The position numbers were made by a program, and so were the translations under genes. A DNA stretch of 64,000 nt, taken from positions 2,728,001 through 2,792,000 of the forward strand of contig NZ_CP071596.1 in assembly GCF_017357105.1 (NCBI RefSeq). Direction: 5' to 3'. This DNA comes from Natronosalvus caseinilyticus. Lineage in GTDB: Archaea > Halobacteriota > Halobacteria > Halobacteriales > Natrialbaceae. Shown piece by piece: positions 1 through 64,000 of this stretch. The notes beneath the pieces were generated by a model, which was not told the origin of the DNA, ran no database searches, and saw only the letters and a program-made list of their open reading frames with translations. The first letter of the stretch is position 1; every line of letters begins with the position of its first letter.

Positions 1-375
1 CGGTTCTCCGAGGAGGCCTACGAGTCGAACCTGCCGCGGGAGGTCGTCAGGGAGTTCCGACGCGAGAAAGTCATCACGGCGCTCAACCGTCACGCGTGGG
101 AACAGCGCAACGAGGACTTCTCCGTGTCGGACGTCGACCTGACGTCGATCCCCGTCATCAGGTCCGTCCTCGAGAGTCACGACTGGGACGACGTCAGGCG
201 GACCTTCGAGGACCTCGACCCCCACCAGTGGGACAATCCTCCGAGTGGCACCGAGACTGAGGCCGTCAAGGAGGCAACGTTCGAGCGCCTGGTTGCAGAC
301 TTCGAGTACTCCCCGGCCTCGGCCGAGTTGACCAGCAGACACGTCATGGGACAGGTGAGTTACCGATGGGACTGA
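1..375 (+). CDS. PrkA-type serine protein kinase, C-terminal end (partial)
   Basis: This is the last 124 codons of a gene that begins before the window; the frame is open from base 1 and ends at TGA 373-375. The visible part is an acidic helical domain with no recognisable nucleotide-binding motif, because the kinase core lies outside. The assignment rests mainly on context: the next two genes are YeaH/DUF444 and SpoVR, and in haloarchaea and many bacteria these follow one or two prkA genes. PrkA proteins carry an AAA-like N-terminal domain and a C-terminal kinase-like domain. The stop overlaps the start of yeaH by 10 bases, so the genes are translationally linked. The family name is inferred from the operon. 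Confidence 0.68.
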
Positions 376-1694
376 GAGACGACCTCGACCGATTCCGCGA
401 AGTGGGCGAAGAGCGCCGCGAAGACCTCTCGGAGTTCATCCAGTACGGCGATCTGAGCGGCGGCGGACGAAACGACATCCAGATCCCGATCAAGATCGTC
501 TCCCTGCCGGGATTCGAGTACGATCAGCGCGACCAGGGCGGCGTCGGGCAGGGCGACGGCGATACTCCGGACGTTGGCCAGCCGGTCGGCCAGCCGCAGC
601 CCCAGCCCGGCGACGGCGACGACGGTGAGGAGGGCGAGCCCGGCGAGGAGGGCGGTGAACACGAGTACTACGAGATGGACCCCGAGGAGTTCGCCCAGGA
701 ACTCGACGAGGAACTCGGCCTGGACTTAGAGCCGAAGGGCAAGCGCGTCATCGAGGAGAAAGAGGGGCCGTACACGGACCTCACGCGTTCCGGGCCGGAC
801 AGCACGCTCGACTTCGAGCGCATGTTCAAAGAGGGGCTCAAACGCAAGCTGACGATGGACTTCGACGAGGAGTTCGTCCGCGAGGTTTGCAAGGTCGAGG
901 AGATCACCCCGCGGGAAGTTTTCGAGTGGGCGCGCGGCGAGAACCTGCCCGTGTCGATGGCCTGGATCGAGGACGCCCACGCCGAGGTGGCCGACGAGCG
1001 CGGCGCATGGGCCTCCATCGAGGAGGTCGAAGAAAACGTCGAGCGCGAGACGATCCACGAGCAGATTCGACGCGACGGCATCAAGCACGTCCCGTTCCGA
1101 CGCGAGGACGAACGCTATCGCTTCCCCGAGATCATCGAGGAGAAAGAGAAGAACGTCGTCGTCGTCAACATCCGGGACGTCTCGGGGTCGATGCGCGAGA
1201 AGAAACGGGAACTGGTCGAACGAACATTTACGCCGCTCGACTGGTACCTCACCGGGAAGTACGACAACGCCGAATTCCTCTACATCGCCCACGACGCCGA
1301 CGCCTGGGAGGTCGAACGCGAGGAGTTCTTCGGCATCCGCTCCGGTGGGGGAACCCGCATTTCGAGCGCGTACGAACTCGCCCAGGAACTCCTCGAGGAG
1401 TACCCCTGGAGCGACTGGAACCGCTACGTCTTCGCCGCCGGCGACTCCGAGAACTCGAGCAACGACACCGAGGAGGGCGTCATCCCACTGATGGAGTCGA
1501 TTCCGGCGAACCTCCACGCCTACGTGGAGACCCAGCCCAGCGGCAACGCCATCAACGCGACTCACGCCGAGGAACTCGAGCGCCACTTCGGCGATACCGA
1601 CGACGTCGCGGTGGCGTACGTCAACAGCGAGGAGGACGTCACCGACGCGATTTACCGCATCCTCAGCACCGAAGCGGGTGATTCAGATGAGTAA
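366..1694 (+). CDS. yeaH: YeaH/YhbH family protein (DUF444)
   Basis: The 442-residue protein has the usual layout of the family. It has a charged N-terminus, a low-complexity Gly/Gln/Pro/Glu linker around residues 57-100, and a C-terminal von Willebrand A-like half containing an Asp-Val-Ser-Gly-Ser metal-site motif at residues 271-275. The ATG overlaps the end of the upstream kinase gene, and the stop overlaps the start of spoVR, so the three genes form one transcription unit. In bacteria the prkA-yeaH-spoVR cluster responds to stress and starvation, but the biochemical role of YeaH is not settled; a scaffold or substrate of the kinase is an inference. Nothing looks broken. Confidence 0.93.
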
Positions 1695-3699
1695 TTCCGA
1701 TCGATTCCACAAACAGGCGATCGCCGCCGACCTCGAGGAACCCGTCCGCGAGGCGCGCAACCTCGCCCAGAAACTCGGCCTCGAGCCCTACCCGGTGAAG
1801 TACTGGATCGTCGACTACGACGAGATGAACGAACTCATTGCCTACGGGGGCTTCCAGTCGCGCTATCCCCACTGGCGGTGGGGAATGCAGTACGACCGCC
1901 AGCAGAAGCAGGGCCAGTACGGCGGCGGCAAGGCCTTCGAGATCGTCAACAACGACAACCCGGCCCACGCCTTCCTCCAGGAGTCGAACACGACGGCCGA
2001 CCAGAAGGCCGTCATCACCCACGTCGAGGCCCACTCGGACTTCTTCGCGAACAACGAGTGGTTCGGCCTTTTCACGGGGGAGGCAGGCGACGGCGACGTC
2101 AACGCCGCCGCCACGCTCGAGCGCCATGCCCGAGCCATCGCCGACTACATGGCCGACCCCGAAATCGACCGCGCCGAGGTCGAAAAGTGGATCGATAACG
2201 CGCTCGTCCTGGAGGACACGATCGACCAGCACGCGGTCTTCGAGCGTCACCTCGAGATGGACGGACCCGAGGAAGGCCTCGACGACGACCTCGCCGAAAA
2301 GCTCGACCAGCTGGGGCTCTCCGACGAGGTGAGAGGCGAGGTCTTCGACGACGAGTGGCTCGCGGGGCTCGAGGATTCGGATGCGGGAGCCGAGTTCCCG
2401 AGCGAACCGCAGTCCGACGTGCTCGCGTTCGTCCGCGAGTACGGCAAGCAGTACGACGCGGAGTCGGGGAAAGCCCGCGAGATGGAACCCTGGCAACGCG
2501 ACGTCCTCGACATGATGCGCACCGAGGCGTACTACTTCGCCGCCCAGAAGATGACGAAGATCATGAACGAGGGCTGGGCGGCCTACTGGGAGTCGACGAT
2601 GATGACCGATGAGGGCTTCGCCGGCGACGACGAGTTCCTCAACTACGCCGACCACATGGCGAAGGTGCTCGCCTCGCCGGGACTCAACCCCTACAGCCTG
2701 GGCATGGCCCTGTGGGAGTACGTCGAGAACACCACCAATCGTCGAGAGGTGCTCGAGCACCTGCTCCGCGTAGAAGGCATCTCCTGGCGCAACCTCGCAG
2801 ACGTCGTCGACTTCGAGGACGTGCTCGAGGTACTCGAGCCGCCGGCCGCAATCGCTTCGATCACCAGCGACTCACTCGACGCGCTCGAGGACGTGCCCGA
2901 ATCCTGGATCGACCAGGAGGCCCTCGAGGCCGCCCGCAACGACGAGATCGACGTCGATCGCTACCCCTGGAAGGTGTTGACCCACGAGGGACTCGCCCGG
3001 CGCCACTACTCGCTCGTGAAACCCCAGAATCGCGGCTTCCTGGGTCGCGTCAGCCAGAACGACCTCGAGTCGATCGGACGCTACCTGTTCGACGACGCCC
3101 GCTACGCGTCGGTCGAGGAGGCGCTCGCGGACGTCGACTGCAGCGCCGGCTGGGACCGAATGCTGGACGTCCGGGAGAGCCACAACGACGTCACCTTCCT
3201 CGACGCCTTCCTGACCCAGGAGTTCATCACCGCGAACGACTACTTCACTTACGAGCACTCGCGGGCGACCGGCCAGTTCCACGTCTCGAGCGTCGACGCC
3301 GAGGACGTCAAGAAGAAACTCCTGTTGCAGTTCACCAACTTCGGGAAGCCGAGCATCGCCGTCTACGACGGCAACTACGACAACGCGAACGAACTCCTGC
3401 TGGGCCACCGGTACAACGGCGTGATGCTCGACATCTCACAGGCGAAGGCCACGCTCGAGCGCGTGTTCGAGCTGTGGGGTCGACCCGTGAACCTGCTGAC
3501 GATCGTGAAGGAAGTCGACGATCACGACGTGGAGGTAGCCAGGCGACGAAATCGGGAGCCTGAAGCCAAAGAGGTAGGCAAGCGCATCCGGTACGACGGC
3601 GAGGAAGTAACGGTGGAGGACGTCCCCTGGGAGGCCGTCGAACACCTCACCGCCGACGACGTCGACTACGACACGAAGCCCGAGGAGTGGCTGGCCTGA
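1687..3699 (+). CDS. spoVR: SpoVR family protein
   Basis: The product is 670 residues from ATG 1687, whose ATGAGTAA overlaps the yeaH stop; a GTG at 1678 would add three residues and is less likely. It is the large SpoVR-type protein rich in aromatic and His/Glu residues (for example the [12 protein letters not shown] region near the N-terminus and a His-Val-Glu-Ala-His segment around residue 105), longer than the roughly 470-510 residues usual in bacteria. SpoVR was named for spore cortex formation in Bacillus, but this organism does not sporulate, so a role with the PrkA/YeaH stress-signalling module is the sensible reading. The gene ends the operon, and 251 bases without a gene follow. Confidence 0.93.
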
Positions 3700-3950
3700 G
3701 CGATGTTCGGGTCGCGGTTGGGCCACCGTCGGAACGCGCTCGAGGCGCACTCGAAATCCGATTAAACCGCATTCGCGGCGCACTCGAGGCGCGGGTTTTC
3801 GTCGCACCATTCTTGTCGACGTTACACCGCGGTATCGCGCTTTGGGTCATTCACGTCGCGCCGCTACGCTCGATCGCGTGTAGCTCCACGATACTCTTCA
3901 CTTGAAGGCCCCACGTTGAAGCACAAATCGATAGTACACTCGTTCGAACC

Positions 3951-4376
3951 ATGCCAGTCGGAAACCTCGGTCCGGACGAAGTGGTCACGGAGAGCAGAGA
4001 CAGCACGCTGGCGGACGTCACGGAGAAACTCGAGTCCGAAGGCGTCGGCGCCGTCGTCGTCACGGAGGACGACTCCCCCGTCGGAATCGTCACCGACCGC
4101 GACGCCGCGCTCGCGATCCATCGAAACGACGACGTCGCGAACCTCTCTGTCGAAGAGGTCATGGCAGAGGACCCGGCCACGATCCAGGAGGACGAAGAGG
4201 CGATCGAAATTTCGCGAGCGATCGGCGAGCACAACGTCCGGCGATTCCCGGTCGTCGACGAGGACGGATCGCTGACGGGAATCGTCACACTGGACGACCT
4301 GGTCGCGACCATCGGGGAGCAACTCGACAACGTCGCCGAGACGATCGAAGCCCAGTCGCCCAACTACAGTCCGTGA
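3951..4376 (+). CDS. CBS domain-containing protein
   Basis: This 141-residue cytosolic protein consists of two CBS motifs and little else. The first covers about residues 8-60 and contains a Pro-Val-Gly-Ile-Val-Thr-Asp-Arg-Asp signature. The second covers about residues 70-125 with Leu-Thr-Gly-Ile-Val-Thr-Leu-Asp-Asp. A tandem CBS pair forms a Bateman module that usually binds adenosine nucleotides and regulates a partner, which here is unknown. It is monocistronic, with 251 bases upstream and 250 downstream free of genes. Proteins of this size are very common in haloarchaea, and the exact ligand cannot be read from the sequence. Confidence 0.9.
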   Translation: MPVGNLGPDEVVTESRDSTLADVTEKLESEGVGAVVVTEDDSPVGIVTDRDAALAIHRNDDVANLSVEEVMAEDPATIQEDEEAIEISRAIGEHNVRRFPVVDEDGSLTGIVTLDDLVATIGEQLDNVAETIEAQSPNYSP

Positions 4377-4626
4377 GGCGTCATTAGCTCGATAGTCGAC
4401 GGAGTCCGATGCTGCCACAGTAGCAAGATTTTTAACACTCGTTACGAAGACAATAGTAGCAGTTCATCGCGTCTCTCGACGGCGTTGACCGGGCGCTCGG
4501 TACTCGATTGACCGATTCTTCCTGGCAATTTCGGCCAGTTGGCCCGTCGATACCGAGTACGCCGCTGCCGTAGACCACACCAGTGGATCTCGGTCACATT
4601 GCGACGAGACAGCGATCCTCTCCCCT

Positions 4627-6537
4627 ATGAGCGACGATACGACCCACTCAGACTTACACGAACGCATTGTCACGCAAGTGCCCTCACATCTGGACGTCAC
4701 CGAAGTCCAGTACGAGGGCCCAGACCTCGTCATCTACACCGAGACCCCCCGCAAGTTCGCTGAAAACAGCGATCTCATCGGGAACCTCGCACGGACACTC
4801 CGAAAACGGGTGACGATACGGCCAGCACCAGGCGCCCAGTCGAGCCCGTCGGAAGCGGAGAAGAAGATCCGCGACATTGCTCCCGACGAGGCCCAGATTC
4901 AGGATCTCGAGTTCTATCCGACGATCGGGGAGGTGATCGTCGAAGCCGAGAAGCCAGGGCTCGTTATCGGACAGCGAGGGAGTACGCTTCGGGAGATAAC
5001 CCGGGAAATCGGCTGGAACCTGGAAGTGGTTCGAACGCCACCGATGGAGTCCTCGACCGTCGCCAACGTCAGGAACTTCCTGACCCAGGAACGCGGGGAA
5101 CGACGCGAGTTCCTCGCGAAAGTCGGCGAGAAGATCCACGGAGAGCCCGAGAAGGACCTCGAGTGGGTGCGGATCACGACGCTGGGTTGTTGTCGCGAAG
5201 TCGGTCGCGCGAGTTTCGTGCTCCACACACCTAACACGAGAATTCTCATCGATTGTGGCGACAAACCCGGGGCCGAGGGAGAAGTACCCTACCTTCATGC
5301 GCCCGAGGCGATGCCATTGACGGGTATCGACGCCGTGGTGCTGACCCACGCTCACCTCGACCACAGTGCGTTGCTTCCGCTGTTGTTCAAGTACGGATAC
5401 GACGGACCGGTTTACACGACTGAACCGACGCGTGATCTGATGGGGCTGTTGCAGTTGGACTATCTGACCGTGGCCTCGAAGGAGGGTCGAACGCCGCCGT
5501 ACTCAAGCGAGCAGGTTCGACAGGCGATCAAGCACACGATTCCGGTCGAGTACGGCGACGTCACCGACATCGCGCCGGACGTCAAACTGACGATGCACAA
5601 TGCAGGGCACATTCTGGGAAGCGCCTCCGCTCACTTTCACATCGGAAGCGGGTTCTACAACATCCTCTTCTCGGGCGACGTTCACTACGAGCCGACGCGG
5701 CTGTTCAACGGTGCCGTGAACAACTTCCCCCGCGCGGAGGCGATGGTCATGGAGTCGACGTACGGTCGCCGCGGCGACTATCAGACGGACACCGAGGAGA
5801 GCGAAGCGAATGTCCACGAGATCATCAGGGAGACGTACGAGGAGGACGGGATCGTCGTCATCCCCGCGTTCGCGGTCGGTCGGTCCCAGGAACTAATGCT
5901 GGTTCTGGAGGAGGCGATGCGGGAAGGAACGATTCCGACGATGCCGGTCTATCTGGACGGGATGATTCGGGAGGCGACCGCGATTCACACGGCGTACCCC
6001 GAGTACCTCAGAGATGGGCTGCAACGGCGCATTTTACACGAAGACGAGAACCCGTTCGTCGCGGACCAGTTCCGGCAAGTCGACGGCGGACAGGAAATGC
6101 GCGAGGAGATCGCGAGCGGTGAGCCCTGCGTCATCCTCTCGACGTCGGGGATGGTGACCGGCGGACCGATCATGTCCTGGCTCGAACTGCTCGGACCGAA
6201 TCCGGCGAACACCCTCCTGTTCGTCGGGTACCAGGCCGAGGGGACGCTCGGGCGCAGAATTCAGGGCGGGAACGTGGAAATTACCCTCCCTGGACGGGCC
6301 GACCGCGCGAATCGTTTGACACTCGAACTGAGGATTGAATCGGTGAGCGGCTTCTCCGGCCACGCCGACCGAGCCGGGCTCGAACAGTACGTGGGCGAGA
6401 TGAATCCACGACCGGAGACGATTCTGTGCGTCCACGGCGACGAACAGGCGACGGACCAACTCTCCTCTGCACTGTACCAGAACTACAACGTCAGGACCTA
6501 TCAGCCGAAGAATCTGGAGACGTTCCGGTTCCCCTGA
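4627..6537 (+). CDS. aCPSF1 / FttA beta-CASP ribonuclease (transcription termination factor)
   Basis: The 636-residue protein has two N-terminal KH-type domains (a Gly-Gln-Arg-Gly loop at 115-118), then a metallo-beta-lactamase core with the His-Ala-His-Leu-Asp-His zinc motif at 241-246. Further metal ligands follow (His-Asn-Ala-Gly-His near 329, Ser-Gly-Asp-Val-His near 350), then the beta-CASP insertion and the late Gly-His-Ala-Asp and Val-His-Gly-Asp motifs. This is the archaeal CPSF73 homologue that cleaves nascent RNA and drives 3'-end formation and termination. All catalytic residues are present. The nearest good TATA-like element (TTTTTAAC, 4429-4436) is about 190 bases upstream, so a long leader or an unseen closer promoter is possible. 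The gene stands alone. Confidence 0.96.
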   Translation: MSDDTTHSDLHERIVTQVPSHLDVTEVQYEGPDLVIYTETPRKFAENSDLIGNLARTLRKRVTIRPAPGAQSSPSEAEKKIRDIAPDEAQIQDLEFYPTIGEVIVEAEKPGLVIGQRGSTLREITREIGWNLEVVRTPPMESSTVANVRNFLTQERGERREFLAKVGEKIHGEPEKDLEWVRITTLGCCREVGRASFVLHTPNTRILIDCGDKPGAEGEVPYLHAPEAMPLTGIDAVVLTHAHLDHSALLPLLFKYGYDGPVYTTEPTRDLMGLLQLDYLTVASKEGRTPPYSSEQVRQAIKHTIPVEYGDVTDIAPDVKLTMHNAGHILGSASAHFHIGSGFYNILFSGDVHYEPTRLFNGAVNNFPRAEAMVMESTYGRRGDYQTDTEESEANVHEIIRETYEEDGIVVIPAFAVGRSQELMLVLEEAMREGTIPTMPVYLDGMIREATAIHTAYPEYLRDGLQRRILHEDENPFVADQFRQVDGGQEMREEIASGEPCVILSTSGMVTGGPIMSWLELLGPNPANTLLFVGYQAEGTLGRRIQGGNVEITLPGRADRANRLTLELRIESVSGFSGHADRAGLEQYVGEMNPRPETILCVHGDEQATDQLSSALYQNYNVRTYQPKNLETFRFP

Positions 6538-6581
6538 AACCTGTTCCTCGTTTTAAGGCGCTCAACAGCGCGAATCCGGAA

Positions 6582-6983
6582 TCAGCGTTCCCCATAAACT
6601 AGCCCGTACCCAACGAAATAGCCAAACCCAGCCACTATCGTTCCCCACACCGCGATGATCGCAACAGGCACGATCGATCCGGTGGAGGGGACACCGTCGT
6701 TCGTCACAACGTGTGGCGGTACGAGGTTGAGCGTGAGAATGGCGTAACCCACCCCAACGAATCCGGGATAGACCCGGAGGGGATACATTCCACCTGATAC
6801 GCCGAGAAAAACGGCAAGAAAGACGCAATACGGCCACGCGATCAGGTTCGCTATAATAAGCTGGCCCAGAAAGGACTCCGACGATGTCCCAAAGATACCC
6901 GGGTAAAACGGTGCGACGAACAGGGCGAGGATACCGACGACAGCGAGAGCGTACGTGACCCGAGGACGAGACCGTCGAGACAT
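6582..6983 (-). CDS. small multi-pass membrane protein, unknown function
   Basis: The 133-residue protein starts with a basic stretch (MSRRSRPRV) followed by about four hydrophobic segments, near residues 9-29, 40-62, 68-90 and 105-127, so it is an integral membrane protein with a positively charged cytoplasmic N-terminus. I recognise no family. It converges with the aCPSF1 gene across a 44-base gap. Codon use is slightly less GC-biased than in its neighbours. No partner gene is evident, and function cannot be assigned. Confidence 0.62.
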   Translation of the reverse strand: MSRRSRPRVTYALAVVGILALFVAPFYPGIFGTSSESFLGQLIIANLIAWPYCVFLAVFLGVSGGMYPLRVYPGFVGVGYAILTLNLVPPHVVTNDGVPSTGSIVPVAIIAVWGTIVAGFGYFVGYGLVYGER

Positions 6984-7123
6984 GTTCTGTTCATCTGTCT
7001 AATGTGCGAATACTGTTGTGGATATTTCGATGTAGAACCGCTCTCCAAAACCGTCACTCTGGCAACCGCCTACTATCGTGCAAGTGTGCGCTACTCGAGC
7101 TCCCGAAGTCGGTGCAACCGACG

Positions 7124-7366
7124 TTACTCGGTCCACCGAATCTCGTACTCGAGTTCGTATCGCTGCTCGCCAGTTTCGGAATCGGTGAGTCGCTCGAGTT
7201 CGACCTCGAACCTCGGTGTATCGGGAATCGTCACACGCTCGTCCTTCGTCGCACTCTCTAAGTGGACGGAGCCGGTTTCGATCTGTTCGGCGACAGCAGT
7301 GAGGGCCTCGGCGATCTCTCCTCGAGTTCGTGATTCTTCCGTTTTGAAGAGTTCTTCTTCGGGCAT
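7124..7366 (-). CDS. amphi-Trp domain-containing protein
   Basis: The 80-residue protein from ATG 7366 matches the small haloarchaeal amphi-Trp domain. It opens with MPEEELFKTEESRTRGEIA, followed by an amphipathic helix, then alternating strands ending in an aromatic EIRWTE tail. An in-frame ATG at 7426 would add 20 basic residues not typical of the family, so the shorter start is chosen. The domain is widespread in haloarchaea, but its function is not known to me. It is divergent from the MFS transporter gene that starts at 7522. Confidence 0.82.
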   Translation of the reverse strand: MPEEELFKTEESRTRGEIAEALTAVAEQIETGSVHLESATKDERVTIPDTPRFEVELERLTDSETGEQRYELEYEIRWTE

Positions 7367-7521
7367 CGGTCGATACCACGTCGACCAGCGGAATATAGCC
7401 CCCACCCGCTTCCCACGCGTTGGCATCGGTGTGTACTCGCGAACCGCCCTCTCGTAGCGGTGGATTCAGCTCCGCCTGAGATAATCGAAATATCTTTACT
7501 CGGATCGGCAAAAATCAGGGC

Positions 7522-8877
7522 GTGGACGACAAACGAGCCCAGTTTTGGGTGCTCTATCTCACACGTTTCGCGGAAGGATTCGGCTTCATTACGCTGATCA
7601 CACTGCTGCCATACTACATCAACGCGCTCGATCCGTCGAGTACGACCCTTCTCGGGATAACGATTAGCGCCGGTCTCATCATCGGACTGTATACGACTGG
7701 GTTCACCCTCGCACAGACCGTCGCCGTCGTCCCGCTCGCCTGGGCAGGTGACCGCTTCGATAAGCGGCTCGTCCTGCTCGTCGTCCTCGGCGTCGGCGTT
7801 GGCGTCTACGCGCTGTTTCCGGTCGTCGACTCGAGCGCTTCCTTCATCGCGATCCGTGCGTTGCAGGGGATAGCCGTCACGGGCACTGGTCTGATGACGC
7901 TGTCGCTCGTCGGCCAGATTGCCGACGTGGGAACGCGAGCGAACTACATCGGAAAAGCAAACGCGGCGAGCTTCGGTGCGTCGATACTCGGCAGCATCAG
8001 CGCGGGGACGCTCTACGACGCGTTCGGGTTCGGTCCGATCTTCCTCGTCATCGTCTGCATCATGGTCGTCGCCTGGGTCGGAACGTTCTGGTACCTGGAC
8101 CCGGACGAGACGCGGATCGAAGGATTCCCGTTTTCGGGTCTGGCACTCAATCGGCGCATTCTGACGCTCTCGACGTTTCGCTTTCAGTACGCGTTCTCCG
8201 TAACCCTCGTTCGGACGTGGATCCCGATCTTCGCCGGTCTCTCCGCTGCTGAAGGCGGACTCGCCTACGGTGGCTTCGCTGTCGCGTTGACGGTCGTCGC
8301 CGAGAAGTTCACCAATATGTGCTGCCAACCGTTTACCGGACGGCTCTCGGACGGATACGGACGAGCCCTGTTCGTCTTTGCAGGTGGAGCAGCCTACGGA
8401 CTCATCGCGCTGGTCGTTCCGCTCTCACCGTGGCTGGGAACAGGGCTCGGGTTTCCCGCTGAACTCGTCGTGTCCATTCCCACAGTACTCGCCGGAAGCA
8501 CGCTCCCTGCCTGGCTGCCATACGACTCGATCGGCGATCAACTCGTCCTCGTTGGCGAGGTGTCGCCAGCGTTCTTCCCGCTCGTCTTCCTGTCCGGACT
8601 CCTCGGCATCGCCGATAGCTTTCGTGAGCCGGCGAGTATGGCGTTGTTCGCCGACGAAGGCACCGAGGAAGGCGGTGTCGCCTCGAGTTTCGGTATCCGC
8701 GAGCTCGTCTGGCGTCCGGGAAGCGTGATCGCCCCCTTGCTCGGTGGCTGGCTGATGGTCGAGGTGAGTATGGCGTCGGTCTTCTACGTCGGCGGTGCGT
8801 TTGCGCTGACCGGCGTCACGACGTTTCTCGTTATTCTCGTCCGGTTCCACGGGCGACGTGCGCTCGTGGAGTGGTGA
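7522..8877 (+). CDS. MFS transporter
   Basis: The 451-residue protein has about twelve hydrophobic segments in two halves, with an Asp-Arg-Phe-Asp-Lys-Arg loop between segments 2 and 3 (residues 77-82) that resembles the major facilitator superfamily signature. The start is a GTG at 7522; a TATA-like tract lies about 30 bases upstream around 7488-7497, which suits a leaderless message. The substrate cannot be read from the sequence; drug or sugar efflux-type MFS carriers look similar. The gene stands between divergent amphi-Trp and convergent DUF7504-like genes. Confidence 0.88.
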   Translation: MDDKRAQFWVLYLTRFAEGFGFITLITLLPYYINALDPSSTTLLGITISAGLIIGLYTTGFTLAQTVAVVPLAWAGDRFDKRLVLLVVLGVGVGVYALFPVVDSSASFIAIRALQGIAVTGTGLMTLSLVGQIADVGTRANYIGKANAASFGASILGSISAGTLYDAFGFGPIFLVIVCIMVVAWVGTFWYLDPDETRIEGFPFSGLALNRRILTLSTFRFQYAFSVTLVRTWIPIFAGLSAAEGGLAYGGFAVALTVVAEKFTNMCCQPFTGRLSDGYGRALFVFAGGAAYGLIALVVPLSPWLGTGLGFPAELVVSIPTVLAGSTLPAWLPYDSIGDQLVLVGEVSPAFFPLVFLSGLLGIADSFREPASMALFADEGTEEGGVASSFGIRELVWRPGSVIAPLLGGWLMVEVSMASVFYVGGAFALTGVTTFLVILVRFHGRRALVEW

Positions 8878-8979
8878 GACGAGAACCGGTTCGAATCCCC
8901 GTTGTCTCGAGCATACGTCTTGCAAGGGCGCCGTGAGCTGAGCTCTCAATAGACGCACAGCAGTTTGCAGAACGCACGA

Positions 8980-9636
8980 TCAAACGCCATCGGGTTGCGC
9001 GTGTACCCGACGGTACGCCGCCGAAATCGACCCGTCCGTTCGCTCTTCCACCCAGACGATTCCATCGACGATGGCTCGCAGTGCAGCGAGCGTGTCCTCG
9101 TCGTGTCTGGTGTACTCGAGACCGAGCACGACGAGCCCCGAGTCAGACCGGTCCTCGATGAGGTGTTCGAGCACACTGACGGTACGTCCAAGGCCCTCGT
9201 CTACGAGTAACGGCGTGAGCGATCGAATACCAAAGTGGGTCTGCTGACTCCCACTCGCCATCGAGGCTTCTAGCTCCCACAGCGCGAGTACGAGGCGGGT
9301 CAATTCGACCGAGTGGGGCAACGAGACGACTGGATACTGTTGAAACGGAGCGGAAGGCTGATGTTGTGGAGTCGCATCGATGACCCCGAATCGACCGGAT
9401 TCTGGTGAGGCGAGGGCCGTCTGCTGCTGGATTGTTCGCTCAGCAGAAACCGCTGTCGTGACGACAATTCGACGGTCGTCAGGAGACGTGTAGCGATCCA
9501 GAATCCGTAGCGATACGGCGTATTCCTCCAGTGGAGCGGGTTTTGCAACGAGGATTACTGAATCCTCGGTGAGATTGTTCGGGAGTCCTTCGAAGTCGAT
9601 TGCTCGGAGTCGTTCGTCGGAGTCGGGTGTTGGCAT
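8980..9636 (-). CDS. DUF7504-like (RecA/KaiC-fold-like) haloarchaeal protein
   Basis: The 218-residue protein has a hydrophobic strand near its start (SVILVAK, residues 25-31), where RecA-like proteins have the P-loop strand, but no Walker A lysine pattern. The central and C-terminal part (FGIRSLTPLLVDE, then a Gly-rich strand, and a DGIVWVEER segment) aligns with the protein encoded at 59503-60159, so the two are distant paralogues. I recognise the pair as the haloarchaeal family I recall as DUF7504; that name is from memory. It is probably a signalling or regulatory scaffold that lost nucleotide hydrolysis, which is an inference. Confidence 0.62.
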   Translation of the reverse strand: MPTPDSDERLRAIDFEGLPNNLTEDSVILVAKPAPLEEYAVSLRILDRYTSPDDRRIVVTTAVSAERTIQQQTALASPESGRFGVIDATPQHQPSAPFQQYPVVSLPHSVELTRLVLALWELEASMASGSQQTHFGIRSLTPLLVDEGLGRTVSVLEHLIEDRSDSGLVVLGLEYTRHDEDTLAALRAIVDGIVWVEERTDGSISAAYRRVHAQPDGV

Positions 9637-9966
9637 AGTATCTTTTCACGTGTGGGTTGGTCACTCCCTGTTCGACCTGTAATCGGCGAGGGAAGGTCAC
9701 GTTCTTAAGTCGTGATTGTGGTATCCGTCGGGTATTTCGTGTACCGCCCAGCGGAGATTCCCCGGAGCGGTCTCGAGTAACCATGCGGCCCGATCGATCA
9801 GATTCGAGATGGGTTCGCTACGAACGGTGAGGATAACCTGGCCGCACTGAAGCTGAGTTCTAGTTTTCTAGTGATGCGTAAGTAATTTTCGTTCATAGTC
9901 GATACCTCTTCATAACGGGAGCGTTGAACCGCTGGAACTATACCGCTGGCCCCTCACTTCGTTACT
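9637..9966. other. intergenic region between divergent genes
   Basis: These 330 bases hold no convincing gene on either strand. A T/A-rich patch around 9700-9712 (ATGACGTTCTTAAGTC-like) may be the promoter of the DUF7504-like gene on the minus strand. The A/T-rich tract at 9860-9900 could serve DUF5786 on the plus strand. No repeats or RNA genes were recognised. Confidence 0.5.
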
Positions 9967-10161
9967 ATGGGTTTTGGAAGCTACGATGAGTCCGAGCAAC
10001 AGCATCAAAATACGGATACAGAGGACGACGAAGACGCTGCTGTGACCGTCCACGAGCACGAACACGAGGGAACGGTCACTGTCGAAACCGGTGGTTCGAC
10101 CGACGAACTCCTGGGCCAACTCGAGGACATCAAAGCGAAGAAAGCACAGAACGACGAGTAA
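9967..10161 (+). CDS. DUF5786 family protein
   Basis: The 64-residue acidic protein begins with MGFGSYDESEQQ, which I recognise as the start of the small haloarchaeal DUF5786 family. It continues through a His/Glu/Asp-rich centre and ends in a short helix with LLGQLEDIKAKK. It has no membrane segment or cysteine. Its function is unknown to me. It lies 109 bases before the end of the convergent RNase J gene. Confidence 0.85.
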   Translation: MGFGSYDESEQQHQNTDTEDDEDAAVTVHEHEHEGTVTVETGGSTDELLGQLEDIKAKKAQNDE

Positions 10162-10270
10162 GGTCACTGTCGAAGGTGTCCCTTCACCTCGCGGACGCTG
10201 GCGTCGACTCACACTCATCGCCTGCAAATCCGTCGAGAGAGTTACTCGAGTGACTGGGTCGCGTTCTAAT

Positions 10271-11617
10271 TCAAACGAGCTGGATGATATTCCCGTTCGA
10301 CGTCGCGTGAAGGTCACGCCCGAGTGCGTATCCCTGGTTCGAGGCGAGGTCGATGTACCCGGAGAAGCCCTTGAGATCCTGGTGAGCGGGGATGATGTGC
10401 TGGGGCTGGAGCGCGTCGAGCATCGTGTAGTGGCCCTCCTGACAGAGGTGACCCGACACGTGAATATCTGAATACACGCGGGCACCCTGCATGCCGAGCA
10501 ATTTCTCGGCCTGGTAGCGTTGCCCCTCGTTGGTCGGTTCGGGGATGACGCGGGCGGAAAAGACGACCTTGTCGCCGTCGTTCAGTTCGTAGGAAGTCTC
10601 GCCGCGAGCCATACGCGTGAGCATCGCGCGGGGTTCGCCCTGGTGGCCCGTCACGACGGGCAGGAAGTCTTCCTTGCCATCGTTCATGATCCGTTCGAAC
10701 GACTGATCGATCGATCTGCGATAGCCGAACATGCCCAGATTGTCCGGGAAGTCGACGAAGCCGAGTCGCTCGGCGGTGCCGGAGTACTTCTCCATCGAGC
10801 GCCCGAGCAGGACGGGCTGTCGGCCGATGTCGTCGGCGAACTCGACGAGGCTCTTGACACGGGCGATGTGGCTCGAGAAGGTGGTGGCGACGATGCCGCC
10901 GTCGTAGTCTTCCATGCTGTGGAGGACGTCGCGAAGGTGTTCGCGGGCGACGTTCTCGGAGGGGGTGCGCCCCTTCTTGTTGGCGTTGGTGCAGTCCTCG
11001 ATGTAACAGAGGACGCCTTCGCCCTCGCGACCGATCTCACGGAAGCGCTTCATGTCGATGGGGTCGCCGATGACGGGCGTGTGGTCCATACGCTTGTCCA
11101 GGCCGTAGACGATCGCGCCCTCGGGCGTGTGTAAGACCGGGTTGATCGCGTCGATGATCGAGTGGGTGACGTTGACGAACTCGAGTTCACACCCGTGGTC
11201 GCCGATGGTCATCGACTCGCCGGGGTCCATCTCGACGAGTTCGCTGTCCGAACTGAATTTGTCCTCGTCCTCGAGTTCCTGTTCGACTAACGCGAGCGTA
11301 AATGGCGTCGCGACGACCGGTGCATCGTATCGATGTGCCAGTTTGGAAATGGCGCCGATGTGGTCGAGGTGGCCGTGAGTAGGAACGATCGCCCGGACGT
11401 CACCGTCGAGGTCGCTCATGACCCGATCGTCGGGGATGGCGCCCATGTCGATCAGATCGAGGCTGTGCATGTTCTCCGTCTGGATGTTGTCGTGAATGAG
11501 GACCTTCGAGAGGTTCAGTCCCATGTCGAAGATGACGATATCGTTTCCTGCGCGTACGGCAGTCATCTGCCGTCCAACTTCCTCGTAACCGCCGATGGTT
11601 GCAATTTCGATTTCCAT
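10271..11617 (-). CDS. rnj: archaeal ribonuclease J (beta-CASP)
   Basis: The 448-residue protein starts [18 protein letters not shown] and carries the metallo-beta-lactamase zinc motif His-Gly-His-Leu-Asp-His at residues 81-86. A beta-CASP region and late motifs ([24 protein letters not shown]) follow. Archaeal RNase J is a 5'-to-3' exoribonuclease in mRNA turnover. It lacks the long C-terminal domain of bacterial RNase J, which is normal for archaea. Together with aCPSF1 at 4627 it is the second beta-CASP nuclease in 7 kb. It is transcribed away from the tRNA-Val region, with no obvious operon partner. Confidence 0.94.
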
Positions 11618-11911
11618 AGATGTGCCGATCAGAGCGGTCCAGCCACAGGGAATGGGAAGAGAGCGAGTCAGGCGTCAGTGAGAGGCGTCGATCGCGGCAG
11701 CACACGTGTTCGTCGTCTTGCCGTTCACCCGCATCCGTGTGAGGGACAGCGCGTCTTTCGGTTAGATAGGTAGTGACTCTTCGGACCTATATACTTCAGG
11801 GTTCGTGCTCGAGAAACTCACTCGCGTGGTCCACTAGCGCCCCACTCGAGTGGTTCAACGGACGGCGAGTGGTTCTAAAGAGTGTGACGGCATCTGGTTA
11901 CTCTCACAGCG

Positions 11912-12004
11912 TGAGGTTGAGGCAGATTTGAACCGAAGGAAGACGTTCTTGCTCGCTCACTCCGTTCGCTGTGCGAGCTGTGACTTCCAGGGTTCAAATC
12001 TACC
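11912..12004. repeat. inverted tRNA T-arm-like repeats around a hairpin
   Basis: The 14-mer GGCAGATTTGAACC at 11921-11934 is mirrored by GGTTCAAATCTACC at 11991-12004, one mismatch from a perfect inverted repeat. Inside it lie a second pair (AAGGAAG at 11937-11943 with CTTCC near 11984) and GCTCGC/GCGAGC arms. The left arm, extended to 11912, also repeats the 3' end of tRNA-Val (12064-12084) in direct orientation. This looks like debris of a duplicated tRNA end or a small non-autonomous element. Confidence 0.6.
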
Positions 12005-12012
12005 CGTGACAA

Positions 12013-12062
12013 TTTTTCTGACGCGAACTCGTCGCTTCGCTCCTCGGTTTGCGTCGGAAAAA
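12013..12062 (-). terminator. likely tRNA-Val terminator and hairpin
   Basis: Read on the minus strand, the tRNA is followed at once by TTTTTCCGACGC. The matching arm at 12013-12024 can pair with 12051-12062 over 12 positions with one wobble. The oligo-T directly after the tRNA would suffice for archaeal termination; the stem may be incidental or part of the neighbouring repeat unit. Confidence 0.5.
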
Positions 12063-12137
12063 TGGGTTGGGGCAGATTTGAACTGCCGGCCTCCTCCATG
12101 TCAAGGAGGTGTCATAACCAGACTAGACCACCAACCC
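12063..12137 (-). tRNA. tRNA-Val (anticodon GAC)
   Basis: On the minus strand the gene folds as a standard 75-base tRNA without CCA. The acceptor arms GGGTTGG (12131-12137) and CCAACCC (12064-12070) pair over 7 bases, with discriminator A at 12063. The anticodon stem CCTCC/GGAGG encloses a loop with GAC, and the T-arm reads GGCAG-TTCAAAT-CTGCC. GAC decodes valine codons GUC and GUU. No intron is present. The 3' end is partly duplicated at 11912-11934. Confidence 0.95.
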
Positions 12138-12255
12138 GTCCGGTTTGCGTCTTCGAACTGCACTCAATCGTTGCCCGCCACCCTAATTGAAGGTTTCGAA
12201 TCGGTGGCCGTACGCGAGGCCTCACCACGGACGAGGCTCCGACACGCTTAAGTCT

Positions 12256-12293
12256 ATGTACTTGTTTGGTCATTACCAGACAGACCCGTACAT
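12256..12293. promoter_or_regulatory. candidate trp operator: ATGTAC...GTACAT
   Basis: A TATA-like CGCTTAAG lies at 12245-12252. Between it and trpD lies an inverted pair, ATGTAC at 12256-12261 and GTACAT at 12288-12293, with a smaller GGT-CATT-ACC palindrome in the middle. Each arm matches five of six bases of the TGTACA box bound by the archaeal repressor TrpY in methanogens. The link to tryptophan control in this organism is an inference. Confidence 0.35.
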
Positions 12294-12304
12294 TGGTGTC
12301 CCCT

Positions 12305-13315
12305 ATGAAAACGTACGTCGAACACGTAACTGACGGTCACGACCTGACGCAAGCCGACGCTAGAGCCGCTTCTAATGCGGTCTTCGAGGGTGCAACGGAC
12401 GCCCAGATCGGCGCGCTACTGACGGCCCTGCGCGCGAAAGGCGAAACGGAAGCCGAAATCGCGGGCTTCGCGGAGGGCATGCGAAACGCCGCGCGAACAA
12501 TCGACCCCGACCGCGAGCCGCTCGTCGACACCTGCGGCACCGGCGGCGACGACTACGACACGATCAACGTCTCGACGACGAGCGCCATCGTCGCCGCGGG
12601 TGCGGGCGTCCCAGTCGCCAAACACGGCAACTACTCGGTATCCTCCTCGTCCGGCAGCGCCGACGTGCTCGAGGAAGTCGGCGTCACTATCGACGCCGAA
12701 CCGCCAGCCGTCGAGCGGACCATCGAGGAGGAGGGCATCGGCTTCATGCTCGCGCCGGTCTTCCATCCCGCGATGAAGGCCGTGATCGGGCCGCGTCAAG
12801 AACTCGGCATTCGGACGATCTTCAACGTCCTCGGCCCGCTCACGAACCCCGCCGGCGCAGACGCGCAGGTCGTCGGGGTGTACGACCCCGATCTGGTTCC
12901 GATCCTCGCCCGGGCACTCGCGCGAATGGACGTCGACCGGGCGCTCGTCGTCCACGGCGCCGGCACCGACGAGATCGCCATCCACGGCGAGACGCGAGTC
13001 GCCGAAGTCGAGGGCGAAACGGTCGAGGAGTACACCCTCGAGCCGGTCGACCTCGGCCTCGAACGTCACGCCATCGACGACATCTCGGGGGGAACGCCCG
13101 CGGCAAACGCCGCCGACCTGCGCGGTATCGTCGAGGGAGACGTCGACGGGGCCAAACGCGACGTCATCCTGGCGAACGCCGGAGCTGCCATCTACGTCGC
13201 CGGCGAAGCGCCCACCCTCGAGGCCGGCGCGGACCGCGCGCTCGAGGCGATCCGGAGCGGAGACGCGAGCGCGACGCTCGAGCGACTGTGCGGGGTCGCC
13301 CCGGAGGTCCGGTGA
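12305..13315 (+). CDS. trpD: anthranilate phosphoribosyltransferase
   Basis: The 336-residue enzyme transfers phosphoribose from PRPP to anthranilate, the second step of tryptophan synthesis. The family motifs are intact: Asp-Thr-Cys-Gly-Thr-Gly-Gly-Asp after residue 75 (PRPP site), the KHGNYSVSSSSGSAD segment near 105-120, and RTIFNVLGPLTNP near 160-172. The ATG at 12305 gives the normal start; an in-frame ATG at 12266 would add 13 atypical residues. It is the first gene of trpDFEG, with only one base between its stop and trpF. Confidence 0.96.
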   Translation: MKTYVEHVTDGHDLTQADARAASNAVFEGATDAQIGALLTALRAKGETEAEIAGFAEGMRNAARTIDPDREPLVDTCGTGGDDYDTINVSTTSAIVAAGAGVPVAKHGNYSVSSSSGSADVLEEVGVTIDAEPPAVERTIEEEGIGFMLAPVFHPAMKAVIGPRQELGIRTIFNVLGPLTNPAGADAQVVGVYDPDLVPILARALARMDVDRALVVHGAGTDEIAIHGETRVAEVEGETVEEYTLEPVDLGLERHAIDDISGGTPAANAADLRGIVEGDVDGAKRDVILANAGAAIYVAGEAPTLEAGADRALEAIRSGDASATLERLCGVAPEVR

Positions 13316-13316
13316 C

Positions 13317-13991
13317 GTGACGCGCGTCAAGATCTGCGGCCTCACTCGAGAGACTGACCTCGAGGCCGCCATCGATGCCGGCGCTGACGCCGTCGGTATC
13401 GTCTCGGACGTCCCGATCGACACGCCGCGCGAAGTCGCTCCCGAGCGGGCGGCCGACCTCCTCAGCGCCGCGCCGCCGTTCGTGACGACAGTTCTGGTAA
13501 CCATGCCGACTGGCCCCGAGCGAGCGATCGAACTCGTCGAGCGGGTCGACCCGGACGCGATCCAGATCCACGGCGGGATGCGCCCTGGCGACCTCGCGTA
13601 CCTCCGGGCCAAAATCGACGCACAGGTGTTCCTGGCGGTCGATGCAGAACGGGTGACCGCCGCCTCGCGGTACGACGACCTCGCGGACGCGCTGGTCGTC
13701 GACTCCGTGGACGACCAGGGTGCGGGCGGAACCGGCGAAACGCACGACTGGGAACGAACCCGAGCGGCGACCGCGGACCTCGAGTCGCCCGTGATTCTTG
13801 CTGGCGGCCTGGTTCCTGACAACGTCGAGGAAGCTATTCGAACCGTTTCGCCGTACGCCGTCGACGTCTCGAGCGGGATCGAAGCGCGCCCTGGCGTCAA
13901 AGATCACGACGCCGTCCAGGCGTTCGTCGATCGAGGTCGACGGACGGCGCTGGCGCCGAACGAACCTCGCCAGCGAGTGGTCGAGCCGTGA
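13317..13991 (+). CDS. trpF: phosphoribosylanthranilate isomerase
   Basis: The 224-residue TIM-barrel enzyme converts phosphoribosylanthranilate to its ribulose form. It starts with GTG at 13317, one base after the trpD stop, and has the N-terminal VKICGLTRE strand with the catalytic Cys, a VDPDAIQIHGG segment, the late LAGGLVPDN phosphate loop and AVDVSSGIEARPGVKD. It ends 28 bases before trpE. Length is slightly above the bacterial norm because of acidic loops. Confidence 0.95.
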   Translation: MTRVKICGLTRETDLEAAIDAGADAVGIVSDVPIDTPREVAPERAADLLSAAPPFVTTVLVTMPTGPERAIELVERVDPDAIQIHGGMRPGDLAYLRAKIDAQVFLAVDAERVTAASRYDDLADALVVDSVDDQGAGGTGETHDWERTRAATADLESPVILAGGLVPDNVEEAIRTVSPYAVDVSSGIEARPGVKDHDAVQAFVDRGRRTALAPNEPRQRVVEP

Positions 13992-14019
13992 GAGACCCCA
14001 TCCACGTTACGAGGGAGCG

Positions 14020-15885
14020 ATGACGGATTCAACGACGACCACGACGCAATCCGCCGAAACGGCGACGCTCGAGACCGACCGCGAGAGCTTTCGTGCCTAC
14101 GCGAACGCCGCCGACCGCACGGAACGGCCAGCCGTCGTGCGCGTCGAGGCGACGCTCGAGGTCGAGACGACGCCACTCGCCGCCTACGCTGCGCTTACCG
14201 GGAGAACGGCGACGGACCGGATCGAAGGCAGTGAGGGCGCCAAAGCCCACGAGAACGACGGCGAGCGAACACCCTACGCGTTCCTGCTCGAGAGCGCCGA
14301 GAAGACGCCCTCGAGCGACCCGGACGGGGCCTTCCAGCCCAACGCGAGCACGGCGGAGCGCCACGCTCGCTTCTCGTACGTGGGCTACGATCCCGACGCC
14401 GTCGTGACGGTCGGGCCAGAGGGAGTCGAGGTCGAAGCGCTCTCGGCTAATGCGCCGCTCGAGGCGACCGGAATCGATAGCAGGGGGACCGGTTCCGGGG
14501 CCAGGTCCAGATCCGGGGCCGAGACCGAGACCGAGACCGAGGCTGGGACTGAGGCCGGAGACACCCTCGACGCGCTCCGGAGCGCACTCCCCGACGTCCG
14601 CCTCGAGAACGTGCCAGACCGGGACCGCCAGCACTTCGACGGCGGACTCGTCGGCTTTCTCGCCTACGACGCCGTCTACGACCTCTGGCTCGAGGAGGTC
14701 GGTCGCGAGCGACCCGAGTCGCGATTTCCGGACGCCCAGTTCGTCCTGACGACGAAGACGCTGGCCTTCGACGAACGGGACGGGTCCGTTTCGCTCGTGT
14801 TCACGCCGGTCCTCGAGGCCGACGACGACCCGGACGCAGTGTACGACGAGCTTCGCGCCGAAGCGACGCGCGTCCAGGAGACGCTGGAGTCGGCGACGGC
14901 AATCGAGACCGGGGGCTTCCGTTGTCAGGGTGAGACCGCCGGCTCGCGAGAGGACTACGAGGGACACGTCAGGCGCGCCAAAGAGCACGTGCTCGATGGG
15001 GACATCTACCAGGGCGTGATCTCCCGTCGGCGGGAACTCCGCGGCGACGTCGATCCGCTGGGATTCTACGAGTCGATGCGGGCCGTGAACCCCTCGCCGT
15101 ACATGTACCTGCTCGAGCACGACGACCTCACCGTCGTCGGCGCGAGCCCGGAAACGCTCATCTCCGTTCGCGGGCGAGAGATTATGTCGAATCCCATCGC
15201 GGGAACCTGTGATCGCGGCTCCAGCCCCGTCGAGGACCGTCGACTGGCCGGCGAGATGCTCGCCGACGGGAAGGAGCGCGCCGAGCACACGATGCTGGTC
15301 GACCTGGCACGAAACGACGTTCGACGGGTCGCCGAGGCGGGATCGGTCCGCGTCGACGAGTTCATGAACGTCCTCAAGTACAGCCACGTCCAGCACATCG
15401 AGTCGACGGTCACCGGCACGCTCCGAGAGGACCTCGACGCGTTCGACGCGACCCGTGCGGCGTTCCCCGCCGGGACGCTCTCGGGTGCGCCCAAAGTTCG
15501 GGCCATGGAGGTCATCGACGACCTCGAGGACGAACCGCGCGGACTCTACGGCGGCGGCGTCGGCTACTTCTCGTGGACGGGCGACGCCGACATTGCGATC
15601 GTCATCCGGACGGCGACGGTCGAGGAACGGGACGACGACCAGTTGATCACGGTTCGAGCGGGTGCGGGACTCGTCGCCGACAGCGATCCGGCCGCCGAGT
15701 ACGACGAGACCGAGAAGAAGATGGGCGGCGTAGTGAGTGCCCTCGAGCGGATCGACGTGGACTCGAGCGCGGGAGGGCTTTCAGAGAGCAGCGGTAGTGA
15801 CGGCGGTCGAGATCATTGGAAGCGGGGCGAGCACGACGAACAGGACGACCCCGACGAAAACGCCGTTGCGGAGGCACGCCGATGA
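14020..15885 (+). CDS. trpE: anthranilate synthase component I
   Basis: The 621-residue subunit aminates chorismate to anthranilate. Its N-terminal half holds the Leu-Leu-Glu-Ser motif at residues 89-92, the tryptophan feedback site. The C-terminal half has the chorismate-binding core (SPETLISV, PIAGTCDRG, DLARNDVRRV, FPAGTLSGAPKVRAME). The protein is about 100 residues longer than typical because of acidic insertions, including a hexanucleotide-repeat Glu-Thr-Glu-Thr tract encoded around 14510-14560, and an acidic C-terminal tail. ATG 14020 is chosen because upstream sequence overlaps trpF. Its TGA overlaps the trpG start. Confidence 0.95.
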   Translation: MTDSTTTTTQSAETATLETDRESFRAYANAADRTERPAVVRVEATLEVETTPLAAYAALTGRTATDRIEGSEGAKAHENDGERTPYAFLLESAEKTPSSDPDGAFQPNASTAERHARFSYVGYDPDAVVTVGPEGVEVEALSANAPLEATGIDSRGTGSGARSRSGAETETETEAGTEAGDTLDALRSALPDVRLENVPDRDRQHFDGGLVGFLAYDAVYDLWLEEVGRERPESRFPDAQFVLTTKTLAFDERDGSVSLVFTPVLEADDDPDAVYDELRAEATRVQETLESATAIETGGFRCQGETAGSREDYEGHVRRAKEHVLDGDIYQGVISRRRELRGDVDPLGFYESMRAVNPSPYMYLLEHDDLTVVGASPETLISVRGREIMSNPIAGTCDRGSSPVEDRRLAGEMLADGKERAEHTMLVDLARNDVRRVAEAGSVRVDEFMNVLKYSHVQHIESTVTGTLREDLDAFDATRAAFPAGTLSGAPKVRAMEVIDDLEDEPRGLYGGGVGYFSWTGDADIAIVIRTATVEERDDDQLITVRAGAGLVADSDPAAEYDETEKKMGGVVSALERIDVDSSAGGLSESSGSDGGRDHWKRGEHDEQDDPDENAVAEARR

Positions 15886-16577
15886 GTTCCTCGCGCGAGG
15901 ACCGCAACGACCGCGACGTCGGCGCACCCGTCGACGCCGACACCGACACCGAAGCCGAACCGTCCCGTCCGCACGTCCTCGTCGTCGACAACTACGACTC
16001 GTTCACGTACAATCTGGTCGAGTACGTCAGCGAGCACGCCGAAACGACGGTCGTGAAGAACACCGCTTCGCTCGAGGACGTCCGCGCGGTCGAGGCCGAC
16101 GCGATTATCGTCAGCCCCGGCCCTGGCCATCCGAAGAACGACCGGGACGTGGGCGTCTCGATGGACGTCATCAGGGAACTGCGATCGACGGTTCCGGTCC
16201 TCGGCGTCTGCCTCGGCCTCGAGGCCGCCGTCTACGCCCTCGACGGGACGGTCGAGCGCGCTCCCGAACCGATTCACGGGAAGGCCTCACCCGTCTCCCA
16301 CGACGGGCGGGGCGTCTTCTCGGGGCTCGAACAGGGATTCCAGGCCGGCCGATACCACTCGCTCGTCGCGGTGGACGTGCCCGACTGTCTCGAGGTGACG
16401 GCGACGACCGACCACGACGGCGAGTCGCTCGTGATGGGCATCCGCCACGTCGACCCGGACGTGCCGCTCGAGTGCGTGCAGTTCCACCCCGAGAGTGTGC
16501 TCACCGCCGTCGGCCACGACGTCATCGAGAACTTCCTCGACGGAATCGGTTCTCAGAACGGAAGGACGTCGAGATAG
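15882..16577 (+). CDS. trpG: anthranilate synthase component II (glutamine amidotransferase)
   Basis: The 231-residue class I amidotransferase supplies ammonia to TrpE. It has VVDNYDSFTYNLVEYV, the oxyanion-site SPGPGHP, the nucleophile in Val-Cys-Leu-Gly and the His-Pro-Glu-Ser of the triad. The usual Gly-His-Gln after the nucleophile is Gly-Leu-Glu here. An acidic N-terminal extension of about 30 residues precedes the fold. The ATG shares bases with the trpE stop (ATGA), which implies coupled translation. Genes trpC, trpB and trpA are not in the window. Confidence 0.94.
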   Translation: MSSSREDRNDRDVGAPVDADTDTEAEPSRPHVLVVDNYDSFTYNLVEYVSEHAETTVVKNTASLEDVRAVEADAIIVSPGPGHPKNDRDVGVSMDVIRELRSTVPVLGVCLGLEAAVYALDGTVERAPEPIHGKASPVSHDGRGVFSGLEQGFQAGRYHSLVAVDVPDCLEVTATTDHDGESLVMGIRHVDPDVPLECVQFHPESVLTAVGHDVIENFLDGIGSQNGRTSR

Positions 16578-16732
16578 CCGACGGTGTACAGTCCGGCGAG
16601 GACGACGGCGGCGACCAGACCGACTCTGATCGCCATCTTGATCGCGAATCTGACCGCGGCGACGACGACGAAGAGGACGACGAGCGCCGCGAGCACCACG
16701 AGCACCGGTGAACCTGTAATCGGATCTAGCAT
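16553..16732 (-). CDS. small hydrophobic membrane protein
   Basis: A 59-codon frame from ATG 16732 to TGA 16553 encodes MLDPITGSPVLVVLAALVV and continues with two hydrophobic segments (about residues 8-27 and 35-53) separated by a basic turn (Arg-Phe-Ala-Ile-Lys-Met). It overlaps the 3' end of trpG by 25 bases on the opposite strand. Its composition (Val/Ala/Leu) is that of a real membrane peptide rather than the Ser/Arg-rich pattern of antisense frames here. Function unknown. Confidence 0.6.
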   Translation of the reverse strand: MLDPITGSPVLVVLAALVVLFVVVAAVRFAIKMAIRVGLVAAVVLAGLYTVGYLDVLPF

Positions 16733-17245
16733 ATCTACCTACGCGCGCTAGAGATACCTAATACTTCCGACCATCTTGACAGTAATTCGGAAGTGAACGT
16801 TTCGTCGGCGACAGCCAGTCGAGTCGCTCGAGATGCTCGAGTCACTCTAGACGAGAAACGACGTAACGCGTCGAAACCACGAATCGGTCGAGCACCCCAC
16901 CGTGTCGTGTGTTCGCGAGACCGCCACATCCTTCAATCGAAAAACTAAAAATCACCATACGTCGCCGTTCTGAACGGGGGTTCGATCACTTTCGGTCCAC
17001 TCTGGAAATCGTTAAGGCCGTTGGGTTCGTAGCGTCTCACAGACGCCACGGCGGCAGTCTCAGTCGCCGGTTTCAGTTGCGAGCACCGACTGGTATAAAC
17101 ACAACTGAAATTGCGTTCTTACAACTCAGGTAGATTTATAGGGTTGGGAGAACACCAAACCGTCGTCACTACTCATGGAACGGAACACTCAATTTTCGGG
17201 GAAACTCGCGTCAGGAGACTCCTGCGTGCTCGAGGTGGCGCGCGC
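16733..17245. other. intergenic region with nrdJ promoter
   Basis: These 513 bases carry no convincing gene. The clearest signal is the TATA element ATTTATAG at 17134-17141, which predicts transcription from about 17165 and a leader of roughly 80 bases to the nrdJ start. The leader has a small TCAGGAGACTCCTG stem near 17212-17225. A/T-rich tracts at 16935-16955 could be a further promoter. I see no B12 riboswitch consensus, though I cannot run a covariance search. Confidence 0.5.
17134..17141 (+). promoter_or_regulatory. TATA box upstream of nrdJ
   Basis: ATTTATAG stands out from its surroundings and is preceded by a purine-rich BRE-like stretch (CAGGTAG). The next good start codon in frame with conserved NrdJ sequence is at 17246. 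Confidence 0.55.
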
Positions 17246-20200
17246 ATGAGCGGGTCCGAACTCACCGCGGACGACCTCACGCTCCCGATCAAGCGCACCG
17301 AGGGAGAGACCCTCGAGGATCGGATGACGACAAACGCCTACCAGAACATCCTTCCCGCCCGCTACCTCCGGAAGGACGCCAACGGCGAACTCACCGAGAC
17401 CCAGGAGGAGCTGTTCGAGCGCGTCGGGAAGAACATCGCGCTGGCCGAGGCAGTGTACGAGGCGAACAACCAGGGCCTCGAGATTACGGTTACGCCCAAT
17501 CAGCTCAAGCCGGGGCACCCGCGCCGGGACGAACTCGCGGCGGAGGTCTTTGGGGAGGGAACGACGGTCGACGACAACAGCGAGACGACGCTGACCGAGC
17601 GGAACGTCAACAAGTTCGCCTACGACACGATCGTTCCGGAACTGCCGAAACCCGTGCGCGAGCACGTCGAGGACGTCGCCGAGACGTTCATCGAGGGGAT
17701 GGAGAGCCTCTCGTTCATGCCGAACTCGCCGACACTGATGAACGCCGGCGACGAACTCCAGCAGCTCTCGGCGTGTTTCGTCATGAGCCCCGACGACGAC
17801 CTCGCGGACATCCACGAGACGGCCAAGAAGGCCGCAGAAGTCTTCCAGTCCGGCGGCGGCGTCGGCTACGGTTTCTGGCAGCTTCGCCCGTTCGGGGACA
17901 GCGTCGGCTCCACGGGCGGCATCGCCTCCGGGCCGATCACCTTCATGCGGACGTACGACCAGCTCTGTGAGACCATCGCCCAAGGCGGGACGCGGCGGGG
18001 TGCCCAGATGGGGATCATGCGCGTCTCGCACCCGGACGTCATCGAGTTCATCCACGCGAAGAACAAGGATGTCTCGCTGGCGCACACCCTGCGGCTCAAC
18101 GACCCCGACGACTATACGTACACGACGTTCGCCGAGGCGCTCGAGGAGGCCCGCGAACTGATCGACGACGACGGGAAGGTGCCGAAACACCTGCGCAACG
18201 CCGTCGAGGGCCACCTCTCGAACTTCAACATCTCCGTGGGCGTCACCGACGCCTTCATGGAAGCCGTCCAGAACGGCGAGGAGTACACGTTCACCAACCC
18301 GCGGACCGAGGAGCCCCACATCGCCACCGAGGAAACCAAGGAGATGTACGGCCGCTACGACCTCGGCGAGTACGTCGAGGTCGGTGAACCGCTCTCGGTA
18401 CCCGCCGAACTCGTCTGGGAGCGCATCGTCGAGGGCGCCCACGAGAACGGCGAACCGGGAGTCATCTATCTCGAGCGAGTCAACAAGGAACACTCCTTCG
18501 ACGTGGAGAAACACCCCGAACACACCATTTTGGCGACGAATCCATGTGGGGAGCAACCGCTCGAGGAGTTCGAGGCCTGCAACCTCGGCCACATCAACCT
18601 CTCGACGCTGGCCGACTTCGACGCCCCAGACTGGCGCGTCTGGTCGGCCGAACACGCCGACGAGTACGACTCCCACGAGGACGCCGTCGCCGCGTTCCTC
18701 GAGGACGCCATCGACTGGGAGGAATTCGACGAGCGCATCGAGTACGGGACGCGCTTCCTCGAGAACGTCGTCACTATGTCCGACTTCCCGGTCGAGGAAA
18801 TCGAGGAGACCGTTCGCCGGATGCGCAAAATCGGGCTGGGTATCATGGGCCTCGCCCAGCTCTATATCCAGCTCGGCATCAAGTACGGCAGCGACGAGGG
18901 CAACGAGGTCGCCCGCCAGTTGATGACGCACATCAACCACGGTGCGAAGGCGACGAGCCACGAACTCGCGACCGAACGCGGCTCCTTCGCCGACTGGGAC
19001 GATTCGAAGTACGCGAACCCGACCGAGTACCGCGAGTGGTTCGAACACCAGACGGGCGAGTCCGCCGACGACTGGGCGGACGGCTACCCGATCCGGAACC
19101 ACAACGTGACGACCATCGCACCAACCGGAACGACCTCGATGGTCGGCAACACGACGGGCGGCTGTGAACCCATCTACAACGTCGCCTACTACAAGAACGT
19201 CACCGACGACGTCCAGGGCGACGAGATGCTCGTCGAGTTCGACGACTACTTCCTGCGCACGCTCGAGGCCAACGACGTCGACGTCGAGGCCGCGAAACGC
19301 GAGGCCCAGGAGCAGATGGCCACGAACCAGTTCGACGGCGTCGACGGCCTCGAGACCGTCCCGGACGCCATCGGCGAACTGTTCGTCATCACCGCAGACC
19401 TCTCGGCGAAAGATCACGCCGCGGTCCAGTGCGCCTGCCAGGAGGGTGTCGACTCCGCGATTTCGAAGACGGTCAACGCACCTAACGATTCCACGCTCGA
19501 GGACGCCAAGGACGTCTTCGAGTGGGTCTACGAGCACGGCGGCAAGGGCGTCACCTACTACCGCGACGGCACCCGGACGAAGCAGGTCCTGACGACGCGA
19601 GCCGACAATACGGAGTTCGCCGACGAGCAGGAAGCGGCCGAAGCGTTGCTCGAGCAAATCGACGACATCTTCGGCGGTCTCGAGCAGTTCCTCGAGCACG
19701 AGGACGTCCGGGAGGTACTCGAGGCCGACGGCGCGACCATCGGCACCCGGGACGAACCCGTCACGGTCGATTTCGCCGAGAAGCGCGAACGCCCCGATTC
19801 GCTCCAGGGCGTGAGCCAGCGGATCGACACCGGGTACGGCAAGGTGTACGTGACGATCAACGAGGACCCCGAGACCGGCCAGCCGTTCGAACTCTTCGCG
19901 AACATCGGCCACTCCGGCGGTTTCACGAACTCCTTCACGGAAGCGCTCGCGAAGGTCATCTCCACCTCGCTGCGCTCGGGCGTCGATCCCGAGGAGGTCA
20001 TCGACGAACTCTGTGGGACCCGGAGTCCGAAGGTGGCCTGGGACAAGGGCGAACAGATCCAGTCGATTCCGGACGCCATCGGCACCGCGATGCGCCGGTA
20101 TCTCGACGACGAGATCGACAAGCCGTACCCGAAACAGCAAACGCTCGAGGAGTCGGCCGACGCCGAGACTGACGCTGACGCAGACGCCAGCCTCGAGACC

Positions 20201-20386
20201 GACGGAGAGGTCGTCGATACTGACCACGAGACCGATGGTGGTGCGGCGACTGCGGACGAACGAGACGCCACGCAGGACCTCATCGACGCCGGCGAGTCGC
20301 CGGAGTGTCCCTCCTGTGGCTCGCTCTCGCTGTACTTCTCGGAGGGCTGTAAGACCTGCGAGTCCTGCGGTTGGAGCGAGTGTTGA
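17246..20386 (+). CDS. nrdJ: adenosylcobalamin-dependent ribonucleoside-diphosphate reductase (class II)
   Basis: The 1046-residue enzyme makes deoxyribonucleotides using adenosylcobalamin. Visible class II motifs include SLSFMPNSPTLMNAG, LSACFVMSPDDD, GGGVGYGFWQLRP, the Asn-Pro-Cys-Gly-Glu active-site loop (around residue 435), and the APTGTTSMVGNTTGG loop. A poorly conserved acidic linker follows, and the C-terminal CPSCG...CKTCESCGW cysteines act as redox thiols or a zinc ribbon. No intein interrupts any of these motifs, although inteins are frequent in this gene in other archaea. An upstream in-frame ATG at 17111 precedes the TATA-predicted transcript and is rejected. The gene is monocistronic. 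Confidence 0.96.
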   Translation: MSGSELTADDLTLPIKRTEGETLEDRMTTNAYQNILPARYLRKDANGELTETQEELFERVGKNIALAEAVYEANNQGLEITVTPNQLKPGHPRRDELAAEVFGEGTTVDDNSETTLTERNVNKFAYDTIVPELPKPVREHVEDVAETFIEGMESLSFMPNSPTLMNAGDELQQLSACFVMSPDDDLADIHETAKKAAEVFQSGGGVGYGFWQLRPFGDSVGSTGGIASGPITFMRTYDQLCETIAQGGTRRGAQMGIMRVSHPDVIEFIHAKNKDVSLAHTLRLNDPDDYTYTTFAEALEEARELIDDDGKVPKHLRNAVEGHLSNFNISVGVTDAFMEAVQNGEEYTFTNPRTEEPHIATEETKEMYGRYDLGEYVEVGEPLSVPAELVWERIVEGAHENGEPGVIYLERVNKEHSFDVEKHPEHTILATNPCGEQPLEEFEACNLGHINLSTLADFDAPDWRVWSAEHADEYDSHEDAVAAFLEDAIDWEEFDERIEYGTRFLENVVTMSDFPVEEIEETVRRMRKIGLGIMGLAQLYIQLGIKYGSDEGNEVARQLMTHINHGAKATSHELATERGSFADWDDSKYANPTEYREWFEHQTGESADDWADGYPIRNHNVTTIAPTGTTSMVGNTTGGCEPIYNVAYYKNVTDDVQGDEMLVEFDDYFLRTLEANDVDVEAAKREAQEQMATNQFDGVDGLETVPDAIGELFVITADLSAKDHAAVQCACQEGVDSAISKTVNAPNDSTLEDAKDVFEWVYEHGGKGVTYYRDGTRTKQVLTTRADNTEFADEQEAAEALLEQIDDIFGGLEQFLEHEDVREVLEADGATIGTRDEPVTVDFAEKRERPDSLQGVSQRIDTGYGKVYVTINEDPETGQPFELFANIGHSGGFTNSFTEALAKVISTSLRSGVDPEEVIDELCGTRSPKVAWDKGEQIQSIPDAIGTAMRRYLDDEIDKPYPKQQTLEESADAETDADADASLETDGEVVDTDHETDGGAATADERDATQDLIDAGESPECPSCGSLSLYFSEGCKTCESCGWSEC

Positions 20387-20407
20387 TCGAGTAGGGTCGA
20401 CGCTGAT

Positions 20408-20431
20408 TCAGCTTTTCAGCTTTCCAGATTT
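20408..20431. repeat. 8-bp tandem repeat at the nrdJ 3' junction
   Basis: Two copies of TCAGCTTT are followed by a degenerate third, CCAGATTT, between the convergent nrdJ and monooxygenase-like genes. The T-runs may serve termination. Confidence 0.45.
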
Positions 20432-20489
20432 CCGACGGTAGGTTCGACTTCGCGGGCGGCACTTCTCGAGCATTGGTACAGTCGATACA

Positions 20490-20810
20490 CTACTCGGGCG
20501 GGTCAGCGGAGTCACCGAACCCGCTTTCATACGTTTCGATGACTTCCGTAATGGTGACTTCGTACGCGTCGTACCACTCGTTCCACCGTTGTTTCGCTCG
20601 ATTGTGGTCTGCATCCGCGCCAAACGCCTCGAGCGCGTCGAGTGTCTCCCAGTAGTAGACGACGAGCACCTCACCACTTGCTGGGTCGTTCCACGTTCGT
20701 TTGCCCCGATACCCGTCCGTCTCTTCGGCAACGGCCTGGATCGAGTCGTTCAACTCGTGGAACTCCGCATCGTACTCCCCCGGATCTAGGCGAAACGTAA
20801 CCAGGTACAT
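20490..20810 (-). CDS. ABM-type (antibiotic biosynthesis monooxygenase-like) protein
   Basis: The 106-residue protein from ATG 20810 has the ferredoxin-like dimeric alpha-beta barrel pattern. A first strand MYLVTFRLDPG is followed by a helix with AVAEETDGYRGKRTW, then a central strand EVLVVYYWETLDALEAF and a helix rich in Trp and Arg (HNRAKQRWNEWYD). Such small ABM domains range from monooxygenases to heme-degrading or unknown enzymes, so no substrate is proposed. An ATG 10 codons upstream is possible but adds an atypical stretch. It converges with nrdJ. Confidence 0.72.
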   Translation of the reverse strand: MYLVTFRLDPGEYDAEFHELNDSIQAVAEETDGYRGKRTWNDPASGEVLVVYYWETLDALEAFGADADHNRAKQRWNEWYDAYEVTITEVIETYESGFGDSADPPE

Positions 20811-20978
20811 CGATACCTGTATCCAGGCGTTCGCGGTCAAAAGGATTCGCCTTCGAGAACACGAGATGTGCTGAAGACACCCCCTACACTACGCACCGTC
20901 CACGCAAAGACGCGAGAAACAGCCTTCAACGGAGCAACCGACGGAACACTTAGCACGCCCGATGCCGAAACTCAGCCA

Positions 20979-21095
20979 ATGACCGACGCTGGACCTGCGT
21001 GTCCCAGTTGCGGGGCCCACCTGTACAAACGTCACTGCAAGTACGTCTGTCCGCAACATGGCGTCGTCTACGACTGTTCCGATCCGTTTCGATAG
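20979..21095 (+). CDS. small CPxCG zinc-finger protein (HVO_2523-like)
   Basis: The 38-residue microprotein has Cys-Pro-Ser-Cys-Gly and a second HCKYVCPQH cluster, giving four to six possible Cys/His ligands for one zinc. The conserved tail is VVYDCSDPF. I recognise it as the haloarchaeal HVO_2523-type zinc finger. ATG 20979 is preferred because the longer open frame upstream lacks conserved character. Its stop lies inside the first copy of a 35-bp tandem repeat. Function unknown; it may bind nucleic acid or a protein partner. Confidence 0.75.
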   Translation: MTDAGPACPSCGAHLYKRHCKYVCPQHGVVYDCSDPFR

Positions 21096-21159
21096 TCCCA
21101 CGTCGGCGGACGGCCCAGCGACTACGATACTCCCACGTCGGCGGACGACTCACCGACTG
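21090..21159. repeat. 35-bp tandem duplication
   Basis: Unit 1 (21090-21124) and unit 2 (21125-21159) begin with CGATAGTCCCACGTCGGCGG and CGATACTCCCACGTCGGCGG and diverge mostly in the last dozen bases. The zinc-finger stop codon is in unit 1, so the duplication lies at the 3' edge of that gene, before the HalX regulator. Confidence 0.75.
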
Positions 21160-21215
21160 AGTTCACCGAAACGACTACCCCCTCGAGTGCCCCACGTTCT
21201 GACGATTCCCGTCGC

Positions 21216-21743
21216 ATGGCCACCGAACCGACGATTCTCGTCGTCGACGACGAGCGCGACCTGGTCGACCTCTACGCGAGCTGGATGCGCGACAGCTACG
21301 CCGTTCGCACCGCCTACACGGGCCGCGGCGCACTCGAGCAGGTGAGCGACGAGGTCGACGTCGTGCTGCTCGACCGACAAATGCCCGATCTCACCGGCGA
21401 CGAGGTCCTCGACGAACTCCGCCGTCGAGGCCACGACTGCTGGGTCATCATGGTTACCGCCGTCGATCCCGGACTCGACATCATCGATCTCGACGTCGAC
21501 GACTACGTGACGAAGCCAGTCTCGCGAACGACGTTGACGCGCCTGATCGAAACCCTCCGCGCCAAGTCGCGGTACGGTCAGCACGGTCGTCGCGAGGTGG
21601 CGGCCCTCTCGAACAAGAAGGAAGCACTCGACGGGTCCCTCTCGATCGACGACCTCGAGGGAACCGAGCAATATCGACGCCTCGAGGCGGACTTACAGGA
21701 ACTCGGTGACTCGATGGGAGAGGGGCTCGCCGAAGGCGAGTAG
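21216..21743 (+). CDS. response regulator with HalX domain
   Basis: The 175-residue protein has a receiver domain at residues 1-115, with acidic pair Asp11-Asp12, phosphoacceptor Asp53 in LLDRQMPD and the Lys of VTKPVS near 98. A C-terminal HalX helical domain (about 115-170) contains the typical ALSNKKEALDG...TEQYRRLEADLQEL pattern. HalX regulators are archaeal signalling proteins that lack a DNA-binding domain. No histidine kinase is adjacent; the kinases at 25773 and 38738 are possible but unproven partners. Confidence 0.93.
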   Translation: MATEPTILVVDDERDLVDLYASWMRDSYAVRTAYTGRGALEQVSDEVDVVLLDRQMPDLTGDEVLDELRRRGHDCWVIMVTAVDPGLDIIDLDVDDYVTKPVSRTTLTRLIETLRAKSRYGQHGRREVAALSNKKEALDGSLSIDDLEGTEQYRRLEADLQELGDSMGEGLAEGE

Positions 21744-21825
21744 CGCAAATAGTGCAGGGATTCGTCGAGGGGATTAACACGAGTACCGAGAGACTCAGGT
21801 GACGTGAACGGAGACGCGTCTTGGC

Positions 21826-22542
21826 TCACTCGAGCGACGTCCTCGCCGTCGACCCAGTCCGGAGATGGCTGTAGATCGACGGTGCGAACAGTGCGACGGC
21901 GACGACCGCCGCCGACCCGGTAAGGACGAGCCCATGCTGACCGACCCCGTCGGCCAGGACGTCGTTCGTGAGCCTGGCCGCCGAGGCACCGACGAGAACG
22001 GCTGCGATCGTCCACGGCAGCTCGCCGAGGGCCGTTCCGACGACCAGGTGTCGAAGCCGGACCTCGCTGACGGCGGCGGCGGCCGTCGCGACGTCCGATG
22101 GAATCGGGGCGAGTCGCGACGTGACGACGCCGCGAACGGGGCCGACGGCGTCGTAGTACCGGTCGATAACGTCGCAACTCCGCCCGAGGATGCCGGCGAG
22201 CGGGCGTCCCTCGCCGGTCGACCAGTTGCTCCCCCCGACGAGCCAGCGAACCACGAGGAAGGTCGGAATTACGGTCAGCGAGACGCCGAGCAGGGCGACG
22301 GGGAGACCGAGAACTGCACCGTAGCCGTAACCGACCAGGACGGCGAGCGGCGTCGTCGGCCACGCGAAGAGGGGCCGGACAGTGTACAGAACGGCGACGG
22401 CGAGTCCGAACCGGTACGGATCGTCAGCGACGGATTCGAGCACGCCGACCGTGGCCGACGGCGAGACGAGCAGGCTCGCGAGGAGGACGAAACCCACGAG
22501 TACCGTCCCGAGGAGGGCTCGAGTGGTGATCGGCGACGCCAT
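21826..22542 (-). CDS. TVP38/TMEM64 (SNARE-associated-like) membrane protein
   Basis: The 238-residue protein from ATG 22542 has about five to six membrane segments and the conserved core of this family: a Pro-Leu-Phe-Ala-Trp-Pro region, an Ala/Gly-rich YGYGAVLGLP helix, and an SRLAPIPSDVATAAAA segment matching the conserved re-entrant motif. TVP38/DedA-like proteins are linked to lipid or ion handling in the membrane. The frame continues upstream of the ATG, but that part reads through the divergent promoter region and is not typical. It is divergent from DUF5830 at 22733. Confidence 0.88.
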   Translation of the reverse strand: MASPITTRALLGTVLVGFVLLASLLVSPSATVGVLESVADDPYRFGLAVAVLYTVRPLFAWPTTPLAVLVGYGYGAVLGLPVALLGVSLTVIPTFLVVRWLVGGSNWSTGEGRPLAGILGRSCDVIDRYYDAVGPVRGVVTSRLAPIPSDVATAAAAVSEVRLRHLVVGTALGELPWTIAAVLVGASAARLTNDVLADGVGQHGLVLTGSAAVVAVALFAPSIYSHLRTGSTARTSLE

Positions 22543-22732
22543 CGATTGGCCGGTGGTTCGAACGCCGGGGTTGAAACCTTTCTGTCTCGTGACGTTCTCC
22601 CGAGGTGATAGCAGCGGTTCCATTCCTTCTAATCTCCGTGTTCTTCGGTAACGAGAGCGCCAACCCGGGCGAGAGGGCCGAGCGTCGACACAACGTTTAT
22701 CACTATCCACGGAACACTCGAGAGCGAGCACG

Positions 22733-23092
22733 ATGGCCGAAGACGACCGCGTCGACCTCGGACTCGCTCTCCTCGAGCGACTCGAGCACGAGTCGCTCCC
22801 GCTCCCGGCGGTCGTCGACCGAATCGAGACGATCACTACGGATCCCGCAGTGACGCGAACGATTCTCGACGAGGCGGAACTGCGGGGCATCATCGACCGA
22901 GAGGACGGCATCGTTCGCGTGAAGAGTCGCCAGTACGTCCGGTTCGAAGAACAGGTCATCACCAAGGAGGGCGAGTTCTCCTGTCGCCGCTGTGGCGCCG
23001 GCCTCTCGACGGGTCACTTCATCAAACTCGAGGCCGGCGAACTCGGGCCGTTTGGCTCGTCGTGTATCAGGAAAGTCACGGGGCGGGAGTGA
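22733..23092 (+). CDS. DUF5830 family protein (HTH plus zinc ribbon)
   Basis: The 119-residue protein has an N-terminal helical part resembling a MarR-like winged helix (residues 1-75, ending in IVRVKSRQYVRFEEQVI). A C-terminal half follows with Cys-Arg-Arg-Cys at about 83-86 and a lone SSCIRK cysteine near 110. I recall this as the haloarchaeal DUF5830 family. Three cysteines plus His93 could bind a metal. A TATA-like TTTATCACT about 40 bases upstream (22696-22704) is a plausible promoter. A transcriptional regulator is the most likely role, by inference. Confidence 0.75.
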   Translation: MAEDDRVDLGLALLERLEHESLPLPAVVDRIETITTDPAVTRTILDEAELRGIIDREDGIVRVKSRQYVRFEEQVITKEGEFSCRRCGAGLSTGHFIKLEAGELGPFGSSCIRKVTGRE

Positions 23093-23140
23093 GGGCGATG
23101 ATTACGTCAGAAACGCCGCCGTAACGCCATAACTTTCCGT

Positions 23141-23194
23141 TCGGTAGTTGCCATACAGTCGGTAGCTACTATAGTTTCGGTAGTTGCTATAGTT
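23141..23194. repeat. 18-bp tandem repeat, three units
   Basis: Three adjacent units start with TCGGTAG at 23141, 23159 and 23177, exactly 18 bases apart, and end TGCTATAGTT or close variants. A partial fourth (CCGATATC) follows. The array fills the gap between the convergent DUF5830 and DUF7115-like genes. It is not coding and is AT-richer than its surroundings. Confidence 0.8.
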
Positions 23195-23216
23195 CCGATA
23201 TCTTTGCCAGCAGCAG

Positions 23217-24308
23217 TTATCGACCCTGCCGAAGCTCCTCGATCAACTGCTCGATAGTCGCCTGTTGGGCCTCGAGCAACTCGGTCTGGGCCTCGACGGC
23301 CGACTCGAGCGATTCGATTCGCTCGAGCAGTTCCGGGTCGGCCGAGGACGAGTCCGCCGTCGACGTGTCCCGGACCACACCGACCGAGGATCGATCGGTC
23401 GCGCTCGACTCGTCGTGCAGGTCGCCGTCGGCGGTCTGATGCTGGGCTGCCTGCCCGGTACCCTCGTCTGCGCTTGACCCCAAATCGAAAGCACTCGAGG
23501 AGCCGAGTGGGTCGCTGGAGAGGTCGGTCTCGGTCGGTTCCTGGCTCGCGGCCGCCTCCTCACCGAGGTCGTCTGGTTCCGGCGGGTTCGCATCCAGCGG
23601 GTCGACGCCGATGCCGAAGTCGACGCCCGACGCCGACTCGGTCGTCGGTTCGTCCGCGTCGTCCTCGTCTGCCGCGAGGAGCGCGTTGAGTTCCTCGAGC
23701 GTCTCGACGTCGTGGAACGAACAGAGCGCGCGCTTGAGGCGTTCGGCGACCTCGTCGGCCTGGTCGTTCGGCGCTTTGATCCGCTGCTGGCGACCGTCCA
23801 CCCCGAGAACGACCTGCGTGGCGACGCTGCCGTCCTCGAACGAGAGGTTCGTCACGTCGGCATAGTGGTACTGCTCGAAGTCGCTGTCCCAGACGGCCTC
23901 GCCGATGTGCTTGACGAGTCGGTCGCTCGTGATGATGAGGGTGAGTTCGCTGAAGCGGAACGTCTTGAGGACGGATTCGCCCGAGTCGGTGATGTCGTTG
24001 CCGGTGAGGACGCCGGCGAGCACGGGGTGGAGGACGTCGTCGGTTCGATTGGCGGGAATCGTGAACTCGCGTTCGCCGTCGAGGGCGTACTCGAGCGTAA
24101 ATCGGGTCTTTCGGCGACCTTCCGAGAGCGTGAGGCGGTCGGCGTCGTGCGGGAACGCGTCGACGGATTCGTCGCTCAGCAGTCCTTCGGCGCGATAGAT
24201 GATGGTCCTGGAGGGTGTGATGAACAGTTCGTCGTCACCACCGAGTGGCACTCGAGCGGCGATTTCCTCGCCCTCGAGCGTCGACTGGACGATACCGGGA
24301 ACGGTCAT
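23217..24308 (-). CDS. DUF7115-like protein with C-terminal coiled coil
   Basis: The 363-residue protein starts MTVPGIVQSTLEGEEIAA at ATG 24308. Residues 1-200 form a beta-rich domain that reads like two PH-like repeats (LFITPSRTIIYRAEG and LTLIITSDRLVKHIG). An acidic Ser/Asp/Glu linker (205-320) follows, and the end is a clear coiled coil with heptads (LLERIESLESAVEAQ). I recall the N-terminal domain as DUF7115 in haloarchaea; the name is from memory. PH-like plus coiled coil suggests a membrane-associated or assembly role, but there is no transmembrane segment. Sequence upstream of 24308 is not conserved-looking. Confidence 0.72.
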   Translation of the reverse strand: MTVPGIVQSTLEGEEIAARVPLGGDDELFITPSRTIIYRAEGLLSDESVDAFPHDADRLTLSEGRRKTRFTLEYALDGEREFTIPANRTDDVLHPVLAGVLTGNDITDSGESVLKTFRFSELTLIITSDRLVKHIGEAVWDSDFEQYHYADVTNLSFEDGSVATQVVLGVDGRQQRIKAPNDQADEVAERLKRALCSFHDVETLEELNALLAADEDDADEPTTESASGVDFGIGVDPLDANPPEPDDLGEEAAASQEPTETDLSSDPLGSSSAFDLGSSADEGTGQAAQHQTADGDLHDESSATDRSSVGVVRDTSTADSSSADPELLERIESLESAVEAQTELLEAQQATIEQLIEELRQGR

Positions 24309-24415
24309 GCACCGTGGTTCGTATGGGCTGGTGATAAATCCGTGGGTAGGGATTACACGCCGTCGGCGAATGGGAAGGTTAAAGAAACACAGCGCACAAC
24401 CCGCTACTGCAGCAA

Positions 24416-24568
24416 GCCCGGGTGGCTTAGCTGGACATAGCGCCGCACTCATAGGGTTCAGAGATTCGGTGCGGTTTCGCCTTGGAAGCCTCCGTGTCCC
24501 TCGAGGACTCTGCCGAGCCTCGAACCTGGGACATGCGGAGATCGAGGGTTCGGAGCCCTCCCCGGGCA
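24416..24568 (+). tRNA. elongator tRNA-Met (CAT) with intron
   Basis: Acceptor arms GCCCGGG (24416-24422) and CCCGGGC (24561-24567) pair, with discriminator A at 24568. The anticodon stem is CCGCA (24443-24447) with TGCGG (24534-24538), and the loop has CAT at 24450-24452. A 79-base intron at about 24454-24532 interrupts the loop after the base 3' of the anticodon, the canonical archaeal splice position. Its ends could shift by a base or two in the bulge-helix-bulge. Haloarchaeal elongator tRNA-Met genes are known to carry an intron of about this size. Confidence 0.93.
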
Positions 24569-25056
24569 TATTACTATTTGTACGGTGCCTACTATTACCG
24601 ACCTCCGAGTTGTACATCCCCTCATCTGGAGCACAGGAGAATTAGCCTGATCCGACTTTCCTGCTACTTTCGCTCTGGCAGTCATGCTGTGACGACTCTC
24701 CGCGGACCATTTAATCGTAGAAGGACGCCGACTTCACCGTTCCCGAGTCCGACAGCGACCTCGCCGAATACCTCGTACTCAGCGATGGACGAGCCGTAGG
24801 TTCCGATGAGAAACTACTATTCGCGCCGTGGACAAATCGCGACCCTCTCGAGACCGCTGTCGACGTCGCACCTATCGGGAGGGTCCGTGGGACGTCGGCG
24901 ACGGCCTTGCCCAGGGAGAGGGGCCCCGCGACTACAACCGTCATCGAATGCGGTCTTCCAGGAAGCCCGAGTATCGGTAAGTCCGTACGTTCTCGGAGTC
25001 GAAAAGTCGGCTCCTGCCAGGTCAGGCCTTTTTTGGCTCGAAGCCGGAGTCGAGTC
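24569..25056. other. 488-base stretch without a complete gene
   Basis: This stretch follows tRNA-Met. A TATA-like CATTTAATC lies at 24708-24716. From 24721 the plus strand is open in the frame of the downstream gene but lacks a start codon until TTG 24907. It may hold a gene remnant (see next entry). A T-run flanked by GGC and GCC lies at 25029-25043. Confidence 0.5.
24721..24906 (+). pseudogene. possible start-less gene remnant
   Basis: After TAG 24718-24720 the frame reads KDADFTVPESDSDLAEYLV and continues through a DGRAVGSDEKLLFAPWTNRD segment. This is acidic and protein-like as in real genes here, yet it contains no ATG, GTG or TTG before 24907. The frame then runs without a stop into the DUF2299-like gene. 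It may be the decayed 3' part of a gene truncated next to tRNA-Met, or a chance open frame. I recognise no family. Confidence 0.25.
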
Positions 25057-25599
25057 ATGACGACCCACGTGAGCGTCGAGCAGGTCAGGTGGTGGCTCGA
25101 CGAGAACGCCATTCAGGACGTTACGCCTCACTCTCAGGAGGAAACGGAGTTCAACCTGCAGGTGACCCTCTCGCGCCTGCCGATACACCTCATCCAGGAG
25201 GAGAAGCGGGGTCCGATTCGGGTCGTCGGGCGTAGCGCGTTCGACACCGAACGGGCAAAGCGACTCATCCGCGAGGAGGAGTCGCGCACGGAGCTACTGA
25301 CCCAGATCGGGCCGGTGCTTGCTGCGACGCCCGGGTTCTACACGTTCCTCGACGAGGAGGACCGCGCCTGTGAGCTTCGGAACGCCGAGGTGCTCCAGCT
25401 AGAGCACCGGATCTATCCCGGTGAGGCGACTCAGCAATCGTTGATGGACAGCGTGATGGGAATTGCCACCGGAATGCGCTACGTCCAGAACGTTCTGGCG
25501 GCGACACACCCCGGGTCATCGGCGAGATCCGATGAATCCACTAACGAGGGGACCTCAGAATCGGATACACCGTCCACCGACGAAACGGACGCGGACTGA
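25057..25599 (+). CDS. DUF2299-like protein
   Basis: The 180-residue protein from ATG 25057 begins MTTHVSVEQVRWWLDENAI. It has an alpha-beta pattern with the strand NLQVTLSRLPIHLIQEEKRGP, a central helix RTELLTQIGPVLAATPGFYTF, then RNAEVLQLEHRIYPGEA, and a disordered Ser/Thr/Glu tail after residue 150. It resembles the small archaeal DUF2299 family (from memory). It has no membrane segment and no catalytic motif that I can name. It is convergent with the histidine kinase at 25773. The frame is open upstream, but conserved character begins at the chosen ATG. Confidence 0.65.
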   Translation: MTTHVSVEQVRWWLDENAIQDVTPHSQEETEFNLQVTLSRLPIHLIQEEKRGPIRVVGRSAFDTERAKRLIREEESRTELLTQIGPVLAATPGFYTFLDEEDRACELRNAEVLQLEHRIYPGEATQQSLMDSVMGIATGMRYVQNVLAATHPGSSARSDESTNEGTSESDTPSTDETDAD

Positions 25600-25772
25600 T
25601 ATCCTTCGTTTTGCCAAAAAATGCATGGGTCGATGAACCTCTTTCGTACTCACGACGCTCTTGATTGCAGATTCCGAAGCCTTTGGACGTGAAACGGGCT
25701 GCCACGTACGGCGTTACGTCGTTCACTTGCAGCGGAGCTACCGGCTCGAGCGGGTGCTCCGTCGTCTGGAAT

Positions 25773-26945
25773 TCACATCTCGCCGTTTGCCGCCGGGAGA
25801 GCGACCGAAAACGTCGAGCCCTCCCCAGGCTCGGAATCGACCTGAATGTCACCGTCGTGGCGCTCCGCGATTCGCTTACAGACCGCGAGGCCGATGCCGG
25901 TTCCCGAGACCTCGTCTTCGCTGTGAAGCCGCTGAAAAATTTCGAAGATGCGTTCCGTCTCGTCCGGATCGATTCCGACCCCCTCGTCGCGAACCGAGAC
26001 GAGCCAGCGGTCGCCGTTCCGTTCGGCCGTCACGTCGATGACCGGCGGTTCGTCGCCGCTGTACTCGAGCGCGTTCGAGATGAGGTTCTGGAAGAGCTGA
26101 CGAAGCTGGCTCGGATCGCCCTCGACGCGAGGGAGGTCGTCCACCTCGAGATCGGCGTCGTGCTCTCGGAGCTTGAGCTCGAGGTTTTTGCGAACGTAAG
26201 CGAAGACGTCGTCGAGGTCGACCGGTTCGAACGGTTCCCGTTGCGTCTCGACGCGCGAGTACTCGAGGAGGCCGTCGATCATCGCTCGCATTCGCTCCGC
26301 GCCGTCGACGGCGTACCCGATGAACTCCTCGCCGTCCTCGTCGAGTTCGTCGGCGTAGCGACGTTCGATCAACTGGAGGTAACTGGTGACCATTCGAAGC
26401 GGTTCCTGAAGGTCGTGGGAGGCGACGTACGCGAACTGCTCGAGTCGCTCGTTCGATCGCTCGAGTTGTTCGTTCGTCTCCTCAAGTTGGTCCTGGACTC
26501 GCTCGAGGGCTCGATTCCGTCGCTCGAGTTCGAGGGCGTTCGTTTTGGCCCGGGCGGCGTAGGTTCCGACGCCGAACCCGGCGACGCAACTCAGCGCGGT
26601 GAGAACGGCGAGCGACCGTCGAGGGTCTTCGAGTCCCATATCCGGTTGCGCGTGATAGACCCCCAGAATACCGAGCATGCCGCCGATTCCGAGAAGCGAC
26701 CAGCCCGCGACGGACGAGTAGAATCGACGGTCGACGGACGACACCGGGAGACGGTACCCGCCGACGAAGACGACGAGGCCCGACCCGGCGATAAACGAGA
26801 AAACCACGAACGCGGACCCGAGCGACGTTCCCTCGGACACCACCGTGACGAAGTACGCGGCGCCGACCAGGACGTACAGGAGACCGAGCCCCATCACCGT
26901 GTATCGTCCTATTACCTCTCCACGTAGACGAGACGAAATCGACAT
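25773..26945 (-). CDS. membrane sensor histidine kinase
   Basis: The 390-residue protein has four predicted membrane helices (about residues 14-36, 43-63, 80-98 and 112-131), a coiled-coil linker (135-170) and a HisKA domain with phosphoacceptor His177 in ASHDLQEPLRM. A HATPase domain follows, with the N box NLISNALEYSGD, G1 DEGVGID and G2 GTGIGLAVC. It has no separate extracellular sensor domain, so the membrane part itself may sense. The kinase core is nearly identical in pattern to the one at 38738-40213. The closest response regulator is the HalX protein at 21216. Confidence 0.95.
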   Translation of the reverse strand: MSISSRLRGEVIGRYTVMGLGLLYVLVGAAYFVTVVSEGTSLGSAFVVFSFIAGSGLVVFVGGYRLPVSSVDRRFYSSVAGWSLLGIGGMLGILGVYHAQPDMGLEDPRRSLAVLTALSCVAGFGVGTYAARAKTNALELERRNRALERVQDQLEETNEQLERSNERLEQFAYVASHDLQEPLRMVTSYLQLIERRYADELDEDGEEFIGYAVDGAERMRAMIDGLLEYSRVETQREPFEPVDLDDVFAYVRKNLELKLREHDADLEVDDLPRVEGDPSQLRQLFQNLISNALEYSGDEPPVIDVTAERNGDRWLVSVRDEGVGIDPDETERIFEIFQRLHSEDEVSGTGIGLAVCKRIAERHDGDIQVDSEPGEGSTFSVALPAANGEM

Positions 26946-27131
26946 CGTAATGCGCTGGGGTTGGGCACGGTATCAGTTAACGATGTATGTCTGTTGTTTT
27001 ATCTTACGCCGTGAATGCCCGACGCGGAGGCGGTAAAACGGAGTAACCTATCTCCGAACGAGATAGTCCTCGAACGATGATAGCGGGAACACCTACCGCT
27101 ATCAGAAGCCGTCTATATGCGGTTGTGGTGA

Positions 27132-27797
27132 ATGTCGATGATGACGACAGTCGCCGAACTCGAGGTCCCCGCCGGCCACTTCGCTGCAGCGACCGCGTTC
27201 GAGCGCATCCCGTCGCTCGAGCTCCAGTTTGCAGGGGTGGTCGGAGAGGGCCCGCCACTCGTGTGGGTGTCGGGGGCGAGTCGTAACGAGATTCAGGAGG
27301 CGCTCGAGGCAGATCCGACGCTCTCAGTGCTCGCCAGTCTGACCGACGCCAGCCGCGAACGCTGGCTCTTTCGCCTCGAGTTCGATTCGCCGATCACGCA
27401 GTTCCAGGAAGTGATCGCCGATCACGGTGGAGCCATCCTCGAGACGACGGGGGCGGACCACCACTGGACGATCGAACTGCTCTTTCACGATCGACAGTCG
27501 CTGTCGGCCGCGCACGACGAACTGCTGGATCAGGAGTTCTCCGTCTCAGTGCGTCGTATGACGGAACTCGACGGCGACCTCAGCGAGGAGACGCCGCTCA
27601 CGGAGACCCAGTACGAGACGATCGTCACGGCTCACGAACTGGGCTACTTCGACGTGCCCCGGAAGGTGACCCTGAAAGAGCTCGCGGACGAACTCGGCAT
27701 CTCTCACCAGGCGCTGTCGGAACGATTGCGGCGAAGCCACGCGGCGCTCGTAAGTGCCAAGCTGTCCGATGGAGACCAGCGAAAGGTCGATCTCTGA
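27132..27797 (+). CDS. Bat-type helix-turn-helix regulator (bacterio-opsin activator-like)
   Basis: The 221-residue protein has an N-terminal beta-rich sensor part (residues 1-150) typical of bacterio-opsin activator-like regulators. The C-terminal HTH_10 domain at about 160-215 begins LTETQYETIVTAHELGYFDVPRKV and contains the ELADELGISHQALSERLRR helix-turn-helix. Such proteins are abundant transcriptional regulators in haloarchaea with diverse targets. It lacks the PAS/GAF domains of full-size Bat. It is divergent from the kinase at 25773, with 186 bases between, which may reflect a functional pair. Confidence 0.92.
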   Translation: MSMMTTVAELEVPAGHFAAATAFERIPSLELQFAGVVGEGPPLVWVSGASRNEIQEALEADPTLSVLASLTDASRERWLFRLEFDSPITQFQEVIADHGGAILETTGADHHWTIELLFHDRQSLSAAHDELLDQEFSVSVRRMTELDGDLSEETPLTETQYETIVTAHELGYFDVPRKVTLKELADELGISHQALSERLRRSHAALVSAKLSDGDQRKVDL

Positions 27798-28575
27798 CTG
27801 CTCACCTCGACTATTCGACTCTCTCCGCTCGTGTATCACGCCCGTAGCTCGAGTGACGAGACGCTCGAGATGCATACGATGAGTGACTACCATCGAACAT
27901 CGTCGACCAATGCGGGGTTTGATCGACGGATCGCGGACGTGCGGGTTCGATTAGGGTTCCTGCTTCGAGTACCGCCAGAGGTGCATGTCTCGAGTACCGT
28001 CAGTCGTACTCCGTTTCGAGCATCGCCAGTGGAACCCGTCTCGTGTACCGCCAGTGATCAACCGAATAGTTCTACACCGACGCACCCATATAATTCTGAC
28101 AAACATTCATTTATTTAGGCAATTATATCTTATATAGCCTAAAAATACGATCTTATTGCCAATTTTGCTCATTAAATCGGTTTTATAATGAGATCTGCCC
28201 AATAGTAGATCGTCGACGGGATCCCCCGCCGACTGAGGAATCGACACATCAACGACCCCTGTGAGTGCAAATGGCTCACGAACGTCCCAGTTCGGGTGCC
28301 AAGTGACACTGTACTGTGTCATGGTGGATCACTCATGCTCGAGTCGGCCACGCCTCGCGGCCATTCGTGGCTGTGTGGTCGCCGACGTGGCCGATTTCTG
28401 GAAAGAGTCCGCATCGGTAGCTGTCTCGAGCGTCGTTCAATGGCTGATCCAAACAAGGGACGCATTTCTAGGGAATTAACTGCTCGAAGCTCATAGATGG
28501 TGATATGCACGATCCTGGCCCGTACAGTGGTCGCCTCATTCGCGACTCGAGCACCCAGCCCGATGCGGGAACGTC
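27798..28575. other. 778-base gene-poor region with AT-rich island
   Basis: No convincing gene was found on either strand. It contains a degenerate 25-bp repeat at 27966-28056 and then an AT-rich island at about 28085-28195. In the island, TTAGGC (28116-28121) pairs with GCCTAA (28137-28142), and GGCAAT with ATTGCC at 28156-28161. The short minus frame at 28107-28322 runs through this island and is not supported. The region reads like decayed accessory DNA. Confidence 0.5.
27966..28056. repeat. degenerate 25-bp direct repeat, four units
   Basis: A 13-base core, CGAGTACCGCCAG or a close variant, recurs at 27966, 27991, 28017 and 28042, giving spacings of 25, 26 and 25 bases. The bases between cores differ. 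Units are too short and too degenerate for a CRISPR array; the pattern resembles an eroded tandem repeat or a set of protein-binding sites on successive turns. Confidence 0.65.
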
Positions 28576-29943
28576 ATGGAGTCGTCGATGGTAGACGTCG
28601 CCCTCTCCGTCGGTCGACTCCTCGTCGCGTTCGTCCTGGTCTTCCTGAACGGATTTTTTGTCGCCGCAGAGTTCGCGTACGTTCGGATTCGAGCGACAGC
28701 CGTCGACGCGCTCGTCGAGGAAGGTCGTTCGGGGGCAGTCCTCTTACAGGACGCGATGGACAACCTGGACGATTACCTCGCCGTGACACAACTCGGCATC
28801 ACCATCTCCTCGCTTGGACTGGGCTGGATCGGCGAACCGGCCGTGGCGGCCCTGCTCAAGCCCGTACTGTCGCCGGTCTTGCCCGAGGGGCTGATCCACC
28901 TCGTCGCCTTCGCCGTCGGGTTCAGTATCATCACCTTCCTGCACGTGGTCTTCGGCGAGTTGGCCCCGAAGACGATCGCGATCGCCGAGGCAGAACGCGT
29001 GGCGCTGATCGTCGCCCGGCCGATGAAACTCTTCTACTACGTCTTTATCCCCGGACTCGTCGTCTTCAACGGGACGGCTAATTTCTTCACGCGGCTCATC
29101 GGCATCCCGCCGGCCTCCGAGAACGAGGAAGTGCTGACCGAAGAGGAGATTCTCGCCGTGCTGTCAACGGCTGGCCGAGAGGGCAACATCGAGATGGAGG
29201 AAGTCGAACTAATCGAGCGCGTGTTCGACTTTGACGACCTCTCGGTTCAGGCGGTCATGGTTCCACGGCCGGACGTGATCACCATCTCCGCGGACACGCC
29301 GCTTCCGGCCGTTCGGTCCAGGATCATCGAAGAAGGCCACACCCGGTACCCAGTGATCGATCCCGACACCGACGATCAGATCGAGGGCTTCCTCGACGTG
29401 AAAGACGTTCTCCGCGTCACCCACGAGAACCGCGACGCCGACGCGCTAACGGCCGGCGACGTCGCCCGGGAGATGCTCATCTATCCGGAAACCGGTTCGG
29501 TCACCGACCTCCTCGAGCAGATCCAGCGCGAACGAAAACAGATGGTCGCCATCGTCGATGAGTGGGGCGCGTTCGAGGGCATCGTGACCGTCGAGGACGT
29601 CGTCGAGGAACTCGTCGGCGACATTCGCGACGACTTCGACGTGGCCACGAACGAACCGTCGGTCGATCGGCGAGCCGACGGCACCTACGTCGTTGACGGC
29701 GGATTCACGGTCTCGAGGCTCAACGAGACGCTCGAGACCGCATTCGAAGCCGACGGCGTCGAGACTGTCGGTGGGTTGATCCTGTCTCGAGCGGGTCGCG
29801 TTCCGGACGTCGGTGACGAGTTCGAGGTCGAGGGGTACGAGTTCGCCGTTGCGGCAGTCGAGGGGACACGTATCTCACAGGTCGAGGTCAGGGACGCAGG
29901 AGCGGAGTCCGCCGAATCCACGGAAGATTCGAGCCTCGAGTGA
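28576..29943 (+). CDS. hemolysin C/CNNM-family protein (DUF21-CBS-CorC)
   Basis: The 455-residue protein has an N-terminal DUF21 membrane domain with four hydrophobic segments (about residues 8-30, 65-85, 95-120 and 135-160), including FFVAAEFAYVRIR and HVVFGELAPKTIA. A CBS pair follows (about 220-335) and then a C-terminal CorC/HlyC domain near 355-440. Relatives act in Mg2+ or Co2+ homeostasis, and the hemolysin name is historical. ATG 28588, four codons later, is an alternative start. A second Mg2+-related gene, mgtE, occurs at 62959. Confidence 0.94.
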   Translation: MESSMVDVALSVGRLLVAFVLVFLNGFFVAAEFAYVRIRATAVDALVEEGRSGAVLLQDAMDNLDDYLAVTQLGITISSLGLGWIGEPAVAALLKPVLSPVLPEGLIHLVAFAVGFSIITFLHVVFGELAPKTIAIAEAERVALIVARPMKLFYYVFIPGLVVFNGTANFFTRLIGIPPASENEEVLTEEEILAVLSTAGREGNIEMEEVELIERVFDFDDLSVQAVMVPRPDVITISADTPLPAVRSRIIEEGHTRYPVIDPDTDDQIEGFLDVKDVLRVTHENRDADALTAGDVAREMLIYPETGSVTDLLEQIQRERKQMVAIVDEWGAFEGIVTVEDVVEELVGDIRDDFDVATNEPSVDRRADGTYVVDGGFTVSRLNETLETAFEADGVETVGGLILSRAGRVPDVGDEFEVEGYEFAVAAVEGTRISQVEVRDAGAESAESTEDSSLE

Positions 29944-29996
29944 TCGACGGGAGCGCGTGGTCGATTCTCGAGGTCTCGCGTCGGTGGTGGAGCGCG

Positions 29997-30809
29997 TTAC
30001 CGATTCGCCTCGAGCCAGCCGACGGCGAAGTCGATCATCGCTCGCTGGGGAATCAACCGCGCGTCGGCAGCACCGACCGATCCGCGTCGGACGCTCGAGT
30101 CGTGTTCGTCCTCGAACGCGTCGCCGAGGGTCGCGAAGTCGCTGGCGTCGGTTTCGATGTCCTGGAAGGTGACCGATACTGGTTCGCCGTCCTCGAGAAC
30201 GGTGGCGACGTTGTCGGTCCTCGACCGATCGATGTCCGCCCGGTACTCGGCGAGGTGGAGGGAAGTGTTGGCACTGTGGTCGACTCCCAGCAGGAGGATC
30301 GAGCCGGCGCGGTCGTAGACGCTAGCCAGCGGTGAACGCTCCCCCAGGCCGTTATCGAACGCGTGGTCGGCGACGATAGATTCGGCGTCGGCACCCCAGG
30401 CCGCGAACGAGACGGTCGGGTGCTGGCTCCGATAGACGTCGGGGTACGATCGAAAACACTCCGGAACCGCGCCGACGCCGCGTGTAGGCGTGGTCTTCGG
30501 TCGATAGGGTGGTCGCTCCGCTCGAATCGTGTCGATCCAGTCGTCGGGAACGGGTGGATTCGACCAGACGGCCGGATCGCCGTACTGTCCGGAGTGGGTC
30601 GGCATAACGAGCGTCCCCGCCTCGGTTACGGCGGACATGAGCGCGTCGACGACGGTCTGGGCGTCCACGCAGACCCACCCGAAGGAGCTGAGCGAAGAGT
30701 GGACGAGCACTGTCTCGCCTGCCGTCAGCCCGAGCGCCCGGAGGTCCTCGACGAGCGACGACACTGTCACGGGTTCGTCCACTGCGTCGATCGCATCTCG
30801 TTCAGACAT
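29997..30809 (-). CDS. aminoglycoside N(3)-acetyltransferase family protein
   Basis: The 270-residue protein from ATG 30809 has the AAC(3) fold motifs: VLVHSSLSSFGWV near residue 35, the acetyl-CoA segment MPTHSGQYGDPAVW near 70, the substrate-side RSQHPTVSFAAWG near 130, and a GSILLLGVDHSANTSLH strand. Family members acetylate aminoglycosides, but archaeal ribosomes are largely insensitive to many of these drugs, so a native amine substrate is more likely. It is divergent from the HxlR regulator at 30938 across 128 bases. Confidence 0.92.
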   Translation of the reverse strand: MSERDAIDAVDEPVTVSSLVEDLRALGLTAGETVLVHSSLSSFGWVCVDAQTVVDALMSAVTEAGTLVMPTHSGQYGDPAVWSNPPVPDDWIDTIRAERPPYRPKTTPTRGVGAVPECFRSYPDVYRSQHPTVSFAAWGADAESIVADHAFDNGLGERSPLASVYDRAGSILLLGVDHSANTSLHLAEYRADIDRSRTDNVATVLEDGEPVSVTFQDIETDASDFATLGDAFEDEHDSSVRRGSVGAADARLIPQRAMIDFAVGWLEANR

Positions 30810-30908
30810 GATTCGTCTCACACACAGGAATCATTTGAGTGTTCGGACGCGAACCAGAGCAGAGACCACGGCCCAGTAGGACTCAATAGTTCGCTATACA
30901 TCCAGGAG

Positions 30909-30931
30909 TTTAATACTACAGAATACGTAGT
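30909..30931 (+). promoter_or_regulatory. TATA box and short palindrome upstream of HxlR gene
   Basis: TTTAATAC (30909-30916) sits about 25 bases before ATG 30938, consistent with a leaderless transcript. It overlaps the palindrome ACTAC-N7-GTAGT (30915-30931), which is well placed for autoregulation by the encoded winged-helix protein. Confidence 0.45.
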
Positions 30932-30937
30932 GGTCGT

Positions 30938-31387
30938 ATGGCCAATTCAGATCCCATCACGGACGCGCTCGAAACGATCCTCGACGTTCCGGCGCCCGAG
31001 GCCCTCGAGTCGGCGACCGACGTGAGAGAAGTTCCCGAGGGGGTGGAAACGGCAGGCGGAGAAGAAGCGACCGACGAGTCGCCAGCGAAACCGGACGTTC
31101 TCTCGCTCCTGGAGCACCGACACGCCCTCTCGATTCTGCGGGCGATCACGACTGCGGGCGGACCGAGTCGTTTCTCCGAACTCGAGGACGTGGTTCCGGC
31201 CTCCCCGAACACCCTCTCCGCGCGCCTCTCTGAGTTCGTCGACGCCGGACTGCTCGAGCGAACCGCCTACGACGAGGTTCCTCCGCGCGTCGAGTACGAA
31301 CCGACCGACGCCGGGGCGACACTCGCCCCGCTGTTCGTCTACCTCCGCCTGTGGGAGAGTCGATACGGCGACGAACTCGAGGGGTAA
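30938..31387 (+). CDS. HxlR-like winged-helix transcriptional regulator
   Basis: The 149-residue protein has an acidic N-terminal extension of about 50 residues, then a winged helix (VLSLLEHRHALSILRAIT, FSELEDVVPASPNTLSARLSEFVDAGLLER) and the typical HxlR wing RVEYEPTDAGATLAPLFVYLRLWESRYG. HxlR proteins usually sense redox or aldehydes through a conserved cysteine; none is present here. The extension is not part of the standard domain. It may control the divergent acetyltransferase or the following oxidoreductase, by inference. Confidence 0.9.
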   Translation: MANSDPITDALETILDVPAPEALESATDVREVPEGVETAGGEEATDESPAKPDVLSLLEHRHALSILRAITTAGGPSRFSELEDVVPASPNTLSARLSEFVDAGLLERTAYDEVPPRVEYEPTDAGATLAPLFVYLRLWESRYGDELEG

Positions 31388-31392
31388 GCGGG

Positions 31393-31440
31393 CCCGGAAA
31401 CTCGAGGGGGAACCAGGTTCCCGAATCCCGAAACTCGAGG
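31393..31440. repeat. direct repeat around a 15-bp palindrome
   Basis: CCCGGAAACTCGAGG at 31393-31407 recurs with one base missing at 31427-31440. Between the copies lies the perfect palindrome GGGAACC-A-GGTTCCC (31408-31422). It follows the HxlR stop and could act in termination or as a binding site. Confidence 0.5.
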
Positions 31441-31552
31441 CCTGAACGAGGCCCCCAGAACACGAGGCGTTAGCGAGAGCATCGACGGCTCGAGACCTGA
31501 AACCGCCGCGGGGAAAGGAACTTCTTTGAGGCACCCGCCGGTACGGTCCGGT

Positions 31553-32191
31553 ATGGAAGGCACGGCCGTTACCGTCGAGTCCGTCACCGAAGTGGGACCG
31601 TCGACCGTCGCACTCGAGCTCGCGACGCCCAAAGCGTTCGAGGCGCTCCCCGGGCAGTTCGTCCTCCTCCGAGCGGCACCCGAGGGCGAGGAGGTCGCGC
31701 GCCACTACACACTCTCGTCGCCGACGGTCGAGGAGACGTTCGAGATCACCGTCGGGGTCGACCCCGACGGCGAACTCGCGCCGTGGCTCGCCTCCCTCGA
31801 GGGCGGCGAAACGGTTCACGTCGAGGGCCCGTTCGGAACGATCGCCTACGAGGGCGACGGTGACGTCGTGGCGATCGCCGGTGGACCCGGCATCGGCCCT
31901 GCGGTCGCCATCGCCGAGGCTGCCCAGAGGGCCGGCCACGACGCGACCGTCATCTACCGGGACGACGAACCGGCCCACACCGAGCGACTCGAGGCGCTCT
32001 CGGAAGCGGGGGCGACCGTCACGGTACTCGAGGCGGACGACGACGAGGATCTCGAGTCGGCCGTCGACACACACCTCGAGGACGGGCGGTGCTACGTCTT
32101 CGGGTTCGCCGACTTCGTCGACCGGGTCGCCGAGGCAATCGATGCCGCCGGCGGGGATCCGGACGAGGCACGCATCGAAAACTTCGGGTAA
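31553..32191 (+). CDS. ferredoxin-NADP reductase-like FAD-dependent oxidoreductase
   Basis: The 212-residue protein from ATG 31553 has an N-terminal FAD-binding barrel with the flavin motif His-Tyr-Thr-Leu-Ser-Ser (an RxYS-type site, near residue 52). A NAD(P)-binding domain follows, with AIAGGPGIGPAVAIAEAA near 108-125 and a final short motif. It is a stand-alone reductase without an iron-sulphur domain, so it probably moves electrons between NAD(P)H and a separate carrier. The usual C-terminal aromatic is replaced by ENFG. It is convergent with the Lrp-TRASH gene. Confidence 0.88.
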   Translation: MEGTAVTVESVTEVGPSTVALELATPKAFEALPGQFVLLRAAPEGEEVARHYTLSSPTVEETFEITVGVDPDGELAPWLASLEGGETVHVEGPFGTIAYEGDGDVVAIAGGPGIGPAVAIAEAAQRAGHDATVIYRDDEPAHTERLEALSEAGATVTVLEADDDEDLESAVDTHLEDGRCYVFGFADFVDRVAEAIDAAGGDPDEARIENFG

Positions 32192-32238
32192 GCCCGGTTC
32201 TCTCGGCTCTCGCAGGTTTGCGTGAATTCTCGACCGAG

Positions 32239-32832
32239 TTACGCAGACTCACTGATCGTCGCGCTCTCTTCGAACGCGGACCGGCAGGACGGACAGCAGA
32301 AGTGGTAGCGGTCGTCGTCGATGGTGATCGAGACGCCGTCGTCCGTCACCCGATTCGAACACTCGTCACATGTGAAAGCGAGATCGGAGGAGGCAATCGA
32401 CGGGGACCAGTGGCAGTCCTCGAGCAGGTGAACCCGGTAGCTGTCGAGGGACTCGAGGTCGACCGCGTCGGCGAGCACCGCTCGGATTCGTGCCTGGGAG
32501 ATGGTAGCGGTCGCGAGGACCCGGCCGTCCGCCGTCGCGAAGACGTGTTCGAACTCCTCGAACGAGGACAGCCGATCGGCGATTCCGTCGTCTGCGTCCG
32601 GCGAGAGCGTACAGTCGATCAGTACCTCGGTCCCCGCAGAGACGGTCGATCGGTCGACGTCGACAGTAAAGCCATCTATCACGCCCAGATCGACGAGCCG
32701 GTCGACTCGGTTGGACACCGTCGGCGCGGAGACGTCGATCCGTTCGGCGATCTCGCTGTAGGGCTGGCGGGCATCCGCGACGAGGTGGTGGAGGATCTCG
32801 ATGTCGATTTTATCCAGGGTACGCATATCCAT
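32239..32832 (-). CDS. Lrp/AsnC-family regulator with C-terminal TRASH metal-binding domain
   Basis: The 197-residue protein has a winged helix at residues 5-55 (IDIEILHHLVADARQPYSEIAERI, SAPTVSNRVDRL) and a ligand-binding-like middle part. The C-terminal TRASH domain has Cys155-x2-Cys158 and the cluster His177, Cys179, Cys180, Cys183. In archaea such regulators sense copper and usually sit next to a CopA ATPase or copper chaperone. None is adjacent here. ATG 32826 (MRTL) is an alternative start two codons in. It lies 79 bases downstream of the asparagine-synthase-like gene on the same strand. Confidence 0.92.
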   Translation of the reverse strand: MDMRTLDKIDIEILHHLVADARQPYSEIAERIDVSAPTVSNRVDRLVDLGVIDGFTVDVDRSTVSAGTEVLIDCTLSPDADDGIADRLSSFEEFEHVFATADGRVLATATISQARIRAVLADAVDLESLDSYRVHLLEDCHWSPSIASSDLAFTCDECSNRVTDDGVSITIDDDRYHFCCPSCRSAFEESATISESA

Positions 32833-32911
32833 AAATTGCAGACTCCAGTATTACAATTTTCGGATTCTACAGAAGCATCATAGTTGTCCATGCAGAAACG
32901 ATACGTCGGAC

Positions 32912-34759
32912 TCAGGCAAAGACGGCGTCCTCTCTCGACTCGAGGACGCTCTTTCGATCTGTCGAGGAGAGGTCGTCGACGATAGAAGTGATCGCGAAGA
33001 TGCGGTAGACGGCGTATTTCTCCCGATCGTTAGCGGTATCGAGGAATCGATGTAGTTCGTCAGTATCGAGTCCAACGTCTACCCCTTCGATTCGATCGAC
33101 CTGGCGGCGGATGCAGTCGATAGTGTCGGCATCGAGGTCTGAATCCGTATCGAGGTCGTTGACGGCTTTGATGATCGGCTTGAGCGTCTCCAGGACGGCG
33201 GGATATCGCGAGAGTACGTCGTCGAGGAGGGCCGCTGCCACGTGGCGTCTCGAATTGACCGGAGCACCGTAGACGGCGTGGGTTCGACTCGCCGCTTTCG
33301 GCGACAGCGCCTCGAGGAACGAGCGGTAGAGGTTGTACCGTCGTTTCTGTTCTGGCGGACAGTTCATCGCATAGCGGAAGAACGGGAGCGAGTAGAACGG
33401 GGTGTCGCTCCAGAAGAACAGTCGGTTTCGGTCTTCGCCCTCGAAGAGAAAGTTCGCGGCTCGTTCGTAGAGCAGAAAGTGGGTGTAGAGGCCGTCGACA
33501 GTCGTTTCGGGGTAGGTTTGGACGTGGTCGCGAACGCTCCGTCTGATCGCGTCTTCGGAGACGCGAGTGATTCGAGACACCTGACCGATGTCCAGGATGG
33601 AATTCTCCTCGACGATGTAGTCGACGAGGGCGTCTCTGTGAACCGAACCCGTGGGAGTCAGGTCCGGGAGCACCTTGTCACCGCCGTCGCCCGTGATGTA
33701 GGCAATCGACGCCCCGTAGTCAGCTTCGAGATGGCGCAAGAAGGTGAGGACGAAGGACGTCATGAGACCGATGTGGCCGTTTTTCGTCTTCACGAGCGTG
33801 TCGAGGTCGGCCCCTCGAGGCTGGCCGACGTCGTACGTTCGCCAGTCGACTTCGAAGTCCGCGGCTAGCTCCTGAGCTATGTCGACATCCGAGACGGGAA
33901 CGTACTCGGGAGACTCCATCGTCGCCGCCTCGACCGGACAACCCGCGGCGTGGTAGCCAGCGAGTACCGACCGCGAGTCGAGACCACCGCTCAACGAGAT
34001 GAGATCCGTGTCGAAATGACCTGCACGACGCTCACATGCCTGAACGAACCGGGTCGCCAGTTGAGTAGCGTTCTGTTCTCGGCTCCGGTGGGCGTGCGCC
34101 GGGTCGTCGAAGGAGAACGTGTACACCGAATGCGTGCTCGTTTCGATGGGGTCGGTTCGAACGCGAACGAGCGACCCCGGTCGGAGACGACGCACGTTCT
34201 CGACGAGCGTTCGGTTCCCCAGGGAGTAGCCGAAGAGAAGACACTGTGCGGCTCCCAGACGATCGAATGCCACGTCGACGGACTCGAGCACGTACCGAAG
34301 CTCTCGCGAGAAGACCATAGACTCCGCGTCGGCGTAGAAGTACGTGGGTAACCGACCGAGAACGTCGTTACACAGGGCCAGTTCGCCAGTTTCGGTATCG
34401 AGGACGGTCAATACGAACGCGCCGTCGACCGATAGCATCCAATCGCGAAGCGCTTTGAACCCGTCGTCGATATCGCCGGTGGCGATCTCGTCCTCGAACA
34501 ACAACGGCGCAACCCGTTCGAGTTCCTCGCGACGGTTCTCATCGGGTACGTCGTACAGTTTCCCCTCGAATCGAATTCGATATCGTCCGCGTTCGAAACT
34601 GTCGATTGGGTATTCGGAATACGCCGTGTGTCCCAACTGGACGATGCCCTCGTCGTAAGTAACGGTCGCCTCGAGCCGATCGGTGTGACGGAGCGACTCG
34701 AGCGACGCCGCGAACGGTTCCTCGTCTGAGCGCCCAATTCGACCGGTGAGCCCTACCAT
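32912..34759 (-). CDS. asparagine synthase-related protein lacking the glutaminase cysteine
   Basis: The 615-residue protein has the two-domain layout of class II amidotransferase-type asparagine synthases. The N-terminal NTN-like domain (about residues 1-210) is followed by a synthetase domain with the PP-loop Ser-Gly-Gly-Leu-Asp-Ser at 257-262 and a second ATP-site region YITGDGGDK near 345. The residue after Met is Val, not the obligatory catalytic Cys, so glutamine hydrolysis is unlikely. Related proteins without Cys2 use free ammonia or make other amide or ester bonds. ORFs flanking it give no peptide substrate. TTATTCGTT-like A/T-rich sequence precedes the start. Confidence 0.9.
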   Translation of the reverse strand: MVGLTGRIGRSDEEPFAASLESLRHTDRLEATVTYDEGIVQLGHTAYSEYPIDSFERGRYRIRFEGKLYDVPDENRREELERVAPLLFEDEIATGDIDDGFKALRDWMLSVDGAFVLTVLDTETGELALCNDVLGRLPTYFYADAESMVFSRELRYVLESVDVAFDRLGAAQCLLFGYSLGNRTLVENVRRLRPGSLVRVRTDPIETSTHSVYTFSFDDPAHAHRSREQNATQLATRFVQACERRAGHFDTDLISLSGGLDSRSVLAGYHAAGCPVEAATMESPEYVPVSDVDIAQELAADFEVDWRTYDVGQPRGADLDTLVKTKNGHIGLMTSFVLTFLRHLEADYGASIAYITGDGGDKVLPDLTPTGSVHRDALVDYIVEENSILDIGQVSRITRVSEDAIRRSVRDHVQTYPETTVDGLYTHFLLYERAANFLFEGEDRNRLFFWSDTPFYSLPFFRYAMNCPPEQKRRYNLYRSFLEALSPKAASRTHAVYGAPVNSRRHVAAALLDDVLSRYPAVLETLKPIIKAVNDLDTDSDLDADTIDCIRRQVDRIEGVDVGLDTDELHRFLDTANDREKYAVYRIFAITSIVDDLSSTDRKSVLESREDAVFA

Positions 34760-34903
34760 AGGTCAGAAATCCAGACAACCACATATGGTTATTCGTTGGA
34801 TGGAGACTGGTAGGCGTTCGTTACTGTCCTCCAGCCTGTCGCGTCCCCGGCCGTCGAGCGTTGAACGCATACCGTTAAGCGCCTCCTGGCGAATGCTCGA
34901 GGC

Positions 34904-35668
34904 ATGCAGGTAGACGATACAGGCGACGTCGTTCGGATCACGTTCGATCGACCCGACGTGCTCAACGCCTTCTCGACGGAGACGGCCGTGACGCTCGCCG
35001 AGGCGATAGCCGACGTGTCGCCGGCTGACCACCACGCCGTCGTCCTAACGGGCGAAGGAACGGCGTTCAGCGCTGGTGGCGACATTCAGGCGATGGCCGA
35101 GCGGCGGGAGGGACCACAGGAGGCGTTCAACCGAATCACCGAGACGTTCGGCCGGGTCGTCGAGGAGATGCTCGAGTGCCCGGTGCCGACCGTCGCGAAG
35201 GTCAACGGCGACGCCGTCGGCGCCGGCCTGGCGATCGTCGCCCTCTCGGACTTCGCGTACGCCGTCGAGGACGCGACGTTCTCGTGTGCGTTCGTGCGTG
35301 TCGGGCTGATTCCCGACACCGGCGGGACGTTTCTCCTGCCGAAACTCGTCGGGTTGCGCACGGCGAAGGAACTCGCTTTTACTGGGAAATTCTTCGACGC
35401 CGACGAGGCAGCCGACCTCGACCTGATAAACGAATCCGTCGACCCCGACGACCTCGAGGAGCGCGTCGAGGAGACCGTGGATCGACTCGGACGTCGACCG
35501 ACCGAAACCATCGCGCTGATGAAGCGGGCAATGCACGAAAACCTCGGTCGCCACTGGGGTGAGGCCCTCGAGTACGAGAACCTGTTGCAGGTGCAGGCGT
35601 ACACCTCCGATTCCCACGAGGAGGGCGTATCGGCCTTTCTCGAGGGAAGAGAGCCGGATTTCGACTGA
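34904..35668 (+). CDS. enoyl-CoA hydratase/isomerase family protein
   Basis: The 254-residue crotonase-fold protein has the first oxyanion-hole segment AFSAGGDIQAMAER (near residue 47-60) and the second one NGDAVGAGLAIVALSDFAYA (near 100-120). A CAFVRVGLIPDTGGTFLLPKLVG region follows, where the hydratase Glu pair would sit. One expected glutamate (in the GAGLxLA region, Gly-Ala-Gly-Leu here) cannot be confirmed, so it may be hydratase or isomerase. It is divergent from the asparagine-synthase-like gene, and GTTAAGC at 34874-34880 could be its TATA element. Confidence 0.92.
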   Translation: MQVDDTGDVVRITFDRPDVLNAFSTETAVTLAEAIADVSPADHHAVVLTGEGTAFSAGGDIQAMAERREGPQEAFNRITETFGRVVEEMLECPVPTVAKVNGDAVGAGLAIVALSDFAYAVEDATFSCAFVRVGLIPDTGGTFLLPKLVGLRTAKELAFTGKFFDADEAADLDLINESVDPDDLEERVEETVDRLGRRPTETIALMKRAMHENLGRHWGEALEYENLLQVQAYTSDSHEEGVSAFLEGREPDFD

Positions 35669-35734
35669 TCTTCTCGAGTGCCTGCAGCGGCAGGCAGCAG
35701 ACCCTTCATCGATTTCGTGGACTGGTCGAGTGCA

Positions 35735-36022
35735 ATGGCACGAAACCTGACAGAGGACGACATCGGCAAGACAGTGGTCAACGCGAACGGCGAAACGATC
35801 GGCATGGTTTCCGCCATGCAACACGGCACGGCCCACGTCGAACCGGACCCGGGAATGACGGATACGATCAAGGCGAAACTCGGCTGGGGCGACACTAACG
35901 AAGACACCTACCCCCTCCAGGAGAGCGCCATCGAGCGAGTCACCGACGACAAGATCCACCTCCGATCCGACCTCGGTGACACGACCGGCACGAGAGGAAC
36001 GGACCGCGGAACTGACCTCTAA
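35735..36022 (+). CDS. PRC-barrel-like protein, paralogue 1
   Basis: The 95-residue protein has a beta-rich domain (ARNLTEDDIGKTVVNANGE, then GMVSAMQHGTAHVEPDPG, then KAKLGWGD) that I recognise as a PRC-barrel-like haloarchaeal family. A basic/acidic Thr-Gly-Arg tail follows. The next gene encodes a close copy. PRC-barrels bind RNA or protein partners; a specific role cannot be read. It starts at ATG 35735 after 66 non-coding bases. Confidence 0.82.
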   Translation: MARNLTEDDIGKTVVNANGETIGMVSAMQHGTAHVEPDPGMTDTIKAKLGWGDTNEDTYPLQESAIERVTDDKIHLRSDLGDTTGTRGTDRGTDL

Positions 36023-36134
36023 CCGGTTCGAACCAGGTTCCGATCGTTTTTTCCGTCGTCCATGGCGTGTCAAGAGATAGCACGCGCATGCAAGGTCCAC
36101 TTGCATCCGTGTGCCGCCCGTTGATTCGAGCGCT

Positions 36135-36944
36135 ATGTCCGCAAGATTTACGCCAGAGGACGTCGGTAAGCGTGTCATCAACGAGCACGGCGACGACGTC
36201 GGTATGGTCACTGACGTCGAGGGCGCTACTGCCTACGTCGAGCCCGACCCGGGGATCACCGACAGCATTAAGGCCGCCCTCGGCTGGGGGTCGCCGAGCG
36301 ACGAAGCGATCACGCTCGAAGAGTCCGACGTCTCCGACGTGACCAGCACGGAGGTTCACCTCCGGAGTCCGGGCGCGATGGGAGCCGGCGATGTCGGTGA
36401 CTCGAGCGGTCACGAGATGGAGATGGGGTCGGGGATGGAGACGGGATCGGGGATGGAAGCGGAACCGAAGACGGAGACCAGGACCGATGTCGACGAACGA
36501 GAGCCGATCGAGGAGGGACCGGGGAGTCGGGAGACGGAACCGAACCGGTCGGAACCGGATCGAACCCGTGGTCTCGACGAGGGTCACGGCCGAGTCGACG
36601 AGGAGGACACGGAGAAGGTATTCGAGCAGGACGAAGACCTGTTCGACGAGGGCGACGGGGTCTTCGACGACGAGGAATCAGCGGTCGACCCCGACTCGAG
36701 GTCGAAGACGCCCGACCAGCACCACGGCGGCCTCGCGCGGGAAGGTGACGAACCCGGCCGCGAACGAGGTACAGACGAGCGAAGCATAGACGACGCGAGC
36801 GGTGACAGCGCCAGAAAACGGAAGGCGGAGGAGATGGATGCCGTTTCAGATTCCGAGGGCGACCTCGGTGAGGAAGAGGACGACCGGCGACACCGTGGGA
36901 AGCGACGGAGCACCGAGGACGAGGACGACGAGCGGATCGTCTGA
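36135..36944 (+). CDS. PRC-barrel-like protein, paralogue 2, with long acidic tail
   Basis: Residues 1-82 closely repeat paralogue 1 (FTPEDVGKRVINEHGDD, TAYVEPDPGITDSIKAALGWG). The remaining 187 residues are low complexity, very rich in Glu, Asp, Arg and Gly, starting with a Met/Gly/Ser/Glu repeat (about residues 95-113) and ending in a basic-acidic mixed segment. The tail has no recognisable domain and is probably disordered. ATG 36135 is chosen from alignment with paralogue 1; ATG 36111 would add eight residues. The gene ends at a 14-bp repeat and converges on nreA. Confidence 0.82.
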   Translation: MSARFTPEDVGKRVINEHGDDVGMVTDVEGATAYVEPDPGITDSIKAALGWGSPSDEAITLEESDVSDVTSTEVHLRSPGAMGAGDVGDSSGHEMEMGSGMETGSGMEAEPKTETRTDVDEREPIEEGPGSRETEPNRSEPDRTRGLDEGHGRVDEEDTEKVFEQDEDLFDEGDGVFDDEESAVDPDSRSKTPDQHHGGLAREGDEPGRERGTDERSIDDASGDSARKRKAEEMDAVSDSEGDLGEEEDDRRHRGKRRSTEDEDDERIV

Positions 36945-36956
36945 AACGTCAGATTC

Positions 36957-36984
36957 GAGATCAGAGGGCTGAGATCAGAGGACT
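36957..36984. repeat. 14-bp tandem duplication at a convergent junction
   Basis: GAGATCAGAGGGCT (36957-36970) is followed directly by GAGATCAGAGGACT (36971-36984) and then GAGCCCTC, which can pair with the AGGGCT part. It lies between the ends of the PRC-barrel paralogue 2 gene and nreA. Confidence 0.65.
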
Positions 36985-37045
36985 GAGCCCTCGGATCGAG
37001 ACCTGAGACCACCACCGAATCGGCCAGAACCGGCGTGGTCCCCGC

Positions 37046-38407
37046 TCACTCCCGCCCGGAAAACGCTGCCAGACTCGACTGCACGCCCGCCGCCAGTTCC
37101 GACTTTCGCCGTAACCGATCGAGTGAGACCGGCAATTGCTGAGCGACCGTTGCGACGGCGTCGTGGAACGTCTCGGCAGTCCCGTACTCGCCGGCGAGGT
37201 TCGCTCGGTTGCCGTCCTCGCCCTCGAGCCCGTTTGCGGCCCCCGGCGCGCTCTCGAACGCGTTCCGAACGCTCTCTCTGACCTGCCAGACCCCTACTGG
37301 CGCCCAGTAGTCGTCGCTCACCTCCCGAAGCACCAGACACTTTGCCTGGCGTCCGACCGACTCGAGGTGCTCGAGGACGCCCAGTCGGGCGGCGTAGTAC
37401 GCGCCCGCCGTTTCCTCGACGTAACTCGAGCGGCCCTGATAGCCCTCCGAGGCGCTGGCCATCCAGATTCCGGCGCCCGGATCGGGGTTCCAGATGCTTC
37501 CCGGTGCCTTCATTTCGACGAGTTCGAACTCCCAGGTGCCGGGCGCGAGGATCACCCAGTAGCGGTTTCCGACGTACTCGTTGGCCCAGACCTGTACCTC
37601 GTCGATGCTCGGAGCGTTCCGGATCCGGCCACGGAGGTACTGCCCGACGGTGTCGTCGACGGCGGTAATCGACCATCTGGTGGGGACGAGTCGCCGCTGG
37701 GCGGCCTCACCGAGGGCTCCCGCCGAGAGGATCGAGTTGATTTCGTAGACGTCGAACCCGCGCCGGTAGAGGTAGGTCATCGCCCCCTGAGCCTGCCAGT
37801 CGTCGTCCTCGAGGGTCTTCTTGACGGGCCGGGGAACGTGCGGGTTCTCGGTCAGGCCCGCGGAGCGGGCCGCCGCCCTGGGACCGCGGGGGGTCGCCAC
37901 GTCGGTGCCTGCGTCGAAGCCCAGGTCGGGTTTGCCCTCGAGACCGATCTCGAGGTCCACCGGTCGATCGGCGATTGCCACCTCGCGCTGGACGCCGACG
38001 AAGCCGTCCCAGACGTCCTGGACGGAGGGAGCGAGTCGGCTGGCGATGCCCGGTGCGTCGACGTTGGCACGCTTGTTCGAGTTCAGGAGGCCGGTCCGGC
38101 GCTGGAGGACGTCGTCGATCCCGTAACCCTGCCGGTACCAGTTCCCGTCGGTGACGTAGGATTCGGCGTCGTCCTCGTCGCCGACCGGCGAGAGCACGCC
38201 GACCGGGATGTCGGGGTAGTTCGATCGCCCGACGAAGATGGAGGGCGCGGTTGAGCCGACGAGGGTGTCACCCGAGAGCGCCCGCTCGAAGTTGCGTTCG
38301 AAGTCCTCGAGGTGGTCCGTGATGGCGTAGGACTTCTCCTTCGCGAGGCGCCGGCGCTCGGCCTCCTCGTCGGGCTCTAACTCCTCGATGTAGTCGTCGA
38401 GGCGCAT
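37046..38407 (-). CDS. nreA: Nre-family DNA repair protein (NreA-like)
   Basis: The 453-residue protein matches the archaeal Nre family through its conserved central blocks (GRSNYPDIPVGVLSP, VDAPGIASRLAPSVQDVWDG, FELVEMKAPGSIWNPDP, GYQGRSSYVEETAGAYYAARLGVLEHL). NreA acts in repair of mitomycin-type DNA damage in Haloferax and carries a C-terminal PCNA-binding motif. Here that motif reads Gln443-Ser-Ser-Leu446-Ala-Ala-Phe449-Ser, so the final aromatic is Ser. No zinc finger is present at the N-terminus. The gene starts at ATG 38407 and is transcribed alone. Confidence 0.9.
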   Translation of the reverse strand: MRLDDYIEELEPDEEAERRRLAKEKSYAITDHLEDFERNFERALSGDTLVGSTAPSIFVGRSNYPDIPVGVLSPVGDEDDAESYVTDGNWYRQGYGIDDVLQRRTGLLNSNKRANVDAPGIASRLAPSVQDVWDGFVGVQREVAIADRPVDLEIGLEGKPDLGFDAGTDVATPRGPRAAARSAGLTENPHVPRPVKKTLEDDDWQAQGAMTYLYRRGFDVYEINSILSAGALGEAAQRRLVPTRWSITAVDDTVGQYLRGRIRNAPSIDEVQVWANEYVGNRYWVILAPGTWEFELVEMKAPGSIWNPDPGAGIWMASASEGYQGRSSYVEETAGAYYAARLGVLEHLESVGRQAKCLVLREVSDDYWAPVGVWQVRESVRNAFESAPGAANGLEGEDGNRANLAGEYGTAETFHDAVATVAQQLPVSLDRLRRKSELAAGVQSSLAAFSGRE

Positions 38408-38737
38408 TCACTTCAGGTAGGGACGGCGAGGGTTTGAATGTTCGTCTCGGGGTTCCGGACGGTGTGGTTTCACTCTCGATGGGCGGTCGTCGAACCCCTG
38501 AAATGTCTCGTCGAGTGGTCGTCGAATTCCTAGGCAGGTTTGATTTAGACCCCCCCCCTCCACGTTCTTCAGGGCATGAAGGAGGGCAGGCGTGCTGCAT
38601 ATAGAGAATGGGTTCAGCACGGTGATGGATTGTTTCGTGCCGAATCCAATGAACCACCGGCCCCGTAGACCTGCTTACTGAACAGTCGGTGTAGTGTGGA
38701 ATGCGAGGTCAAAAATCGAGTCGTCTACGCTACGGAA
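38408..38737. other. intergenic region with a poly-C tract
   Basis: These 330 bases have no convincing gene. A run of nine C lies at 38550-38558, and a TATA-like GCATATAGAG lies at 38599-38608. The nreA promoter should be within the first 60 bases, but no clear TATA box is seen there. A and T content is higher than in the genes. Confidence 0.5.
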
Positions 38738-40213
38738 TTACGCGTCGGAAAGCGTGAACGAGAACGTCGCTCCCTCGCCGGGGTTCGAGTCAACCCAGAT
38801 CTCACCGCCGTGCCGTTCGACAATCCGCTCACACACCGCCAGTCCGATGCCAGTTCCATCGTACTCCTCGTGGCTATGCAGTCGATTGAAGACCTCGAAG
38901 ACGCGATTCGTGTCGCCGGGATCGATACCGATTCCTTCGTCGTGCACCGAGATGATCCACTCATCTCCCGTTTCCTCAGCCGAGATGTGAACGCGTGGAG
39001 GATCGTCACCGCTGTATTCGATTGCGTTCTTCAGCAGATTCTGGAACACTTGCCGGAGCTGGTTCGCGTCACCCTCGACTTGCGGAAGTGACTCGGACGT
39101 CACGTCGGCGGCGCTTTCTTCGATCCGCAACTGCAGGTCTTCAAGGACATCGGTTAGGATCGAATCGAGATCGGTCGGTTCGAGCGGCTCGCCCGACGTC
39201 TCGATGCGTGAGTACTGAAGCAGTCCGTCGATCATCCTCCGCATCCGGTCGGCTCCATCGACGGCGAATTCGAGGTAGTCCTCGGCGTCTTCGTCAAACG
39301 CGTCACTATAGCGACGCTCGAGCAACTGCAGATAACTCGACACCATTCGGAGTGGTTCCTGGAGATCGTGAGAGGCGGCGTACGCGAACTGTTCCAACCG
39401 TTCGTTGGACTCCTCGAGGTCGGCGACTAACTGTTCGAGTTCCTCCTGGGACTGATGTCGGTCGATCGCCTCTGCGAGAATGTTCGCAACACTCTGGACG
39501 AAGGTCACGTCCTCCTCGGAGTACTCCCGCTGTTCGATGTCGTGGGTGCCGAGGATACCCCACGGGTCGTCGAACGGCCCGATGATGGTGCTGAGACCGC
39601 TCTTGACGTCGTGGCTCGTCAACAACTCGGGGCCGCTAAAGCGTGATTCCGTCTCGAGGTCTTCGACGACGATCGGGTGATTGTTCGCCAGCGTGTAGGC
39701 CGCCTGGGAGTCCGCTTCGACCGAAGAGACAGTTGCCTCGCCCACGATTCCGTCGTGCCAGCCGACGCCCTGGCGGAGCAAGAGTTCCTCGGCGTCCGGG
39801 TCGAGGTCGAGCACCTTGCAGTACTCGTTGTCGAGGACGTCTGCCACCTGACGTGCCGCCCGGTCCATGAGTTCATCCAGGTCGTCGGTTTCGAGTGCGA
39901 ATTGCCCGAGATCCGCCACGATCTGTTGCTGATTGGCGCGGCGTTCAAGTTCGCGTTCGCGTTCCCTGCGGTCGGTGACGTCGGTAATGAGCCCTTCGAG
40001 CTCGGTAGCTGGCTGCCACCAGACGCGTCCATTGTCGCCTACTTTCTTGGTTTCCAGCCGACCGTGGTCGACGAGGCACTCGAGGCGCTCGTAGGCCTTC
40101 CGACGGTCGAGGTTGATCTGGTCGGCTACCTCGGCCGTCGTCCTGGGCGCTCCTCCCACTTCGAAGAGAGCAAGGGTTTCTTGAAGTACGCCCGTCAACT
40201 GCGAGTCAGTCAT
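38738..40213 (-). CDS. cytosolic histidine kinase with N-terminal winged helix and GAF domain
   Basis: The 491-residue protein starts with a winged-helix-like domain (about residues 1-70: TTAEVADQINLDRRKAYERL, then a WWQPA wing) and a coiled coil (75-95). A GAF domain (about 98-250) follows with EYCKVLDLDPDAEELLL and HPIVVEDLETESRF. Next comes a HisKA domain with phosphoacceptor His282 in ASHDLQEPLRM and a HATPase domain with NLLKNAIEYSGD, DEGIGID and GTGIGLAVCERI. It has no membrane helix, so it senses an intracellular cue. The winged-helix/kinase arrangement is uncommon. The kinase core closely resembles the one at 25773. Confidence 0.93.
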   Translation of the reverse strand: MTDSQLTGVLQETLALFEVGGAPRTTAEVADQINLDRRKAYERLECLVDHGRLETKKVGDNGRVWWQPATELEGLITDVTDRRERERELERRANQQQIVADLGQFALETDDLDELMDRAARQVADVLDNEYCKVLDLDPDAEELLLRQGVGWHDGIVGEATVSSVEADSQAAYTLANNHPIVVEDLETESRFSGPELLTSHDVKSGLSTIIGPFDDPWGILGTHDIEQREYSEEDVTFVQSVANILAEAIDRHQSQEELEQLVADLEESNERLEQFAYAASHDLQEPLRMVSSYLQLLERRYSDAFDEDAEDYLEFAVDGADRMRRMIDGLLQYSRIETSGEPLEPTDLDSILTDVLEDLQLRIEESAADVTSESLPQVEGDANQLRQVFQNLLKNAIEYSGDDPPRVHISAEETGDEWIISVHDEGIGIDPGDTNRVFEVFNRLHSHEEYDGTGIGLAVCERIVERHGGEIWVDSNPGEGATFSFTLSDA

Positions 40214-40669
40214 TACTTCAGTTTATCACGATGCCGGTGGATAAATTTTCCGCTGGTGGAGGGACATCGTCCGTTGGAGAGATTTGAAGGCACACGTATC
40301 GCTTCGACAGTGTCCTCTCGAGTTGAGAGCCACTCATCAAACCCGGGAGTTCCACGATTCGAGTTCCTCGATACCGAGGTCCAGGAGCGACGCGTCACCA
40401 CGGAATTTGGCGATTACGATGCCTCGAATTCCAAGAACCGATAGAGGTTGCGGCTACGAAGATGCCATCCCCGTCTGCTTCGACAGAGATACGGCCTGGA
40501 ATGTTCATATCGCCGAGAAGGTGCGTCGCGACCTGCCTGACGGGTCGGCAAGGGTGAAAGCAGTCCGGATTTCCGAGAGCTGCACGCGTTTAGCGGATTT
40601 CGACAAGATTCCCAGGCGGTAGGAATCGGCCCGTTCCAGATAAGGGAGGGTTCCATACCTCCAGACGAA
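40214..40669. other. 456-base stretch upstream of the multicopper oxidase
   Basis: I see no complete gene. Short protein-like stretches occur on the minus strand in different frames (for example near 40400-40560), suggesting an old gene broken by frameshifts, but I cannot name it. There is no clear TATA box within 40 bases of the oxidase start; the T-rich ATAAATTTTCC at 40240-40250 is the strongest A/T signal. Confidence 0.4.
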
Positions 40670-42547
40670 ATGGTGGACCACGACGAACGATCCAATTCTG
40701 GCCTCTCTCGGCGTGATCTCATGGTTATCTCGAGTGCAGTTGGGATTTCGGGACTCGCTGGCTGTTCGAGTCCCTCAGCGAACACGGAACCAGAGGAACG
40801 TCCACCAGAGCAATCGGATGCACGGACGATCCTCAATCATACGTCGCCTCCGCTCGAAAAGTGAGTTGCGGACCTACCGAAGCCCGGTGCCGCTGAACCG
40901 GTTGGGAGCAAGGATGACCGGCCATACTACGAGTTGAAGATGCAGGAGTTCGACCAGGAGATACATCCCGATCTTCCGGCGACCACCGTCTGGGGGTACG
41001 AAGGACACTTCCACGGACCCACGATCGAAGCTGAGAAGGGAGAACCGATCTACGTCAGGTGGGAGAATAAACTGCCGGACGAACATCTCTTGCCCGTAGA
41101 CACGACGGTACATAGTGAGATGATCCCGTACGAAACTCCGGGTGTACGAGCCGTGACGCACCTCCATGGAGGGAACATCGAACACGAGAGCGATGGAAAA
41201 GCGCAGGGGTGGTATACCCGTGACTTTGCGGAGACCGGCCCGGCATTCGAGAAGAAAGACTACTTCTACGTGAACGATCAACCGGCGTCGACGCTCTGGT
41301 ATCACGATCACTCGGTCGGCATTACCAGATTGAACGTTTATGCCGGTCTGGCCGGATTGTATCTACTCCGAAGTGACGAAGAACGTGAACTCGGCCTTCC
41401 CAGCGGCGACTACGAGATTCCACTCGTCTTACAGGACCGGAGTTTCAGCGATGATGGGTCGTTGTTCTATCCAAGTACCGTCGCCGACGCGCCCGACGAG
41501 TCGTTCCCCGATCCGAGCATCATCTCGGAATTCTACGGAGATACATCGGTCGTCAACGGGAAAGCCTGGCCTCGACTGTCAGTTTCGCCCCGAACGTACC
41601 GGTTCCGGATATTGAACGGATCGAACTGTCGGTTCTACAGTCTCGACCTTCGTGAGTACGACGAGTCCTCCGAAACCGTCGGCGACACCGGTCCGCCGTT
41701 CGTTCAGATCGGTAACGACGGTGGCCTCCTCTCGGATCCTGTCGAACTCGACGACAGGCTCGAGGTCGGCCCCGGACAACGCAGTGACGTCGTCGTCGAC
41801 TTCTCGGAGTGGCCAGGGGAGACACTGCTTCTCCACAATAATGCACCTGCTATGTACCGTGGTAAATTCAGCAGCGAAGGCGATGACGTCGTGTCACTTC
41901 CCGAAATTCTGCTCGTCGACGTCTCGGACTCGGCTGCTGAGGAGGGTACGAGTACTACGAATACCGTTCCGTCGAACCTGGCCGACGTTCCGGAGATTTC
42001 CCTGGATGCCGTCGACAATACTCGGTACCTCCCGCTCTTGATACAGAGCGACGAGTACGGGCGAAATCTGCACAAGCTCGGCAACGAGGAACACACGTCC
42101 GGACTCGCACTGGATGATCCAGTAACGGAGAATCCACGGCTCGGAGACACCGAGATCTGGAGTATTCCCAACCTGACCGGTATGTCTCACCCGATCCACC
42201 TTCATCTAGTACACTTTCAGGTCCTGGGGCGGCAACCAACGGGAGACTACGATCCGGCAGAGGACGAGCTCGATCTGGACTCGCTCGAGGATCCCGAACC
42301 CTACGAACTGGGGTGGAACGACGTGGTCACGGTTCACCCGTCCGAGGTAGTCCACGTGGCGGTTCACTTTGGAGAGTACGAAGGGCTCTTCAGCGATCAG
42401 ACGGGGACGTACATGTGGCACTGCCACATGGTCGAGCACGAGGATTACGACATGATGCGTCCATTCGTAGTGAGACCATCTGAGGACGACGAGGGGAACC
42501 AGAGACACTCCGGCGAAACTCTCGGTTTCTCCACTGTATGGGGCTGA
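40670..42547 (+). pseudogene. multicopper oxidase interrupted by an in-frame TGA
   Basis: The reading frame encodes a twin-arginine signal (SRRDLMVISSAVGISGLAGC, ending in a lipobox-like Leu-Ala-Gly-Cys) followed by a spacer. It then hits TGA at 40862-40864 and continues in the same frame through VADLPKPGAAEPVG into an intact three-domain multicopper oxidase. All copper motifs are present: His-Leu-His-Gly (41159 region), His-Asp-His, His-Pro-Ile-His-Leu-His and His-Cys-His-x3-His-x4-Met. The stop codon occupies the place where relatives have an aromatic residue (LEK-x-V), and TGG-to-TGA is a single change. Translation from TTG 40934 or ATG 40940 would give a signal-less protein. Confidence 0.8.
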
Positions 42548-42826
42548 GGTCTGGTCAAGTGGATCGTTCGAGAGGCGTCGCCTCTCATGATCACGAAGAT
42601 ATTCGATGTTCGAACGACCCCATCGAATCCCACGTCATCGCCGTGTGCCGAACAGACCGCGTTCGTCACCGCCCCGTGTCTGTTCGGAGCCGGCATCTCA
42701 CGGTATTCGTAGCACTTCGTGGTACGCAGGGCCACACAACACCGATTACGGTCGAAATCCGATCCGGCCACCGACAGTGGGTGTCACACCTGGTCCACCG
42801 CTCGACCTGCGCCTGAAGACGCCGGT

Positions 42827-44722
42827 ATGCGCTCGAAATTCATATCAAGCGTAACAACATACGTCGTCGTAGTGGCGTCGATTCTCCCCGTCATCGTCGG
42901 CATCCTCGTCCTCGGGCTGGCCGCACAGCTGCTGGCCAATCGGCTGCGCATTCCGAGCGTCCTCTTTCTCATCCTCCTCGGCCTGCTGGTCGGTCCCGAG
43001 GGACTTGGGTTCGTCTCAATCGATACCTTCGGCGCCGGTCTCTCGACCGTCGTCGGCCTGAGCGTCGCCATCATCATCTTCGACGGGGCGTTTCACCTCC
43101 GCCGGGAAAAGCTCGAGATGGCCCCTCGAGCCATCATCCGATTGACGACGCTCGGTGCAGCCGTCGCCCTCGGCGGGACAGCCCTCGCCGTCCGGTACTT
43201 CTTGCACACCGACTGGGGAATCGCCTTCCTGATCAGTGCCCTGCTGGTGGCGACCGGCCCGACCGTGGTGACGCCCATCCTCGAGGTTATCACCGTTCGC
43301 GAGCACGTCGAGGCCGCGCTCGAGGCCGAGGGCATCGTCAACGACGTGACGGCCGCGCTCCTGGCCATCGTCATCTTCGAGACGGTCGTCGTCGGGGACG
43401 AGCGCTCGCACGTGCCTGTGTACTTCCTCCAGCGCTACGCGGTCGGCATCGGCGTGGGGATCGTCGTCGCCATCGTCGTCTACGCCCTGCTGACGCGGGT
43501 CAGACAGCCCGCGGGCGACGCCCCACAGACCGCCCGTCTCGTCGTATTGACCGGCGCGCTGGCCGCCTATGGCCTCGCCGACTCGATTTTCCCCGAGACG
43601 GGCGTGGCCGCGGCCGGGACGGCCGGGTTCGTCCTGGGCAACCTCGACCTGCCACACCGCGAGGAAATCGAGGGATTCAACCGCGACCTGACCCTGCTCG
43701 TCCTCTCATTCGTGTTCATCTCGCTGGCCGCGCTCATCGACGTGGAAGCGCTCCTCGGCCTCGGGTTCGGCGGCATCGCGGTCGTGGTCGCGGTCACGCT
43801 AATCGTCCGTCCGCTGATCGTCGCCGCGGCGACCACCCACTGGCGATTTAGCGCGGGCGAGCGGTACTTCCTGAGTCTCGTCGGCCCGCGGGGGATCATC
43901 CCCGCCTCCATCGCCACGCTGTTCGCCATCGAACTCGAGACGGCCGGCAACGACGTGGCCGCACAGACGCTCGCCGGCACCGTCTTTCTCGTCATCTTCA
44001 TCACGGTCGTGCTGCAGGCGGGGCTCGCCCGCCAGCTCGCGGAATACTTCGACATCGAACCAATGCGCACCATCATCGTCGGCGGCGGTCGGGTCGGCCG
44101 GACGCTCGCCACGCGACTGGAGAACCGCGGAGAGAACGTCATCCTCGTCGACAGCGACTCGGCGACCGTCGAGCGACTCCGTCAGGAGGGCTTCTCGGCC
44201 CACCACGGCGATGGCACCTCGACCGAGACGCTTCAGGAGGTCGGCATCGACAACGCGAAACTGGTCGTCGCCACGACCGCCGACGACGACACCAACCTGC
44301 TGGTCTCACAACTCGCCTCCACGCGCTTCGACGTCGACCGCGTGCTCGCCCGCGTGAACACGCCGGAGAACGTGGAGGCGTTCGAGACGCTCGACGTCGA
44401 CGCCATCGACGTCTCGAGCGCGACGGCCTGGACCATCGACAACGAGATCGAACGCCCGGCGCTGGCCCACTGGATGAACGAACTCGGCGAGGGCCACGAC
44501 GCCCAGGAGATCGTCGTCACCGCGGCCGAACTGGACGGGACGACCATCCGCGACCTCGATTCGGAGATTCCCGACGGCTGTATCGTCGCCGTGATCGCCA
44601 GTAACGGAGAGACGCACGTTCCCGAGGCCGACACCGTCCTCGAAGAGGGTGATCGGGTCACGTTCATCGGCCGCGAAGACGCTGTCCGAACGGCCGTCAA
44701 GCGGTTTCACCCGCGCGACTGA
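42827..44722 (+). CDS. CPA1-type Na+/H+ antiporter fused to TrkA-N and TrkA-C domains
   Basis: The 631-residue protein from ATG 42827 has about twelve membrane helices (residues 15-410) of the CPA1 cation/proton exchanger type, with GPTVVTPILE and a VNDVTAAL segment holding the Asp expected for transport. A RCK/TrkA-N domain follows (TIIVGGGRVGRTLATRL, near 418-434, a Rossmann NAD-binding loop, then ILVDSDSATVERLRQEG), and a TrkA-C domain ends the protein. The regulatory part binds a nucleotide and gates ion flux. It helps ion and pH balance in a salt-in cell. Upstream in-frame codons to 42719 lack conserved character. Confidence 0.94.
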   Translation: MRSKFISSVTTYVVVVASILPVIVGILVLGLAAQLLANRLRIPSVLFLILLGLLVGPEGLGFVSIDTFGAGLSTVVGLSVAIIIFDGAFHLRREKLEMAPRAIIRLTTLGAAVALGGTALAVRYFLHTDWGIAFLISALLVATGPTVVTPILEVITVREHVEAALEAEGIVNDVTAALLAIVIFETVVVGDERSHVPVYFLQRYAVGIGVGIVVAIVVYALLTRVRQPAGDAPQTARLVVLTGALAAYGLADSIFPETGVAAAGTAGFVLGNLDLPHREEIEGFNRDLTLLVLSFVFISLAALIDVEALLGLGFGGIAVVVAVTLIVRPLIVAAATTHWRFSAGERYFLSLVGPRGIIPASIATLFAIELETAGNDVAAQTLAGTVFLVIFITVVLQAGLARQLAEYFDIEPMRTIIVGGGRVGRTLATRLENRGENVILVDSDSATVERLRQEGFSAHHGDGTSTETLQEVGIDNAKLVVATTADDDTNLLVSQLASTRFDVDRVLARVNTPENVEAFETLDVDAIDVSSATAWTIDNEIERPALAHWMNELGEGHDAQEIVVTAAELDGTTIRDLDSEIPDGCIVAVIASNGETHVPEADTVLEEGDRVTFIGREDAVRTAVKRFHPRD

Positions 44723-44836
44723 CGGTTCGACGGCACGCTCAAGCGGCTGGTCCGAGTCAGAACGCTCTCGAGCGGATGTTCTGAGCCAGAAAAACCGGGG
44801 CGCTTTTGATAGCGGTGGGGGAACGACGTATCAAAC

Positions 44837-45184
44837 GTGAGTGAGGACGCCGATCCCCCCGAACTACTGGCCCTCCTCGACGACGAGTACGCCCGCGCGA
44901 TCCTCACCGAAACGAGCGCCGAACCCATGTCCGCCAGCACCCTGAGCGACCGCTGTGACGCGTCGCTCCCGACGATCTACCGTCGCCTCGAGCGACTCCG
45001 GGAGTGTGACCTGATCAGCGAACAGACCGAACTCGCACCGGACGGCAACCACTACAGCGTCTACGCGGCCCGCCTCGAGCGACTCGAGGTCACCCTCGAG
45101 GACGGCGAACTGTCCCTCGAAATTACCCGGAAGGACGAAGACGTCGCCGACAAGTTTACCCGAATGTGGGAGGAGTTACGATGA
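44837..45184 (+). CDS. ArsR-like winged-helix regulator
   Basis: The 115-residue protein starts with GTG 44837 and has a winged helix (ELLALLDDEYARAILTET, SASTLSDRCDASLPTIYRRLERLRE) followed by a beta wing with ITRKDEDVADKF. It carries no metal-binding cysteine pair. It shares an ATGA overlap with the downstream membrane protein gene, so the pair is co-translated. The same pairing of a small regulator with a three-helix membrane protein is frequent in haloarchaea, as I recall. Confidence 0.88.
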   Translation: MSEDADPPELLALLDDEYARAILTETSAEPMSASTLSDRCDASLPTIYRRLERLRECDLISEQTELAPDGNHYSVYAARLERLEVTLEDGELSLEITRKDEDVADKFTRMWEELR

Positions 45185-45492
45185 CCGGGGGCGTCGTCCG
45201 CCTCGACCAGGCGTCGACGTTCGAGTTGCTGACGGTCGCGAGCCTGCTCCTCGTCGCGCTGGTGGGGACGGTCCTTGCTGTGCAGGCCTACCGCGGCTAT
45301 CGGCGAAACGACAGTCGAGCGATGAAGTATCTCGCCATCGGCTTGCTGTTGCTGACGCTCGGCCCGTTCGTGATCAACGTCTCGGTGACGACGCTCACCG
45401 CCGCCGATCAGGCGACGACGGTCTTCCTCGAGAACGTGAGTCGGTTGCTTGGATTGCTGGCAATCACGTACTCGCTGTACGGAACGAAGTAG
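45181..45492 (+). CDS. DUF7521-like three-helix membrane protein
   Basis: The 103-residue protein from ATG 45181 has three hydrophobic helices (about residues 14-36, 48-68 and 78-98) with a short Arg-rich loop (YRGYRRNDSRAMKYL) between the first two. I recall it as DUF7521 in haloarchaea. The start overlaps the upstream regulator stop. A sensor or anchor role for the regulator is an inference. Confidence 0.75.
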   Translation: MTGGVVRLDQASTFELLTVASLLLVALVGTVLAVQAYRGYRRNDSRAMKYLAIGLLLLTLGPFVINVSVTTLTAADQATTVFLENVSRLLGLLAITYSLYGTK

Positions 45493-45962
45493 GGATAGGG
45501 CGTCGCGGGGGCGACGACGGATAGCGGCGAACGATTTCGGAGAACGGCGTGTGGGCGACACTGCGACCGATTCGGCCTAAACGGGCTCTCGAGCGGACAG
45601 AGCGATTGTACGAAACTCCCAGGATATACTCCGATGATACCACTCGGTATCGAACAAACTTTCCATCAAAGACGCGGTGCGTCTTAAAGAGTCCATGGTC
45701 TTTTCTCTGCGTGAAGTCGCTCGTCCGATTTGATTATACATCGGTCTCAACGGATAGTTGCAGGCCGTAACCGGCGTGCTGGGCGGAGTCGGCCCTCCAC
45801 TGCATCCATCAAGCCGAACGTGCCTCTGACACCACGTTCGACGCGTCGCTCCGACCCATCGACGCCCGAGGTGTACGCACACACTCGACGGCTCAACTGC
45901 ATCCACCCCCATTGATATTTTCCCCGACATAGAAATACTTAGATAAGCGTGTAAGCGTACGA
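45493..45962. other. 470-base region without a gene
   Basis: No complete gene was found. A lower-GC patch at 45600-45740 and a minus frame of 117 codons (45577-45930) with a protein-like tail look like possible debris. I considered TnpB-type transposase remnants but cannot support that. A TATA-like AAATACTTAG at 45935-45944 is the probable promoter of the lipoprotein gene. Confidence 0.45.
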
Positions 45963-47153
45963 ATGCGTATGGGGTGGACTCACGACGGATTGGTTCTCGC
46001 AGCGATCACACTCGTGGTCGTCTGTGCCGGGTGTACGGTGGCAATTTCCGGAGAGACGCAACCGGATGGGGAAACGCTTCTCGAGGAGGCGGTGACGGCG
46101 GACGACGTACCGCCGTTAACCGGGGAGCGGACAGTCACGTTCACGGACAGTGCAGGAACGTACGAGACGACAGAACGCGTCTGGGAACGCCCACCGTCGA
46201 AGATGCGATCGGAAGTGATCGACTCGAGCGGTTTCAAGGAGAGCCACGAAGGCGGAATTGCCGTTCGAAACGGTTCGACGCTCTGGTTGACCGACGGTGA
46301 GACCGACAACGTGACCGCGTACGACCTCGAAGCCGAGTCCAAAACCGAGACTGAGTCCGAGTCCGAGAGCGAGAGCGAAGCCGATGACGAGGCACGATTA
46401 CTGGAGGAGCGCCTCGATCGGTACGACGTCAGCTACGAGGGGACCGAGACCGTCGCGAACCGGACGACTCACGTCGTCTCGATCGAGCCGAAGGAGACGA
46501 CAGTCGACCGTGGCATCGGCGTACTGGTCGGCGACACCCGTTACGTCTACCCGCTCGAGACGAGCGCGTACGAGGAGACGGACTTCGAGGGCGGGACGTT
46601 CTGGATCGACGACGAATACGGGTATCCGCTCGCAATGCAGGGAACGTACACGGACGTCGACGGCACCGAACTCGAGGTCACCAGTACGTTCGAGACCGTC
46701 ACGTTCGAAGCGGACCTCGAGGCCGGGTTGTTCGACCCGCCAGCAGGGAACGACACGGACGACGAGCGGTCGGTCGAAGAGCCGGAATTCGAACAACACG
46801 AGTTCGAGGACCGCTCGGAAGCGAACGAGTACCTGCGATTCGAGGTTCCGAACGCGACGTTCCCCGGCGAGTACGAACGACAGTCCGTGTCCGCCGACCA
46901 GTGGAACGGCGTCCAGACCTACCACGAGGAGCACCGCGTTGGCGAGGAACTGCTCTGGTTCAGTGTCTCGGAGGGCGACCTCCGCAGCGACGACCCCGAC
47001 CGCGAGGACGTCGGCGAACTCGAGGCGACCGTCTCGACTTACAACGGGACGACCCTCGTCACGTGGGACTGTGGCGAGTTGACCTACCAGTTGAGCAGTT
47101 CGATCGGCGAAGCGGCGTTACTCGAGCGGGCCGAGGAAATCGGCTGTCAGTGA
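45963..47153 (+). CDS. LolA-like lipoprotein
   Basis: The 396-residue protein has an N-terminal hydrophobic stretch and lipobox (LVVVCAGCTV, Cys at residue 24), so it should be a membrane-anchored lipoprotein facing outward. The mature part has the beta-rich pattern of outer-membrane lipoprotein-sorting (LolA-like) families found in haloarchaea (EEAVTADDVPPLTGERTV, ...WERPPSKMRSEV). A Glu/Ser repeat (about residues 125-138) interrupts the first half. ATG 45969 is an alternative start. The function of the archaeal version is not known. It converges with tfb. Confidence 0.8.
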   Translation: MRMGWTHDGLVLAAITLVVVCAGCTVAISGETQPDGETLLEEAVTADDVPPLTGERTVTFTDSAGTYETTERVWERPPSKMRSEVIDSSGFKESHEGGIAVRNGSTLWLTDGETDNVTAYDLEAESKTETESESESESEADDEARLLEERLDRYDVSYEGTETVANRTTHVVSIEPKETTVDRGIGVLVGDTRYVYPLETSAYEETDFEGGTFWIDDEYGYPLAMQGTYTDVDGTELEVTSTFETVTFEADLEAGLFDPPAGNDTDDERSVEEPEFEQHEFEDRSEANEYLRFEVPNATFPGEYERQSVSADQWNGVQTYHEEHRVGEELLWFSVSEGDLRSDDPDREDVGELEATVSTYNGTTLVTWDCGELTYQLSSSIGEAALLERAEEIGCQ

Positions 47154-47180
47154 CGTAACTCGAGACGAGTTTCACGGACG

Positions 47181-47252
47181 GCTCGGGTGCTCCGAATGGT
47201 CCGGGTGCTCCGGTCGGGCTGGGTGCTCTGGACAGTCCAGGCGGTCCGAACG
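47181..47252. repeat. 18-bp tandem repeat, four units
   Basis: Units begin at 47181, 47199, 47217 and 47235, each 18 bases long, with a shared core resembling GGGTGCTCCG. They are degenerate, with about 10-14 of 18 positions shared between neighbours. They fill most of the 151-base gap between the convergent lipoprotein and TFB genes. Confidence 0.7.
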
Positions 47253-47304
47253 GCCCAGACACTCTCGAGCCTTCGTTCGGCTGAAAACGAACGGCTAACC
47301 GACG

Positions 47305-48267
47305 TTAGCCGTGGATGCCCATCGCTTCGATCTGCTCTTGATACCGGTTCCGGATGGTGACTTCGGTCACCTGCGCGACGTCGGCGACCTCTCGCTGGGT
47401 CTTCTTCTCGTTACAGAGCAACGAGGCCGCGTAGATCGCCGCCGCGGCGTACCCGGTCGGTGATTTTCCGGAGAGGAGCCCTTCTTCGGCCGTCTTCTCG
47501 ATGATTTCGTTGGCCTTGGTCTGGACCTCTTCGGAGAGTTCGAGTTCGGAGCAAAAACGAGGGACGTACTTTTTCGGGTCGACCGGTTTCATCTCGAGGC
47601 CGAGTTCCTGCGAGATGTACCGGTACGTGCGACCGATTTCTTTGCGTTCGACGCGGGATACCTCGGAAATTTCTTCGAGGCTGCGCGGAATGCCTTCCTT
47701 TCGGCAGGCAGCGTACAGTGCGGACGTGGCGACGCCCTCGATCGATCGTCCGCGGATCAGGTCCTCCTTGAGCGCGCGTCGGTAGATGACCGACGCGACC
47801 TCGCGGACCGATCGCGGAACGCCGAGTGCCGAGGCCATGCGATCGATCTCGGAGAGGGCGAACTGCAGGTTGCGTTCGCCGGCGTCTTTCGTCCGGATGC
47901 GTTCTTGCCACTTGCGCAGCCGGTGCATCTGACTGCGCTTTTTCGAGGAGATGGATCGACCGTAGGCGTCTTTGTCCTTCCAGTCGATCGTCGTCGTGAG
48001 TCCCTTGTCGTGCATCGTCTGCGTCGTCGGCGCGCCGACGCGGGACTTGTTCTGTCGTTCCTGGTGGTTGAACGCCCGCCATTCCGGGCCGGGGTCGATC
48101 TGTTCTTCCTCCACGACGAGCCCACAGTCTTCGCAGATGAGCTCACCCCGGTCGGAGTCCTTGACGAGGTTGTCCGAGTTGCACTCGGGGCACGCACGTA
48201 CCCCCTCTTGATCCTCGGTCTCGTCCGTCTCGCGCATTCGCTCCCGCTGGCGGGTGGACCGTGTCAT
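47305..48267 (-). CDS. tfb: transcription initiation factor IIB
   Basis: The 320-residue factor recruits RNA polymerase to TATA/TBP complexes. A zinc ribbon with Cys26, Cys29, Cys45 and Cys48 (CPECN...CEDCG) is followed by a B-finger/linker ([31 protein letters not shown]) and two cyclin-like repeats (about residues 125-215 and 220-310), the second with the helix-turn-helix that contacts the BRE. Haloarchaea encode several TFBs, so this is one paralogue. ATG 48237 (MRETDE) is an alternative start, but the TATA at 48295 suits 48267. Confidence 0.96.
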
Positions 48268-48294
48268 CGCACTTTTATAGTAGTAGCACGGTAT

Positions 48295-48302
48295 TATATA
48301 AA
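48295..48302 (-). promoter_or_regulatory. TATA box of tfb
   Basis: On the minus strand the sequence reads TTTATATA with a purine-rich element just upstream (CAAAGG). It lies 28-35 bases before ATG 48267, the distance expected for a leaderless archaeal transcript. Confidence 0.7.
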
Positions 48303-48428
48303 CCTTTGGTCTGGATATTCACTGTAGGGATCGGATCGGCCGAATTCGACGGGATCGGGCGGGTTTACGCCCGATTTTCGGATCGAAACCACAACAGTTT
48401 TAGCCGGAGTACGCCGACAATTCGGCGA

Positions 48429-49025
48429 ATGCCGGTTATCGAGTGCGACGTCGAAGACGCCCGCGACCGCCTCCAGGACGCGGGAGTGACGGTCGAGTCG
48501 GGAAACACTGATCACGAACGCTGGCGGGCGTCTCACGGGGGTGCGACGGCCGTCGCCTACGAGAACAAGGTGGTCATACAGGGCGGTAGGCCCCGCGACC
48601 TCGAGGCCCTCCTGGGCGAGGGCGGCGGTCGCGCGCACGTCTACTTCGACGGCGGCGCGCGCGGCAACCCCGGGCCCGCCGGGATCGGCTGGGTGATCGT
48701 CACGAGCGAGGGTATCGTCGGCGAGGGGAGCGAGACGATCGGGCGTGCGACGAACAACCAGGCCGAGTACGAGGCCCTGATCGCGGCGCTCGAGGCGGCC
48801 CGCGACTACGGATACGACGAGCTCCACGTGCGCGGTGATTCGGAGTTGATCGTGAAGCAGGTGCGCGGCGAGTACAACACCAATAATCCCGAACTGCGCG
48901 AAAAGCGGGTGACCGTCCACGAACTCCTTCGCGAGTTCGACGAGTGGACGCTCGAGCACGTTCCCCGCGAGGTCAACGACCGAGCGGACGCGCTGGCGAA
49001 CGAGGCGTTGGATCAGGCTCAGTGA
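48429..49025 (+). CDS. rnhA: ribonuclease HI (archaeal type)
   Basis: The 198-residue enzyme degrades RNA in RNA-DNA hybrids. Residues 1-65 form an N-terminal extension also known from Halobacterium RNase HI. The catalytic domain has Asp in VYFDGGARGNPGPAG, Glu in NNQAEYEALIAAL, Asp in GDSELIVKQVRGEY and the last Asp in NDRADALANEA. The basic protrusion of bacterial RNase HI is absent, as usual in archaea. ATG 48429 is preferred because the upstream codons are not conserved. The companion gene at 49964 is often next to it. Confidence 0.95.
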   Translation: MPVIECDVEDARDRLQDAGVTVESGNTDHERWRASHGGATAVAYENKVVIQGGRPRDLEALLGEGGGRAHVYFDGGARGNPGPAGIGWVIVTSEGIVGEGSETIGRATNNQAEYEALIAALEAARDYGYDELHVRGDSELIVKQVRGEYNTNNPELREKRVTVHELLREFDEWTLEHVPREVNDRADALANEALDQAQ

Positions 49026-49073
49026 GAAGCGCGAGATCGGTTCCCTGCGGCCACGAACGTCGATCGTCACTCG

Positions 49074-49667
49074 TCACAGAATGTCGACGTCCACCCCCTT
49101 CTCGCCCGTACCGACATCGATGGCGCCGTTTCGGTAGATGACGATGCGGTGGCCCAGAAGCCCGAGCGAGAAGACGACATCGTCCGATCCGCCGTCCGTC
49201 CTGACCGGATCGTCGACGGCGAACACGACCGACTCGAGCGACGGCGTGCCATCGGTGATGGGGTCGAGCGTCTCCATCGGCACGTCTACAATCGCTCCTT
49301 CGACGGAGAACGCAATCGCTCCAGGCGACGTATCGGTCGACTCGACGCTGTCGTCCGCCGAAGCTGAGACCGAGTCCATCCCCGGCGATAGATCGTCAGT
49401 ATCGGGCGTTTCGACGCCGACGTCCACTGTTTCGAGCCGGATCGAGGCCGGCCCTTCGAGGTCGGCCCTGACGGTTCGTGCCTCGTCGACCGAAATGTCT
49501 ACGCGGACCGGTTTCAGGGATGCTCCCTCGAATTCGCCCAGCAGCTCTCTGGTCACCGTAATCACCCCTTCGGCCGCGAACGCGATCCGATTCGGCGGTC
49601 GACACTCGATGCGTTCGTCGGTCAATCGAACGTTTCGGTTTTCGCCGATGTCAACGTGAACACTCAT
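49074..49667 (-). CDS. uncharacterised beta-rich acidic protein
   Basis: The 197-residue protein from ATG 49667 has alternating strand-like segments (NRIAFAAEGVITVTRELL, SIRLETVDVGVE, AIAFSVEGAIVDVPMETL, GHRIVIYRNGAIDVG) with an acidic Asp/Ser-rich loop in the middle. Two internal segments, AFAAEGVITVTRELL and AFSVEGAIVDVPMETL, resemble each other, suggesting an internal duplication. I recognise no family and see no membrane helix. It is inserted between rnhA and its usual partner and transcribed oppositely. Confidence 0.68.
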   Translation of the reverse strand: MSVHVDIGENRNVRLTDERIECRPPNRIAFAAEGVITVTRELLGEFEGASLKPVRVDISVDEARTVRADLEGPASIRLETVDVGVETPDTDDLSPGMDSVSASADDSVESTDTSPGAIAFSVEGAIVDVPMETLDPITDGTPSLESVVFAVDDPVRTDGGSDDVVFSLGLLGHRIVIYRNGAIDVGTGEKGVDVDIL

Positions 49668-49963
49668 TGTCGTTCCACTCACTCGCACATTCGCTAGCTG
49701 CATGTGAAACGATGTCGTAAAGATTCGAGACAGGTTCGCTGTCGAGTAATACGCGCGGACGAGACCGTCCGCGAGTATCGACCGAACCGGGTACTCGAAG
49801 GCATATCAGCAGGGAATAGCGTTCGCCAGTGCAACGTTGACGCGCCATCCGCACCTCATCAGTGCCAACTCGAGCCAAACACGTATCAGCTCCAGGAGAT
49901 CGTAGCGTCGTCGTGAGCAGAAACAGCACGCCCAATAGCCTCGAGCCCTACCGTTCGAGACGA

Positions 49964-50608
49964 ATGACCGGCCACGACGCGTTCGAATCCGAACCGGGTG
50001 AAAACGACGCCGACCACGCGTCCGACGCAGCGCACGACCTGCCCGCCGAGGTCGTCGACGAGGCCGAACGCCTCCGACGGCTCGAGCGAAACGCCGTCGA
50101 CGAGGGAGAACGCGAGGCCTACGCCGACCGCCGGAAGCGGTTGCTCGAGGAACACGACTACACGGACCACGTCCGCGCGGACGACGGCGACGAGGTACTC
50201 GTCTTACACCCCGAGGAGTGGCACGACGAGGAAGCCGGGGTCATCAGAACGGACCGGATCGAGGACCTCACGCGCGCGGTCGAAATTCCGCTCGACGGGT
50301 CGGGCGATCCCGAGGACTGGGATACCGTCGACGAGCGAAACCGGGCGCTCGCGGCCGAAGTTCGCGACGTTCACGGCGACGTCCATGGCGACACCGCCGA
50401 GGCGCTCGCGGACTTCATGGGGAACCACTACGCGAAACCGATCACGTCGGCCTCGAGCGACGAACTCGCGGAGTTCCGGTCTGAGTACTTCGTTCGTAAC
50501 GCCTGGCCCTCCGAGAAACAACGCGACGCTATAGACAACTCTCTCGAACGTATTTACGAGACGGCCGAAAAACCGGTGCCCGAATTCCGGTCGGAACCGT
50601 CCCAGTGA
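49964..50608 (+). CDS. rnhA operon protein (DUF7108-like)
   Basis: The 214-residue acidic protein has a coiled N-terminal part (DLPAEVVDEAERLRRLER, then ADRRKRLLEEHDY) and a mixed C-terminal part ending with DFMGNHYAKPITSASSDEL. I recognise it as the protein annotated as the rnhA operon protein in haloarchaea. Here it is separated from rnhA by the opposite-strand gene at 49074. Role unknown. ATG 49964 fits the start of conserved acidic sequence. Confidence 0.82.
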   Translation: MTGHDAFESEPGENDADHASDAAHDLPAEVVDEAERLRRLERNAVDEGEREAYADRRKRLLEEHDYTDHVRADDGDEVLVLHPEEWHDEEAGVIRTDRIEDLTRAVEIPLDGSGDPEDWDTVDERNRALAAEVRDVHGDVHGDTAEALADFMGNHYAKPITSASSDELAEFRSEYFVRNAWPSEKQRDAIDNSLERIYETAEKPVPEFRSEPSQ

Positions 50609-50624
50609 TGTCAGAACGGGTTCT

Positions 50625-50984
50625 TCAGTAACTGTTCTCGATGATCTCGCCGATCTCGTCGGCGCGGTCGTCGCCCGTGACGACCTTCGAGAGCGACCAC
50701 TCGAGACCGTCGAGGACGGCCTCGTAGCCGTCGTCGGTCAGTTCGTACTGGTTGGTTCGCTTGTCGAGTTCGCTCTTTTCGACCAGGCCGAGGTCGACGA
50801 GTTCGTCGAGGTTGGGGTAGAGTCGACCGTGGTTGACCTCCGTCCCGTAGTAGTCCTCAAGCTCGCGCTTGATGGCTAGGCCGTACATTGGCTCCTTCGC
50901 CAGGATGACCAGAATGTTGCGCTGAAACGCTGTAAGTTCGCGTGCGATACTCTGCTCGCCGGTGATTGCTTGTGCCTCTGACAT
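50625..50984 (-). CDS. PadR family transcriptional regulator
   Basis: The 119-residue protein from ATG 50984 is a typical small PadR winged helix: LTAFQRNILVILAKEPMYGLAIKRELEDYYGTEVNHGRLYPNLDELVDLGLVEKSELDKRTNQYELTDDGYEAV in one domain, then a short acidic helical end. The related ATG at 51023 is upstream of the predicted transcription start and is rejected. It ends 16 bases after the stop of the convergent neighbour. Targets unknown. Confidence 0.92.
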   Translation of the reverse strand: MSEAQAITGEQSIARELTAFQRNILVILAKEPMYGLAIKRELEDYYGTEVNHGRLYPNLDELVDLGLVEKSELDKRTNQYELTDDGYEAVLDGLEWSLSKVVTGDDRADEIGEIIENSY

Positions 50985-51015
50985 GGATGTGCAAATGTCA
51001 CCAAGATATTTAAGA
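50980..51015 (-). promoter_or_regulatory. padR promoter with overlapping palindrome
   Basis: The TATA-like CTTAAATATC (minus strand; 51005-51014) lies about 25 bases before ATG 50984. The palindrome GACAT-N10-ATGTC (50980-50999) covers the start codon and could be the site for autorepression. Confidence 0.45.
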
Positions 51016-51183
51016 GTTACCAACTATTCAATTTGCGCCAGTGCGCGGTAACGGGTGCTACGCGGGGCAGAAGGCCCGTATACGGGCGAATTTCGGTTCG
51101 TTCGGCTGCCACGTGAAACACCAGCACGTCGTGGCTCCACGGGATTACGAAAGTACTTTTTGATCGACCACGGACCTGCCTGT

Positions 51184-51717
51184 ATGGTCAATCTCTGGGA
51201 AGACCTCGAGACCGGACCGAATGCACCGGAAACGATCTACGCTGTCGTCGAGTGTCTCAAGGGCGAGCGAAACAAGTACGAGTACGACAAGGACGTGCCG
51301 GGCGTCGTCCTGGACCGAGTGCTCCACTCGAACGTCCACTACCCCTCGGACTACGGGTTTATCCCGCAGAGTTACTACGACGACGAGGACCCCTTCGACG
51401 TGCTCGTGCTCGTCGAGGACCAGACGTTCCCCGGCTGTGTCATCGAGGCCCGTCCCGTCGCGCTCATGAAGATGGACGACGACGGCGAGCAGGACGACAA
51501 GGTCATCGCCGTCCCCGACGAGGATCCCCGGTACGATCACGTCCAGGACCTCGAGGACATCCCGCAACAGCAGCGCGACGAGATCGACGAGTTCTTCTCG
51601 ACGTACAAGAACCTCGAGGAAGGCAAGGAAGTCGAGACGCAGGGCTGGGAGGACAGGCAGTCCGCCTACGACGCGATCGAGCACGCCCAGGGCCTCTACG
51701 AGGAGCACTTCGGGTAG
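51184..51717 (+). CDS. ppa: inorganic pyrophosphatase (family I)
   Basis: The 177-residue enzyme hydrolyses pyrophosphate. It has the VVECLKGERNKYEYDK lysine/arginine region, VHYPSDYGFIPQSYYDDEDPFDVLVLVE with the metal-binding aspartates, and GCVIEARPVALMKMDDDGEQDDKVIAV. All expected acidic ligands are in place. Length is normal for archaea. ATG 51184 fits the family start. It is monocistronic. Confidence 0.96.
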   Translation: MVNLWEDLETGPNAPETIYAVVECLKGERNKYEYDKDVPGVVLDRVLHSNVHYPSDYGFIPQSYYDDEDPFDVLVLVEDQTFPGCVIEARPVALMKMDDDGEQDDKVIAVPDEDPRYDHVQDLEDIPQQQRDEIDEFFSTYKNLEEGKEVETQGWEDRQSAYDAIEHAQGLYEEHFG

Positions 51718-51835
51718 CGCACCTCCGTTTTGCGGCCGTTCGCCGAGTGATACTCGAGAGTTATCTCCACCGTACGAACGATGCATTATGAGCATGGGTA
51801 ATTTTATGAGTATCGTTGGTGTAGCTAGAGTCGAG

Positions 51836-51961
51836 ATGGCGACCACCGAACACCCCACCCACGACCCGGCGTCGGCTGACGACGAGGAACCCGGAATGGC
51901 CCACCTGACGGTCGTCCCGACGAATTTCGACCCCGACGCACCGAATCAGCGTCGAGACTGA
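51836..51961 (+). CDS. possible 41-residue microprotein
   Basis: ATG 51836 to TGA 51961 encodes an acidic peptide MATTEHPTHDPASADDEEPG followed by a more ordered part MAHLTVVPTNFDPDAPNQ. The composition is haloarchaeal and it sits alone between ppa and the phosphatase gene. The LTVVPTNFDP segment looks like a conserved motif, but I cannot place it. A truncated gene is an alternative. Confidence 0.4.
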   Translation: MATTEHPTHDPASADDEEPGMAHLTVVPTNFDPDAPNQRRD

Positions 51962-52083
51962 AATCGGCTGCGGTGGCGTCGATCACCCTCGGCGGAGGGG
52001 CGGCAGGACGCGAGGGCTCTATCGTTCTCGAAAACAGTGTCTCGAGACGAACCTTCTTGTAGCCGGTCGGACTACGGTGCCCC

Positions 52084-53427
52084 ATGGGTCTGTTCGACCG
52101 ATTGCGCGGCGATGAGAACCCGCGCGTCGCGTTTATCGGTATCGACGGTGTGCCGTACAGTCTGCTGACGAACAACCGCGATCGATTTCCCAACTTCGCC
52201 GCGCTCGCCGACGAGGGGACGGCGAGCGAGATCTCGAGCATCGTTCCGCCCGAGTCGAGCGCCTGCTGGCCGGCGCTCACGACCGGCGTCAACCCCGGCG
52301 AGACCGGCGTCTACGGCTTCCAGGATCGGGAGGTCGGCACCTACGAGACGTACGTGCCGATGGGGCGTGAGGTGCAGGCGACTCGCCTCTGGGACCGCGT
52401 GACGGAGGCGGGGCGCAAGGCAACCGTGTTCAACGTTCCCGTCACCTTTCCGCCACAGCGGGACGTCCAGCGGATGGTTTCGGGCTTTCTCTCCCCCGAC
52501 CTCGAGAAGGCGGCCTTCCCCGACGACGTTCGCGATTATCTCGAGTCGATCGACTACCGTATCGACGTCAACCCGAAACTCGGCCACGAGGCGGACAAGA
52601 CCGAGTTCATCCAGGACGCCCACGAGACGCTCGACGCCCGCTTCGAGGCGTTCCGTCACTACCTCGAGACGGACGACTGGGACCTCTTCTTCGGCGTCTT
52701 CATGACGACCGACCGGGTGAACCACTTCCTGTTCAAGGACTACGAGCGCGACGGCGAGTACAGAGAGGAGTTCCTCGAGTTCTACGAGAAACTCGACGAC
52801 TACATCGGGCGCATCCGCGGGCTGTTGCCCGACGACGTGACCCTGATCGTCGCTTCCGACCACGGCTTCACCAGCCTCGACTACGAGGTCCACTTCAACG
52901 AGTGGCTCCGCGAGGAGGGCTGGCTCTCCTTCGACACCGACAGCCCGGACGAACTGGGCGACATCGCCGACGAGACGCGCGCGTACTCGTTCATCCCCGG
53001 CCGGTTCTACCTCAACCTCGAGGGCCGGGAACCGCGCGGATCGGTCCCACAGGAGGACTACGACGCGGTTCGCGACGAACTGAAGGCCATGCTCGAGGGC
53101 CTCGAGGGTCCCGACGGTCGGAAAGTCGTCGACCGTGTCGTCGAGAAGGAGACGGCGTTCCGCGGCGACCACGACGACATCGCACCGGATCTCGTGGCGA
53201 TTCCGAACAACGGCTTCGACCTCAAGTCGGGATTCAAAGCCGACAACGACGTCTTCACCACGGGGCCGCGTAACGGGATGCACAGCTTCGACGACACCAG
53301 TCTCTTCATCGACGACCCCGACGCGACCATCGAGGACGCCGACCTTTACGACGTTGCCCCGACGATCCTCGACCTGCTCGAGGTCGACATCAAACGGTCG
53401 GCCTTCGACGGCGCGAGCCTGGTCTAA
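52084..53427 (+). CDS. alkaline phosphatase superfamily (type I phosphodiesterase/pyrophosphatase-like) enzyme
   Basis: The 447-residue protein has metal-site motifs of the alkaline phosphatase superfamily: IGIDGVPYSLL near the start, PPESSACWPALTTGVNPGETGVYGF with the likely Ser/Thr nucleophile, FMTTDRVNHFLF near 220, and the ASDHGF metal motif near 258. A GMHSFDD histidine follows near 398. It has no signal peptide, so it should be cytosolic. Relatives hydrolyse phosphodiesters or nucleotide sugars; the substrate is unknown. It is monocistronic and convergent with the small membrane protein. Confidence 0.9.
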   Translation: MGLFDRLRGDENPRVAFIGIDGVPYSLLTNNRDRFPNFAALADEGTASEISSIVPPESSACWPALTTGVNPGETGVYGFQDREVGTYETYVPMGREVQATRLWDRVTEAGRKATVFNVPVTFPPQRDVQRMVSGFLSPDLEKAAFPDDVRDYLESIDYRIDVNPKLGHEADKTEFIQDAHETLDARFEAFRHYLETDDWDLFFGVFMTTDRVNHFLFKDYERDGEYREEFLEFYEKLDDYIGRIRGLLPDDVTLIVASDHGFTSLDYEVHFNEWLREEGWLSFDTDSPDELGDIADETRAYSFIPGRFYLNLEGREPRGSVPQEDYDAVRDELKAMLEGLEGPDGRKVVDRVVEKETAFRGDHDDIAPDLVAIPNNGFDLKSGFKADNDVFTTGPRNGMHSFDDTSLFIDDPDATIEDADLYDVAPTILDLLEVDIKRSAFDGASLV

Positions 53428-53473
53428 AGGGGCAACAGCTCTCGATACTGCGGAGACCGACTATCGAACGGCG

Positions 53474-53695
53474 TCACCGATCGACGAGCCACCGGTATCC
53501 ATTTCGGAGCAGTTGCCCGATACCCACGATCGTCGCCAGAACGCCACCGACGACGACGATCAAGTTGACGAGACCGAACGACGGGAGGGGCGTGAATCGA
53601 CCGAGTACGAGAAGAACGACCGCCACGGCCCAGACGGCCGACAGCCCGACGCCGATCCAGACGAGAATTCGAACGGGCGTCGATTGCACGGTCAT
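53474..53695 (-). CDS. two-helix membrane protein
   Basis: The 73-residue protein has two hydrophobic helices (about residues 8-31 and 38-63) joined by a Gly-Arg-Phe-Thr-Pro turn and ends in a basic-acidic NGYRWLVDR tail. It has no known family to me. It is divergent from DUF371 and convergent with the phosphatase gene. The composition supports a real gene. Confidence 0.62.
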   Translation of the reverse strand: MTVQSTPVRILVWIGVGLSAVWAVAVVLLVLGRFTPLPSFGLVNLIVVVGGVLATIVGIGQLLRNGYRWLVDR

Positions 53696-53829
53696 CCGAC
53701 GTGTCGTCGCGAGTATCGGTCTTGCGATTTGCCCGCGATTGAACGAGGTGTGACCGGCACCTCGCGGAACGGTTCCAATCGGTAGCGCGTTTTCGAATCC
53801 GTTTTGACGACCCCGGTGCTGGCTCGAGT

Positions 53830-54330
53830 ATGCGCGACGCCACCGACGTGGAAAGCGAAGACCAGGAGGAAGCGGAAGGCGACGCCGACGTTAGTGACGA
53901 CTCGAGCACCCTGACGGAGGTCGTCCACGCCCGCGGCCACGAGCACGTCTCCGCCCGACACGCGAGCACATTCGAGATTACGACCGACGACTACCTCACG
54001 CCGGCCGGCGACTGCATCCTCGTCATCGACGCTGACCGCGCCCCCGCCGACTTCGACCCGGACTTCGTCGAGGCGTGTCGGAACGCCGACGCGACGATCA
54101 CGGTCTCCATTGAGGCCGACGGGCACGTCGACAGCGTGACAGGGCGGGGGGACCCCGACCTCGAGTTCGCCAGCGAGCGCAGTGCCGTCGGACGAACCAG
54201 CGAGTACGTCGACGAGCGGACGATCCTGCTCGAGGCCGATGTCGCCGCCAAGGGGTTCGACCGCGAGCTGGTGGCAGCCCTCGCCGACGGCGCTGATGCA
54301 CGGGTGACGTTTACCGTGTCGCTCGAGTAA
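53830..54330 (+). CDS. DUF371 family protein
   Basis: The 166-residue protein has an acidic N-terminal extension of about 28 residues followed by the DUF371 domain: EVVHARGHEHVSARHASTFEIT, LTPAGDCILVIDADRAP and LLEADVAAKGFDRELVAAL. The family is an archaeal conserved protein of unknown biochemical function, with conserved His/Arg residues at its start. The longer N-terminus is a haloarchaeal feature. ATG 53830 is the only good start. It converges with the MFS gene at 54346. Confidence 0.9.
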   Translation: MRDATDVESEDQEEAEGDADVSDDSSTLTEVVHARGHEHVSARHASTFEITTDDYLTPAGDCILVIDADRAPADFDPDFVEACRNADATITVSIEADGHVDSVTGRGDPDLEFASERSAVGRTSEYVDERTILLEADVAAKGFDRELVAALADGADARVTFTVSLE

Positions 54331-54345
54331 TCGACGGGAGCGAGA

Positions 54346-55653
54346 TCAGTCTCGACCCGATTGCCGTCCATCGACCGACGCGTCCTGGATCGATGGCCGT
54401 TCCTCGCTCGAACACGCGGTTTCGGGGACCGGGGATCGAAGGGCTACCAGCGGAAGTGCGAACGCGAGAAAGCCCCCACCGAGGAGCGCCAGTAACGTGA
54501 TCGGCGAAGTCAGGTCCGCGACGAAGCCCGCAAGCGGTTTCAACGGGATGCGCACGAGTGCGCACCCCATCGACGCGGCACTGAGGACCGTAGCACGACC
54601 GACCGACGCCGACTGGTCGTTGAGGTACTGATTGACCAGCGGTTCGTACAGGGCTCGAGCCCCCTTCATTCCGAAGAAGACGGGAATGGCGAGCACCGGA
54701 ACGACGGCAGGGGCGAACATGGTCACGGCGGTCACCACCGGAACTGTCAGCAGCGCCGTCCGGAGGCCCACCAGGGATCGAACGGTTTCCGCGTGATAAC
54801 TCGCGATGGCCGCGAGGACGGCGAATCCGGCGTAGAGGAATCCGAGCGCAGCTTCCTCCGGCAGGGGTCCGGCGAGGAACGACACCGGCGATGCGCCGTT
54901 CAACACCTCGACGGTAATCGGTTGAATGTAGGTGTCTGCCACGTTGACCAGCGCGAAAAACAGGGCGACGAGCGGGACGAAGACGCGAAACGATGGACCC
55001 GCGAACAGCCGCCGAAGCATCGAGAGCGTCTCGAGTACGCCAGGACAGTCCGACGCGTTCATCTCACTGGTGCCATCGAACTGGGCGTTCTTCGGCATGG
55101 TGAGCACCACGGCCACGCCAGCGCCGTTGAGTGCCGCCGAAGCGAGAAACGGATAGGTCGGCTCAATCGCGTAGAGGAGGCCGCCACCGATCATCGTCAT
55201 CGCGGAGACCCACTGGTGGACCGACCCGCCTCGACCGCGGATGCGAGCGAAATCCGTCTCATTTCCTTCGCCGTCTCCCGACCGAAGCGTCTCGTAGAGC
55301 CAGGCGTCCGCGGTTCCGGACTGAAATGCGAGCGAGACCGACCAGACGGCGTAGAGAACCAGAAACGAGAGGAACGAATCGGCAACGACGAATCCGGCGA
55401 TCGACAGCGTCATTGCCGCCATCCCAATCGCGAGCGCGTTCCGACGACCGAGTCGGTCCGCGATGTAGCCCGTCGGTACCTCGAGGACGACGACGAGCAG
55501 TGCCGAAACGGCCCCGAACGTCCCGATCTGGGCGAAGGTGAGATCCTTCCAGAGCAAGAACAGGGTGAACACTGGCCAAATGAAGCCGACCGAATCGGTT
55601 GCCTGGAAGAGATAGTATCTGGCGATCGGCGCGGAAATTCCGGTTCGACTCAT
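54346..55653 (-). CDS. MFS transporter
   Basis: The 435-residue protein from ATG 55653 has about eleven to twelve membrane helices and the MFS loop GYIADRLGRRNALAIG between helices 2 and 3 (residues 62-77). The C-terminal tail is acidic and Ser-rich. Its N-terminus (YYLFQATDSVGFIWPVFTLFLLWK) resembles drug or sugar carriers of archaea. The substrate is not predictable. An in-frame ATG upstream (55746) gives a non-conserved N-terminus. Confidence 0.88.
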   Translation of the reverse strand: MSRTGISAPIARYYLFQATDSVGFIWPVFTLFLLWKDLTFAQIGTFGAVSALLVVVLEVPTGYIADRLGRRNALAIGMAAMTLSIAGFVVADSFLSFLVLYAVWSVSLAFQSGTADAWLYETLRSGDGEGNETDFARIRGRGGSVHQWVSAMTMIGGGLLYAIEPTYPFLASAALNGAGVAVVLTMPKNAQFDGTSEMNASDCPGVLETLSMLRRLFAGPSFRVFVPLVALFFALVNVADTYIQPITVEVLNGASPVSFLAGPLPEEAALGFLYAGFAVLAAIASYHAETVRSLVGLRTALLTVPVVTAVTMFAPAVVPVLAIPVFFGMKGARALYEPLVNQYLNDQSASVGRATVLSAASMGCALVRIPLKPLAGFVADLTSPITLLALLGGGFLAFALPLVALRSPVPETACSSEERPSIQDASVDGRQSGRD

Positions 55654-55894
55654 CTGCGTCGTGGGATGGACGTACTGATAGCACTTAGGCGATTCCGGTT
55701 GCGAATTTTTGTGATAAATCTGAATGTTATGGCACCCGGCCGCCACCGTTCGACCGTGTACTGCTCGAGCGGATCAGACAGACGTCATGCACCACACTCG
55801 AGCGAATCAGACACCCGCGCACGTCACTCCCGAAGCAGAGTCGCGACTGACGGTGCAGCGAGACGACGACATCTTCACGCGGGCTCGACCGGCC

Positions 55895-56134
55895 TCACTG
55901 CATCCCGTCGGGGAGCTCCTGCGCCGGCGGCCGACCGATAGTACGACAGATCCCGTCCAGAAGCAACAGCAGGCTCTCTTTGTGCCGAGGCTTGTTGTAG
56001 TGAATCGAAGTCGGAGCGACTCCGTACCGATCGTACTCGTCGAACGCGCCCGGTGGCACCGACTCGTGTTCGGTTACGTCCTTACGAACCTCGACTGCGA
56101 GGGCGTGTAGATGGATGAGTTCCTGTTTACGCAT
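55895..56134 (-). CDS. UPF0058 family protein
   Basis: The 79-residue protein begins MRKQELIHLHALAVEVRKD and continues through a helix-rich sequence with SIHYNKPRHKESLLLLLDGI, which is the signature of the archaeal UPF0058 family. No enzymatic motif is visible. It follows the HalOD1 gene by 14 bases on the same strand and is likely co-transcribed. A long antisense frame through lhr overlaps the region but is not real. Confidence 0.92.
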   Translation of the reverse strand: MRKQELIHLHALAVEVRKDVTEHESVPPGAFDEYDRYGVAPTSIHYNKPRHKESLLLLLDGICRTIGRPPAQELPDGMQ

Positions 56135-56148
56135 TCCGTCGATTCCTC

Positions 56149-56466
56149 TCACGCAGATTCGTTCGGCTGGCCGATCTGTGGGTCTCCCTCGTAAATTCGA
56201 ACGGTTCCATCGGAACCGATGGTGATGGTGTAGCCCTCGTGTTCGAATTCGACATTGACCGTCGAATCGTGCGCGCTCGCGTGACGCAGCAGCGTCACGA
56301 CCGATTCCAGTTCGACGGATTCGTACAACGGCCCGACGTCGGTCTCGGGCACCTCCTCGAGGGCTGCAATCGCCTGGACGAGTTCTCCCGTCAACGCGTC
56401 CGTTTCGTCCTCCGTCGAGTCGAGTCCCATCTCGCCGTTGGGTGCGTGATCGAGTTGGCTGCTCAT
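56149..56466 (-). CDS. HalOD1 output-domain protein
   Basis: The 105-residue protein from ATG 56466 has a short N-terminal acidic part and one HalOD1 domain (GELVQAIAALEEVPETDVGPLYESVELESVV, then FEHEGYTITIGSDGTVRIYEGD). HalOD1 occurs alone or after receiver domains as a haloarchaeal output module. It lies 14 bases upstream of the UPF0058 gene. Its partner kinase or regulator is not adjacent. Confidence 0.9.
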   Translation of the reverse strand: MSSQLDHAPNGEMGLDSTEDETDALTGELVQAIAALEEVPETDVGPLYESVELESVVTLLRHASAHDSTVNVEFEHEGYTITIGSDGTVRIYEGDPQIGQPNESA

Positions 56467-56649
56467 ATCTCTGAGTAGCGGGCCAACGAACACCTATGAA
56501 AGCGGTGTCCCTAAATGTCGAGGTATATCTGCCATTATCGTTTCTCGAAACAATTTCACCAGGCGAAACTGAAATTATAGCCGTTGTAAACGGGTCGGAG
56601 AACGCTCCTCGAGCGCGAACTGAATTTTGGGTCGAAAAACGCGATCCAC

Positions 56650-59442
56650 CTATCGATCCTCGGACGACGTGGCGAGCGCACCCTCGCCGATCTCCTCCAG
56701 GACGTGCTCGTGAAACGCTTGCAAGACGGCGCTCTCGTCTTCGGCCAGCACCACGTCGCTCGCCGAGAGCGTCGCCAGTCCGAACGCGCGCGGTGTCGGC
56801 GAGTCGACGAGCCGTCTCGAGACCTCGAGTTCGCCCGACTCGAGGCGGGAGACGATGCCTTCGACCTCCGCGACGTTCAACTTGTCCACGAGGAGTTCCC
56901 GGTAGGTTTCTTCGATGACGGCGAAGTCCTCGAGGCCCTCGGCGAACCCCAGCAACATCTCGCTCGAGACCTGTTGCTCGCTGGCGGACTTCTCGTAGCC
57001 CTTGTACCGCTTGAGGATCATCAGCGAGCGCGTGGCGTTGATCCGGAAGTACCGCTGGAGGAGGTCGGTTCCCGACAGCGCGCGTCGCAGGTCCGGGCGC
57101 ACGTCGTCGGCCTCGAGATCGGCGAGAATGCCCTCGAGGTCGACCTTCCGGTTCAGCGGCATCGAGAGGACGAACCCGTTGTCCGCGACGGCGACGCGGA
57201 CGTCCGCCGTCGCCTCCTGGGCACACCGGTAGGCGAGCAGTCTCGAGAGGCCGTCGTTGACGCGACGGCCGTAACAGGAGTGGACGTAGTAGTGGCGCTC
57301 GTACTCGTCACGGTCCCGTTCGACCTCGACGGCGAGTCGATCGGGCGTGCTCACGCTCCCAACGCCCGCGTAGCGAATCTGGTAGTCGAACAGCCGAGAA
57401 ATCGCGCGGACGCTCGAGTCGTCCAGCGGAAACTGACGAAGCCAGGCGCGGATGCGTGAGGAGCCGCCCTCGTCGTAGTGCTCAAGGAGCGTCCGCTGGA
57501 ACGCGAGGATTTCACGACCCATGTCCGAGGAGAGCGGCAGGCGCTCGGAGTACCAGGACGGCACCGTCGGCCGCGCGCTCGTCCGGTCGACGTACACCTT
57601 CGACCCGCGCCGGTAGCGGTACTCGAAGTGATCCCCGCCGAGGACGAACACGTCGCCCTTCTCGAGTGTGTCCAGATAGCCCTCGTCGAGTTGGCCGACC
57701 CACGCGCTCTCGGCGCGCGTGTAGACGTCGCAGGTGAAGGAGTCGGGAATCGTGCCGACGTTGGTCATGTAGATGACGCGGGCAAGTCGGCCACGTTTGC
57801 CCATCAGCACCTCACCGACGGGGTACTCGGGGTAGTGGTGCTCGCCGTCGGGCGGGTCGTTCGCGTCCCGCCAGACCTTCGCGTAGACGTTTCGGTCCTC
57901 CATTCCGGCGTACTCGGCCGTGAGGTACGCGAGGAGTTGCTCCCAGTCGTCGTCGCCGTAGCGCCGGTAGGGATACGCCCGCCGCAGGATCTCGAGCACC
58001 TCCCGTTCCGGTCGAATCTCGGCGATCGCCATCCCGTAGACCTGCTGGGCGGCGACGTCCTGGGCGTTCTCGGGAATCGACACGGAATCGACGAAGCCCT
58101 CCTGGGCCTTCTTGAGCATGACGGCACACTCGAGCAACTCGTCCCGGTCGAGGGCGATCACGCGACCCGTGACCGTCTGGCCGACCCGGTGGCCCGCCCG
58201 GCCGACACGCTGGAGCAACGCGGCGACGGACTTCGGCGAGCCGACCTGCACGACGAGGTCGACGTGGGGCATGTCGATGCCCAGTTCGAGGCTGGTCGAG
58301 GACGTCACCACGTCCAGGTCGCCCGCTTTGAGCTTCCCTTCGACCCGGTGTCGAACGTCCTTCGAGAGGCTCCCGTGGTGACACCCCGAGTTGTCCTCGT
58401 CGTAGGCGTCGAAGCGCTCGCGGAGCGTGTGTAACACGCGCTCGGCGCCCGAACGCGTGTTCGTGAAGACCAGCGTGTTGGTGTGGTTCTGGATGTGCTC
58501 GTGTAAGAGACGGTAGAAGCGGTCCTGAACGAGGTCTCGAGAGGTGTTGATCAGGTCGTCGGCAGGGCACTCGAGGCGGAGGTCGAACTCGCGGGCGAAG
58601 CGGGCGTCGACGATGTCGTAGTCTCGAGGGATTCGTTCAGTTTCGAAATCCGAGCCAGCGGACCCCGGCTCGCTCGACGGTTCACACCCGACCAGAAACT
58701 CCGCGACCTGCGAGAGCGGCTCGATCGTCGCCGAACAGCCGATCCGCGTGACGTCGTGATCGACCAATGCCTCGAGTCGCTCGAGGCTCACCGACAGGTG
58801 CGTCCCGCGTTTGCTAGCCGCCAGCGAGTGAATCTCGTCGACGATGACGTACTCCACGCTGCGCAGTTTCTCGCGGAACTTCGGCGCGTTGAGCAAGATT
58901 GCTAGCGTCTCCGGCGTCGTGTTGAGCACGTGGGGCGTCGTCTGGAGCATCGCCTGGCGCTCGCTCGAACTGGTGTCGCCGTGGCGGATCGCGTGGCGAA
59001 TCTCGCCCATCGAGTCGCCCCGCTCGTCGACGATCGATTCGATCCCCTCGAGCGGGACCTCGAGGTTCCGGTGGATGTCGTTGGCCAGTGACTTCAGCGG
59101 CGAGACGTACAGACAGTACACCGCGTTCTCGAGTCCGTCGCCGTCCCGGTCGCGCTTGAAGAGTTCGTCGATAATCGCCGTAAACGACGCCAGCGTCTTG
59201 CCAGAACCCGTCGGCGCACAGATCAGGGTATTCGTTCCAGCGTGAATCTTCGGGATGGCCTCGCGCTGTGGCGGGGTGAAGAAGCCGCCGTTCTCGGGGA
59301 CGTACTCGCCGAAGGCTTCGAGCCACCACTCCTGGACCGCCGGCTCGAGTAACTCGAAGACGTCCCAGTCAGCGACGTCGGCCGACTCGAGTGCGGGCGG
59401 CAACGACGGGCTCGTCGAGTGCGACGACTCGTCCCCATCCAT
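56650..59442 (-). CDS. lhr: Lhr-type superfamily 2 DNA/RNA helicase
   Basis: The 930-residue protein has Walker A in ICAPTGSGKT (about residues 75-84), the DEIH motif II (VIVDEIHSLA, about 198-207), motif III GCSATIE, and helicase C motifs (DVVTSSTSLELGIDMPHVDLV, VGRAGHRVGQ). A winged helix and the Lhr C-terminal domain with GGDHFEYRYR follow. Lhr helicases act in DNA repair and replication restart. No broken motifs are seen. It is longer than a core DEAD-box protein and shorter than bacterial Lhr, as typical of archaea. The HalOD1 and UPF0058 genes follow 183 bases later. Confidence 0.94.
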   Translation of the reverse strand: MDGDESSHSTSPSLPPALESADVADWDVFELLEPAVQEWWLEAFGEYVPENGGFFTPPQREAIPKIHAGTNTLICAPTGSGKTLASFTAIIDELFKRDRDGDGLENAVYCLYVSPLKSLANDIHRNLEVPLEGIESIVDERGDSMGEIRHAIRHGDTSSSERQAMLQTTPHVLNTTPETLAILLNAPKFREKLRSVEYVIVDEIHSLAASKRGTHLSVSLERLEALVDHDVTRIGCSATIEPLSQVAEFLVGCEPSSEPGSAGSDFETERIPRDYDIVDARFAREFDLRLECPADDLINTSRDLVQDRFYRLLHEHIQNHTNTLVFTNTRSGAERVLHTLRERFDAYDEDNSGCHHGSLSKDVRHRVEGKLKAGDLDVVTSSTSLELGIDMPHVDLVVQVGSPKSVAALLQRVGRAGHRVGQTVTGRVIALDRDELLECAVMLKKAQEGFVDSVSIPENAQDVAAQQVYGMAIAEIRPEREVLEILRRAYPYRRYGDDDWEQLLAYLTAEYAGMEDRNVYAKVWRDANDPPDGEHHYPEYPVGEVLMGKRGRLARVIYMTNVGTIPDSFTCDVYTRAESAWVGQLDEGYLDTLEKGDVFVLGGDHFEYRYRRGSKVYVDRTSARPTVPSWYSERLPLSSDMGREILAFQRTLLEHYDEGGSSRIRAWLRQFPLDDSSVRAISRLFDYQIRYAGVGSVSTPDRLAVEVERDRDEYERHYYVHSCYGRRVNDGLSRLLAYRCAQEATADVRVAVADNGFVLSMPLNRKVDLEGILADLEADDVRPDLRRALSGTDLLQRYFRINATRSLMILKRYKGYEKSASEQQVSSEMLLGFAEGLEDFAVIEETYRELLVDKLNVAEVEGIVSRLESGELEVSRRLVDSPTPRAFGLATLSASDVVLAEDESAVLQAFHEHVLEEIGEGALATSSEDR

Positions 59443-59502
59443 CGTCAGTCACTGGGGCCCGGTCGCCTAAGAGGGTTTGGTCAGCGGGGTGAAAGTGAAC
59501 TG

Positions 59503-60159
59503 CTACAGTTCGAGCCACTCACTCTGGACGGTGTAGTCACGGAGATGCCACCGTTGCTCGACGCGGTCGTCGCGGCGTCGGACCTCGACGACCGCGTCGA
59601 ACAGCGGTTCGAACAGGTTGACCGCGTCGTGATTGCGCGCCAACGGGAGGTGAAAGTGACCCATTCCCGTCGTGCTTTTGACGGTCGTCGTCGTGATGTG
59701 GAGCAGTTTGAACACGTCCTCGGGATCGTACTCGCTCAGCAACGGGACGATCGAGTCGACGCAGACGCGCAGTTCGGCAGGATCGAGTCCGCCTTCCGTC
59801 GACTCGATTTCTCGAATCGCGTCGATGACGTCCGTTCCGAGGGTGGCGAGCGGTCGGCCAGCCGTCTCGACGGTCGGTTCCTGTGCTGGTTGGACGGTGT
59901 GTTCGATGTGCCGCGTCCTCGCGTCCGTGGACTCACAGACGCAGCCGTGTCCGCGGTACGTCGCGTCTCGAGCCGTCACGGCGAGTCGATGGCGTTCGCT
60001 ATCGGTGTGCGTCCCGAGTAAGCGCTGGCACGCGACTTCGTGCGCTGCTTGCTCGCTGCTCCCGACGACCAGTACAGTACTTCCGTTCCGTTTGAGTCGG
60101 TCGAGCGCCTGCGCGAACGTGACGCCGTCTGACACACCGGTACCTGACTCAGTCTGCAT
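59503..60159 (-). CDS. DUF7504-like (RecA/KaiC-fold-like) haloarchaeal protein
   Basis: The 218-residue protein has an N-terminal strand STVLVVGSSEQAAHEVA in the position of a RecA P-loop, without the Lys/Thr pair. It also has LRVCVDSIVPLLSEYDPEDVFKLLHI, GMGHFHLPLARNHDAV and LFEPLFDAVVEVRRR in the order of the family I recall as DUF7504. It aligns with the protein at 8980-9636. Cysteines cluster around residue 72-74 (GCVCES). Probably a regulatory ATPase-like protein; nucleotide binding is uncertain. Confidence 0.72.
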   Translation of the reverse strand: MQTESGTGVSDGVTFAQALDRLKRNGSTVLVVGSSEQAAHEVACQRLLGTHTDSERHRLAVTARDATYRGHGCVCESTDARTRHIEHTVQPAQEPTVETAGRPLATLGTDVIDAIREIESTEGGLDPAELRVCVDSIVPLLSEYDPEDVFKLLHITTTTVKSTTGMGHFHLPLARNHDAVNLFEPLFDAVVEVRRRDDRVEQRWHLRDYTVQSEWLEL

Positions 60160-60317
60160 CCATTTACAGCCTCACCGCCGACCGCAATAAACATTGTGGT
60201 CGTTATTCATCTAAGTACGTTCACCTCGAACAAAATACGTCGGACGAGTTCGGCATATTATTCGCCAGGGAGAGACCCAATCGGCCATTTTTTCACGAAT
60301 GGCCACGCAGTGATCAC

Positions 60318-61247
60318 ATGGACGACCGCGACCGTACCGACCGCGACGACCTCGCCGACGCGCTTCAGGAGTTGAGCGCGACGCTGAACGCGCTCCGCGA
60401 CGAACTCGAGGACGACGCTCGATCCCGGAACCGCCGTCGACGGCAATTCCCGTTGCGGCCGCCGACGCCGGGCGAACTCGTGCGGTTCGGTGACGAAGTC
60501 GCGATTCCGGCCCTAATCGCGACCCTGGAGGCGAACATCCGTGCGCTCGAGGCCCTCAGACGCGGGCTCAAGCTCGCCCGAGGCCAGCGAGCGGTTCGCG
60601 ACGCTGCAACGGACGCCGCCGACCGGACGGCTAGCCGTTCGAGCGACCTCCGCGATACGACGCTCACGCACCTCGACCGTGCGCTTCGGGAACTGCAGGA
60701 CGCCGTCTCGGACGACGCTGACGAAGTTGGGATTGAGGTCGACGATCGAACGCGAACGTTGCTCGAGGACGCCAGGCGGCTTCGCGACGATATCGACCAG
60801 CGACTGGCGGAGCGCATCGACCGGGGAGGAGAATCTGGGTCGGACGACGCGTCTCAGCCCTACCGGATCGACATCCAGTCCGGGGACAACCAGCGATCCG
60901 CGAGTGACCAGCGGTCGGCGAGAGACGAGGACAGAGAGAGCGACAGCGGTGCCCGTCTCCCGGAGGAATCCACCGACTCCGGCGTCGACGTCGACGCCGA
61001 ACTCGAGACGCTTCGGGATCGGTACGGCGCCTCGAGCGCGGACGAAACGAATGAAACGGACGAGTCTACGCCGACCGAGAACGACGGCGAATCGGCGGAC
61101 AGTGGAGGATCGAGAGGTAGTGGTCCGCACGGGACGCGCGACTCGAGGAGCGACGAAACGGGGGCTGACGACGACTTGAGTGACGATGGTGACGGCGACA
61201 GCGAAGACAGCGAAGACAGTGAAGACGACGAAGACACAGACGAATAA
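60318..61247 (+). CDS. DUF7547-like protein with acidic tail
   Basis: The 309-residue protein has a helical N-terminal half (about residues 1-160: DDLADALQELSATLNALRDEL, then PPTPGELVRFGDEVAIPALIA, ALEALRRGLKLARGQ, and a long coiled coil). The last 140 residues are low complexity Asp/Ser/Glu, ending in a run of Glu-Asp-Ser repeats. The N-terminal domain resembles what I recall as DUF7547. No catalytic motif is seen. Function unknown. It converges with the DUF35 gene. Confidence 0.75.
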   Translation: MDDRDRTDRDDLADALQELSATLNALRDELEDDARSRNRRRRQFPLRPPTPGELVRFGDEVAIPALIATLEANIRALEALRRGLKLARGQRAVRDAATDAADRTASRSSDLRDTTLTHLDRALRELQDAVSDDADEVGIEVDDRTRTLLEDARRLRDDIDQRLAERIDRGGESGSDDASQPYRIDIQSGDNQRSASDQRSARDEDRESDSGARLPEESTDSGVDVDAELETLRDRYGASSADETNETDESTPTENDGESADSGGSRGSGPHGTRDSRSDETGADDDLSDDGDGDSEDSEDSEDDEDTDE

Positions 61248-61265
61248 GCCCGAAACGAGGACCGC

Positions 61266-61643
61266 TCAAACCGGTTCGAACCGGTAGCCGTCCCACGCCT
61301 GACTCTCGGTCACTTTGATCCCCACACCTGGTTCTCGAAGTTCCTCGACGTAGATCGGCCGAACCTCGTCGCCGGTCTCGACGTCGCCGGTCGTGAGCTG
61401 ACCCAGGGCTCGAACGGGCGGCTGATCGACCTCGAGCGCGTCCTCGAGGTCGAACTCGACGATGGCCAGGTGATTCGGCTCGCGGACGCCGGGCGGGGTG
61501 GCAGTGCTCGTCGTCCAGGTGACGACCGTCGCGGTGAACTCGCTCAGGTCGACCGTGTCGACGGGTTCCTCGCCGTCGGGTCCGAGGTGGTGGCCGGGGA
61601 ACCCGATCGTCCCATCGGCGTAACGATAGGCCTCCATCGTCAT
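61266..61643 (-). CDS. DUF35-type OB-fold protein without zinc ribbon
   Basis: The 125-residue protein (ATG 61643; 61637 is an alternative start) has the OB-fold half of DUF35 proteins: FTATVVTWTTSTATPPGVREPNHLAIVEFD, then RALGQLTTGDVETGDEVRPIYV. It contains no cysteine, so the N-terminal rubredoxin-like zinc ribbon usual for the family is missing. DUF35 partners bridge thiolase and HMG-CoA synthase in archaea. Its start overlaps the thiolase stop (ATGA), which supports a two-gene operon and a shared complex. Confidence 0.85.
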   Translation of the reverse strand: MTMEAYRYADGTIGFPGHHLGPDGEEPVDTVDLSEFTATVVTWTTSTATPPGVREPNHLAIVEFDLEDALEVDQPPVRALGQLTTGDVETGDEVRPIYVEELREPGVGIKVTESQAWDGYRFEPV

Positions 61644-62797
61644 GCTGCGGCCTCCATGATCGTCGTGATAACGCAGTTGCCGAACCCGCCGACGTTACAG
61701 CACAGGCCGACGTCGGCGTCGACCTGGCGCGGTCCGGCCTCGCCGACGAGCTGTTCGTAAATCTCGACACCCTGGGCGACGCCGCTGGCGCCGAGTGGGT
61801 GGCCCTTTGACTTGAGGCCGCCGGAGGTGTTGATCGGGAGGTCGCCGGTATCGCGTTCCGTGTCGCCCGCCTCGACGCGCTCCCAGGCCTCGCCGTGATC
61901 GGCGAAGCCGAGTCCCTCCATCTGCAGGAACTCGAGGATAGTGAACATGTCGTGGAGTTCGGCGACGTCGACGTCCTCGGGGCCGTAGCCGCTCATCTCG
62001 TAGGCGGACTCGCCGCTCTCGACGACGCCGTTCATCACGGTGGGATCGGGACGCTCGTGGACGACGTGGGTGTCGGTCGCACCCGCGACACCCGCGACGA
62101 CGGCGTACTCGTCGACGTACTCCTTCGCCACGGACTCCGGACAGAACACGAGGCCCGCGCTGCCGTCGGTGATCGGACAGAAGTCGTAGAGTCTGAGCGG
62201 GTCGGCCACGATGGGCGACTCGAGGACGGTCTCTAAGCCCACTTCCTTCCGGAACTGGGCGTGGGGGTTGTCGACGCCGTTTTTGTGATTCTTGACGGCG
62301 ACCTTCCCGAGGCTCTCCCGAGGCGCGTCGAAGCGCTCGAGGTAGTGACGGGCGGTCATCCCGGCGAAGGAGGGCAGGGTGACGCCGTGTTTGTACTCCT
62401 CGGGGTGGGTGATCGAAGCGATGATGTCGGTCGACTCCCCGGTCGTGCGGTGGGTCATCTTCTCGCCGCCGACAAGGAGCGTCATCTCGCTGGCCCCGCT
62501 GGCGACGGACTGCCAGGCGGCGTAGATGCCGGCCCCGCCGCTCGAGGAGGTCTGATCGACCCGCTGGGCGTACGCCGGCAGGAGGTCGAGGTCGTGAGCG
62601 AGCATGTTCATGATGCCGCCCTGGCCCTCGAACTCGCCACTGGACATGTTCGCGACGTAGCAGTGCTCGACGTCGTCCGAGGCGACGCCGGCGTCCTCGA
62701 GGGCGGCGATGCCGGCTTCGGCGAGGAGGTCGCGGATCCACGCCTCGCGCTGGCCGAACTGGGTCATCGACGCGCCGATGATCGCAACGCGTTCCAT
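61640..62797 (-). CDS. thiolase domain acetyl-CoA acetyltransferase family protein
   Basis: The 385-residue protein from ATG 62797 has the archaeal SCP2-type thiolase pattern: MERVAIIGASMTQFGQR, NMSSGEFEGQ, LLVGGEKMTHRT, ELHDMF, GHPLGASGVAQ (catalytic His) and CCNVGGFGNC. The usual nucleophilic Cys of the Cys-x-Ser-Gly loop is Ser here (Thr83-Ser-Ser-Ser-Gly-Gly). This start fits the TATA at 62821-62828 (24-31 bases away); the GTG at 62803 is the alternative. It forms an operon with DUF35. It probably handles acyl-CoA condensation or binding in lipid metabolism. Confidence 0.9.
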   Translation of the reverse strand: MERVAIIGASMTQFGQREAWIRDLLAEAGIAALEDAGVASDDVEHCYVANMSSGEFEGQGGIMNMLAHDLDLLPAYAQRVDQTSSSGGAGIYAAWQSVASGASEMTLLVGGEKMTHRTTGESTDIIASITHPEEYKHGVTLPSFAGMTARHYLERFDAPRESLGKVAVKNHKNGVDNPHAQFRKEVGLETVLESPIVADPLRLYDFCPITDGSAGLVFCPESVAKEYVDEYAVVAGVAGATDTHVVHERPDPTVMNGVVESGESAYEMSGYGPEDVDVAELHDMFTILEFLQMEGLGFADHGEAWERVEAGDTERDTGDLPINTSGGLKSKGHPLGASGVAQGVEIYEQLVGEAGPRQVDADVGLCCNVGGFGNCVITTIMEAAA

Positions 62798-62820
62798 GCT
62801 CACACTGAGTCAGGTCACGC

Positions 62821-62828
62821 ATTTATAG
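62821..62828 (-). promoter_or_regulatory. TATA box of the thiolase operon
   Basis: On the minus strand CTATAAAT lies 24-31 bases before ATG 62797 and is the best A/T signal in the divergent spacer. The TATAATTT at 62926-62933 on the plus strand likewise serves mgtE. Confidence 0.6.
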
Positions 62829-62958
62829 GGTGAGGATGTTGGCAGAATCGGTGTGAGTCGTTTCTGGATCAGCTGTCTATCTCCCCAGGCGGTGTTAGGA
62901 TTGGTGTGCGAATTCGGCTATCGACTATAATTTAGGGGTTGATCTGTACGCTCCGTGT

Positions 62959-64000
62959 ATGTCCCAGCAATCGACAGACGTTCAGGAGACGATTGCGATG
63001 TCTTCTTCGCCGTCTAATCCCTTTACCGCTCTGCCACGGACGGAGTGGCGGGACGTCTTCTTTGGACTTCCGGACGAGGTACAAGAAGTCCTCGTCGTGG
63101 ATATGAGTCGGTCGGAACTGGAGGCCTTTATCGACCGACTCGACCCAGACGAGGTGACCGAGGTTCTCAGATTCACCGATGAAGAGACGCGTGAGGCACT
63201 CCTCGCTACGCTCGATAACCAGCGCCGCGAGAAAATCGACTTTTTACTCTCGTTCGACCCAGAAAGTGCAGCTGGGCTGATGAGCCTCGATTACGTTACC
63301 GTCGACGAAACACGGCAATTCCCCGAAGTGACCGAGCGAGTTCGTCGATTCGAAGAGCGAACGGGACGTGTTCCGACGATTTTCGTTACCGCTGATGGTG
63401 AATTACAAGGTGAACTCCCCGGCGCGGCACTGTCGATAGCCGATACCGCCACCGAAACGGTTAGTGACTACGTACAGGAGACGCCGCACGTCCGCTACGA
63501 CCGCGATGACGAAGAGGTGATCGAGGTTTTCAAGCAAAACCGCGAGCGCGCCGTCGCCGTGCTCGATGAAGAGAACGACATTCTCGGAGTGATACACGCC
63601 GAGGACTTGTTGCAACTGCTCGAAGAGGCTCGAGGGGAAACGCTCTACGACTTCACTGGCGTCGCAGAAGAGGAGAGCGTCCTCGACGGTCCAGGAGCGA
63701 AGATACGGAGGCGGTACAAGTGGTTGATCCTCAACCTTGGAACCGCATTTATGGCTGCAGCGGTCGTTGGACTGTTCGAGTCCACCATTGCCGCCGTCGC
63801 TATTCTGGCAGCGTACATGCCAGTCGTTGCCGGGATGGGCGGGAACGCTGGGACGCAGGCGATGGCAGTCACCGTTCGCGGAATTTCACTCGGTGAGGTG
63901 TCACTCAACACCGGCAAGCGGGTGATCTTCAACGAAGTCGTTGCTGGTGCGGCCAACGGGTTCATTACCGGTGTGCTCGTGGCCGTGATCGCTATCGCCT
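62959..64000 (+). CDS. mgtE: MgtE-type magnesium transporter (partial, runs off the window)
   Basis: The frame from ATG 62959 is open to the window end (347 codons seen). It has an MgtE_N helical domain (about residues 25-130: WRDVFFGLPDEVQEVLVVDM, DPESAAGLM), a CBS pair (about 130-230, VPTIFVTADGELQGELPG) and the start of the membrane domain with its conserved GMGGNAGTQAMAVTVRG. MgtE proteins are Mg2+ channels gated by the cytosolic domains. The TATA at 62926-62933 supports a leaderless transcript. The C-terminal membrane helices lie outside. Confidence 0.94.
   Translation, partial: MSQQSTDVQETIAMSSSPSNPFTALPRTEWRDVFFGLPDEVQEVLVVDMSRSELEAFIDRLDPDEVTEVLRFTDEETREALLATLDNQRREKIDFLLSFDPESAAGLMSLDYVTVDETRQFPEVTERVRRFEERTGRVPTIFVTADGELQGELPGAALSIADTATETVSDYVQETPHVRYDRDDEEVIEVFKQNRERAVAVLDEENDILGVIHAEDLLQLLEEARGETLYDFTGVAEEESVLDGPGAKIRRRYKWLILNLGTAFMAAAVVGLFESTIAAVAILAAYMPVVAGMGGNAGTQAMAVTVRGISLGEVSLNTGKRVIFNEVVAGAANGFITGVLVAVIAIA

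Follow-up and report, generated by a model that had tools for sequence, protein, structure and literature searches.

A gene for a multicopper oxidase in the haloarchaeon Natronosalvus caseinilyticus carries one in-frame TGA between its export signal and its copper-binding body. Has this stop ended the gene, is it an error of the assembly, or is it bypassed in the cell? In this study, we analyzed the window around the gene, a stretch of 64,000 nucleotides of contig NZ_CP071596.1 (positions 2,728,001 to 2,792,000; positions below are those of the window). Searches of the literature gave no report of this gene from Natronosalvus. New here are the exact DNA of the sister copy, the selection tests, the insertion together with the move of the gene, and the exchange of its 3′ end.

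An In-Frame TGA Interrupts a CotA-Type Oxidase Gene

The features of the locus are listed in Table 1. Translation of the window gave one frame from ATG 40670 to 42547, of which the TGA is the sole interruption. The translated product reads MVDHDERSNSGLSRRDLMVISSAVGISGLAGCS...PPLEK*VADLPKPG... and is then open to TGA 42545-42547. The Tat-type lipoprotein signal at its start is SRRDLMVISSAVGISGLAGCS. In the body, both multicopper oxidase domains, PF07732 and PF07731, scored above the curated cut-off, and all four copper-binding motifs were found (THLHGG, WYHDHS, HPIHLHL, and WHCHMVEHEDYDMM). An earlier note on this DNA had described a signal, a stop, and a body with four copper motifs in a single frame with no frameshift. 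Our translation agrees, and the alignment with the closest relative, the sister copy, contained only indels of 3 bp and 9 bp until the 3′ end. Because conserved protein flanks the stop on both sides in one frame, the stop is not a chance feature.

The match and the motifs identify the window gene as a member of the CotA-type multicopper oxidase (laccase) family. The sister protein matched the CotA laccase (Bacillus spore coat protein A, PDB 1gsk) with 486 bits and an E value of 1.7e-144. The alignment began at the LEK-aromatic-V segment and extended as far as the final copper motif, and the four copper motifs were common to both proteins. Unlike CotA, the form found in haloarchaea starts with a Tat-type lipoprotein signal and carries an acidic tail; in the window copy, moreover, the residue that corresponds to CotA Phe6 is a stop, and the C-terminal tail has been replaced.

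Table 1. Features of the oxidase locus, in window positions.
Feature	Position	Strand	Basis
Whole insertion, flanked by the Nre gene and the cation antiporter, ~4.3 kb	about 38548..42842		Empty sites L113 and L114
GAF-HisKA-HATPase histidine kinase in the insertion	38738..40213	-	91% identical relative on another N. rutilus replicon (C3)
Promoter region retained next to the gene	40600..40669	+	Homology to the N. rutilus copy starts at 40600
Signal and linker (SRRDL...LAGC, Tat-type lipobox; linker ends PPLEK)	40670..40861	+	Translation; layout shared with relatives, e.g., L008 and L092
In-frame TGA, TGG (Trp) in relatives	40862..40864	+	Translation, sister DNA, reading of homologues
CotA-type multicopper oxidase body, four copper motifs	40865..42499	+	Pfam PF07732 and PF07731 above cut-off
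Alternative starts TTG 40934 and ATG 40940	40934..40942	+	Only in-frame ATG/GTG/TTG between stop and body; not starts in relatives
PATE-type repeat (IS605-related, transposase-free), without its first ~88 bp	42492..42847	+	Complete copies in Natronosalvus genomes

The Stop Lies at a Tryptophan Codon

Homologues were collected from the same family, in which 56 of 125 genomes matched, together with 24 loci from the genome collection. At the stop site, each of the other 52 loci that were read has the codon TGG; a few genomes are represented twice in this set. In an alignment of distinct sequences, Trp occupied the stop column in the sister copy and in 38 of 38 outgroup copies. Every homologue read upstream in frame had LE[KR]W[VI] or a near variant, and Bacillus CotA has Phe in the context TLEKFV. 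The earlier note had placed an aromatic residue here (LEK-x-V) and had proposed aligning homologues at this position. The alignment confirmed the aromatic position, and the relatives read straight through with no separate start. Thus, one uninterrupted frame leads from signal to body in the relatives, whereas the window copy has a premature stop where they are open.

The sister copy, an ortholog (WP_254161193.1, L092), lies on the 340-kb plasmid NZ_CP100356.1 of Natronosalvus rutilus WLHS1. It is 91% identical in DNA over 1.9 kb, from promoter to C-terminus. Unlike the window copy, it is intact, with TGG at the site, its own stop, and different flanks. At the stop site, the sister copy reads AAGTGGGT and the window AAGTGAGT; over a longer stretch, these are CTCGAAAAGTGGGTC and CTCGAAAAGTGAGTT, respectively. 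These results indicate a single G-to-A change in the third base of a Trp codon, and the sister DNA thereby demonstrates the one-base step from TGG to TGA that had been proposed.

The Oxidase Gene Was Relocated and Its 3′ End Replaced

In two sister species (G112 and G114; the empty sites are L113, which is N. rutilus, and L114), the Nre gene lies directly beside the cation antiporter, whereas the insertion separates them in the window. Because the empty site is common to two relatives, an insertion in the window lineage is likelier than two losses. Homology to the sister copy spans 40600-42499 only. The oxidase copy has moved: it sits in a chromosomal mosaic insertion here and on a plasmid in the sister. 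Viral contigs were also searched for the site and gave no match.

The right end of the insertion is formed by a repeat of 356 bp, relatives of which occur throughout the genus. Four Natronosalvus genomes (G000, G114, G116, and G117) have complete copies, which are 381-442 bp long. These copies start with TTGACCTCCTCCACGCCC...GACGTGG and end with CCTGCGCC...GACGCAGG, a palindrome, followed by TATCA. PATEs, haloarchaeal elements related to IS605, have been described in Haloquadratum and defined as short and repeated, with near-terminal palindromes but neither terminal inverted repeats nor a transposase (PMC3119063). The Natronosalvus repeats have the same make-up, being short, with TTGACCTCC...palindrome...TATCA, a near-terminal palindrome and no transposase, for which their length leaves no room; no terminal inverted repeats were seen, as judged from aligned ends. 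Unlike the known elements, the window copy is truncated at its start and fused to the oxidase gene.

The oxidase-PATE junction is an 8-bp microhomology, AGGGGAAC, at 42492-42499. The repeat supplies 15 terminal codons (42500-42544) as well as the stop that closes the frame, and 42547 is therefore not the native gene end. The window C-terminus is ...EDDEGNQRHSGETLGFSTVWG, compared with the native end ...EDDEGNDTE in the sister. The oxidase had previously been called intact; this holds for the body and its motifs, and does not hold for the 3′ end, since homology to relatives stops at 42499. The C-terminal tail varies among relatives in length and sequence, so the loss of the native end is probably of no consequence for the enzyme. 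The replaced 3′ end shows this oxidase copy to be recombinant.

Other parts of the insertion were also examined. A 136-bp stretch at 40424-40559 was ~79% identical to parts of plasmid ORFs of ~149 aa (L123, L124, and L125, on N. rutilus C2/C3 and on contig C2 of the window genome itself), and it is apparently a gene remnant. At the left end, 38588-38682 is a repeat with copies of 72-77% identity elsewhere in the window genome and in G112. It lies beside nine consecutive C and a hairpin and is possibly another IS605/PATE end. In two sister species, a TATA-like TTGATTTATC lies ~30 bp 5′ of the likely start of the antiporter. In the window, at 38535-42880, the insertion has split it from the antiporter, and the PATE end CGAAATTCATATCA now occupies its former position. 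The promoter of the antiporter may thus have been exchanged through the insertion.

The Gene Was Probably under Selection until Recently

Between the window and sister copies, pairwise dN/dS was 0.16 over the full gene and 0.15 over the body. The kinase next to it gave 0.12, and four genes that flank the locus gave 0.03-0.16. A branch codon model of 12 sequences gave an omega for the window branch of 0.17, with the sister fitted separately, to 0.24, on a background of 0.10. These values were no different from that of the sister. An omega of 1 along the whole window branch was rejected weakly, by ~2.6 log-likelihood units (2ΔlnL about 5.2, p about 0.02). At the 55 positions where window and sister carry different residues, both copies fitted the family profile equally well (Wilcoxon p = 0.56). 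These results indicate that the gene was selected for most of the time since the split and that the stop is recent. The equal profile fit and the omega values are consistent with a very recent lesion, and purifying selection on the body is in line with the recent event or sequencing error envisaged earlier. One change private to the window copy, from Pro to His, falls in the FPGPT motif, which is otherwise invariant. It was considered as a sign of decay and dropped, since private changes at invariant sites are just as numerous in the sister.

We consider it likely that a real and recent TGG-to-TGA nonsense mutation has occurred in a displaced accessory CotA-type oxidase gene of Natronosalvus. 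Most likely, the gene is an ordinary, very young pseudogene. Two observations count against this reading. The body has no excess of damaging changes other than the stop. In addition, a dyad, GATTCC-N9-GGAATC, is retained at 40607-40627, about 43 bp 5′ of the ATG, and transcription is therefore still conceivable. An ATTCC-N9-GGAAT dyad was also kept upstream of other Natrialbaceae oxidase genes (L037, L038, L041, L045, L019, L033, and others). It is possibly the operator of a metal-responsive regulator.

Sequencing Error, Internal Initiation, and Recoding of the UGA

The TGA base call rests on one assembly of one strain. If it were a consensus or sequencing error, the genome would truly have TGG and the enzyme would be intact except for its swapped C-terminal tail. 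In favour of such an error, one base is the sole defect of the coding body, which shows purifying selection and agrees with the family profile. The assembly, however, is 99.96% complete in two contigs, and the change is a clean substitution and not a homopolymer indel. When ~40 window ORFs were compared with two sister genomes, neither an obvious pattern of gene breakage nor a clear second case emerged, flagged cases not having been individually inspected. A coding-potential scan of the window for interrupted genes was dominated by antisense shadows and gene ends in this GC-rich DNA. We regard an error as unlikely, though worth keeping in mind.

A signal-less enzyme made from TTG 40934 or ATG 40940 had also been suggested. 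Such a cytoplasmic oxidase would arise through internal initiation or termination-reinitiation. Between the stop and the body, these two codons are indeed the sole in-frame starts, with the entire copper-binding body downstream of them. Moreover, an out-of-frame ATG at 40914 (ACG in the sister) opens a frame of seven codons that ends 2 nt before ATG 40940, a route by which reinitiation is conceivable. In Haloferax volcanii, termination-reinitiation has been demonstrated for gene pairs that overlap; the proven archaeal cases have overlapping stop and start codons, not gaps of ~70 nt (PMC6728339). The internal start maps to about residue 32 of CotA, which would remove a conserved N-terminal segment and truncate the first cupredoxin domain, and the product would lose Tat export. 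Relatives do not begin at either codon. The starts exist as suggested, a working enzyme from them is improbable, and we give this explanation little weight.

Alternatively, the UGA might be read as Trp, by leaky or programmed readthrough, which would give some full-length exported enzyme. Among nonsense changes, UGA in place of a Trp codon is the mildest, since misreading by the Trp-tRNA restores the normal protein. The body and the promoter dyad are retained, as this explanation would have it. Nevertheless, TGA is the commonest apparent stop in the window (22 of 41 long ORFs), and no other copy of the gene has TGA at the site. A tRNA with the anticodon TCA was absent among the detected tRNAs, a list that is incomplete and from which tRNA-Trp itself was not recovered; a UGA-suppressor reading was rejected after this search. 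Readthrough is thus very improbable as an explanation of the locus. Equally hard to credit is that useful reading of the UGA by the Trp tRNA yields a small, tuned amount of exported oxidase, which would be regulated readthrough in a haloarchaeon.

Insertion of selenocysteine, for which nothing but the identity of the codon speaks, is disfavoured: relatives have Trp and neither Cys nor Sec at the site, all SelB matches in the genome were below cut-off, and the lone SepSecS match was marginal (21.3 vs. 21.1 bits, in a 510-aa ORF that resembles a related PLP enzyme; the model also matches in B. subtilis). A selenoprotein identity, looked for through the Sec machinery and Cys or Sec in homologues, was accordingly not retained. 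The earlier opinion that recoding is unlikely is upheld by these SelB and SepSecS results, by the lack of a TCA tRNA among those detected, and by the use of TGA as an ordinary stop.

Probable Loss of an Accessory Oxidase

With a young nonsense mutation as the preferred reading, translation would start at 40670 and terminate after 40861, leaving a signal and linker fragment of 64 residues. No exported oxidase would be made, save possible traces through Trp misreading at the UGA, and the locus would be a newly dead accessory gene. A close form was present in two of eight congeners, and relatives in the 56 of 125 family genomes. No second copy of the CotA-type oxidase was found in the window genome by the homologue search of family genomes. 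Three other copper-oxidase-like loci in this genome were read by eye.

The locus would then be a clear young case of accessory gene loss in a haloarchaeon, in which a single substitution abolishes an exported copper oxidase whose gene had already been displaced to a site among mobile repeats. No known mechanism is challenged by it. For annotation, a functional laccase should not be assigned to the 537-aa ORF 3′ of the stop, nor should the first ATG or TTG of this ORF be treated as a true start.

Short C-terminal remnants of the oxidase (~residues 443-525) were observed in several other Natrialbaceae genomes (G048:C19:141514, G079:C2:247005 (L060), G096:C5:48077, and G008:C2:349401). As read from these fragments, they suggest repeated loss of the oxidase gene in the family.
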